Assembly: GCA_001785675.1 (NCBI GenBank)
Contig: MFUJ01000021.1
Coordinates: 2,139-34,800, forward strand
Origin: Candidatus Nomurabacteria bacterium RIFCSPHIGHO2_12_FULL_37_29
GTDB taxonomy: Bacteria > Patescibacteriota > Minisyncoccia > Phycocordibacterales > UBA9973
Reading direction: 5' to 3'
DNA: 32,662 bases
The notes under the pieces were generated by a model. It was not told where the DNA came from and made no database searches. It saw only the letters and a list, made by a program, of their open reading frames with translations. Positions 1-32,662 of this stretch are shown here, in pieces; the first letter of the stretch is position 1; each line of letters begins with the position of its first letter. A program made the position numbers and the translations under genes.

Positions 1-417
1 GCCACAAAAGGCGGAGGAGCTTATCTTAATGAAAGAGAAATAAAGGTTAATAATATTCTTGATCCCAAAAAAATAACCATTATATACACATGTGGCTATA
101 AGATAGAGTATAATTATTTTAGTAGAGTAATGAGTTCTCTGTGTAGTAAGGGTTGTAAGAGAATTATAAATAATTGGTCAGCTGCCTTTGAGTATTGCAT
201 GCTTGCTTCTGGTAAGGTTGAATCAGTTATTACTGATGGTATTGAAATTCATGATTTTGCTGCAGGTAAGCTTATCGCCCTTGAAGCTGGTGCAAAAATA
301 ATTGATTTTACTGGAAAAGGAGAAAAAGAATACATTAACACTAAATTTATTGTGAGCAATACGGATGAAATTAACGAATATGTTTTAGGTATAATTAAAC
401 CTTTACAAAAAAGTTAA
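1..417 (+). CDS. Inositol monophosphatase family protein, C-terminal part (5' truncated)
   Basis: The frame is open from the first base to a TAA at 415-417, giving 138 residues with no start in the window. Near its beginning it reads ATKGGGAYLNE, like the family block in which a small Gly-rich turn precedes the N-G/E-x-x-I strand. Further on, IHDFAAGKLIALEAGAKI matches the conserved D-x-A-A-G...EAG segment; in the family that Asp is a metal ligand. Such enzymes dephosphorylate inositol phosphate, fructose bisphosphate or PAP, and the substrate cannot be told here. The internal ATG at 130 is not the start, because homologous sequence continues upstream of it. The usual W-D before A-A-G is H-D here. 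Confidence 0.75.
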   Translation, partial: ATKGGGAYLNEREIKVNNILDPKKITIIYTCGYKIEYNYFSRVMSSLCSKGCKRIINNWSAAFEYCMLASGKVESVITDGIEIHDFAAGKLIALEAGAKIIDFTGKGEKEYINTKFIVSNTDEINEYVLGIIKPLQKS

Positions 418-430
418 TTAATGCTATACT
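402..430 (+). promoter_or_regulatory. Promoter of the DEAD-box helicase gene
   Basis: TTTACA (402-407), a 17-bp spacer and an extended -10 TGcTATACT (422-430). The predicted transcript starts near 437, leaving a leader of about 37 nt before the ATG at 474. The -35 overlaps the last codons of the upstream phosphatase gene. Confidence 0.6.
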
Positions 431-473
431 CAATATATCATTCTCACTAGTTGCATTTTGGGGATGACCCATT

Positions 474-1757
474 ATGTACAGAACTAATTCGACTGCTCCG
501 AAGAAATTCGGCAGTCACACTTCTACTTTTCGAGCAAAACCTCGTTTTGGTAGTGGAACAAAAAAAATATTCAGCAATAATTCTCGACCTACTTTCAAAA
601 GTAAATTTGGAGGTAATAAAAGCAACAAAAGATCCCGGGGTGAGCGGATAGATTTTTCTCGTTTCATAAAAAAAGGGATACACACAGAAGAAAAGCCCTA
701 TGTATCGAAACATACTTTCGCGGATTTTCCTTTTAATGCTCAGCTTCACAAGAATATTGCAAAAGCAGGCTATATTCATCCTCGTCCAATTCAAGACCAA
801 TCAATCCATGCAATACTAGAGCATAAGGATGTTTTCGGTATGGCGAACACTGGTACCGGTAAAACTGCGGCATTCCTCCTTCCACTAATTGAAAAAATTT
901 CAAAAACCAAAGGACAAAATAAGAGGGAAACAGTTTTGATCATGGCGCCTACTCGTGAACTTGCGCTTCAGATTGAAAGTGATTTTAAAAATCTCGCTTT
1001 TGGATTCGGAATGTTTTCTGTGGCTTGTGTGGGCGGACTTCCAATAATGAGACAGATTGGTGAAATAAAAAGAGGAGTATCTTTTGTTATTGGTACTCCG
1101 GGACGCTTGCGTGACCTTTTGGACAGAAAAGTTTTAGATTTATCTACATGTCACTCTGTGGTGCTCGACGAAGCGGACAGGATGCTCGATATGGGATTTC
1201 GAGATGATATGGTTTATATAATTGGTAAAACCGCCAAGGAAAAACAAACTCTTTTCTTCTCGGCGACCCTTTCGAGCGAAATTAAAAAATTAACCGAGCA
1301 ATATTTAAAAGAACCCATTTTTATTTCTGTTATTTCTGGTGAAACAGCCAAAAATATTGATCAAGATATCGTACGCACTAGAAGTAAAGAAGAAAAATTA
1401 GAAAAATTACACGAGGTCTTAAAAAGAGATGGCTCGGATAAAGTTTTAATTTTCCGTGAAATGAAACACAGCGTGGATACTCTTGCAAAAGAACTTGCTC
1501 ACTTTGGATTTAAAGTGGGCGCTATTCACGGTGACAAAAGAAGTCGAGAACGTATTCGAATACTGGATTCCTTTAAAAAAGATCACATCAATGTTTTAAT
1601 AGCGACAGACGTCGCGGCGAGGGGATTGGACATTCCAGATGTGACTCATGTTATCAACTACGATGTGCCACAAACATACGACACCTATGTGCATCGCATC
1701 GGCCGAACCGGTCGCTCAGGGAAAAAGGGAACAGCGCTGACCTTCGTGCCAGGGTAA
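474..1757 (+). CDS. DEAD-box ATP-dependent RNA helicase (RhlE-like)
   Basis: A 427-residue protein with ordered DEAD-box motifs: Q-motif region with GYIHPRPIQ (about 82-110), Walker A ANTGTGKT (124-131), PTREL (159-163), TPGR (208-211), DEAD (232-235), SAT (263-265) and HRIGRTGR (407-414). It should unwind short RNA duplexes using ATP, in ribosome assembly or RNA decay. Residues 1-60 are a basic, Ser/Asn/Gly-rich tail, so the RNA-binding tail is N-terminal rather than C-terminal. The protein ends only 13 residues after motif VI, shorter than usual for domain 2, and the next gene's promoter begins at once. Start 474 follows a GGGG run (460-463); an ATG at 464 is out of frame. The exact subfamily is uncertain. 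Confidence 0.9.
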   Translation: MYRTNSTAPKKFGSHTSTFRAKPRFGSGTKKIFSNNSRPTFKSKFGGNKSNKRSRGERIDFSRFIKKGIHTEEKPYVSKHTFADFPFNAQLHKNIAKAGYIHPRPIQDQSIHAILEHKDVFGMANTGTGKTAAFLLPLIEKISKTKGQNKRETVLIMAPTRELALQIESDFKNLAFGFGMFSVACVGGLPIMRQIGEIKRGVSFVIGTPGRLRDLLDRKVLDLSTCHSVVLDEADRMLDMGFRDDMVYIIGKTAKEKQTLFFSATLSSEIKKLTEQYLKEPIFISVISGETAKNIDQDIVRTRSKEEKLEKLHEVLKRDGSDKVLIFREMKHSVDTLAKELAHFGFKVGAIHGDKRSRERIRILDSFKKDHINVLIATDVAARGLDIPDVTHVINYDVPQTYDTYVHRIGRTGRSGKKGTALTFVPG

Positions 1758-1764
1758 TTGCGTA

Positions 1765-1773
1765 TGATATAAT
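1765..1773 (+). promoter_or_regulatory. Extended -10 of a leaderless gene
   Basis: TGaTATAAT, with the hexamer at 1768-1773, lies 7 nt before the ATG at 1781, so transcription should begin at or next to the start codon. No good -35 is seen, as is common for extended -10 promoters. This decides against the in-frame ATG at 1772, which lies inside the -10. Confidence 0.65.
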
Positions 1774-1780
1774 GAGCTCT

Positions 1781-2239
1781 ATGGCTACAGGAGACGGACA
1801 ACCAGGGGATCCAAGAACAGAAGCAGCTATAACATTTCAAGTTAAAAAGGAAGGTGTTTCTGCTGATTTTCTCAACTCTTTTATGATGGTTTCTATGCAA
1901 TGCAAGGCACTTTTAAAATTGGATGAAGAAAAATTTCCATTGAGGCATTACGGTTCTTCTGAAGCAAATGTAAGAGGAAAAATACTAGAAGCATCTCAAA
2001 AATTTATTACTTATACGGACTATATGACCAAAGGAGGAGAGGATGATAAAATTGATGGATTTGCTCTGGAAGATTTTTTAACAGAAAGAGGTAGAGAAAT
2101 CGTTGCTAGATTAGATGCAATTGTTTTAGAAATTAACGATATTTTTAAATTACATCCAGAAGATTTTGATATAAATGAAATATTTATTCGTTTAACGGAG
2201 CTTCATGACCTTGTAGACAATCAAGGTAGCTATCGTTAG
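1781..2239 (+). CDS. Hypothetical protein, acidic and helical
   Basis: I do not recognise this 152-residue protein. It begins MATGDGQPGDPRTE, has no signal peptide or membrane segment, and the rest alternates charged and aliphatic residues in a way that suggests several alpha helices. It is rich in Asp/Glu toward the C-terminus (HPEDFDINEIFIRLTELHD). The ATG at 1781 is preferred over 1772 because the latter overlaps a -10 hexamer. It is a single-gene unit, convergent with rpmB, whose stop is 18 nt away. An A/T-only inverted repeat (2246-2263) between the two stops could act as a weak bidirectional terminator. Confidence 0.7.
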   Translation: MATGDGQPGDPRTEAAITFQVKKEGVSADFLNSFMMVSMQCKALLKLDEEKFPLRHYGSSEANVRGKILEASQKFITYTDYMTKGGEDDKIDGFALEDFLTERGREIVARLDAIVLEINDIFKLHPEDFDINEIFIRLTELHDLVDNQGSYR

Positions 2240-2256
2240 ATAATGAAAATAAAAAT

Positions 2257-2508
2257 TTATTTTGCCTGTATCAATCCAGCTTTGAGTAAAGTGGTATAAG
2301 CACCGTTTTTCTTCATTGTACGGAAGCCCTGGACGGATGCTTCTACTTTTATAGATTTATTTAGTTCAGGAATAAAAATCTTCTTCTTTTGAAGATTTAA
2401 ATATTTTCGCTTCTTGCCAGTCGGATTAAATTTAGTGGCGCGGGTTCGGTTGGAATATCCTCCGCCGACGATTGAACCTTTTTTTGTTATTACGCATATT
2501 TTCGCCAT
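2257..2508 (-). CDS. rpmB: 50S ribosomal protein bL28
   Basis: An 83-residue basic protein. MAKICVITKKG followed by SNRTRATKF matches the bL28 N-terminus, and KVEASVQGFRTMKKNG matches the conserved V-S-x-x-G-x-R-T block. It binds 23S rRNA in the large subunit. Length is near the family norm (about 60-80). It is transcribed alone on the minus strand, divergent from the M50 protease with only 32 nt between the two starts, so their promoters must overlap. On its own strand, TAACAT (2518-2523) is a possible -10 for a nearly leaderless mRNA. Confidence 0.92.
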   Translation of the reverse strand: MAKICVITKKGSIVGGGYSNRTRATKFNPTGKKRKYLNLQKKKIFIPELNKSIKVEASVQGFRTMKKNGAYTTLLKAGLIQAK

Positions 2509-2540
2509 AGGTTTTTTATGTTATCATTACATACAAGTTT

Positions 2541-3161
2541 ATGCAAGCAACCGATACGATTTTTTATATAGTCATACTTGTAATATCAGTCGTGATTCAC
2601 GAGGTCTCGCACGGCTTTGTAGCAGAATATTTTGGTGATAAAACTGCGCGCTATGCCGGACGTCTGACTTTGAATCCGCTTGTTCATCTAGATCTTTTTG
2701 GTTCGATTCTTTTGCCGGCACTTTTAATTTTATCCCATTCTCCTTTTTTGTTTGGCTGGGCAAAACCGGTGCCATACAATCCAAACAATCTGAGCAACAA
2801 GAAATGGGGGACCATGTGGGTGGCCGCGGCTGGGGTGCTTGCCAACTTTTTCATTGCCGTTATCTTTGGTCTCATTATCCGTCTGGCTCCCAGTCTTACT
2901 TTACCAGCCGGTTTCTATTTTATAACTTCTACAATAGTAATAGTGAATTTGGCGCTAGCATTATTCAACTTAATTCCCATTCCTCCGCTTGATGGCTCTA
3001 AAATACTTTTTTCTTTCCTACCGTATTCATTTTCTAAGTGGGTAACTCTCTTTGAGCAATACTCTCTCATTTTGCTTCTTGTCTTTATTGTTTTCTTTTC
3101 CAGCTATTTATATCCCATATTGTCTTATCTTTTTCATTTAATCACCGGTCTCTCTTTTTAA
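2541..3161 (+). CDS. Site-2 protease family (M50) membrane metalloprotease
   Basis: A 206-residue polytopic protein. HEVSH (residues 20-24) in the first hydrophobic segment is the zinc-binding HExxH motif, and [10 protein letters not shown] (143-152) supplies the third ligand (Asp151) in a later segment. These are the two hallmarks of M50 proteases that cut within the membrane. It lacks a PDZ domain and is of the short type, unlike RseP. Substrate unknown; processing of anchored regulators or signal-peptide remnants is the usual role. Extended -10 TGtTATCAT (2519-2527) lies 13 nt before the ATG. It ends 86 nt before rpsL and is separated from it by the rpsL promoter. Confidence 0.85.
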
Positions 3162-3163
3162 TA

Positions 3164-3192
3164 TTGCAATTTTCCACAGTTTATAGTACATT
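3164..3192 (+). promoter_or_regulatory. Promoter of the rpsL-rpsG-fusA operon
   Basis: TTGCAA (3164-3169), 17 bp, TACATT (3187-3192). The predicted start near 3199 falls at the base of the hairpin at 3200-3221. TATAGT (3182-3187) is a competing -10, but it has no well-spaced -35. Confidence 0.45.
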
Positions 3193-3199
3193 ATTCTGT

Positions 3200-3232
3200 A
3201 GTCCCTTTCGAGTCTGGGACTCTTTTGTTTTG
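3200..3232 (+). promoter_or_regulatory. 5' leader hairpin with U-rich tail, rpsL operon
   Basis: AGTCCC (3200-3205) pairs with GGGACT (3216-3221) around a 10-nt loop, followed by CTTTTGTTTTG. The same order (promoter, hairpin at the transcription start, U-run split by one G) precedes tuf and rpsS. It resembles a promoter-proximal attenuator or a stabilising 5' hairpin. Confidence 0.5.
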
Positions 3233-3247
3233 CAGGAAATCAATTTA

Positions 3248-3670
3248 ATGCCAACAATTAATCAATTAATTAAAAAGCCGAGAGTCAAAGTCCATTCTAA
3301 ACACAAGACAGTTGCTCTAGCGAAGGGTTTTAATGTTCTTAAAAATAGACCAGTTTTTTTCCCTGCTCCCTTTAAACGAGGTGTTTGTACAAAAGTTTCA
3401 ACGACAACCCCAAAGAAGCCAAACTCAGCACTCCGAAAGATTGCCAGAGTGCGTTTAACTAACGGCATGGAAGTTACGGCTTATATTCCAGGCGAAGGTC
3501 ATAATTTACAGGAACACTCAGTGGTTATGCTTCGAGGAGGACGTGTGAAAGACTTGATTGGAGTAAGATATCACATTGTGCGTGGAGTGCTCGACACGCA
3601 AGGAGTAGAAAAGAGGAGACAAGGACGATCTCTCTATGGTAACAAAAAGCCGAAAGAAAACAAGAAATAG
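3248..3670 (+). CDS. rpsL: 30S ribosomal protein uS12
   Basis: A 140-residue decoding-centre protein. It starts [12 protein letters not shown], has [11 protein letters not shown] and [12 protein letters not shown], and ends NKKPKENKK, all standard uS12 blocks. ATG 3248 matches the universal N-terminus; a longer in-frame reading from 3164 would run through the promoter and leader. Between KHKTVAL and KRGVCT it carries an extra segment of about 13 residues relative to the E. coli protein; B. subtilis S12 has an insertion at the same place. The Lys of PKKPNS, where streptomycin-resistance changes occur, is present. First gene of a three-gene operon. Confidence 0.96.
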
Positions 3671-3696
3671 AATTTATAAATTTTTATAAAATAAAA

Positions 3697-4167
3697 ATGA
3701 GACGAAAAGTTAAAAATCGAAATATAGTAGAACCAGACTTCATATATAATTCTCAGAAATTAGAGAAGTTTATTAATTACATTATGTGGTCTGGGAAAAA
3801 AGAAACTTCCCGAAAGGTTATGTATGCTGCTTTTGATATCATCAAAGAAAAAACAGGCAACCCAAACCCATTGGAAGTTTTTGATTTAGCACTAAAAAAT
3901 GCTGGTCCTTCAACCGAAGTACGTTCCAAGCGTATTGGAGGCGCGAATTACCAGGTGCCGATAGAGGTCCGGTCTGAACGCAGACTCGCACTCGCTATGC
4001 GCTGGATACGTGATGCGGCTCGAGGGGGAAAGGGCAAACCAATGCACCTGAAACTCGCCGATGAATTGATCTCAGCCTCAAAAAATGAAGGTTCGGCTAT
4101 TAAAAAGAAAGAAGACACTCATAAAATGGCAGAGGCCAACAAAGCCTTCGCGCATTTTGCTTGGTAG
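3697..4167 (+). CDS. rpsG: 30S ribosomal protein uS7
   Basis: A 156-residue protein that nucleates assembly of the 30S head. Visible blocks are MRRKVKNRN, KLEKFINYIMWSGKK, NAGPSTEVRSKRIGGANYQV (the beta-hairpin region) and a C-terminus ending in NKAFAHFAW, close to the family's N-R-A-F-A-H-Y/F-R-W. Length equals the bacterial norm. It lies 26 nt after rpsL and 9 nt before fusA, consistent with one transcript. Confidence 0.96.
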   Translation: MRRKVKNRNIVEPDFIYNSQKLEKFINYIMWSGKKETSRKVMYAAFDIIKEKTGNPNPLEVFDLALKNAGPSTEVRSKRIGGANYQVPIEVRSERRLALAMRWIRDAARGGKGKPMHLKLADELISASKNEGSAIKKKEDTHKMAEANKAFAHFAW

Positions 4168-4176
4168 TTTAAATAT

Positions 4177-6324
4177 ATGGAACGAGACTATCCTCTAGAG
4201 AAAGTTAGAAATATTGGAATCATTGCCCACATTGACGCGGGTAAGACTACCACAACAGAACGTGTGCTTTTTTATACTGGAGTATCGCACAAAATAGGTG
4301 AAGTTCACGACGGCGAGACGACGACAGACTGGATGGAGCAGGAACGAGAACGTGGTATTACCATTACTTCTGCGGCTGTAACCTGTTTTTGGACACCTAC
4401 GTATGCGCTGACAGATAAAACTAAAAAGCATCGTTTTAATATTATTGATACTCCTGGACACATTGACTTTACCGTAGAAGTAAAAAGGTCATTACGAGTG
4501 CTCGATGGGGCAGTCGTTGTATTTGACGGTGTGGCTGGAGTAGAGCCCCAATCTGAAACAAACTGGCGTTATGCCGACGAAGCAAAAGTGCCTCGCGTTT
4601 GTTTTGTAAATAAATTAGATAGAACCGGCGCTTCCTTTGAACATTCATTTTCGACTATTTTAGACAGACTTAGTAAAAAAGCTGTACGTGTACAAATTCC
4701 TATCGGTCTAGAAGAAAAGTTTGAAGGAGTTATTGATATTCTTCGTATGAAGGCTTACTATTTTGAAGGAGAAATGGGTAATCAAGTTGTTGAAAAAGAG
4801 ATTCCGGAAAGTTTATTAGCTGACGCGGAAAAGTATCATAGTGAATTGGTTGAGAAAATAGTTGAAACTGATGAAGTTATGATGACTGAATATTTAGAAG
4901 GCATGATTCCTGGTTTTGATGTATTAAAGAAAACTCTTCGTAAGGCTGTAATAGCTAATGAAATTTTTCCAGTATTTGCCGGTTCTGCATTAAAGAATAA
5001 AGGCGTTCAGCTTGTCCTGGATGCCGTGGTGGACTATTTACCATCACCACTTGATATACCAGCTATTTCTGGCATTGACCCTAATACTGAGGAGCCAATT
5101 GTTAGGCATGCTTCAGACGCAGAACCTTTCGCTGCACTTGCTTTCAAAATAGCGACTGATCCATTTGTTGGGCAGATTATTTTCTTTCGTGTTTATTCCG
5201 GGACTCTTTCAGCTGGTAGTTATGTTTATAATCCGCGCACGCGCAATAAAGAGCGCATCGGACGAATTTTACGCATGCACGCTAACGATAGAGAAGAAGT
5301 GAAGCAAGTCTTTGCTGGAGAGATAGCCGCAGCTGTTGGGCTGAAAGATACAATTACCTCCGATACTATTTGCGATGAAAATAAATCAATTATTCTAGAC
5401 AGAATTGTTTTCCCTGAACCGGTTATATCACTTCGTATTGAACCCAGAACAAAAGCAGATCAAGAAAAAATGGGTATGGCTCTCAACAGACTTGCGCAAG
5501 AAGACCCGACTTTTAAAGTATCTACTGATCAAGAAACAGGAGAGACTATCATCGCCGGCATGGGGGAATTACATTTGGAAATTATTGTGGATCGCATGAA
5601 ACGCGAGTTTACCGTGGAGGCCAATGTAGGTAAACCGCAAGTGGCGTACCGTGAGACGATCAGTGGCATTGCGGAAGCGGAAGGAAAATATATCAAGCAG
5701 TCTGGTGGACGCGGAAATTATGGGCATGTGAAAATAAAAGTTAAGCCGATGGTCTTGTTGACTAAAGAAGAACTGGAAGATTTACCTAAAAACACAAAAA
5801 GATCGCCTGGTTTTGAATTTATAAATACTATCAGAGGAGGAGTAATCCCACAGGAATATATTGCGCCCTGCGAGAAGGGGTTTAAGGAGGGACTAGACAG
5901 GGGAATTTTAGCTGGTTTTAGAATGGTAAATGTTTCAGTGGAGCTTTGGGATGGCAGTTATCACGAAGTTGACTCGAATGAAATGGCTTTCAAAATCGCC
6001 TCATCGATGGCTGTGCAGGATGCGTGTAGACGTGCGAATCCAGTAATTCTAGAGCCGATGATGAAAGTAGAAGTTGTGACTCCGGACAAATTCATGGGAG
6101 ATGTCACGGGTAATCTTTCCTCGAAGCGCGCGCTTATTGAAGGAATGGAAGACCGTGGAATGAATAAAGTAATCAAGGCGATAGTGCCTCTCTCTGAAAT
6201 GTTCGGGTACATGACCGGTTTGCGCTCCATGACCGAAGGTCGCGCATCGTTTACTATGGAATTTTTCCGTTACGATATTGTGCCTAACAACGTTGCGGAG
6301 ACTATTATTGCAGCGAGGAAATAG
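4177..6324 (+). CDS. fusA: Translation elongation factor G
   Basis: A 715-residue translational GTPase that drives translocation. G1 AHIDAGKT (17-24), G3 DTPGH (91-95) and G4 NKLD (145-148) are intact, and the C-terminal [16 protein letters not shown] block is typical of domain V. Length is close to the usual 690-705. It is the third gene of the operon, 9 nt after rpsG. tuf, which often follows fusA, is absent here; the next gene is pyrD with its own -10 box, and tuf lies 3.3 kb downstream at the head of the S10 cluster. Confidence 0.97.
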
Positions 6325-6330
6325 TATAAT
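6325..6330 (+). promoter_or_regulatory. -10 box of leaderless pyrD
   Basis: A perfect TATAAT 6 nt before the pyrD ATG, overlapping the fusA stop (TAG, 6322-6324) by position. It predicts an mRNA with essentially no 5' leader. No clear -35 is visible. Confidence 0.6.
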
Positions 6331-6336
6331 CTAGGG

Positions 6337-7407
6337 ATGCTTTACACACCCTTTTACGACCCCGAAAAATCATACGAAGAAAATTTTACACAAGGTCCCT
6401 TCGGTGCTTTTGCTGACGGAGAGGAATTGAAAGAAGAGGATGAACCCCAATTTGATTTTTTTGGTTTTAAAGTAAATTCCCCATTTGGGATTCCTGCTGG
6501 ACCACTCATAAATGGTAATTTTGTTAAAGGTGCGCTCGATAAAGGTTTCGATATTGTAACTTATAAAACAGTACGAAGCAGGAAATATCCTTGTCATCCA
6601 TGGCCAAATGTTTTGTCAGTAAAAATTGATGGAGATCTAACTGAAGATATAGCACAGGGGAAATTAGTGGCGGATAGAAATTATCACGAACCACTTTCCA
6701 TCACTAATTCTTTCGGTGTACCATCTTTTGATCCAGAATTTTGGCAAAAAGATTTGACGAATGTAATTAGAAATACACATCCTGGACAAATAGTCGTTGG
6801 CTCTTTTCAGGGTACAAAAAAAGAAGGACAGAGTGTGGAAGATTATATAAATGATTATGCTATTGTTGCAGGGCTCATGAAAGAAATAGGTGTGCCGGTA
6901 GTTGAAGTAAATTTGAGTTGTCCGAATGAAGGGACGAACAACTTGCTTTGTTATGATACAGAGCGAAGCGCGAAAGTGGTTCGCACGATAAAAGAAGTCA
7001 TCAGAAATACTCCACTGATTATTAAAATAGCTTATAATAAAGATTACGATGCATTAAAAAATTTTGTAAAAGAAGTTGGACTTGTCGTGCAAGGTATTTC
7101 CGTTATTAATACAATTTCTGCAGAAATTGTGGATGAAAATGATAGACAAGCGTTGCCCGGGGAAGGGAGATTGCGAAGCGGTGTGTGTGGCCATGCTATT
7201 AAATGGGCAGGACTCGATATGGTAAAAAAATTAAAAAAACTTAGAGAAGAATTGGGATACAAATACATCATTGTTGGCGTCGGTGGAGTAACTACGGCAG
7301 ATGATTTTTTTGAATATCAAAAGGCAGGTGCAGACATCGTGATGTCCGCGACTGGGGCGATGTGGAACCCGTATCTTGCGAAAGAAATTAAAGAAAGGTT
7401 AAGATAA
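6337..7407 (+). CDS. pyrD: Dihydroorotate dehydrogenase family protein
   Basis: A 356-residue FMN TIM-barrel protein. GIPAGP (51-56), TYKT (75-78), NLSCPN (192-197) and a C-terminal phosphate-binding VGVGGVTTADDF segment with Gly-Ala-Gly-like turns match dihydroorotate dehydrogenases. It should oxidise dihydroorotate to orotate. It starts pyrD-pyrE-pyrF (gaps of 4 nt, then a 4-nt overlap), which supports the pyrimidine role. It is longer than the class 1A enzymes (about 310) and lacks the N-terminal membrane helix of class 2, so the electron acceptor cannot be assigned. The N-terminal 35 residues are unusually acidic. Confidence 0.85.
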   Translation: MLYTPFYDPEKSYEENFTQGPFGAFADGEELKEEDEPQFDFFGFKVNSPFGIPAGPLINGNFVKGALDKGFDIVTYKTVRSRKYPCHPWPNVLSVKIDGDLTEDIAQGKLVADRNYHEPLSITNSFGVPSFDPEFWQKDLTNVIRNTHPGQIVVGSFQGTKKEGQSVEDYINDYAIVAGLMKEIGVPVVEVNLSCPNEGTNNLLCYDTERSAKVVRTIKEVIRNTPLIIKIAYNKDYDALKNFVKEVGLVVQGISVINTISAEIVDENDRQALPGEGRLRSGVCGHAIKWAGLDMVKKLKKLREELGYKYIIVGVGGVTTADDFFEYQKAGADIVMSATGAMWNPYLAKEIKERLR

Positions 7408-7411
7408 ATTT

Positions 7412-8035
7412 ATGCGAGACATAATCAGTATTTTAAAAAGCGTAGGAGCTATTGTTACTCACAGCCACTTTGTAGGTACCTCTGGTAGACATATGCCAGG
7501 ATATATAAAAAAGGATAAATTAACTATGCATACAAAAACCACATCAGAGGTTGGAAAGCTTTTCGCTAATAAATTTAAAAATAAAAATATAGAGGCTGTA
7601 GTTGCTCCTGCGGTAGGAGGAATTCCCTTATCTCAGTGGACAGCATATCATTTAAGTCAAATAACAAAAAAAGATGTCTTGAGTTTATATACAGAAAAAG
7701 ATGAAAAAAGTAACCAAATTTTCAAGAGAGGTTATGACTTGGTCGTCAAAAATAAAAGAGTCCTTATTATTGAAGATGCTACAACAACTGGTGGTTCAGT
7801 AAAAAAAGTAGTTAGTAGTGTGAAAAAAGCTGGGGGAAAAATAGTTACAGTATGCGTTATGATAAATCGAGACCCAAAATTAGTAAATTCTAAGAGTGTC
7901 GGGGCACCATTTTCTTCACTTGGAATTTTTAAAGTTCCTTCATACAAAGAAAAAGATTGTCCGCTATGCAAAAAGCATATTCCTATTGATACCGAAACAG
8001 GATGGGGTAAAAAATATTTGGAATACAAAATATGA
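7412..8035 (+). CDS. pyrE: Orotate phosphoribosyltransferase
   Basis: A 207-residue type I PRTase. VLIIEDATTTGGS (117-129) is the PRPP-binding motif and APAVGGIPLS (65-74) the loop near the substrate. The C-terminal CPLCKKHIPI (C183, C186) is seen in the longer PyrE subgroup and could bind metal, though only two Cys are present. It joins orotate to PRPP to give OMP. It lies 4 nt after pyrD and overlaps pyrF by 4 nt (ATGA), so translation is probably coupled. It ends in TGA, so TGA is a stop in this organism. Confidence 0.9.
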   Translation: MRDIISILKSVGAIVTHSHFVGTSGRHMPGYIKKDKLTMHTKTTSEVGKLFANKFKNKNIEAVVAPAVGGIPLSQWTAYHLSQITKKDVLSLYTEKDEKSNQIFKRGYDLVVKNKRVLIIEDATTTGGSVKKVVSSVKKAGGKIVTVCVMINRDPKLVNSKSVGAPFSSLGIFKVPSYKEKDCPLCKKHIPIDTETGWGKKYLEYKI

Positions 8036-8832
8036 TCATCGATAAATACAACATAAGAGCGGAAAAAATAAACTCATTGCTGTGTGTTGGTTTAGATCCT
8101 GACCTTGAAAAATTACCAGAAAAATTTAAAGCTCTTAAACACCCTCAGTTTGAATTTAATAAATATATTATAGAAGAAACACATGAGTATGTATCAGCTT
8201 ACAAACCCAACATGGGTTCTTATGAGGTAAGAGGAAAAGACGGATGGGAAGATTTGGCTATGACCATGGAATATTTGCGAGAAAAACATCCCGACATTTT
8301 TACTATTTGTGATGCCAAAAGGGGAGATATCGGTTATACAAACGAACTTTATGCCAAAGCCATCTTTGATATATTAGGTTTTGATGCAGTTACACTTCAC
8401 CCTTATTTAGGTAAGGAGGCTCTTAAGCCATTTTTAGACAGAAAAGATAAAGTATCTATTATTTTATGTAGAACATCAAATCTCGGCGCGGGAGAATTGC
8501 AGGATTTAAAAATAGACGGCAAACAACTTTGGCAGATAGTTGCTGAAAAAATTTCTAAAGAATGGAACATCAATCACAACTGTATGCTTGTAGTTGGTGC
8601 AACATACCCAGAAGAATTAGGGGAGATAAGGAAAATAGTTGGCGAACTCACTTTGCTTGTGCCGGGTATTGGTACTCAAGGTGGAAGTGTGAAAGAAGTT
8701 ATGAATAAGGGGATGAATGTAAATAAAATGGGATTAATAATGTCTTCCTCAAAAGCCATAATTTTTAGCCCCAACCCCAAAGAAGAAGCTCGGAAACTTC
8801 GTGACGAGATAAGGCAACATAGCCTTGTTTAA
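8032..8832 (+). CDS. pyrF: Orotidine 5'-phosphate decarboxylase (type 2)
   Basis: A 266-residue protein. DAKRGDIGYTN (94-104) holds the catalytic Asp-Lys-x-x-Asp set (D94, K96, D99), CVGLDPDLEKLP near the N-terminus binds substrate, and VVGATYPEEL plus VPGIGTQGG (phosphate-binding) mark the longer type 2 subfamily. It makes UMP from OMP. It starts inside the pyrE stop (ATGA). The stop codon sits in CCTTGTTtAACAAGG (8823-8837), a short palindrome that might aid termination. With pyrD and pyrE it allows UMP to be made from dihydroorotate; the earlier steps are not in the window. Confidence 0.92.
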   Translation: MIIDKYNIRAEKINSLLCVGLDPDLEKLPEKFKALKHPQFEFNKYIIEETHEYVSAYKPNMGSYEVRGKDGWEDLAMTMEYLREKHPDIFTICDAKRGDIGYTNELYAKAIFDILGFDAVTLHPYLGKEALKPFLDRKDKVSIILCRTSNLGAGELQDLKIDGKQLWQIVAEKISKEWNINHNCMLVVGATYPEELGEIRKIVGELTLLVPGIGTQGGSVKEVMNKGMNVNKMGLIMSSSKAIIFSPNPKEEARKLRDEIRQHSLV

Positions 8833-8861
8833 CAAGGGTTATTGGGGAACATTCAGGGAGC

Positions 8862-8890
8862 TTGCTTTTTTAAGAGAAGTATGATATAGT
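8862..8890 (+). promoter_or_regulatory. Promoter of the anchored surface protein gene
   Basis: TTGCTT (8862-8867), 17 bp, extended -10 TGaTATAGT (8882-8890). The start is expected near 8897, 33 nt before the ATG at 8930. A second -10-like TATATT (8916-8921) closer to the ATG could give a leaderless form. Confidence 0.6.
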
Positions 8891-8929
8891 ATGCTTGCAG
8901 TTTATTAATTAATATTATATTATATAAAT

Positions 8930-9361
8930 ATGAATAAAAATATATATATTGTGCTTTTTGTAGTAATTGTTCTGGGAATAGTTTTTTGGATGTATAGTTC
9001 TTCTCAAAAAGAAAAAACTTCTCCAACTAGTCCAGCGACAGTTGCAACGCTTTCTGTTGTTAGTGACACCTCTTCAGCTTCAGCCGTACTTTCTGGAGCG
9101 AAGACCGTTATTTGGCAAACAACAAATTATCCAACAGATGTTGGGGTTAATATAAATTTAATTAGAAAAATTTCAGACTCCCCAAATCAGTTTGTAATTG
9201 TACGAGCTATTACCACTGATACTCCAAATGACGGGCAAGAAACATGGATACCACAAGATGGTGAAAATACAAGTGACTTGTATGTTGAAGTAACATGCTT
9301 AAACACATACCAATTTACAGCAGGATGCAGTATATTTGATGGCGCAGTAAAAGTTAACTAA
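8930..9361 (+). CDS. Membrane-anchored extracellular protein with Kre9/KNH-like domain
   Basis: A 143-residue protein with an uncleaved-looking N-terminal helix (residues 5-22, IYIVLFVVIVLGIVFWMY), a Ser/Thr/Ala-rich linker (about 24-56), and a beta-rich outer domain. The pattern V-I-W-Q-T-T-N-Y, then V-N-I-N-L-I, then W-I-P-Q-D-G, then LYVEVTC resembles the Ig-like Kre9/KNH (Ser-Thr-rich anchored) domain; this is inference from pattern, not a search. Two Cys near the C-terminus (TCLNTYQFTAGC) could form a disulfide. A surface role is likely; the function is unknown. It is a single-gene unit with its own promoter, ending in the strong terminator before tuf. Confidence 0.6.
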   Translation: MNKNIYIVLFVVIVLGIVFWMYSSSQKEKTSPTSPATVATLSVVSDTSSASAVLSGAKTVIWQTTNYPTDVGVNINLIRKISDSPNQFVIVRAITTDTPNDGQETWIPQDGENTSDLYVEVTCLNTYQFTAGCSIFDGAVKVN

Positions 9362-9381
9362 TCTTTTTAATAAAAAGGAAA

Positions 9382-9424
9382 AAATAAAGAAAACGCAAGG
9401 ATAATCCTTGCGTTTTCTTTATTT
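9382..9424 (+). terminator. Perfect 21-bp terminator hairpin before tuf
   Basis: Left arm 9382-9402 and right arm 9404-9424 are exact reverse complements around a single central A. The centre reads GGATAATCC and the 3' side TTTTCTTTATTT. The tract is A-rich/T-rich on both sides, so it can work in both directions. Its last two bases are the first two of the tuf -35 TTGACA. The rplB terminator shares the core GGATAATC. Confidence 0.85.
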
Positions 9425-9450
9425 GACAATGTTTTTTAATTTGTTAGTAT
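9423..9450 (+). promoter_or_regulatory. Promoter of the tuf-rplB operon
   Basis: Consensus TTGACA (9423-9428), 16 bp, extended -10 TGtTAGTAT (9442-9450). The rpsS promoter has the same -35, the same 16-bp spacing and the same TTTGTTAGTATG core, so the two are probably co-regulated. Confidence 0.85.
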
Positions 9451-9456
9451 GTAAAT

Positions 9457-9482
9457 AACTGCACTTTTGGCAGTTTTTGTTT
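9457..9482 (+). promoter_or_regulatory. 5'-terminal hairpin and U-run in tuf leader
   Basis: AACTGC (9457-9462) pairs with GCAGTT (9470-9475) around a 7-nt loop, followed by TTTGTTT. The predicted transcription start (about 9457-9458) is the base of the stem. About 145 nt of leader follow before tuf, including a second hairpin TCCGCC-agtt-GGCGGA (9598-9613) 6 nt before the ATG, which could restrict ribosome access. Confidence 0.6.
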
Positions 9483-9619
9483 GCTTAATTCCGCCTTTTT
9501 TATGGTGGATCGCCGATCGGGCAATTATTATAAGTTTAATATCGTTAGTAGCTAAGCCCCAGTGACTGGTTCTCGTACACTGAGTTTTGGTTATTAATCC
9601 GCCAGTTGGCGGAAAAATT

Positions 9620-10813
9620 ATGGCAGAAGAATTTAAAAGAGACAGGCCGCACATTAATGTCGGCACGATTGGTCATGTTGACCATGGAAAGACCACTTTA
9701 ACCGCTGCAATCTTACATGTGCTTAACATGGCTGGAAAGCAGGTTCGGCTTCGAGGTGTTGATCAGATTGACAACGCTCCCGAAGAAAAAGCTCGCGGAA
9801 TTACCATTAACATTTCTCACAATGAGTATTCAACAGATGCCCGTCACTACGCGCACATTGATGCTCCCGGACACGCTGACTACATTAAAAACATGATTAC
9901 CGGGGCGGCGCAAATGGATGGCGCGGTACTCGTGGTTGCGGCGACTGACGGCGCTATGCCCCAAACTCGCGAACATGTTCTCCTTGCGAAGCAAGTTGGT
10001 GTGCCAAAAATAATTGTATTTTTAAACAAGTGTGACATGGTTGACGACAAAGACATGATTGACCTAGTAGAAGAAGAAATTCGCGAACTTTTGACCAAGC
10101 AAGGTTTTGACGGCGCGGGGGCTCCAGTTATTCGTGGTTCTGCATTAAAAGCCCTTGAATCAAAGTCAGTGGACGATGAATGGGCGAAGAAAGTTCTTGA
10201 GCTTGTGAATGCACTCGATACCTATATTCCAATTCCAGTTCGTGATACAGCCAAGCCTTTCTTAATGCCAGTCGAAGATATTTTCTCCATTGAAGGCCGA
10301 GGTACAGTTGTAACTGGTAAAATTGAAAGAGGAATAGTGAAAGTAGGAGAAGATGTAGAAATTGTTGGTATTAAACCTACGCAGAAATCAACAGTTACTG
10401 GTATTGAAATGTTTAATAAGAATCTTCAAGAAGGCATGGCTGGAGACAATGCTGGTATTCTTTTGCGTGGTCTTAAAAAAGAAGACATTACTCGCGGACA
10501 AGTTCTCTGCAAGCCAGGTACAACTACTCCGCATGATAATTTCACTGCTGAAATATATGTTTTGAAAAAAGAAGAAGGTGGACGACACACCCCTTTCTTT
10601 AAAGGATATAAACCCCAGTTCTATATTAGAACAACAGATGTAACGGGCGATGTCGCTCTTGCTGAAGGCGTAGAGATGGTGATGCCAGGAGACACAGTAA
10701 AAATTACGGTTAAATTAGTTACCCCAGTTGCATTGGAAGAAGCACAGAGATTCGCTATCCGTGAAGGTGGCAAGACTGTTGGTGCCGGGGTAGTAACAAA
10801 GATTCTTGCGTAA
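9620..10813 (+). CDS. tuf: Translation elongation factor Tu
   Basis: A 397-residue GTPase that delivers aminoacyl-tRNA. GHVDHGKT (18-25), DAPGH (81-85), NKCD (136-139) and the C-terminal [15 protein letters not shown] block are intact. The Cys common before P-G-H in G3 is Ala here. ATG 9620 gives the standard [11 protein letters not shown] start; an in-frame GTG at 9587 would read through the hairpin at 9598-9613 and is rejected. It heads tuf-rpsJ-rplC-rplD-rplW-rplB instead of following fusA. The long structured leader suggests regulation in the 5' UTR. Confidence 0.97.
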
Positions 10814-10828
10814 ATAAAGTTTAATTTC

Positions 10829-11272
10829 ATGGTAACCAAAGAAGTAAAAATAAAAAAACCGAAAACCTCAACCAAGGTTGGTGCGAGGACGTTGAAAGTA
10901 TCTGTTAAAAAAGAAAAAAAGATTACTCACGCAGTGTCTCCTCTTCGCACAGAGGGTGGAGATGGCAAAGTGGTGCTTCGTATCAGGGTTCGTGCTTACG
11001 AGAGCAAGATCCTGGATGCTTCAGTTAAGCAGATTATGGATACTGCTACTAGGTATGATGCGAATATTGTCGGGCCAGTGCCATTACCTACTGAAATTAA
11101 AAAATATACAGTCAATCGTTCTCCTTTTATTTATAAAAACACACGAGAACAATTTGAAATTCGTGTACATAAAAGATTGATTGATATCGTAAATCCAAAC
11201 ACAAAAATCATAGAAGCCCTCACCAATTTATCGCTCCCTTCCGGGGTGGATATTGATGTGAAAATGCTCTAA
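10829..11272 (+). CDS. rpsJ: 30S ribosomal protein uS10 with basic N-terminal extension
   Basis: A 147-residue protein. From about residue 47 it matches uS10: VVLRIRVRAYESKILD, GPVPLPTEI, then TREQFEIRVHKRLIDIV. The first 46 residues are an added Lys/Thr-rich tail (MVTKEVKIKKPKTSTKV...), absent from the 102-105-residue family norm. The alternative start ATG 10964 (MAKWCF) is out of frame, and no internal Met removes the tail cleanly. S10 sits in the 30S head and in other bacteria also takes part in antitermination with NusB. It lies 15 nt after tuf. Confidence 0.93.
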   Translation: MVTKEVKIKKPKTSTKVGARTLKVSVKKEKKITHAVSPLRTEGGDGKVVLRIRVRAYESKILDASVKQIMDTATRYDANIVGPVPLPTEIKKYTVNRSPFIYKNTREQFEIRVHKRLIDIVNPNTKIIEALTNLSLPSGVDIDVKML

Positions 11273-11308
11273 GTTTAGATCACAGGTCTGACCTGCGGAA
11301 CACAAGTT

Positions 11309-11923
11309 ATGAAATTCATTTTAGCAACAAAAGAAAATATGACAGAGTACTTTTCCGAGGAAGGAAACGTTGTCCCAGTAACGATACTCTCTGCAGGACC
11401 TGTAACTGTGACCCGAATTTTTTCCAAGGAGCAAGACGGCTACAATTCTGTGCAGGTTGGTTTTAGAACACAAAAGAAAGAAAGAATTAGCAAGTCTCGC
11501 ATTGGTACTATGGGTGGCGGACTTTATAAAAATCTTAAAGAGTTCAGACTGAAACCAAATGATACGAGTGATGTTAAGGTCGGTGACAGTATTGATGTCT
11601 CGATTTTTTCTCCAGGTGACCGCCTTGTTGTTTCAAGCATATCTAAGGGTAAAGGCTTTCAGGGTGTTGTAAAGCGCCATGGTTTTCATGGTGGTCCTCG
11701 TACTCATGGTCAAAAGCATTCAGAAAGAGAAGGAGGTAGTATCGGAGGAGGTTTACGAACTCATGTTCCCAAAGGTATGAGAATGGCAGGCCGAATGGGA
11801 GGAGATCGTATTACGCAGAAGAATTTAGAAGTTGTTTCTATAGATAAAGAAAATAATTTAATGCTTGTAAAAGGAGCAATAACCGGTAAGCGTGGAAGTT
11901 TGGTTGAGGTTGTTAGTAGATAG
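11309..11923 (+). CDS. rplC: 50S ribosomal protein uL3
   Basis: A 204-residue early-assembly 23S rRNA-binding protein. MTEYFSEEGNVVPVTIL near the N-terminus, GKGFQGVVKRHGFHGG (the loop reaching toward the peptidyl transferase centre) and PKGMRMAGRMGG match uL3. The Gln of GFQG, methylated in some bacteria, is present. A short palindrome CAGGTCtGACCTG in the 36-nt gap after rpsJ is the only notable intergenic structure. Confidence 0.96.
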   Translation: MKFILATKENMTEYFSEEGNVVPVTILSAGPVTVTRIFSKEQDGYNSVQVGFRTQKKERISKSRIGTMGGGLYKNLKEFRLKPNDTSDVKVGDSIDVSIFSPGDRLVVSSISKGKGFQGVVKRHGFHGGPRTHGQKHSEREGGSIGGGLRTHVPKGMRMAGRMGGDRITQKNLEVVSIDKENNLMLVKGAITGKRGSLVEVVSR

Positions 11924-11959
11924 ATAGAATCCAAGGCCCTATCTCAAGGAAATAAAATC

Positions 11960-12619
11960 ATGGAAGCAAAAATATACAATCAAAAAGGAGCGCAGGTAGG
12001 AACAATAAATCTTCCAGTGAAAGTTTTTGGGGCTTCGTGGAGGAGCGATTTAGTGCATCAAGTCGTGGAAGGAATGCGTAGCAACAAACGTGCTGGCACA
12101 GCGGATACTAAAGATCGTGGGGAAGTTCGTGGTGGAGGCAAGAAGCCTTGGAAACAGAAAGGTACAGGACGAGCGAGGCATGGTTCTTCCAGAAGTCCGA
12201 TCTGGGTAGGTGGAGGCGTGACCCATGGTCCGCTAGCAGAAAAGAATTACAAAAGAAAAATTTCCAAGAAAATGCGCGCGCAAGCTTTATTCTCGGTACT
12301 TTCCAGAAAGCTAAAAGATAATGAAATACTTTTTATTGATTCACTTGCAATGTCTGGAATAAAGACGAAGCTGGCGATAGATGTGATGAAAAATTTGGCA
12401 AAAGTTTCCGGGTTTAAACCAATTGCGGATTCCAAAAAGCCTAAAGTTCTAACTGCCCTTTTTGCAAGGAATGAAAAAACAGAAAAAAGCTTTAGAAATT
12501 TACCACAATTGGAAATAGTGTTTTTAAAAAATTTAAATCCACTAGATGTTTTAAATTATCAATATCTTTTGATAGAAAATCCGGTCGAAAGCACAAAATT
12601 TTTAGAATCTCGTGGATAG
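11960..12619 (+). CDS. rplD: 50S ribosomal protein uL4
   Basis: A 219-residue protein. The N-terminal strand, the exit-tunnel loop (RGGGKKPWKQKGTGRARHGS, about 57-76) and the following SPIWVGGGVTHGP are conserved uL4 features. The Arg of GRARHGS lines the tunnel constriction. In other bacteria L4 can repress its own operon; nothing here proves that. It lies 36 nt after rplC and 9 nt before rplW. Confidence 0.96.
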   Translation: MEAKIYNQKGAQVGTINLPVKVFGASWRSDLVHQVVEGMRSNKRAGTADTKDRGEVRGGGKKPWKQKGTGRARHGSSRSPIWVGGGVTHGPLAEKNYKRKISKKMRAQALFSVLSRKLKDNEILFIDSLAMSGIKTKLAIDVMKNLAKVSGFKPIADSKKPKVLTALFARNEKTEKSFRNLPQLEIVFLKNLNPLDVLNYQYLLIENPVESTKFLESRG

Positions 12620-12628
12620 CAAAACATC

Positions 12629-12898
12629 ATGACAACAATTATTAACAACCCAAGAATTACCGAAAAAGCCTCTAATGCTGCCGAGCAAAATGTATATACT
12701 TTTGATATTTCATCCTTGGCGAATAAGACAGAAATCAAGAAAGCTATTTTTGTTCTCTATAAAGTAAAACCAGTAAAAGTGAATGTTTTATCAGTGCCGA
12801 AGAAAAACATAATGTCAAAAGGTAAAGCTGGAGTAAAAGGGGGAGGCAGAAAAGCCCTTGTGTATTTAAAAAAAGGAGATAAGATAGAATTTATTTAA
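12629..12898 (+). CDS. rplW: 50S ribosomal protein uL23
   Basis: An 89-residue protein. INNPRITEKASNAAEQNVYTF followed by NKTEIKKAIFVLYKVKPVKVNV matches uL23. It lies at the tunnel exit, where signal recognition particle and trigger factor dock. Its TAA overlaps the rplB ATG by one base (TAATG at 12896-12900), indicating coupled translation. Confidence 0.95.
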   Translation: MTTIINNPRITEKASNAAEQNVYTFDISSLANKTEIKKAIFVLYKVKPVKVNVLSVPKKNIMSKGKAGVKGGGRKALVYLKKGDKIEFI

Positions 12899-13737
12899 TG
12901 AAAACATATAAACCAACAAGTAAATCACGAAGACAGATGACCAATGTATCTTACAGAGGAATTTTGACCGAGTCACAACCGACCAAGTCTCTGACTCATG
13001 GCTTCAGACGTTCTGTTGGGCGCAACAGTCAGGGGCGTATCACTATGCGACACAAAGGCGCAGGGCATAAACGCCTGTATCGTGATGTGGATTTTTTATA
13101 TAACAAGAAAGAAATTCCGGCGAAAATAAAATCCATTGAATATGATCCAAATCGAAGTGCATTTATCGGACTCGCTGTTTACAAAGATGGAGAAAAAAGA
13201 TATGTGGTATTACCAAAGTCTGTAAAAAGAGGAAGCTCATTTGTCGTTTCAGAAAAAGCATCACTTGAAGTTGGCAATAGACTTCCTCTTAAAAATATTC
13301 CTGTTGGAACTTTTGTTTATAATATTGAAATAAAACCCTATGGTGGCGCGAAGATTGCTCGTTCGGCGGGGATCTTCGCGCAAGTGGTAGCAAATGCTGA
13401 TAGGTACACAAATATTAAAATGCCTTCAACCGAAATTAGAAAAATAAATGAAAACTGTTGGGCATCTATCGGTACTGTTTCGAACGAAGAACATCATTTG
13501 GAAAATTATGGCAAAGCCGGACGGTCTCGTTGGAAAGGTATTCGTCCGACAGTCCGCGGTACTGCCATGAATCCGGTAGACCATCCATACGGAGGTGGAG
13601 AAGGCAGACAAGGCCGTGGGACTAAACGTCCAAAGACCATGTGGGGAAAAGTTACCGGTGGACGTAAAACACGTGGTCCAAAAAAATACTCAAATGTTTT
13701 TATAGTTTCTCGCAGGAAAACTGGGAAGAATAAATAA
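12898..13737 (+). CDS. rplB: 50S ribosomal protein uL2
   Basis: A 279-residue protein needed for peptidyl transfer and subunit joining. MKTYKPTSKSRRQM, GRNSQGRITMRHKGAGHKR, NPVDHPYGGGEGR (containing the conserved His of the PTC-proximal loop) and KTRGPKKYSN are all intact. It is the last gene of its transcript: a 12-bp terminator follows at once. In most bacteria rpsS comes next without a break; here 680 nt of non-ribosomal sequence intervene. Confidence 0.97.
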   Translation: MKTYKPTSKSRRQMTNVSYRGILTESQPTKSLTHGFRRSVGRNSQGRITMRHKGAGHKRLYRDVDFLYNKKEIPAKIKSIEYDPNRSAFIGLAVYKDGEKRYVVLPKSVKRGSSFVVSEKASLEVGNRLPLKNIPVGTFVYNIEIKPYGGAKIARSAGIFAQVVANADRYTNIKMPSTEIRKINENCWASIGTVSNEEHHLENYGKAGRSRWKGIRPTVRGTAMNPVDHPYGGGEGRQGRGTKRPKTMWGKVTGGRKTRGPKKYSNVFIVSRRKTGKNK

Positions 13738-13773
13738 AAAAATTACAAAGGATAATCTTTTGTAATTTTTGTT
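13738..13773 (+). terminator. Terminator of the tuf-rplB operon
   Basis: AAAAATTACAAA (13738-13749) pairs with TTTGTAATTTTT (13759-13770), followed by GTT. The stem begins directly after the rplB stop. The loop region is GGATAATCT, nearly the same as in the terminator before tuf. Confidence 0.8.
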
Positions 13774-13807
13774 ATTCACATTTTATTATTGTGTTGTTTT
13801 TTATATA

Positions 13808-13816
13808 TGTTATATA
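13808..13816 (+). promoter_or_regulatory. Extended -10 for the small-ORF transcript
   Basis: TGtTATATA within a run of alternating T/A; the shifted TATAAG (13817-13822) is an alternative that pairs with TTGTTT (13794-13799) at 17 bp. Either predicts a start about 13823-13829, just before the AAGGAGGTG ribosome-binding site. Confidence 0.45.
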
Positions 13817-13835
13817 TATAAGTGAAGGAGGTGTA

Positions 13836-13949
13836 ATGGTAAAAACACACCATTACCACAAGAACAGATTCAGCCGACGAGTACGGCTGAAGGCTGGTCA
13901 TCGTTCCGACCGACGAGCAATTCGTCGTTTGGAAAAAAAGAAGAGTTAG
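13836..13949 (+). CDS. 37-residue arginine-rich small protein (possible)
   Basis: ATG to TAG, 37 codons, preceded by AAGGAGGTG (13825-13833), the longest match to the 16S anti-Shine-Dalgarno in the window. The peptide begins MVKTHHYHKNRFSRR and ends RRLEKKKS: about 10 Arg, 6 Lys and 4 His, and no acidic patch. Composition and position between rplB and rpsS suggest an RNA- or ribosome-binding protein, but it matches none of bL34, bL35, bL36, bS21, bS22 or bTHX by eye. Caution: the same bases form perfect hairpins (GTAATGG/CCATTAC 13833-13856 covering the ATG; TTCAGCCG/CGGCTGAA 13869-13891; CGACGA/TCGTCG 13911-13927), so this may be a structured RNA, or both. Confidence 0.45.
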   Translation: MVKTHHYHKNRFSRRVRLKAGHRSDRRAIRRLEKKKS

Positions 13950-14087
13950 CGTCTGGTCTCATCCTGGGGGGTGTGCGATTCTGCATGCTCCCCATTCCTA
14001 TTTTCTACTCAAAAGTTTTAACAGTTTAGAAATAAGCGACTCATTTCCTGCCATTTACTTGGCCCGCCCATCTAGGAAGCCGCTCAC
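13950..14087 (+). other. Hairpin-rich noncoding stretch after the small ORF
   Basis: No gene is seen. An 11-bp hairpin with wobble pairs joins 13966-13976 (GGGGGGTGTGC) to 13983-13993 (GCATGCTCCCC). A second, CTATTTTCTA (13998-14007), pairs with TAGAAATAAG (14027-14036) with one bulge. It appears to be the 3' part of the transcript ending at the 14088-14115 terminator. It does not contain the conserved sequences I know for RNase P RNA, tmRNA or SRP RNA. Confidence 0.5.
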
Positions 14088-14115
14088 AATACACAGAAAT
14101 GCTCTGTGTATTTTT
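14088..14115 (+). terminator. Intrinsic terminator of the small-ORF transcript
   Basis: AATACACAGA (14088-14097) pairs perfectly over 10 bp with TCTGTGTATT (14103-14112), with a 5-nt loop and a T run to 14115. It closes a unit of about 290 nt. The next promoter's -35 starts two bases later. Confidence 0.85.
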
Positions 14116-14116
14116 G

Positions 14117-14144
14117 TTGCTTTATTTTACGTATATGGTATATT
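14117..14144 (+). promoter_or_regulatory. Promoter of candidate small RNA upstream of rpsS
   Basis: TTGCTT (14117-14122), 16 bp, extended -10 TGgTATATT (14136-14144); the start is expected near 14151. It sits directly behind one terminator and ahead of a structured region that ends in another. Confidence 0.55.
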
Positions 14145-14150
14145 ACTAAA

Positions 14151-14258
14151 TGAATGGGTTCATCTCATATCTCAGTTTTTAACTCGCGAAGTTCAGGCAA
14201 ACTACTTCGTGAGTCTTAGGGGCTCGCTTGCAATCGAACGCAGGTGGCCCCTTTTTTT
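14151..14258 (+). ncRNA. Candidate small structured RNA, about 108 nt
   Basis: Between a promoter (14117-14144) and a T7 tract (14252-14258) lie two strong hairpins. One is ACTCGCGAAGT (14182-14192) with ACTTCGTGAGT (14204-14214), 11 bp with one G-U. The other is a terminator stem, GGGGC/GCCCC (14219-14223, 14247-14251) plus CTTGC/GCAGG (14227-14231, 14240-14244). The loop of the latter, AATCGAAC, is the exact complement of the GTTCGATT type of tRNA T loop, possibly by chance. An open frame crosses the region but has no ribosome-binding site and no protein-like composition. I cannot assign an RNA family; it lacks the SRP RNA tetraloop region. Confidence 0.5.
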
Positions 14259-14274
14259 GCCCAAATTCATTCGG

Positions 14275-14302
14275 TTGACATTTTACTCTTATTTGTTAGT
14301 AT
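14275..14302 (+). promoter_or_regulatory. Promoter of the rpsS operon
   Basis: TTGACA (14275-14280), 16 bp, extended -10 TGtTAGTAT (14294-14302). It is nearly identical in layout to the tuf promoter. Its presence means the second half of the S10 cluster is transcribed on its own. Confidence 0.85.
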
Positions 14303-14308
14303 GAAAAT

Positions 14309-14332
14309 AAGCTCGTTAGGAGCTTTTTGTTT
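14309..14332 (+). promoter_or_regulatory. 5'-terminal hairpin and U-run in rpsS leader
   Basis: AAGCTC (14309-14314) pairs with GAGCTT (14320-14325) around GTTAG, then TTTGTTT. It lies at the predicted transcription start, as in tuf. The primary sequences of the stems differ (AACTGC against AAGCTC) while the pairing is kept, which argues for selection on structure. Confidence 0.6.
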
Positions 14333-14408
14333 ACCCCCACACTTATATTAAAGATGTGCCTTAGGCACAGAGAGGGTACTCAAATATCTTTAATATAAGT
14401 GTGGGGGT
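14333..14408 (+). repeat. 23-bp perfect inverted repeat directly before rpsS
   Basis: Arms 14333-14355 and 14386-14408 are exact reverse complements (ACCCCCACAC at the outer end, AAAGAT at the inner). The 30-nt loop contains a nested hairpin GTGCC-tta-GGCAC (14356-14368). The right arm ends 10 nt before the rpsS ATG and would hold the G-rich GTGGGGGT in a duplex. It could be a translational control hairpin, a processing site for a double-strand ribonuclease, or a small mobile palindrome. Confidence 0.85.
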
Positions 14409-14418
14409 TCATTTAATC

Positions 14419-14766
14419 ATGACTCGATCAATTAAAAAAGGTATATACGTAGATGAGGGGCTATTAAAAAAGATTGCTGGTAAAAACCCGCTCCAGACGG
14501 AAGTGGTGAAGACTTGGAAGCGCGCTTGTGTTATTTCTCCAGAGATGCTTGGTTTCACCTTCGGTGTTTATAATGGGAAAGTTCATGTGGATGTTCTCGT
14601 TACTGAAGATATGGTTGGTCATCGATTAGGAGAATTTTCTCCGACCAAGAAATTTATTAAACATGGCGGAAAAATGCAGAAAGAACTAGAGCAGAAGAAA
14701 AAAGAAGCCGAGATAACTCAAGCCAAATCAGCTACAGCGGCGGCTGATGATGCGAAGAAAAAATAA
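14419..14766 (+). CDS. rpsS: 30S ribosomal protein uS19
   Basis: A 115-residue protein. MTRSIKKGIYVDEGLLKKI, the VHVDVLVTEDMVGHRLGEF block and SPTKKFIKHGG match uS19, which contacts S13 and the A-site finger in the 30S head. The last 30 residues, Lys/Glu/Ala-rich, extend past the usual 92 or so. ATG 14419 gives the family N-terminus; the GTG at 14401 lies inside the inverted repeat. It is the first gene of a nine-gene ribosomal transcript. Confidence 0.96.
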   Translation: MTRSIKKGIYVDEGLLKKIAGKNPLQTEVVKTWKRACVISPEMLGFTFGVYNGKVHVDVLVTEDMVGHRLGEFSPTKKFIKHGGKMQKELEQKKKEAEITQAKSATAAADDAKKK

Positions 14767-14768
14767 TC

Positions 14769-15146
14769 ATGAAAGCATTTTTGAAAAATTATCGACAGTC
14801 TCCTAGAAAAGTTCGCTTAGTCGCAGGGCTTGTGAGGGGCAAGGGAGTTTTAGAAGCTATTGCCGAACTTGATTTTTTGGCGAAGCGTGCGGGTTTGCCA
14901 CTGAAAAAACTTTTACTCTCTGCAGTTTCTAATGCGAAACAAATGGGGATAGACAAGGAAAATTTATTTATTAAAGAATTACGCGTGGATAAAGGTATAA
15001 CAATGAAAAGAATGATGCCGGCGGCCATGGGCACAGGACACAGGATAAATAAGCGAACGAGCCACTTAAGTCTGATGCTTGCCGAGAAAATAGTTAAAGT
15101 TTCCACTAAGGGTGGATCTGCCTCCGGTAGAAAAAAATCAAAATAA
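14769..15146 (+). CDS. rplV: 50S ribosomal protein uL22
   Basis: A 125-residue protein. MKAFLKNYRQSPRKVRLVA, LLSAVSNAKQMGID and the beta-hairpin tip MMPAAMGTGHRINKRTSH (exit tunnel; site of macrolide resistance changes) fit uL22. The normal protein ends near VKVS. The last residues, TKGGSASGRKKSK, are read from DNA that resembles a degenerate copy of the palindromic element in rpmC. It lies 2 nt after rpsS. Confidence 0.95.
   Translation: MKAFLKNYRQSPRKVRLVAGLVRGKGVLEAIAELDFLAKRAGLPLKKLLLSAVSNAKQMGIDKENLFIKELRVDKGITMKRMMPAAMGTGHRINKRTSHLSLMLAEKIVKVSTKGGSASGRKKSK
15103..15133 (+). repeat. Degenerate copy of palindromic element in the rplV 3' end
   Basis: AAGGGTGGATCTGCCTCCGG aligns with GAGGCGGATCAGCCTCGGGC of the rpmC palindrome, sharing the core AGG-(n)-GGATC-GCCTC. 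On the minus strand this copy reads LPEADPPLVE, close to the LPPEADQPRAA read from the rpmC copy. The arms no longer pair well. Confidence 0.5.
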
Positions 15147-15147
15147 C

Positions 15148-15816
15148 ATGTCAAAAATAGTCCATCCATATGCGCATAGGTTGATCATACTGCGAGACTG
15201 GAAAAGTCGCTGGTTCGCTGACCCGAAAAAATATGTCACTTATTTAAAAGGTGATGTTCTAATACGACAATATTTAGAAAAAAAATTGCGCGGTATGTAT
15301 ATCTCTTCAATCGAAATTGAAAGAAGCAGAAAAGCCACCAGATTTATCATAAGAACTTCTCGCCCTGGGCTCTTAATAGGCCGAAGTGGCGAAGGAGCAA
15401 CGAAGCTCAAGGAAGATATTTTAAAGAAAATGGACAAGTTGAAACTCGCAAAGCCCGAAGATTTTAAGCTTGAAATTGTTGAAGTTTCAAATCCAGAAGC
15501 TGATGCCGCTATTGTTGCATATATGATTGCTGAAGGATTGGAAAAAAGAATGCCTTATCGCCGAGTTATTAAAACGATTATTGAAAAAGTAATGACAGCA
15601 CGCGGGGTAGAAGGTGCCAGAATAGTTCTAGGAGGCAGACTTGGCGGGGCAGACATTGCTCGCACGGAAGAAATCAAGCGTGGGTCTATTCCACTTCAGA
15701 CTTTCCGCGCGGATATAGATTTTAAGCGCGAGCGTGCGACCCTGTCTTACGGCGTTGTTGGCATTAAGGTTTGGATTTATCGCGGAAAAATATTTGGCAA
15801 AAAACAAGAAGTATAA
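15148..15816 (+). CDS. rpsC: 30S ribosomal protein uS3
   Basis: A 222-residue protein. MSKIVHPYAHRL then WKSRWFADPKKY replaces the usual G-Q-K-V-N-P start but keeps W-K-S-R-W. The KH domain has GLLIGRSGEGATKL (GxxG), and GVEGARIVLGGRLGGADIART is the C-terminal signature. It lies at the mRNA entry site. ATG 15148 is preferred over 15112, which would overlap the rplV tail and add an unconserved 12 residues. Confidence 0.95.
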   Translation: MSKIVHPYAHRLIILRDWKSRWFADPKKYVTYLKGDVLIRQYLEKKLRGMYISSIEIERSRKATRFIIRTSRPGLLIGRSGEGATKLKEDILKKMDKLKLAKPEDFKLEIVEVSNPEADAAIVAYMIAEGLEKRMPYRRVIKTIIEKVMTARGVEGARIVLGGRLGGADIARTEEIKRGSIPLQTFRADIDFKRERATLSYGVVGIKVWIYRGKIFGKKQEV

Positions 15817-15828
15817 TAAATCAATGAT

Positions 15829-16257
15829 ATGTTATTACCAAAAAAAGTAAAATTTAGAAAATGGCAGACCCAGCGGTCTAATCCCAAAATGTTATCACCA
15901 GACACCAGAGGTTTTAAGCTCGCCTTCGGTTCTTATGGAATCAAGTCTGTCTCTCAAGCGCGTGTTAAGTCAATCCAAATTGAATCTGCTCGAAAGGTAA
16001 TATCGCGTACTTTGACCAAGGCTGGCAAGTATTGGATCCGTATTTTTCCAGATCGCCCCTATACCTCTAAACCAGCAGAAGTGGGCATGGGAAAAGGAAA
16101 GGGAGATCCGCAGGGGTATTGCTTTGATGTTTTGCCCGGGCGTATTATCTTTGAAGTTGATGGTGTAGAAGAAGCCATAGCACATGAGGCGCTCCGTAAG
16201 GCTGGCACCAAGCTTCCGCTTAAAACCAGGATTATTGGAAGAACCCATAAACAATAA
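15829..16257 (+). CDS. rplP: 50S ribosomal protein uL16
   Basis: A 142-residue protein. MLLPKKVKFRKWQ, RGFKLAFGSYGIKS and GMGKGKGDPQGYCFDVLPGRI match uL16, which organises the A-site region of the large subunit. The Arg next to M-G-K-G-K-G in E. coli, a hydroxylation target, is not clearly placed here. Length is near the norm (136). It lies 12 nt after rpsC. Confidence 0.95.
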   Translation: MLLPKKVKFRKWQTQRSNPKMLSPDTRGFKLAFGSYGIKSVSQARVKSIQIESARKVISRTLTKAGKYWIRIFPDRPYTSKPAEVGMGKGKGDPQGYCFDVLPGRIIFEVDGVEEAIAHEALRKAGTKLPLKTRIIGRTHKQ

Positions 16258-16261
16258 TTAT

Positions 16262-16504
16262 ATGACCGAAAAAAATAAAAATACAAAAGATAAAAATTTG
16301 CCGCCCGAGGCGGATCAGCCTCGGGCGGCAAAAGGAATGAAAACAGATGAGCTAGAAAAAAAGCTTGTTCTCTTGAAAGAGAACATAAGAGTTATTAGAT
16401 TTAAATCCGAAGGCTCAAAATCAAAAAATGTGAAAGAGTTGGCGTCTTTAAAGAAAAACGTAGCTCGAATTTTGACAGAAATAAACCAAAAAATTAAAAA
16501 TTAG
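16262..16504 (+). CDS. rpmC: 50S ribosomal protein uL29 (with element-derived N-terminus if ATG 16262 is used)
   Basis: The uL29 domain starts at MKTDELEKKLVLLKENIR and ends LTEINQKIKN, two helices near the tunnel exit. If translation starts at ATG 16262, 4 nt after rplP, the protein has 80 residues, and residues 13-24 (LPPEADQPRAAK) come from a perfect 15-bp palindrome. If it starts at ATG 16337 it has 55 residues, short of the usual 60-70, and follows AAAGGA; the palindrome is then intergenic. The reading frame is open through the palindrome in both cases. Spacing favours 16262, conservation favours 16337. Confidence 0.88.
   Translation: MTEKNKNTKDKNLPPEADQPRAAKGMKTDELEKKLVLLKENIRVIRFKSEGSKSKNVKELASLKKNVARILTEINQKIKN
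16297..16332 (+). repeat. Palindromic element, 15-bp arms, in rpmC
   Basis: TTTGCCGCCCGAGGC (16297-16311), loop GGATCA, GCCTCGGGCGGCAAA (16318-16332), with no mismatch. It is about 80% G+C in an AT-rich gene cluster, suggesting insertion. Because of the symmetry both strands read PPEAD-x-PRAA in one frame. It could be a repetitive palindrome of the REP or Rickettsia palindromic element kind. Confidence 0.8.
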
Positions 16505-16516
16505 AAATTAACCAAT

Positions 16517-16792
16517 ATGGTAACTAAATTAAAACAATCACAAATACAAGAACAACAAGGCCCTAAAAAAAATGGGAATCTTCTGGTGGGTGTAGTTGTT
16601 TCGGACAAGATGGATAAAACTGTCACTGTTTCTGTTTCTAGATTTATCAAACATCCACTGTATGGGAAATTTTACAAAGTGAATAAAAAATACAAAGCGC
16701 ATGACGAAGAAAATAAATATAAAATAGGAGATAAGATAGAAATAATTGAAACACGGCCGATATCAAAAGATAAGAGATTTAAAGTAATTTAG
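16517..16792 (+). CDS. rpsQ: 30S ribosomal protein uS17
   Basis: A 91-residue OB-fold protein. [22 protein letters not shown], then [22 protein letters not shown], then [21 protein letters not shown] is standard uS17. The first 20 residues (Lys/Gln-rich) are an extra tail. It lies 12 nt after rpmC. Confidence 0.95.
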
Positions 16793-16802
16793 AAATAATT
16801 TT

Positions 16803-16840
16803 TTGTTCACCCTGCCATGGTGGGGCAAATAGGAGAACAA
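16803..16840 (+). promoter_or_regulatory. Hairpin in the rpsQ-rplN gap next to the rplN ribosome-binding site
   Basis: TTGTTC (16803-16808) pairs with GAACAA (16835-16840), enclosing TGCC/GGCA (16813-16816, 16824-16827). AGGAG (16831-16835), the likely ribosome-binding site of rplN, abuts the right arm. It lies in an unusually long 53-nt gap for this cluster, so it may control rplN translation or be a processing site. Confidence 0.45.
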
Positions 16841-16845
16841 GCAAT

Positions 16846-17217
16846 ATGATACAAAACGAAACATTGGTAAAAATAACAGATAATGCTGGAGGCACAGTGG
16901 GCAAAGTGTTTAAGATTTTAGGGTCTTCAAAAAAAAGATATGCGACCTTGGGTGAGTTGGTTATTATTTCTGTAAAGGTGGCGAGCCCCAGAAAAGGAGT
17001 TAAGAAGAAAGATGTGCATCAAGCAGTCGTTGTGCGTACTCGCAGTGCCTACAGAAGGAAGGATGGATCATATATTCGTTTTGATGATAATGCTGTGGTT
17101 CTTTTAGAAAAAGGAAAAAAAGATCCGAAAGCTGGACGTGTGTTTGGACCAATTCCGAGAGAGCTTGCTGAAAAGGGATTTCAAAAAATAATTTCTTTAG
17201 CGCAGGAGGTAATCTAG
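16846..17217 (+). CDS. rplN: 50S ribosomal protein uL14
   Basis: A 123-residue protein that forms bridge B8 and binds ribosomal silencing factor. MIQNETLVKITDNAGG, the VVRTRSAYRRKDGSYIRFDD block, NAVVLL and RVFGPIPRELAEKGF are diagnostic. Length is the norm (122). It has a clear AGGAG, unlike most genes here. Confidence 0.97.
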   Translation: MIQNETLVKITDNAGGTVGKVFKILGSSKKRYATLGELVIISVKVASPRKGVKKKDVHQAVVVRTRSAYRRKDGSYIRFDDNAVVLLEKGKKDPKAGRVFGPIPRELAEKGFQKIISLAQEVI

Positions 17218-17237
17218 TCAATTTAAAATTACGAATT

Positions 17238-17456
17238 ATGAAAATAAAAAAAGGAGACAATGTAATAATAATAACAGGAAAAGACAAGGATAAAAAAGGT
17301 AAAATTATCCGTGTTTTAGTAGAAGAGAACAAGGTCATTGTAGAAGGAGCGAATATGATGAAGAAGCATCAGCGTCCTAGAAAGTCTGGAGAAAAAGGAT
17401 CAATGGTAAATATTGCCATGCCGATTCATGCTTCCAATGTTAAAAAAGTAGAATAA
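17238..17456 (+). CDS. rplX: 50S ribosomal protein uL24, short form
   Basis: A 72-residue KOW-domain protein. MKIKKGDNVIIITGKDKDKK is the KOW motif, and MPIHASNV is the conserved block after it. It stops six residues past that block, so the C-terminal 25-30 residues of the usual 100-105-residue protein are missing. It initiates large-subunit assembly. It lies 20 nt after rplN. Confidence 0.93.
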   Translation: MKIKKGDNVIIITGKDKDKKGKIIRVLVEENKVIVEGANMMKKHQRPRKSGEKGSMVNIAMPIHASNVKKVE

Positions 17457-17469
17457 AGATTTTAAAATT

Positions 17470-18054
17470 ATGAAACATTTAACTGTAAAAGAAAAAGAGG
17501 TGCAGGCATTTGAGAAAATGAAAATATCTTTTCATTACAAAAATGCTATGGCTGCGTCCAGAATGGTGAAAGTTGTAATAAATACTGGCACAGGGACCGT
17601 CATTAAAAAAGATAAAAATAAAAATGAGGCTATATTGGAACGTTTGGCAAAAATTTCCGGACAGAAAGGGTCTCTAAAAGGCGCTAAGCAGTCTATAGCA
17701 TCTTTTAAAATTCGCCAAGGTGATCCGATCGGCATTGTTGTAACATTGCGTGGCAATCGAATGTATACTTTCTTGGAAAAATTGATAAATGTCGCTCTTC
17801 CTCGTACTAAAGACTTTCGTGGTATCGCTCGGACTGCAGTAGACAACATCGGGAACCTAACAATCGGCATAAAAGAACACACTATTTTTCCTGAAACAGC
17901 TGACGAGGATATTAAAGATATCTTCGGCATGTCTATCACCCTTGTTTCCACGGCTAAAAATAAAAAAGAAGGCGTGGCCTTCTTTGGGTTTCTGGGAATT
18001 CCTTTTAAGAAGGAAGAACCCATTCATCTGGTAGATGGAGAGAAGAAGAAATAA
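17470..18054 (+). CDS. rplE: 50S ribosomal protein uL5
   Basis: A 194-residue protein that binds 5S rRNA. KVVINTGTGTVIKKDKN, ISGQKGSLKGAKQSIASFKI, PRTKDFRGIARTAVDNIGN and the C-terminal GMSITLVSTAKNKKEGVAF match uL5. It ends this transcript: 139 nt with a promoter follow before rpsN. Confidence 0.96.
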   Translation: MKHLTVKEKEVQAFEKMKISFHYKNAMAASRMVKVVINTGTGTVIKKDKNKNEAILERLAKISGQKGSLKGAKQSIASFKIRQGDPIGIVVTLRGNRMYTFLEKLINVALPRTKDFRGIARTAVDNIGNLTIGIKEHTIFPETADEDIKDIFGMSITLVSTAKNKKEGVAFFGFLGIPFKKEEPIHLVDGEKKK

Positions 18055-18058
18055 AAAT

Positions 18059-18097
18059 TTGACTCTTTTGTATTTGTCTGCTAACCTATAAAGAGTC
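18059..18097 (+). promoter_or_regulatory. Promoter inside an inverted repeat, rpsN-secY segment
   Basis: TTGACT (18059-18064), 17 bp, extended -10 TGcTAACCT (18079-18087); the start is near 18094, giving a leader of about 100 nt. GACTCTTT (18061-18068) and AAAGAGTC (18090-18097) are perfect inverted arms that embrace the spacer and -10, a possible operator or the end of the previous transcript. Confidence 0.45.
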
Positions 18098-18193
18098 TAG
18101 AAAATAGATTGATCTGTATTTCTCCTTAAGGCTTGTATTGAGGTTTTAAGAAAAAATACACGATATCATCTATGAAAATAGGCGATTTGATAT

Positions 18194-18379
18194 ATGGCAA
18201 AAACATCAGTTATCGCTAGGTCAAAAAAGAAACCAAAATTTTCTACTCGAGCCAAGAATCGATGTTTTCGTTGTGGACGGGGGAATGCTTTTATGAGAGA
18301 TTTTGGTATTTGTCGTATTTGTTTTAGAGAATTGGCTAACGAAGGCATGTTGCCGGGGGTTCGTAAATCAAGCTGGTAA
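18194..18379 (+). CDS. rpsN: 30S ribosomal protein uS14, zinc-binding type
   Basis: A 61-residue protein. It has CFRCG and CRICF (C-x-x-C pairs), the zinc ribbon of the short type Z S14, and starts [16 protein letters not shown]. The C-terminus [11 protein letters not shown] is standard. The longer zinc-free form is not needed. It heads the second half of the spc cluster. Confidence 0.96.
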
Positions 18380-18385
18380 AAAATC

Positions 18386-18772
18386 ATGGATTCAATTTCA
18401 AACATGTTAATAATAATGAAAAATGGAAGCAAGGTGGATAAAGAGTCTGTATTTTTCCCATATTCTAAAATTAAGCACGCCATCCTTGAATGTTTAAAGA
18501 AGGAAGGATATGTAAACAATATTTCAAAGAAAATAAGCAAGAATCAGCAAATATTAGAAGTTGGTTTAGCGTATAAAGACAAGAAACCAAAAATTACAGA
18601 AGTCGAGAGAATTTCAAAACAATCGAGGCGTGTTTATTTTAGAATGAAAGATATTCACAAGGTTCGCAATGGTTCTGGTTTGCTTGTGCTTTCAACCCCC
18701 AAGGGGATTTTATCAGGCAAGGATGCTAGACATGAGCAAGTCGGGGGCGAAGCATTATTCAAAATTTGGTAA
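18386..18772 (+). CDS. rpsH: 30S ribosomal protein uS8
   Basis: A 128-residue protein. MDSISNMLIIMKNGSKVDKE, then FPYSKIKHAILECLKKEGYV, and the C-terminal GLLVLSTPKGILSGKDARHE match uS8, where S-T-x-x-G is the 16S contact. In other bacteria S8 represses this operon by binding near rplE. It lies 6 nt after rpsN. Confidence 0.95.
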   Translation: MDSISNMLIIMKNGSKVDKESVFFPYSKIKHAILECLKKEGYVNNISKKISKNQQILEVGLAYKDKKPKITEVERISKQSRRVYFRMKDIHKVRNGSGLLVLSTPKGILSGKDARHEQVGGEALFKIW

Positions 18773-18791
18773 AAGTAGTGAGAGAAAAAAT

Positions 18792-19325
18792 ATGTCAAGA
18801 ATAGGTAAACAAGAAATAATTATACCAGAAGGAGTGAAAGCCAGTCTAAATGGCGCGATTTTTAGTGTTGTCGGTTCTAAGGGGATTCTAACAAAAAATT
18901 TCCGAGATGATATTGTTATTACAATCACTGGTAAAGTTATTAATTTAAATATAAAAAGAAATGATAAATTTTCCAAATCTCTCTGGGGTACTTATGCTTC
19001 ACACATAAAGAATATGATTCAGGGGGTAGAGACCCCTTATCAAAAGAAATTAATATTAGAAGGTGTGGGATTTAAGTCTGAAGTTAAAGGCAAAACTCTT
19101 AATTTTGCTTTAGGATTTTCCCATCCAGTTATTGTGCCGATACCAGAAGGTATTACTGCTACCGCTGAGAAAAATAATATTACGATTACTGGGGTTGATA
19201 AGGAATTAGTCGGAAGTTTTACCGCCAGCCTGCGCGCATTAAAGAAGCCTGAGCCCTATAAAGGTAAAGGGATACGTTACGAGGGTGAAATTATCAGACG
19301 TAAACAAGGCAAGAAGACAGTATAA
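18792..19325 (+). CDS. rplF: 50S ribosomal protein uL6
   Basis: A 177-residue protein built of two repeated domains. MSRIGKQEIIIPEGV and the C-terminal KKPEPYKGKGIRYEGEII are diagnostic. ATG 18792 is the family start; a longer in-frame reading from 18669 overlaps rpsH and is rejected. Its TAA overlaps the rplR ATG by one base. Confidence 0.95.
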   Translation: MSRIGKQEIIIPEGVKASLNGAIFSVVGSKGILTKNFRDDIVITITGKVINLNIKRNDKFSKSLWGTYASHIKNMIQGVETPYQKKLILEGVGFKSEVKGKTLNFALGFSHPVIVPIPEGITATAEKNNITITGVDKELVGSFTASLRALKKPEPYKGKGIRYEGEIIRRKQGKKTV

Positions 19326-19666
19326 TGCAAAAGAAGAATAACAAAAGAATAAGATTAAAAGCCAAAATCCGAGCAAAGATTTTAGGCACAGAAGATCGTC
19401 CCAGGCTTTCTGTTTTCAGGTCAAATAAATTTATTTATGCGCAAGTCATCGATGATACAAAGGGGAAAACCCTGGCCCAAGCGAGTGACATTAAGATAAT
19501 CAAAGGCACCAAGACGGAAAGAGCAAAAGAAGTGGGTCGTATGATTGGAGAGGTTTGTCAAAAAGTAAAAATTTACAAAGTTGTTTTTGATCGGAATGGA
19601 TTTAAATATACTGGAAGAATAAAGACAGTTGCAGACGAAGCAAGAGCGGGAGGGCTTAAGTTCTAG
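19325..19666 (+). CDS. rplR: 50S ribosomal protein uL18
   Basis: A 113-residue protein. RIRLKAKIRAKILGTEDRPR, LSVFRSNKFIYAQVIDD and FDRNGFKYTGRIKTVADEAR match uL18, which binds 5S rRNA with uL5. It starts in the rplF stop codon (TAATG). Confidence 0.95.
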   Translation: MQKKNNKRIRLKAKIRAKILGTEDRPRLSVFRSNKFIYAQVIDDTKGKTLAQASDIKIIKGTKTERAKEVGRMIGEVCQKVKIYKVVFDRNGFKYTGRIKTVADEARAGGLKF

Positions 19667-19690
19667 TAGTTATAAAGTTCATAAAATAAA

Positions 19691-20284
19691 ATGGAAAAAG
19701 GAAAAGAAAAAAAGAATAGCAATAGAAGAAATTCATCTTTCGGACGAGCCAAGCCTGAATTTGACCAGAAGATTATAAATATTCGTCGTGTGACCAGAGT
19801 TGTCGCTGGCGGGCGCAGATTTTCTTTTAGTGTTGCGTTAGTGGCCGGAGACAAGAAGGGTTCTATCGGGCTTGGGCTTGGTAAAGCGGGAGATACGGCT
19901 CTTGCGATCAATAAAGCGGTTCGCAACGCCAAGAAAAATATGATCAGATTAAATCTGACGAAAACAATGTCTATTCCTCACGAGCTTTCTGCTAAATTTA
20001 GAAGTTCTCAAATCATACTTATACCGAATCGAGGTCGCGGACTTGTAGCGGGTTCAGTCTTGCGTGATATAGTGAAACTCTCTGGGATGAAAGACATTAC
20101 CGGTAAAATTTTATCTAACAGCAAAAATTCATTGAATAATGCGAAAGCGGTTATGTTGGCACTTTCTGGCATTTCTTCAAAATACGCAAAGCCATTATCA
20201 GAATCCGTGGTTATTGTTCCTCTGGAAGTTGTTCCACCCGCAAGTTTATTAAAAGTTGCTGAAAAGGAAACTAATTTAGAATAA
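19691..20284 (+). CDS. rpsE: 30S ribosomal protein uS5
   Basis: A 197-residue protein. The double-stranded RNA-binding domain has RVTRVVAGGRRFSFSVALV and GLGLGKAGDTALAINKAV; the C-terminal domain has GRGLVAGSVLRDIVKLSG. It works in decoding fidelity. The next gene is rplO with a 16-nt gap, so rpmD (uL30), usually between them, is missing. Confidence 0.95.
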   Translation: MEKGKEKKNSNRRNSSFGRAKPEFDQKIINIRRVTRVVAGGRRFSFSVALVAGDKKGSIGLGLGKAGDTALAINKAVRNAKKNMIRLNLTKTMSIPHELSAKFRSSQIILIPNRGRGLVAGSVLRDIVKLSGMKDITGKILSNSKNSLNNAKAVMLALSGISSKYAKPLSESVVIVPLEVVPPASLLKVAEKETNLE

Positions 20285-20300
20285 TATTTTATATACATTT

Positions 20301-20612
20301 ATGCAGATACATAATTTAAAGAGAACTCATAAGAATAAAAAAGATAGATTAGTGGGTCGCGGAGGCAAGCATGCCAAAACTTCTGGCCGTGGAGGCAAGG
20401 GCCAGACGGCGCGCGCGGGCAACAAGCGCCGTCCAGAGCTTCGTGATATTATTAAGAAGTTGCCGAAAAATCGTGGTTACCAGTTTAAGTCTATCCAGAA
20501 ATTATTCACGCTGTCCAAGGACAAGGTTCTCTCGACTGCCGGAAAAATAGAAAGTTTCTCCGAAATCCGCAAGCGTCTCGGTATTAAAGGAAAAAAGATA
20601 AGAATTAGATAG
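20301..20612 (+). CDS. rplO: 50S ribosomal protein uL15, C-terminally short
   Basis: A 103-residue protein. The N-terminal RNA-binding extension is typical (LVGRGGKHAKTSGRGGKGQ), followed by KLPKNRGYQFKS. It stops at GIKGKKIRIR, where the family normally continues for 35-45 residues (L-G-x-G-x-L and a final helix-rich domain). The next codons in all three frames carry no uL15-like remnant. The product is probably a genuine short form lacking the C-terminal globular part. Confidence 0.88.
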   Translation: MQIHNLKRTHKNKKDRLVGRGGKHAKTSGRGGKGQTARAGNKRRPELRDIIKKLPKNRGYQFKSIQKLFTLSKDKVLSTAGKIESFSEIRKRLGIKGKKIRIR

Positions 20613-20613
20613 C

Positions 20614-20641
20614 GTCGCGCTTTAATGGATGATTGCGCGAC
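20614..20641 (+). promoter_or_regulatory. GC-rich hairpin between rplO and secY
   Basis: GTCGCGC (20614-20620) and GCGCGAC (20635-20641) are perfect arms around 14 nt. The hairpin is directly after the rplO stop and 18 nt before the secY ATG, with no T run, so it is more likely a processing or translation-control element than a terminator. Confidence 0.5.
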
Positions 20642-20659
20642 ATCATTCCGCTAAATCAC

Positions 20660-21931
20660 ATGCAAAATTTTTTCAACAAAATAAAATTGATCTGGACGGA
20701 TACTACTCTGCGAAAGCGGGTTTTGTTCGTACTTTTTTCTTTAGTAGTATTCAGGTTGCTTTCCGCTATTCCTATCCCGGGTATTGATACATTGCAACTT
20801 AATCGTTTCCTCTCCAATAACCAGTTTTTCGGAATACTGAATATATTTTCTGGAGGCGGACTAACGAACCTCTCTATAATAATGCTTGGTGTTGGTCCAT
20901 ATATCACTGGTTCAATTATTATGCAGCTTTTGACCATCATGGTTCCGGCGTTAAAGAGAATTTATCAAGAAGAAGGTGAAGCTGGCAGAAAAAAATTTAA
21001 TCAATACAGCAGACTACTTACTATTCCGCTTGCGGCTATTCAGGGCTTTGCTCTTTTGGCTATCCTTGAAAGTCAGAGTATTCTGACTAATTTAACAACT
21101 TTTGACAGGATTACGAATCTGTTTATTGTCATTGCGGGTTCGGTTTTCTTGATGTGGCTTGGCGAGCTTGTATCGGAATTTGGCATTGGTAATGGCGTCT
21201 CCCTTATAATTTTTGCCGGTATTGTTTCTCAGCTTCCTTCACAGGTTTCTCAGCTTATTTTTACTTTTGATGTCTCACAGATTCCGCTTTACCTTATATT
21301 TGCCGTAGCCGGAGTGCTTGTTATCGCGGGCATTGTTCTTGTCACTGAAGCCGAACGCCCGATTCCCGTCACTTATGCCAAGCGTGTTCGAGGAATGAAA
21401 ATGTATGGTGGTGGCTCCACTTATTTACCCTTGCGCGTGAATCAAGCAGGAGTGATTCCAATAATATTCGCGCTTTCCATTCTTCTTTTTCCACAGATGA
21501 TTGGTACTTTTTTGTCGCGTTTCAGTAACGTGATCTTAGTTAAAATTTCTCAAGTACTTGTTTCATTTTCTCAAACCTCAATACTTTATGCAGTATTTTA
21601 TTTTATCTTAGTATTTCTCTTCACTTATTTTTACACCGCAGTCACTTTTGACCCCGAAGCACTTTCCACTAACTTGCAAAAAAATGGCGCATTTATTCCG
21701 GGCATTCGTCCTGGCGTATCTACGTCCGATTATATTTCGAGAGTTTTGACTCGCATTACTCTGCTCGGCGCGGTCTTTTTGGGATTTATTGCAGTTTTGC
21801 CTCTTATTATGCAATTTCTAACTGGTATTGCTTCTCTTGCCCTGGGTGGCACATCGATACTTATCGTCGTTTCAGTCGTCCTTGATTTAATGAAAAAAGT
21901 CGATGCCCAAGTCTCCATGCGAGAGTATTAG
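20660..21931 (+). CDS. secY: Protein translocase subunit SecY
   Basis: A 423-residue channel protein with about ten membrane segments. The AIPIPGID segment after TM1, the TM2-3 GVGPYITGSIIMQLL and the cytoplasmic loop RPIPVTYAKRVRG are diagnostic. ATG 20660 is chosen; the in-frame TTG at 20633 would start inside the hairpin and add nine unconserved residues. It is the last gene of the spc segment; its TAG overlaps the TAA of the convergent kinase-like gene by 3 nt. Confidence 0.95.
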   Translation: MQNFFNKIKLIWTDTTLRKRVLFVLFSLVVFRLLSAIPIPGIDTLQLNRFLSNNQFFGILNIFSGGGLTNLSIIMLGVGPYITGSIIMQLLTIMVPALKRIYQEEGEAGRKKFNQYSRLLTIPLAAIQGFALLAILESQSILTNLTTFDRITNLFIVIAGSVFLMWLGELVSEFGIGNGVSLIIFAGIVSQLPSQVSQLIFTFDVSQIPLYLIFAVAGVLVIAGIVLVTEAERPIPVTYAKRVRGMKMYGGGSTYLPLRVNQAGVIPIIFALSILLFPQMIGTFLSRFSNVILVKISQVLVSFSQTSILYAVFYFILVFLFTYFYTAVTFDPEALSTNLQKNGAFIPGIRPGVSTSDYISRVLTRITLLGAVFLGFIAVLPLIMQFLTGIASLALGGTSILIVVSVVLDLMKKVDAQVSMREY

Positions 21932-22536
21932 TTTCTAGCCAGTTTTCTATATTCCTCAACAGCTTTTAGTATATCTCTGGTGACCTTTGGGATAGGTTGA
22001 TCACCATTTATTGTTTTTAATTTTTTAAGGCTTTTAAAATATTTCACGGTTTTTCCTACTTGGTCTTTGTGCCATTTTATTCGTATACCAATAAGTTTTT
22101 TTGTGTCAAATACTTTATAGATTTCTCTCATATTTCCTGTACTTCTTTTTATTGAACGTTTATAGATTTCTTTGTCAGGAAGATCAATGTATAAAACAAG
22201 AAAATCTTCTTTACGCTCAGTAAGAATTTTCTTTACGAGTTGAGCTTCTGGTTTTAATCTAGGAGTGCCCAAGAAAAGCAAATCTTTATTTTTAGGCTTG
22301 TTATTTATTTCCCTAATTAAAAATTTCTGCAGTAGGACGGTCGGTAAAGGTTTACCTTTCCCTGCAGTACGCCTAGCCCGATCACCGATCTTGCTTTTTT
22401 CTTTTAGTAAGTTGCGTACGTATAAACCAGATTCTACGAATTTTAATGAATATTTATTTTTTAGAATATTCGCTTGAGTTTCTTTGCCCGAAGCTATCAT
22501 CCCTAAAAGTGCTATATTAAATCCAAGTTTTTTCAT
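21928..22536 (-). CDS. Divergent adenylate kinase-like P-loop kinase
   Basis: A 202-residue protein. The N-terminal P-loop is GMIASGKETQ, where adenylate kinases have G-x-x-G-S-G-K-G-T-Q: two glycines are replaced (Ala, Glu). GTPRLKPEAQ stands where D-G-F/Y-P-R-x-x-x-Q is expected, keeping the Arg but losing the Asp. The C-terminal half is very Lys-rich. It probably binds a nucleotide, but its substrate, or even activity, is uncertain. It is divergent from a canonical paralogue with back-to-back promoters, and convergent with secY with overlapping stops. A minus-strand -10 (TAGAAT) lies 9 nt before its ATG. Confidence 0.7.
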   Translation of the reverse strand: MKKLGFNIALLGMIASGKETQANILKNKYSLKFVESGLYVRNLLKEKSKIGDRARRTAGKGKPLPTVLLQKFLIREINNKPKNKDLLFLGTPRLKPEAQLVKKILTERKEDFLVLYIDLPDKEIYKRSIKRSTGNMREIYKVFDTKKLIGIRIKWHKDQVGKTVKYFKSLKKLKTINGDQPIPKVTRDILKAVEEYRKLARN

Positions 22537-22545
22537 AATAAAACT

Positions 22546-22591
22546 ATTCTATTACAAAACCCTTGATTTTTCAAGCTGAATTTTGTATTGT
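22546..22591. promoter_or_regulatory. Divergent back-to-back promoters of the kinase pair
   Basis: Plus strand: TTGATT (22563-22568), 17 bp, TATTGT (22586-22591), 8 nt before ATG 22600. Minus strand: TTGAAA (reading TTTCAA at 22569-22574), 17 bp, TAGAAT (ATTCTA at 22546-22551). The two -35 boxes abut within the palindrome CTTGATTTTTCAAG (22562-22575), so a polymerase on one side should exclude the other. Confidence 0.65.
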
Positions 22592-22599
22592 TTACTTAT

Positions 22600-23187
22600 A
22601 TGCAACCACAAACTTTTGCATTTTTTGGGATAGTGGGCTCTGGCAAGGGTACTCAGATCAAGCTTTTAATGGATTTTCTAAAAGGCAAAGATGGCAAAGA
22701 GTGCGTTTATGCCTATCCAGGCAATGAGTATAGAAAGATCATAGAGTCTGGTAGTTATACGGGGGATCTCATGAAAGATTCTGTTTCTCGAGGCGAGCTT
22801 CAGCCTGGCTTTTTTTCTGATGCAATTGTTACAAATATTCTTATTTCAGCTCTCTCTAGAGACAAGCATTTAATTACTGATGGATACCCTCGCGCCGTTG
22901 ATCAGTCTCTAAGCTTTGAACGAATGATGAAGTTTTACAATAGAGAGAATGTAAAAATTATTTATATTGAAGTAGGAAAAGAGGAAGCCATGAAACGCAA
23001 TTTGCTTCGCGGAAGGCATGACGACACAGAAGAGGGGCTTGCCAAAAGATTTGAAGAATATGTGAACAATGTGGTGCCAGCGATGAATTATTTTAAAGAT
23101 AAAGAAAATTACACAATTTATACTATCAATGGTGAGCAGACAGTTCCAAATGTGCATAAAGATATTATAAAAGCTTTGGGATTTTAA
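22600..23187 (+). CDS. adk: Adenylate kinase family nucleotide kinase
   Basis: A 195-residue protein. P-loop FGIVGSGKGTQ (9-19), DGYPRAVDQ (substrate and lid hinge) and RGRHDDTEEGLAKRFEEY near the C-terminus keep the catalytic Arg set. The lid is of the short type, without zinc Cys, as in UMP/CMP kinases and short adenylate kinases. In the ribosomal cluster position after secY, adk-map is the usual order, so adenylate kinase is the best guess. ATG 22600 is preferred over the upstream in-frame ATG at 22588, which lies inside the -10 region; the mRNA is probably leaderless. Confidence 0.85.
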   Translation: MQPQTFAFFGIVGSGKGTQIKLLMDFLKGKDGKECVYAYPGNEYRKIIESGSYTGDLMKDSVSRGELQPGFFSDAIVTNILISALSRDKHLITDGYPRAVDQSLSFERMMKFYNRENVKIIYIEVGKEEAMKRNLLRGRHDDTEEGLAKRFEEYVNNVVPAMNYFKDKENYTIYTINGEQTVPNVHKDIIKALGF

Positions 23188-23221
23188 ATTAAAACTTTTA
23201 AAATATAACTTTCTACGGTAC

Positions 23222-23246
23222 AGATTTTTTTAAGCTTAAAAAATCT
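23222..23246. terminator. Bidirectional terminator-like palindrome
   Basis: AGATTTTTTTAAG then CTTAAAAAATCT around AAGCTT, a 12-bp stem with one bulged T. It ends the adk transcript. The remaining gap to map (23247-23313) holds no gene. Confidence 0.5.
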
Positions 23247-23313
23247 TGAAGTTCTCACGCCGTCGCATTCGAAACCCCTCCAAAAGTTTATTTTAAAAAG
23301 TTCTATAAAATTT

Positions 23314-24090
23314 ATGATAATTATCAAAACAAAAGAAGAAATAGAAATACTGAGAGAAGGGGGCAAACGTTTGGCTACGGTACTTTTTAAAGTAAAAGGA
23401 AAAGTTGCTCCTGGTCTTTCTACGAAAGACTTAGATATATATGCCGAGAATTTGATCAGAGGTATGGGTGACGAGCCAGCCTTTTTGAATTATCGTCCGG
23501 CTGGAGCCGAGTTCCCATTTCCTGCATCATTATGTGTTTCGATTAACGATGAAGTCGTGCATGGCATTCCAAGTTCCAAGCGAATATTAAAAGAAGGTGA
23601 TATTGTTTCGATTGACTTAGGTCTTAAACATAGAGGTCTTTTTACTGATATGGCAATTACAGTACCAGTAGGCGTGGTGAGTGCAGGAAGTCAACAACTT
23701 ATGAATATAACCGAACAAGCGTTGCAAGTCGGCATTAATGCAGCTCAGGCCGGAGGTACTGTGGGTGATATTGGCTATGCTGTGGAGAGTTTCATTCGTT
23801 CACATAAGTACAAATACGGTATTGTAGAAGTTCTGTCTGGTCATGGCGTGGGTAGAGCAATACATGAGGATCCTTATATCCCCAATTTCGGGAAAAAAGG
23901 AAAAGGAGAAAAATTATTTTCCGGCATGGTGATAGCTTTGGAGCCGATGTTAAATAACGGCACAAAGAATGTGACTTTGGATACTGATGGTTATACTTTC
24001 CGCACAGCTGATGGTAAAAAAAGCGCGCATTTTGAACACACGATTTTAATTACGGAGGGTGATGCGGAAATTTTAACAAAAATTAATTAA
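23314..24090 (+). CDS. map: Methionine aminopeptidase, type I
   Basis: A 258-residue metalloprotease that removes initiator Met. The five metal ligands are visible in order: Asp in SIDLG, Asp in FTDMA, His in GHGVGR, Glu in ALEPM and Glu in FEHT. HGIPSSK holds the substrate-binding His. Length is the type Ia norm, without an SH3 extension. TAA 24088-24090 is also the start of the long inverted repeat that follows. infA, rpmJ, rpsM and rpsK, which often come next, are absent here. Confidence 0.94.
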   Translation: MIIIKTKEEIEILREGGKRLATVLFKVKGKVAPGLSTKDLDIYAENLIRGMGDEPAFLNYRPAGAEFPFPASLCVSINDEVVHGIPSSKRILKEGDIVSIDLGLKHRGLFTDMAITVPVGVVSAGSQQLMNITEQALQVGINAAQAGGTVGDIGYAVESFIRSHKYKYGIVEVLSGHGVGRAIHEDPYIPNFGKKGKGEKLFSGMVIALEPMLNNGTKNVTLDTDGYTFRTADGKKSAHFEHTILITEGDAEILTKIN

Positions 24091-24177
24091 ATTACAGGAA
24101 TTACTTTTTAGAATGGTCTGGCTGGGGGAGGGACCCAGGGAACCGAGGACCTGAGAAAAAGTAATTCCTGTAATTTA
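24088..24177 (+). repeat. 22-bp perfect inverted repeat around a GC-rich core, after map
   Basis: Arms 24088-24109 and 24156-24177 are exact reverse complements, AT-rich with inner T5/A5. The 46-nt centre is G-rich (GGGGGAGGGACCCAGGG) and can form CTGGG/CCCAG and GGTC/GACC stems. The repeat starts at the map stop codon and is followed by TTTTTCAC. It may be a very large terminator or a mobile palindrome. Confidence 0.85.
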
Positions 24178-24194
24178 GTTTTTCACTTTTTTGT

Positions 24195-24202
24195 TATATA
24201 CT
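24195..24202 (+). promoter_or_regulatory. -10 of leaderless ATPase gene
   Basis: TATACT (24197-24202) 7 nt before the ATG at 24210, overlapped by TGtTATATA (24192-24200). The -35 region falls in the right arm of the inverted repeat. Confidence 0.55.
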
Positions 24203-24209
24203 ATTACTA

Positions 24210-26978
24210 ATGCAAACATCCTTTTTAAAGGAAATGCCAAGGTTTAAGACTCCAGAAGATGAGTTAGACTATTTGCGTGCGCATGTAGCCAAGCGCGAAG
24301 AAGAATTGATTAAAATAGGTCGTGTAGAGCGTGTGGCAGATAATGCTATTACAGATGTTGTAAAAGCTTACAGGAATGTGTCGTCAGAACAAGCATTACA
24401 TGGAGATAATATTTTAAATAAAAAAGATACAGAGGGCATAGTGCTTTCGCTCAAGCCGGAGTCCCACGATACTGTAATGGAAGAACTTTTGGGTCTTGTC
24501 ATCACCAAAGGAATTAAAAACGCGCTCTCGGTAGTGGAAGCGATGAGCAATCCCCACATTGAGGATGATTTTCATCGGATTTTAATCCAATATTTTAAGG
24601 CAGGTCAAGCAGTTCTTGATTCCAAAGAAGGCACGCCTTTATATAAATCTCTTAATATGACTCTTTTTGAAATCACACTTCCACCGTCTACGGATGAAAC
24701 TGATAAGTCAAAAGGTTTCAAAGAATTTATTGGAGCCATGGAACAATTTTACGCCGGCATGCATTCCATTTCCATTGGGAAAAACAACGAAAAAGAAAAT
24801 TATTTTACACTAGAAGTTGCGCTTAGTAGCGAGAGCGACGAAGTGGTCATATATGCGGCTATTCCCAATAAACACATTTCACTTTTCGAGAAACAAATTT
24901 TAGCTTTTTATCATAATGCAAAAATTCGCGAGGTAACAGATGATTACAATATTTTTAATTCTTCTGGCGGGTCGGTCGGAGCTTACGCATCTTTTACCGA
25001 GCGTGGCGTAATGCCTATTAAGACTTATGAAAACATAGACCATGATCCAATGAATACAATATTGAATGTTTTCTCCAAACTAAAAACTCAGGGCGAAGGT
25101 GCGGCGATTCAGCTTGTGGTTGCACCTGCTGGCGACAAATTCATAAATGAATTTCATATGATTTTAGATGATGTGAAAGACGGTATCTCTGTCAAACACG
25201 CATCCGATAATTTTTATAAGTTCAACAAAGCTTTCATGAAAGCTTCTAAAGATTTGATTTTTGGCGCCAAACAAAAAAATGAAGAAGAGAATAAAGAAAA
25301 ATACATGAAAGGCAGACGCGCGGTGGATGAGGGGGCGACAGAGAAAATAGGAAATAAAATAAAAAGTACTATAATGAAAGCTAATATTCGCGTCATTGCC
25401 TCGAGCGCGACCAAAGAGCGCGCAGAAGCTATCCTAAAAGAGATAGAATCCTCTTTCAATCAATTCTCTGAAGCAGCTAGCAATTCTTTCGTTTTTGAAG
25501 AAGCTCAAGGAAGTTCTCTTAAACAGCTTTTCCGTGATTTTTCTTATCGATCTTTTTCGGCGGATAAAATATTGCCTTTAAATCTAAAAGAACTTTCTTC
25601 CGTTTTTCACTTTCCGGTCGGCATAGGAAGCCAGCCACAATTAAAAGAAGCTAAAGCGGGGATAGCTCCAGCACCTTTGGAGATAGGGCAAGAGGGAATA
25701 ATTTTAGGAATCAATAGTTATCGAGGCAAAGATACAGAAATTCATATGGCACGCGAAGATCGCATGAGACATTTTTATGTCATTGGTCAAACCGGAACAG
25801 GCAAAACAAACATCATGCTGAACATGATAACGCAAGATATCAGAAATGGCGACGGGGTTTGCTATGTTGATCCACACGGTACGGATATTCAAACTATATT
25901 GTCTCGCATCCCCAAAGAACGTCTTGATGATGTAATTTATTTTGACCCAGCTTATACCGCGCGACCGATGGGGCTCAACATGCTTGAGTATGATCCGCAA
26001 TATCCAGAACAAAAAACTTTTGTCGTGAATGAAATGATGGGAATTTTTAATAAACTTTTTGATATGAAAATAGGGGGCGGAGCCATGTTTGAACAATATT
26101 TTAGGAATAGCGCATTCTTAGTGATGGAAGATCCGGAATCTGGTTCAACCTTACTTGAAATTACTAGAATTTTAGCTGACAAAGAATTTCGTGACTTGAA
26201 ACTATCTAGATGCAAGAATCCTATTATAAAACAATTCTGGGTTTCGGCCGAGCAGACGACAGGGGATCAGTCTTTGGCGAATTTTGTACCATATATTTCA
26301 TCAAAGTTTGATAACTTTATTTCCAATGACATTATGCGTCCAGTAGTGCTTCAACAAAATTCAGTTTTTAATTTCCGAAAAATTATGGATGAGAAAAAAA
26401 TCCTTTTGGTCAATCTCTCCAAGGGCAGGTTGGGAGATATTAATGCGAATTTAATAGGGTTGGTATTAGTGGGCAAAATACAAATGGCGGCATTGTCTCG
26501 GGTAGACATGTTCGGTAAACCAATGAATGATTTCTATCTCTATATCGATGAGTTTCAAAACGTAACTACTGATTCCATTGCTTCTATTTTGTCTGAAGCT
26601 AGAAAATACAGGTTATCACTTAACATTGCCCATCAATACATTAATCAATTGGAAGAAAATATTAAGAATGCTGTTTTTGGAAACGTTGGTTCGATGGCAG
26701 TATTTCGTGTCGGTACCGAAGACGCGACATTTCTAGAGCCGAAATTTAAACCTCAATTCACGGCTCAAGACATTACAAAGCTTGATAATTACAATGCTTA
26801 CATGAGTATGTTAATAGAAGGTCAGCCGACCAAACCCTTTAATTTGAAAACTTTAGCTCCAGAGCAAGGCAATCCAGATATTGTGGATAGCTTAAAAGAG
26901 CTTTCATACGTAAAATACGGCCGTGATCGAGAAGAAGTGGAAGCAGAAATCATGGCAAGGTACAATACCATGGAGTAG
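24210..26978 (+). CDS. VirD4/TraG-HerA superfamily ATPase, putative DNA- or protein-pumping
   Basis: A 922-residue protein. The N-terminal half (1-500) is a mixed alpha/beta region without obvious membrane helices and with charged, coiled-coil-like stretches. The C-terminal ATPase has Walker A GQTGTGKTNIML (about 526-537), VDPHG just after it, Walker B LYIDEFQN (about 777-784), and a Q-Y-I-N-Q sensor-like stretch in LNIAHQYINQLEE. This combination is typical of the FtsK/HerA branch containing TraG, VirD4 and VirB4. In CPR genomes such proteins are common without a full conjugation system, and none is seen here. Substrate unknown. The mRNA is probably leaderless, followed by a membrane protein 4 nt downstream. 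Confidence 0.8.
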   Translation: MQTSFLKEMPRFKTPEDELDYLRAHVAKREEELIKIGRVERVADNAITDVVKAYRNVSSEQALHGDNILNKKDTEGIVLSLKPESHDTVMEELLGLVITKGIKNALSVVEAMSNPHIEDDFHRILIQYFKAGQAVLDSKEGTPLYKSLNMTLFEITLPPSTDETDKSKGFKEFIGAMEQFYAGMHSISIGKNNEKENYFTLEVALSSESDEVVIYAAIPNKHISLFEKQILAFYHNAKIREVTDDYNIFNSSGGSVGAYASFTERGVMPIKTYENIDHDPMNTILNVFSKLKTQGEGAAIQLVVAPAGDKFINEFHMILDDVKDGISVKHASDNFYKFNKAFMKASKDLIFGAKQKNEEENKEKYMKGRRAVDEGATEKIGNKIKSTIMKANIRVIASSATKERAEAILKEIESSFNQFSEAASNSFVFEEAQGSSLKQLFRDFSYRSFSADKILPLNLKELSSVFHFPVGIGSQPQLKEAKAGIAPAPLEIGQEGIILGINSYRGKDTEIHMAREDRMRHFYVIGQTGTGKTNIMLNMITQDIRNGDGVCYVDPHGTDIQTILSRIPKERLDDVIYFDPAYTARPMGLNMLEYDPQYPEQKTFVVNEMMGIFNKLFDMKIGGGAMFEQYFRNSAFLVMEDPESGSTLLEITRILADKEFRDLKLSRCKNPIIKQFWVSAEQTTGDQSLANFVPYISSKFDNFISNDIMRPVVLQQNSVFNFRKIMDEKKILLVNLSKGRLGDINANLIGLVLVGKIQMAALSRVDMFGKPMNDFYLYIDEFQNVTTDSIASILSEARKYRLSLNIAHQYINQLEENIKNAVFGNVGSMAVFRVGTEDATFLEPKFKPQFTAQDITKLDNYNAYMSMLIEGQPTKPFNLKTLAPEQGNPDIVDSLKELSYVKYGRDREEVEAEIMARYNTME

Positions 26979-26982
26979 TTCT

Positions 26983-27801
26983 ATGAAAATATATAAATAT
27001 AAAGATCTATTTGCATTGCTTACTACTGTCGGATGGATTTCCTTCATCTATTCTGCCTTCATGGGATTCCACTACTGGTATCTCGGTTTTGTATTTTTCT
27101 TCTGGTTCTGTCTCTCGATTTTGAATTATCGCCACGAAACCACATTTTGGCTCTTGAAAAATAGGCGATCTCGATTTATTAAGTATTATCTTGCGTTGGT
27201 AGTTCTGGGCTTTGTGGCGGACTATGTTATCGGTCAGCAATTGGTAAATTTATGGAGTTATCGTATTTATAGTTCCATCAGTGATTGGTTTAGGTTGTAT
27301 TTTCTAATCTATCCTTTGGGCGGATTGTCTGTGGTTGAACTTATCTATTTTTTGGCTTCGATTTTAAAAGAAAAAGTAGTTTTAATTCACGACGATGTAA
27401 AAAATTTGTTTGTAAATAAATTGACTCATGTGACCGACACAATACTGGTTTTAATTATATTGACGTGTTTAATTTTGAAGAATTTTAATTTATTTAACAA
27501 TATTCAGATTATTTTTATGATAGTTTTCCCAATCTGGATAATCTTAACCACTTTAAAGCTAAAATATTACATCAAACATTTTACGCATTGGATAGCCATT
27601 GTTGTTACGACAGCCATACTGTCTATTTTTATGCACGAGATTCCTAATGTAGCTGTTTATGAGTGGAAATATTATCCTCCTGAATTTTTTAGTTTTCAAA
27701 TTTGGGGGATCTCTATATGGGTTGTTGTAGGTTGGTATTTTCTGGTTTTGGTTATGCTAAAGTACTGGATACAAATAGTTTTATTAAAAGACAGAAAATA
27801 G
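26983..27801 (+). CDS. Polytopic membrane protein of unknown function
   Basis: 273 residues, about eight hydrophobic segments separated by short basic loops. I do not recognise it with confidence. HEIPNVAVYEWKY near the C-terminus, between two membrane segments, is the most motif-like part (E-x-P-N...W-x-Y), loosely like the polar motif of lycopene-cyclase-type proteins, too weak to name. ATG 26983 starts 4 nt after the ATPase gene, so the two are probably co-transcribed and may work together at the membrane. It ends in TAG, after which the same frame continues into a CYTH remnant. Confidence 0.7.
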   Translation: MKIYKYKDLFALLTTVGWISFIYSAFMGFHYWYLGFVFFFWFCLSILNYRHETTFWLLKNRRSRFIKYYLALVVLGFVADYVIGQQLVNLWSYRIYSSISDWFRLYFLIYPLGGLSVVELIYFLASILKEKVVLIHDDVKNLFVNKLTHVTDTILVLIILTCLILKNFNLFNNIQIIFMIVFPIWIILTTLKLKYYIKHFTHWIAIVVTTAILSIFMHEIPNVAVYEWKYYPPEFFSFQIWGISIWVVVGWYFLVLVMLKYWIQIVLLKDRK

Positions 27802-28020
27802 TATGGAGATGTTGTTTTTGATATTGATTTTTGGCCGTTCATTCCCACCTACCTTGAAATTGAATCCAGTTCTTACGAAAAAGTTAAAGATGCTGCGAAC
27901 GAGCTAGATCTTAATCCTGAAGCCGGAATTATAGGTACAGCTGGTACTATCTATAAAAAATATGGCATTAATATTGATGACTATTCTTCTATAACTTTTA
28001 AGGGAATGTTTAAAAAGTAA
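27802..28020 (+). pseudogene. Headless remnant of a CYTH-domain gene
   Basis: 72 codons from just after the TAG of the membrane-protein gene to a TAA at 28018-28020, in the same frame. They read YGDVVFDIDFWPFIPTYLEI, then ESSSYEKVKDAANELDL. This matches the C-terminal part of CYTH proteins: compare FDLDQYPGMPAYLEIEGKSH in the intact CYTH gene at 29523. No ATG, GTG or TTG start exists before the conserved part, and the ExExK N-terminus is absent. A deletion has most likely joined the tail of a lost CYTH gene to the membrane-protein gene. An untranslated remnant is more likely than TAG read-through. Confidence 0.7.
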
Positions 28021-28024
28021 AATT

Positions 28025-28052
28025 TTGCAAAATTATTTTTTTCTGTTATGAT
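28025..28052 (+). promoter_or_regulatory. Promoter of leaderless ndk
   Basis: TTGCAA (28025-28030), 16 bp, extended -10 TGtTATGAT (28044-28052), then 7 nt to ATG 28060. In-frame ATGs at 28048 and 28051 lie inside the -10, so they cannot be the start of this transcript. Confidence 0.7.
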
Positions 28053-28059
28053 GGTTGTT

Positions 28060-28641
28060 ATGAAACATCCCAAAGAAGAGAGAACATATGTGATGATCAA
28101 GCCGGACGGAGTCAGAAAAGGGCTCACGGGTGAGATTATAAAGCGCTTTGAACAGCGAGATTTGAAAGTTGTGGCACTTGAAATGTTTCAGCCAACACAT
28201 GCACAGATAAATGATCATTATCCAAAAGATGAAAAGTGGATTACTCGGCTTGGTGAAAAAACATCCACTACTTACGAAAAATACGGTTACGACCTAAATG
28301 AGCTTGGCACTACTGATCTTTTTGAAATAGGCAAAATGGTTCGTGGTTGGGTTATTGATTATATGATTTCAGCACCGCTGGTAAAAATGGTTTTACAAGG
28401 AACTCACGCTGTCGATGTAGTACGTAAAATAGCCGGTGATACTATGCCATACAAAGCAGATATGGGGACAATAAGAGGTGATTTCTCTATTGATTCTCCT
28501 GCATTGGCCAATAAAGAAAAACGAGCAGTAATGAATATTGTTCACTGTTCAGAAACTCCGGAAGAGGCAGAGCATGAGATTAAGCATTGGTTTGGCGCTA
28601 GTAAAATCCATGACTACAAGCGTTTTGGTGTGGATGAATAA
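28060..28641 (+). CDS. ndk: Nucleoside diphosphate kinase with an inserted segment
   Basis: A 193-residue protein that equalises NTP pools. YVMIKPDGV (ATP-site Lys14) and NIVHCSE (catalytic phosphohistidine H162) are intact. Residues about 57-95 (between HYPKDEKW and MVRGWVIDY) are an insertion of about 40 residues relative to the 140-150-residue family norm, placed near the substrate-binding helical hairpin. It may alter oligomer contacts or specificity. Start 28060 is fixed by the promoter. Confidence 0.92.
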   Translation: MKHPKEERTYVMIKPDGVRKGLTGEIIKRFEQRDLKVVALEMFQPTHAQINDHYPKDEKWITRLGEKTSTTYEKYGYDLNELGTTDLFEIGKMVRGWVIDYMISAPLVKMVLQGTHAVDVVRKIAGDTMPYKADMGTIRGDFSIDSPALANKEKRAVMNIVHCSETPEEAEHEIKHWFGASKIHDYKRFGVDE

Positions 28642-28654
28642 AAATAGATAATTT

Positions 28655-29209
28655 ATGTATGAAGTTGAGGTAAAGGCAAGATTGAAAGACAGGGAAGCTG
28701 TAATGAAAAAACTTCAAGATTTAGGTTGTAAATTCTCCGAAGAACTTTACCAGCTTGATTTCGTTTTTATTCCTAAAAATTTACCTTTTCCGCCACCACT
28801 TGGAACTAATGTATTGCGTGTTCGTAAACAAAACAGTAAAAGTATTTTTAACCTAAAAATTCCTCAAAAAAGCCGACAGGATTGTATCGAATATGAATTT
28901 GAAATTTCTGATGGAGACCAAATGATCGAAGTTATAAAACTGCTCGACTACAAAAGTGTACCCACAGTCGAAAAGCTTAGAATCAAAACTAATTTCAAGG
29001 ATATGGAGATAGTGCTAGACGATGTAAAACTTCTCGGAGAATTTATTGAGGTGGAAAAGATTGTTATACATGAGGATTACGAAGATAGGAAGAAGATTCG
29101 AGAGGAATTGTTTGATTTTCTTGACCTCCTCGGTGTACCTAAAGAAGACCGCATACTTGATGGTAAATATGACATTATGCTTTATGAGAAGATGAAAAAT
29201 AAGATATAA
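28655..29209 (+). CDS. CYTH-domain protein (class IV adenylate cyclase/triphosphatase type)
   Basis: 184 residues. EVEVK (residues 3-7) is the ExExK signature of CYTH tunnel enzymes, which act on triphosphates (thiamine triphosphate, inorganic triphosphate, or ATP to cAMP). Alternating Lys/Arg and Glu strands follow (VLRVRKQ, FNLKIPQK, YEFEI, EKLRIKT, EIVLDDVKLLGEFIEVE), lining the tunnel as expected. The CyaB subgroup is most similar. It lies 13 nt after ndk and is probably co-transcribed, fitting a nucleotide-linked role. Confidence 0.8.
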   Translation: MYEVEVKARLKDREAVMKKLQDLGCKFSEELYQLDFVFIPKNLPFPPPLGTNVLRVRKQNSKSIFNLKIPQKSRQDCIEYEFEISDGDQMIEVIKLLDYKSVPTVEKLRIKTNFKDMEIVLDDVKLLGEFIEVEKIVIHEDYEDRKKIREELFDFLDLLGVPKEDRILDGKYDIMLYEKMKNKI

Positions 29210-29210
29210 T
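29205..29210 (+). promoter_or_regulatory. -10 box before the 85-residue ORF
   Basis: A perfect TATAAT overlapping the end of the upstream CYTH gene, 27 nt before ATG 29238. TAATAT (29224-29229) is a nearer alternative, 8 nt before the ATG. Confidence 0.4.
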
Positions 29211-29237
29211 ACTGATTATTAGTTAATATCAGAAAAT

Positions 29238-29495
29238 ATGAATCAATTTACTAAACCACCACAACTTCCAGAAAATGAAGATTTACCTCCAGGAATGTCC
29301 ATTCTCATAGAACGATTTGGACATTTAATGGATAAATTACCACTAGAAAAAAGGGAACAAGTAGTAAGATCTCTGTCTGAAATGATAACGGGAGCTATTG
29401 TATCACCACCCACTGAGAAAAATTTCGCGGCTAGATTGAGAGAAATCATGGAAGCAAACATTCGATTTTTAGAAGAAGAAGGAAAAGCTCAATAA
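29238..29495 (+). CDS. Small hypothetical protein between two CYTH genes
   Basis: 85 residues, no membrane segment. The N-terminus is Pro-rich (KPPQLPENEDLPPG), the rest is predicted helical, with heptad-like spacing from about 20 to 48 (ILIERFGHLMDKLPLEKREQ) and again at 62-82. I do not recognise it. It lies 28 nt after one CYTH gene and 27 nt before another, so it may be a partner or regulator of these enzymes; that is inference from position only. Confidence 0.6.
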   Translation: MNQFTKPPQLPENEDLPPGMSILIERFGHLMDKLPLEKREQVVRSLSEMITGAIVSPPTEKNFAARLREIMEANIRFLEEEGKAQ

Positions 29496-29522
29496 GTTTT
29501 TGGTAATACATATTTTTATTTT

Positions 29523-30065
29523 ATGCATGAAATTGAAACGAAAGTTTTAGAGGTGGATAAAGAAGAAATTAAACGGAAACTAAATTTACTAGGCGCGAAA
29601 GAAATTCAAAATACTCGATTAATCGTAGATTGGTATGGACCCAAAGGTTTAACTCATGATGGTGATGACCCTTGGTATTTAAGAATTCGCACAACATCAG
29701 ACGGGAAAAATGAAGTGAGCTATAAGTCACTGCCCCAAATAACAGGCAATACTCGACATTCTGATGAAATTAATTTAAATATTAGCGACGCCCTAACGCT
29801 AGGAAAACTTTTTGAAAATATTGGAATGGAAAATTATGCTCATCAAGAGAAAGACAGAATATCTTTTATATTGAAAGATTGGAATTTTGACCTAGATCAA
29901 TATCCTGGCATGCCAGCGTATCTAGAAATCGAAGGTAAGAGTCACGAACATGTGCAGGAAGCAATAAAATTGTTGAATTTAGAGAACCATAAAAGCATTG
30001 GTGAAGGAGAAAGGGTGTTAATTAAAAAAGAATATAGATTAGACTGGTGTAATATGTATTTTTAG
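29523..30065 (+). CDS. CYTH-domain protein, second intact copy
   Basis: 180 residues. EIETK (3-7) is the ExExK signature. WYLRIRTT, EVSYKS, DEINLNI and a late FDLDQYPGMPAYLEIEGKSH fit the CYTH beta-tunnel, where the Y-L-E-I-E strand carries metal-binding acids. It is quite unlike the 28655 copy outside the motifs, but its C-terminus resembles the remnant at 27802. It probably hydrolyses a triphosphate; the substrate is unknown. Confidence 0.78.
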   Translation: MHEIETKVLEVDKEEIKRKLNLLGAKEIQNTRLIVDWYGPKGLTHDGDDPWYLRIRTTSDGKNEVSYKSLPQITGNTRHSDEINLNISDALTLGKLFENIGMENYAHQEKDRISFILKDWNFDLDQYPGMPAYLEIEGKSHEHVQEAIKLLNLENHKSIGEGERVLIKKEYRLDWCNMYF

Positions 30066-30157
30066 GAAAATTCCATGTCTTAAACTTGTTTTTATTTAAA
30101 ATTTGTGTTTTTTTATAAAACTTGTTGCGAAAATTTTTAAAGAGAGTACAGTTAAAG
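30066..30157 (+). other. AT-rich intergenic stretch with promoter for a structured RNA
   Basis: No gene is seen in this A/T-rich stretch. TTGCGA (30125-30130), 16 bp and TACAGT (30147-30152) form a plausible promoter whose start (about 30158-30160) is the first base of the long hairpin that follows. Confidence 0.45.
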
Positions 30158-30317
30158 TAGGGTTATTTCCGATTATTACCTAGAACACTAATTTATGGGA
30201 GTCTCGATCGAGTATGGCCTTGGCTACACACGTCTGACACCCACCTAGCCTTGAGCTATGGTAATACATCAGAAATAGTCCTAAGAAGAACTCTCCACCC
30301 TCGGGCGGGGAATTTTT
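30158..30317 (+). ncRNA. Candidate structured RNA, about 160 nt, one long imperfect hairpin
   Basis: Left arm 30158-30183 pairs with right arm 30256-30283 over about 25 positions, with one mismatch, two bulges and two wobble pairs. Inside, GGCTA (30222-30226) pairs with TAGCC (30246-30250), and the 5' side holds the palindrome CTCGATCGAG. After the main hairpin comes a terminator: CTCC-a-CC with GG-c-GGGGA (30292-30311), then T5 (30313-30317). With the promoter at 30125-30152 this is a full transcription unit. A long closing stem, asymmetric bubble and end stem are reminiscent of 6S RNA, but no conserved 6S bases were identified. Open frames across it on either strand lack protein character. 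Confidence 0.55.
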
Positions 30318-30336
30318 CTTAAGGGGTGATTTACTA

Positions 30337-30342
30337 TATAAT
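30337..30342 (+). promoter_or_regulatory. -10 box of leaderless membrane protein gene
   Basis: A perfect TATAAT 6 nt before ATG 30349, directly after the terminator of the candidate RNA. Confidence 0.6.
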
Positions 30343-30348
30343 ACAAGA

Positions 30349-30768
30349 ATGGACAGGAAAAAGTTTTTCAAACGCATCGTATATCTCATCTTTTTCATTT
30401 TTATAGTTCATTTCTTTGCAAATAAATTCTACTGGTATTCTTCTATTTGGTATTTTGACATAATTATGCATTTTCTGGGCGGACTTTGGGTCGGGCTTTT
30501 TTTTATATGGTTTTCCAGTGAGAGCCTTAGACTGTCATTAGCATTTAAAGCTCTTACTCTGGTAATTTTTAAAATATTACTTTTTGTGTTTGTCGTGGGT
30601 TTTGGTTGGGAGGTGTTTGAATTTTTATTTAATAATTACATCGCTCAAAACCCTTTTGACTTCTTAGATTCAACTTCAGATATTTTTTTTGACCTTGTCG
30701 GTGGAATCGTGGCTATTTTGTTTTTTCTAAAGAAAACTATGTTAAGTAATGAAAATAAGGTAAAATAG
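30349..30768 (+). CDS. Small polytopic membrane protein, DUF2238/YjdF-like
   Basis: 139 residues with four or five membrane segments. WYFDIIMHFLGGLWVG (Asp and His in a membrane segment), FGWEVFEF and DSTSDIFFDLVGGIVA form the D...H...G, W-E and D-x-x-x-D...G-G pattern seen in YjdF-type proteins. The conserved acidic and His residues within the membrane suggest metal or lipid-head-group chemistry, but the function is unknown. Its TAG overlaps the possible -10 of the next gene. Confidence 0.65.
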   Translation: MDRKKFFKRIVYLIFFIFIVHFFANKFYWYSSIWYFDIIMHFLGGLWVGLFFIWFSSESLRLSLAFKALTLVIFKILLFVFVVGFGWEVFEFLFNNYIAQNPFDFLDSTSDIFFDLVGGIVAILFFLKKTMLSNENKVK

Positions 30769-30772
30769 GTAA

Positions 30773-32137
30773 ATGGAAAAGATTGCCAAGATAACATTCT
30801 GCGGTGGAACTGGTTCCGTGACAGGAGCCAATTTCTTACTTGAAATTGAAGGTAAAAAAATCTTAATTGATTGTGGACTTACCCAAGGAATGAAATTAGT
30901 TGATGATATAAACTGGGATCCTTTTCCTTACAATGCACAGGAAATAGACTTACTTTTTATCACTCATGCTCACGTTGATCACTTGGGCCGTGTGCCGAAA
31001 CTTCTCCACGAAGGATTCCGTGGAAAAATTTATTCCACCAAACCCACCAAAGCTCTAGCTCTACCGATGCTTGAAGATACTGCGGGGATACTATCTAAAA
31101 ACACTGATTTGGATTTAGGCAAAATCTATACATCCGAAAATATAAAAACTACACTCTCGCTCTGGGAAGGTTTTGAATATCATCAGACTTTTAAAATCAC
31201 TGACAATTTAGAAATGTTTTTTCTGAATGCCGGACATATACTGGGTTCAGCCATGGTTTTATTTATTTACAATGGCAAGAAAATTCTTTTTACTGGAGAT
31301 TTGGGCAATAGTCCTTCTTTAATTCTTCCTGATCCTGAAAGAGTTACTGATGTGGATTATTTAATAATGGAATCTGTTTATGGTGATAGAAATCATGAAG
31401 GGAGAGACGTTCGCAGGAAATTTCTGGAGGAAACGATTGAAAATAATTATAAAAGAAAAGGCACACTTATCATACCTACATTTTCTCTGGAGCGTTCACA
31501 GGAACTTCTCTTTGAGCTTGATGCTTTAGTAGAAAATAATCGTATACCAACGATGCCTATTTTCCTTGATTCACCGCTTGCTATTCGCTTAACCGAAATT
31601 TTTAAACAATATAAAAATTATTTCAATACCGAGGCGCAAAAAGCAATGTCCAATGATAAATATTTATTTAATTTTTCAGGACTTCACAATACACTAAAGT
31701 CAGAAGAATCAAAACTGATTGCTACTGTGCCAAATCCAAAAATAGTTATTGCCGGTTCAGGAATGTCCACTGGCGGGCGTGTAGTACACCATGAAAGGCA
31801 TTACTTGCCAGATTCGAACAACACTTTATTACTAACAGGATATCAATCTATAGGTACCCCTGGGCGTCTGATTCAAGAAGGAGTAAAAACAGTACGTATT
31901 TCAGGAGAGGATGTAGTGGTTCGAGCACACATTGTGACAATCACGGGATATTCAGGACACAAAGATTCAGATAGCTTGCTTAGTTTTGTTGAAGACACGC
32001 AAGATACAATCAAGAAAATTTTTGTAGTTATGGGTGAACCGAAGTCCGCGATGTTTTTAGTGCAGAAAATTAGAGATAATTTGGGTCTTGACGCTTTTGC
32101 TCCTGAGCAGGGAAGTAGTGTTTTACTTGTTTGTTAG
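30773..32137 (+). CDS. Metallo-beta-lactamase/beta-CASP ribonuclease family protein
   Basis: 454 residues. Metal motif HAHVDH (65-70), AGHILGSA (third His), TGDLG (Asp), ESVYGDR (beta-CASP motif A acid) and GYSGHKD (late His) occur in order, with STGGRVVHH between them. This is the YSH1/CPSF-73-like bacterial group that cleaves RNA. It has no KH domain and is shorter than RNase J. Likely role: RNA maturation or decay. It lies 4 nt after the membrane gene; TAAAAT (30761-30766), 6 nt before its ATG, could make a separate leaderless mRNA. Confidence 0.88.
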   Translation: MEKIAKITFCGGTGSVTGANFLLEIEGKKILIDCGLTQGMKLVDDINWDPFPYNAQEIDLLFITHAHVDHLGRVPKLLHEGFRGKIYSTKPTKALALPMLEDTAGILSKNTDLDLGKIYTSENIKTTLSLWEGFEYHQTFKITDNLEMFFLNAGHILGSAMVLFIYNGKKILFTGDLGNSPSLILPDPERVTDVDYLIMESVYGDRNHEGRDVRRKFLEETIENNYKRKGTLIIPTFSLERSQELLFELDALVENNRIPTMPIFLDSPLAIRLTEIFKQYKNYFNTEAQKAMSNDKYLFNFSGLHNTLKSEESKLIATVPNPKIVIAGSGMSTGGRVVHHERHYLPDSNNTLLLTGYQSIGTPGRLIQEGVKTVRISGEDVVVRAHIVTITGYSGHKDSDSLLSFVEDTQDTIKKIFVVMGEPKSAMFLVQKIRDNLGLDAFAPEQGSSVLLVC

Positions 32138-32154
32138 TTGCTAGTAAGTATAAT
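32127..32154 (+). promoter_or_regulatory. Promoter of leaderless LOG-like gene
   Basis: TTGTTT (32127-32132), 16 bp, perfect TATAAT (32149-32154), then 6 nt to ATG 32161. Confidence 0.65.
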
Positions 32155-32160
32155 AAGTTT

Positions 32161-32662
32161 ATGGATTCTTCATTAAATTTTCTTAATAAACACGGACATG
32201 GTCAAATAAAAATCGGTGTATCGGGCGCGGCTGAGACCGGTCATTGCGGAGTAGATGCGTTAGAAAAAGCTAAAGAGCTTGGACGGGCAATCGCTCGTCA
32301 AGGAGCCATACTAGTCACAGGGGCAACAACAGGATTTCCGTTTTGGGTCGCTATGGGAGTTAAAGAAATTGGAGGAATATCTCTTGGCTTTTCTCCAGCG
32401 GCGTCCGAAAAGGAACATGTAGAAGTCTATAAACTTCCGCTTGATTATATGGATTTGATAATTTATACCGGTTTTGGTTACCCAGGGCGCGATTTATTAC
32501 TGACTCGCGCTGTTGATGCTGTAATATGTGGTTGCGGACGGGTTGGCACCATTCATGAATTCACTGTTGCCTTCGAAGACAATAAGCCCATTGGTATTTT
32601 TGAAGGACCGTGGGAAACGGATTCTGAATTAGAAGAAATTTTGGCAAAATCACACCGTCCTT
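32161..32662 (+). CDS. LOG/SLOG-family (Rossmann) protein, 3' truncated by window end
   Basis: 167 residues, still open at the last base. IKIGVSGAAETGHCG opens a Rossmann-like fold; LVTGATTGFPFWVAMGVKE and GCGRVGTIHEFTVAFEDNKP are the two blocks characteristic of the SLOG superfamily (possible lysine decarboxylase, TIGR00725-like). Family members bind nucleotides or nucleotide-derived ligands. The second block has G-x-x-G-T-x-x-E, the phosphoribohydrolase-like motif, with Val in place of Gly. The substrate cannot be told. Confidence 0.75.
   Translation, partial: MDSSLNFLNKHGHGQIKIGVSGAAETGHCGVDALEKAKELGRAIARQGAILVTGATTGFPFWVAMGVKEIGGISLGFSPAASEKEHVEVYKLPLDYMDLIIYTGFGYPGRDLLLTRAVDAVICGCGRVGTIHEFTVAFEDNKPIGIFEGPWETDSELEEILAKSHRP

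Follow-up and report, generated by a model that had tools for sequence, protein, structure and literature searches.

The junction between the ribosomal-protein genes rplB and rpsS in the window (the whole stretch of 32,662 nucleotides analysed) contains a short gene that is best explained, with fair confidence, as a moron-like accessory transcription unit encoding a hypervariable basic micro-protein, lodged in a rplB-rpsS slot of one genus of Candidatus Nomurabacteria. By its named relatives, the source organism falls within Candidatus Nomurabacteria (Paceibacteria). The slot, its predicted frame (promoter P1, Shine-Dalgarno and terminator), coding selection in one pair of loci and the turnover of the payload all emerge from comparison of sequences between species. 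The adjacency of rplB and rpsS is among the most stable in bacteria, the two genes normally lying side by side. The main elements of the locus are the following:

12898..13737, + strand: rplB, upstream border of the slot (ORF list; homologues at all junction loci)
13738..13770, + strand: terminator-like inverted repeat after rplB, with 16-nt arms, 94% complementary, and then a T-run
13789..13816, + strand: predicted promoter P1, TTGTGT, 16 nt and an extended -10 TGtTATATA, aligning with P1 of sister species
13825..13833, + strand: Shine-Dalgarno (SD) AAGGAGGTG (sequence reading, genome pattern count)
13836..13949, + strand: 37-codon basic micro-ORF, ATG at 13836, stop TAG at 13947-13949, translation MVKTHHYHKNRFSRRVRLKAGHRSDRRAIRRLEKKKS
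13965..14006, + strand: probable terminator of unit 1, a 13-pair GC-rich stem at 13965-13994 with tail CCCCATTCCTATTTT, in the style of sister species
14275..14325, + strand: predicted promoter P2 and leader hairpin of the rpsS operon, kept genus-wide, downstream border of the slot
14416..14766, + strand: rpsS, downstream border of the slot (ORF list, junction extraction)

The first unit comprises the micro-ORF between a promoter and a terminator of its own, both predicted on purely consensus-based and comparative grounds. The P1 region aligns to L029, the stretch 13765-13826 matches L039, L028 and L119 (BLAST), and a P1-like arrangement is also present in L028, L044, L049, L058 and L071. The original prediction had placed the strongest SD of the window here, and this was borne out: AAGGAGGTG with its ATG (pattern AAGGAGGTGN{0,9}ATG, exact-pattern search of the whole genome) occurs a single time in 629,603 bases. 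The very basic composition claimed for the ORF was likewise confirmed, the peptide of 37 residues having 15 Lys or Arg (41%), 2 acidic residues, 4 His and a pI of 12.0. A type I toxin was rejected as a candidate on this composition and on the lack of any hydrophobic stretch in the peptide. The GC-rich hairpin at 13965-13994 (13 pairs, tail TTCCTATTTT) starts 15 nt after the stop codon and, judged from its sequence, probably terminates the transcript of the micro-ORF itself. It had been described as an 11-bp hairpin followed by a 10-bp terminator; both hairpins are present, but the first is longer and itself the probable terminator of unit 1, and the 10-bp stem opens a second unit.

The junction was taken from 49 species of the genus, where the gap extends from 48 bp (L053, same genus) to 1749 bp, against roughly 10-50 bp at neighbouring ribosomal junctions. 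Among 58 named loci from Paceibacteria and outgroups, the median gap is 341 bp for rplB-rpsS (above 100 bp in 45 loci), 46 for rplD-rplW, 17 for rplW-rplB, 14 for rpsS-rplV and 10 for rplV-rpsC; in Harrison-, Azam- and Giovannonibacteria and in Clostridia the rplB-rpsS gap does not exceed a few tens of bp. Because the gap is large at this one operon junction and short at its neighbours and in the outgroups, this point of the operon serves the clade as an insertion slot. The junction is enlarged too in Kaiser-, Taylor- and Vogelbacteria, other families of the order, whose junctions had no strongly basic SD-led ORF on the operon strand. A separate case is L174, one Paceibacteria genome with 2195 bp between rplW and rplB; another ribosomal junction, then, can take insertions as well.

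Cargo other than micro-ORFs is typical accessory DNA: HicA toxin genes in L047 and L054, a Phd/ParE-like pair in L077, a NUDIX gene in L044 and L071, a GIY-YIG gene in L035, a Fic gene in L155 and a diacylglycerol kinase in L076. At positions 568-638 of the L054 gap, after a hicBA-like pair, there is a second rplB 3' end (71 nt, 84.5%), which suggests an insertion scar and an integration that restores the gene end. A description of the slot was not found in the open literature, which is weak evidence of novelty with subscription papers outside the scope.

The class to which the micro-ORF belongs was defined by a scan of ORFs of 15-80 codons on both strands of the 49 junctions, with dinucleotide shuffles as the null. 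At SD>=6 and net charge >=+5 there are 22 ORFs on the operon strand, spread over 17 junctions, vs 1 on the opposite strand and 0.57 in shuffles; at SD>=8 and the same charge the figures are 13, 0 and 0.07. At least 17 of the 49 species thus have SD-led highly basic micro-ORFs at this junction, and any function they have is dispensable because about two thirds of the species have no such ORF in the slot. ORFs with SD>=7, chosen regardless of charge, carry +22.1 net charges per 100 codons in the ORF frame vs +11.1 and +8.4 in the other frames, the ORF frame having the highest charge in 15 of 18. Where a stem was identified in sister units, it mostly lies 5-25 nt after the micro-ORF stop, and the terminator tail motif has 13 matches (9 distinct sites) on the + strand and none on the - strand in 28.8 kb of junction DNA, vs 2 in 136 kb of control contigs.

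Selection at the protein level is evident from sequence divergence in the one pair that could be tested, L034 and L044. Their peptides are homologous (alignment score 58, matched by 0 of 5000 shuffles), identity at codon positions 1, 2 and 3 is 64, 68 and 27% over 22 codons (Fisher p 0.003), and different codons are used at 10 of 14 identical residues, synonymous sites being saturated. Since positions 1 and 2 are conserved and position 3 is saturated, these two micro-ORFs are taken to be selected proteins, and the comparison of synonymous with non-synonymous substitution that had been suggested gave, judged by codon position, a coding-type result for this single homologous pair. Profile and protein searches with the pair and with the L054 peptide returned their own species only, apart from weak matches. 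The window ORF itself has no alignable orthologue beyond a six-residue segment in one species; going by its class and its SD, it is very likely translated. The proposal of a new small protein was strengthened by the recurrence of such ORFs at the same junction, their frame-specific charge and the L034/L044 codon pattern, although the composition alone of peptides of 31-55 residues says little on function.

The payload differs from species to species. The tblastn search advised for rplB-rpsS junctions gave no orthologue of the window peptide in the 79 other species of the genus; what it did give was the in-frame RRAIRR (CGACGAGCNATTCGTCG), found in 2 of 80 genomes, the window's own and G025, at the rplB-rpsS junction in both and with 2 synonymous changes over 6 codons. 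No homologue was identified in 41 genera of the order, in phages or in PDB, profile searches with the peptide (P0001) had 0 matches in each of Pfam, NCBIfam, PHROGs and PDB, the sister peptides had nothing above a Pfam cut-off, and the window DNA had short chance-level matches only among 99 relatives. A viral contig contains CCGACGAGCRATTCGTCG, a pattern so short that, by estimate, chance alone would give one or a few matches in a collection as large as the one searched. Close pairs of loci are the most informative: L044 and L071 have flanks 92.9% identical and a NUDIX gene in common, with micro-ORFs that cannot be aligned (shuffle fraction 0.38), and L033 and L039 (91.9%) are similar in pattern. 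Tandem units 1 and 3 of L064 match over about 67 nt, from the promoter through the SD, beyond which their peptides are unrelated. On these sequence comparisons the turnover of the coding payload, by replacement or divergence, greatly outpaces change in the frame (P1, SD, terminator) and in the flanking genes.

The accessory-unit reading would work as follows. Transcription would start from the conserved P1 about 10 nt before a near-perfect SD, the ribosome would make a strongly basic protein of 37 residues, and the GC-rich hairpin with its interrupted U-tract would end unit 1 ahead of the separate rpsS promoter P2. From its charge, its lack of hydrophobic stretches and its high expected expression, the peptide may act on nucleic acid or on the ribosome, and payload turnover may proceed by recombination at the conserved flanks together with fast divergence. 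A bolder version, tentative and rather doubtful, is that of a payload-exchange site, in which the frame persists in the middle of the S10 operon while almost every species exchanges whole micro-proteins or gains them de novo, new coding sequence arising by inverted-repeat (template-switch) mutation and strong basic charge being all that selection retains.

Three known kinds of element resemble this unit in part. Phage morons are autonomous promoter-gene-terminator units which sit between conserved genes, carry a short accessory gene and vary among relatives; the slot unit is likewise an autonomous insert of this build between genes adjacent in relatives, with variable presence and content, but it lies in a bacterial ribosomal operon flanked by rplB and rpsS instead of a prophage, its peptide has no match in PHROGs, and its promoter/terminator frame, unlike the coding payload, is common across species. 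Integron cassettes occupy a fixed site behind a conserved promoter, vary in payload and involve an integrase and attC sites. The slot shares with them the variable payload behind a conserved promoter, the fixed place and the tandem units (units 1 and 2 of the window, L064), but every slot unit brings a promoter and an SD of its own; inspection by eye showed no integrase near the slot, the neighbours in the window being ribosomal-protein genes. The small basic ribosomal proteins bTHX, bL36 and bS22 are similar to the micro-protein in being very short, very basic and encoded among ribosomal genes; the micro-protein, in contrast, has no Pfam, NCBIfam or PDB match, is not conserved and is absent from most species of the genus.

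The transcript is rich in hairpins, three of them touching the ORF:

13833..13856, + strand: start-codon hairpin, 8 bp GTAATGGT/ACCATTAC (13833-13840/13849-13856), covering the ATG, in this species only
13869..13891, + strand: first hairpin wholly inside the ORF, 8 bp TTCAGCCG/CGGCTGAA (13869-13876/13884-13891)
13904..13934, + strand: last in-ORF hairpin, 6 bp CGACGA/TCGTCG plus an outer 6 bp, its core encoding RRAIRR

These correspond to the perfect stems of 7, 8 and 6 bp reported earlier; the stems are real and the first does cover the ATG, but it has 8 bp, and the 6-bp stem is extended. The hairpins raise the alternative, considered unlikely, of a structured non-coding or dual-function RNA, in which the hairpin array would be the product and the ORF incidental or a means of tuning. 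Folding is strong indeed: z vs shuffles is -4.75 for 13822-14118 and -3.62 for the ORF part (13822-13952), unit 2, which lacks an SD-led ORF, has a z of -5.04, and the class has a mean z of -2.2 with dinucleotide shuffles vs +0.23 in coding controls (49 segments of the window, 0 below -2), exceeding its codon-shuffled versions as well (mean z -1.8). Against this, the excess is found on both strands across the class (mean z -2.30 vs -2.83 for the complementary strand), so that selection of the stems on the RNA strand was rejected. Neither the positions nor the shapes of the hairpins are conserved between species, the charge of the ORF is frame-specific, the L034/L044 divergence is of coding type, and Rfam had no family at the gathering score, a permissive search giving sub-threshold matches only. 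The best of the latter, MIR6224 at 14333-14408, was discarded as merely the perfect 23-bp inverted repeat at that site. With equal folding of both strands and no Rfam family, the earlier idea of a structured or dual-function RNA lost its footing. Conserved control of translation by the ATG hairpin fared no better, and start-codon sequestration was rejected as a common control: P(unpaired) of the start codon is 0.02 in the window and mostly 0.3-0.8 in sister units, most of which lack the hairpin.

The folding excess suggests DNA-level inverted repeats rather than RNA selection, and the in-ORF hairpins are read in this way because both strands fold equally and start sequestration is not shared. 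Such repeats, arising for instance by template switching, would be a simpler account of the hairpins than a conserved riboregulator. Template switching in replication has been reported as a source of perfect hairpins (PMC8794818) and of coding change (PMC8604942); its role as the origin of the hairpins at this locus is a suggestion from the present analysis.

The second unit of the window follows directly:

14088..14116, + strand: terminator-like hairpin opening unit 2, a 10-bp stem at 14088-14112 and then TTTTTG, homologous to the post-rplB terminator plus P1 of L033
14117..14144, + strand: predicted promoter of unit 2, TTGCTT, 16 nt, TATATT
14145..14262, + strand: predicted transcript of unit 2, 118 nt, hairpin-rich, with a GC-rich terminator before a T-run near 14255

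No SD-led ORF was identified in the transcript at 14145..14262. The hairpin at 14088-14112 probably marks the start of a separate second unit and not the end of the micro-ORF transcript.

In ribosomal and amino-acid operons, peptide leaders and attenuators consist of a short ORF with a strong SD and a terminator soon after the stop. The slot unit has the same layout, and it could accordingly be asked whether translation of the micro-ORF senses free ribosomes or stalling and so controls terminator read-through into the rpsS half of the S10 operon. The distance from stop to stem, here and in most sister units, suits this improbable alternative, as do an interrupted terminator tail that may leak, a place in the S10 operon fit for ribosome control and a mechanism in which conservation of the peptide sequence is not needed. 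It was rated lower because rpsS has its own promoter downstream: P2 and its leader hairpin are present genus-wide beyond the terminator, which makes read-through unneeded. Moreover, unit 2 sits between the terminator and rpsS, many species have no unit or have toxin-antitoxin or other genes in its place, and an attenuator would need no bias of charge towards a single frame.

The rpsS leader (14275-14331) comprises the promoter, immediately a short hairpin (AAGCTCGTTAGGAGCTT) and a U-tract, an order found genus-wide. Both arms of the hairpin vary across the genus (AAGGCTC..GAGAGCC, GAGCTC..GAGCTC, AGGCC..GGCCT), and it may be a 5'-end stabiliser or an autoregulatory site; RNAalifold gave no consensus for the P2 leader in an alignment that visibly put the arms out of register. 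The 5'UTR of rpsS also contains, at 14333-14408, the perfect 23-bp inverted repeat already mentioned, MITE-like and with a 30-nt spacer. In L033, L035, L051, L054 and L069 the same spot holds unrelated palindromic elements or a GIY-YIG gene with inverted repeats on either side.

Neutral cargo would mean a gap tolerant of insertions, gaining and losing promoters and ORFs with no host function. This would fit the absence from many species, the hypervariability, the selfish or accessory nature of the other cargo and the L054 scar with its duplicated rplB 3' end, but is very unlikely given a recurrent consensus SD, frame-specific basic charge and a conserved style of promoter and terminator, all unexpected of drifting DNA, and the coding-type divergence of L034/L044.

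The accessory unit encoding a basic micro-protein implies a slot that is hypervariable across the genus, has an expression frame at consensus strength and lies in an otherwise frozen region of genomes measuring about 0.6 Mb. It raises the question of what minimal, probably host-dependent cells gain from a fast-changing basic micro-protein beside their ribosomal genes. If the payload-exchange proposal were true, the slot would serve naturally as a place where genes for micro-proteins binding the ribosome or nucleic acid are born again and again. The pairs L044/L071, L033/L039 and L034/L044 offer a gauge of how fast new small proteins arise and come under selection, and the frame (P1, SD, terminator tail) is an annotation handle for short genes that tools may miss.

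The slot is favoured by such units and not exclusive to them. No ORF with SD>=8 and comparable charge was found elsewhere in the genome (sampled contigs, 136 kb, plus the window). A strong SD was rejected as a marker elsewhere: among 30 AAGGAGGTG-ATG loci of the genus that were inspected, strongly basic micro-ORFs occur at junctions only, the other loci lying mostly within genes or before very short ORFs of neutral or weak charge. Similar GC-rich small-ORF units are rare outside the junction; L248 (a 98-codon ORF) and L269 (several small ORFs) are GC-rich cassettes in G049 and G030, respectively, in which the terminator-tail motif is present. L273 (G021) is a separate basic ORF of 40 codons, MAKRGTTLSPKKKSRHSHKTKKRLEIKRQMLQAKKAKKRS, located off the junction. 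Finally, in L186, L196 and L212, also from Nomurabacteria, consensus SDs precede tiny ORFs whose Cys-rich C-termini (such as ...NICDCDSGGECCSN) give them the look of RiPP precursors.
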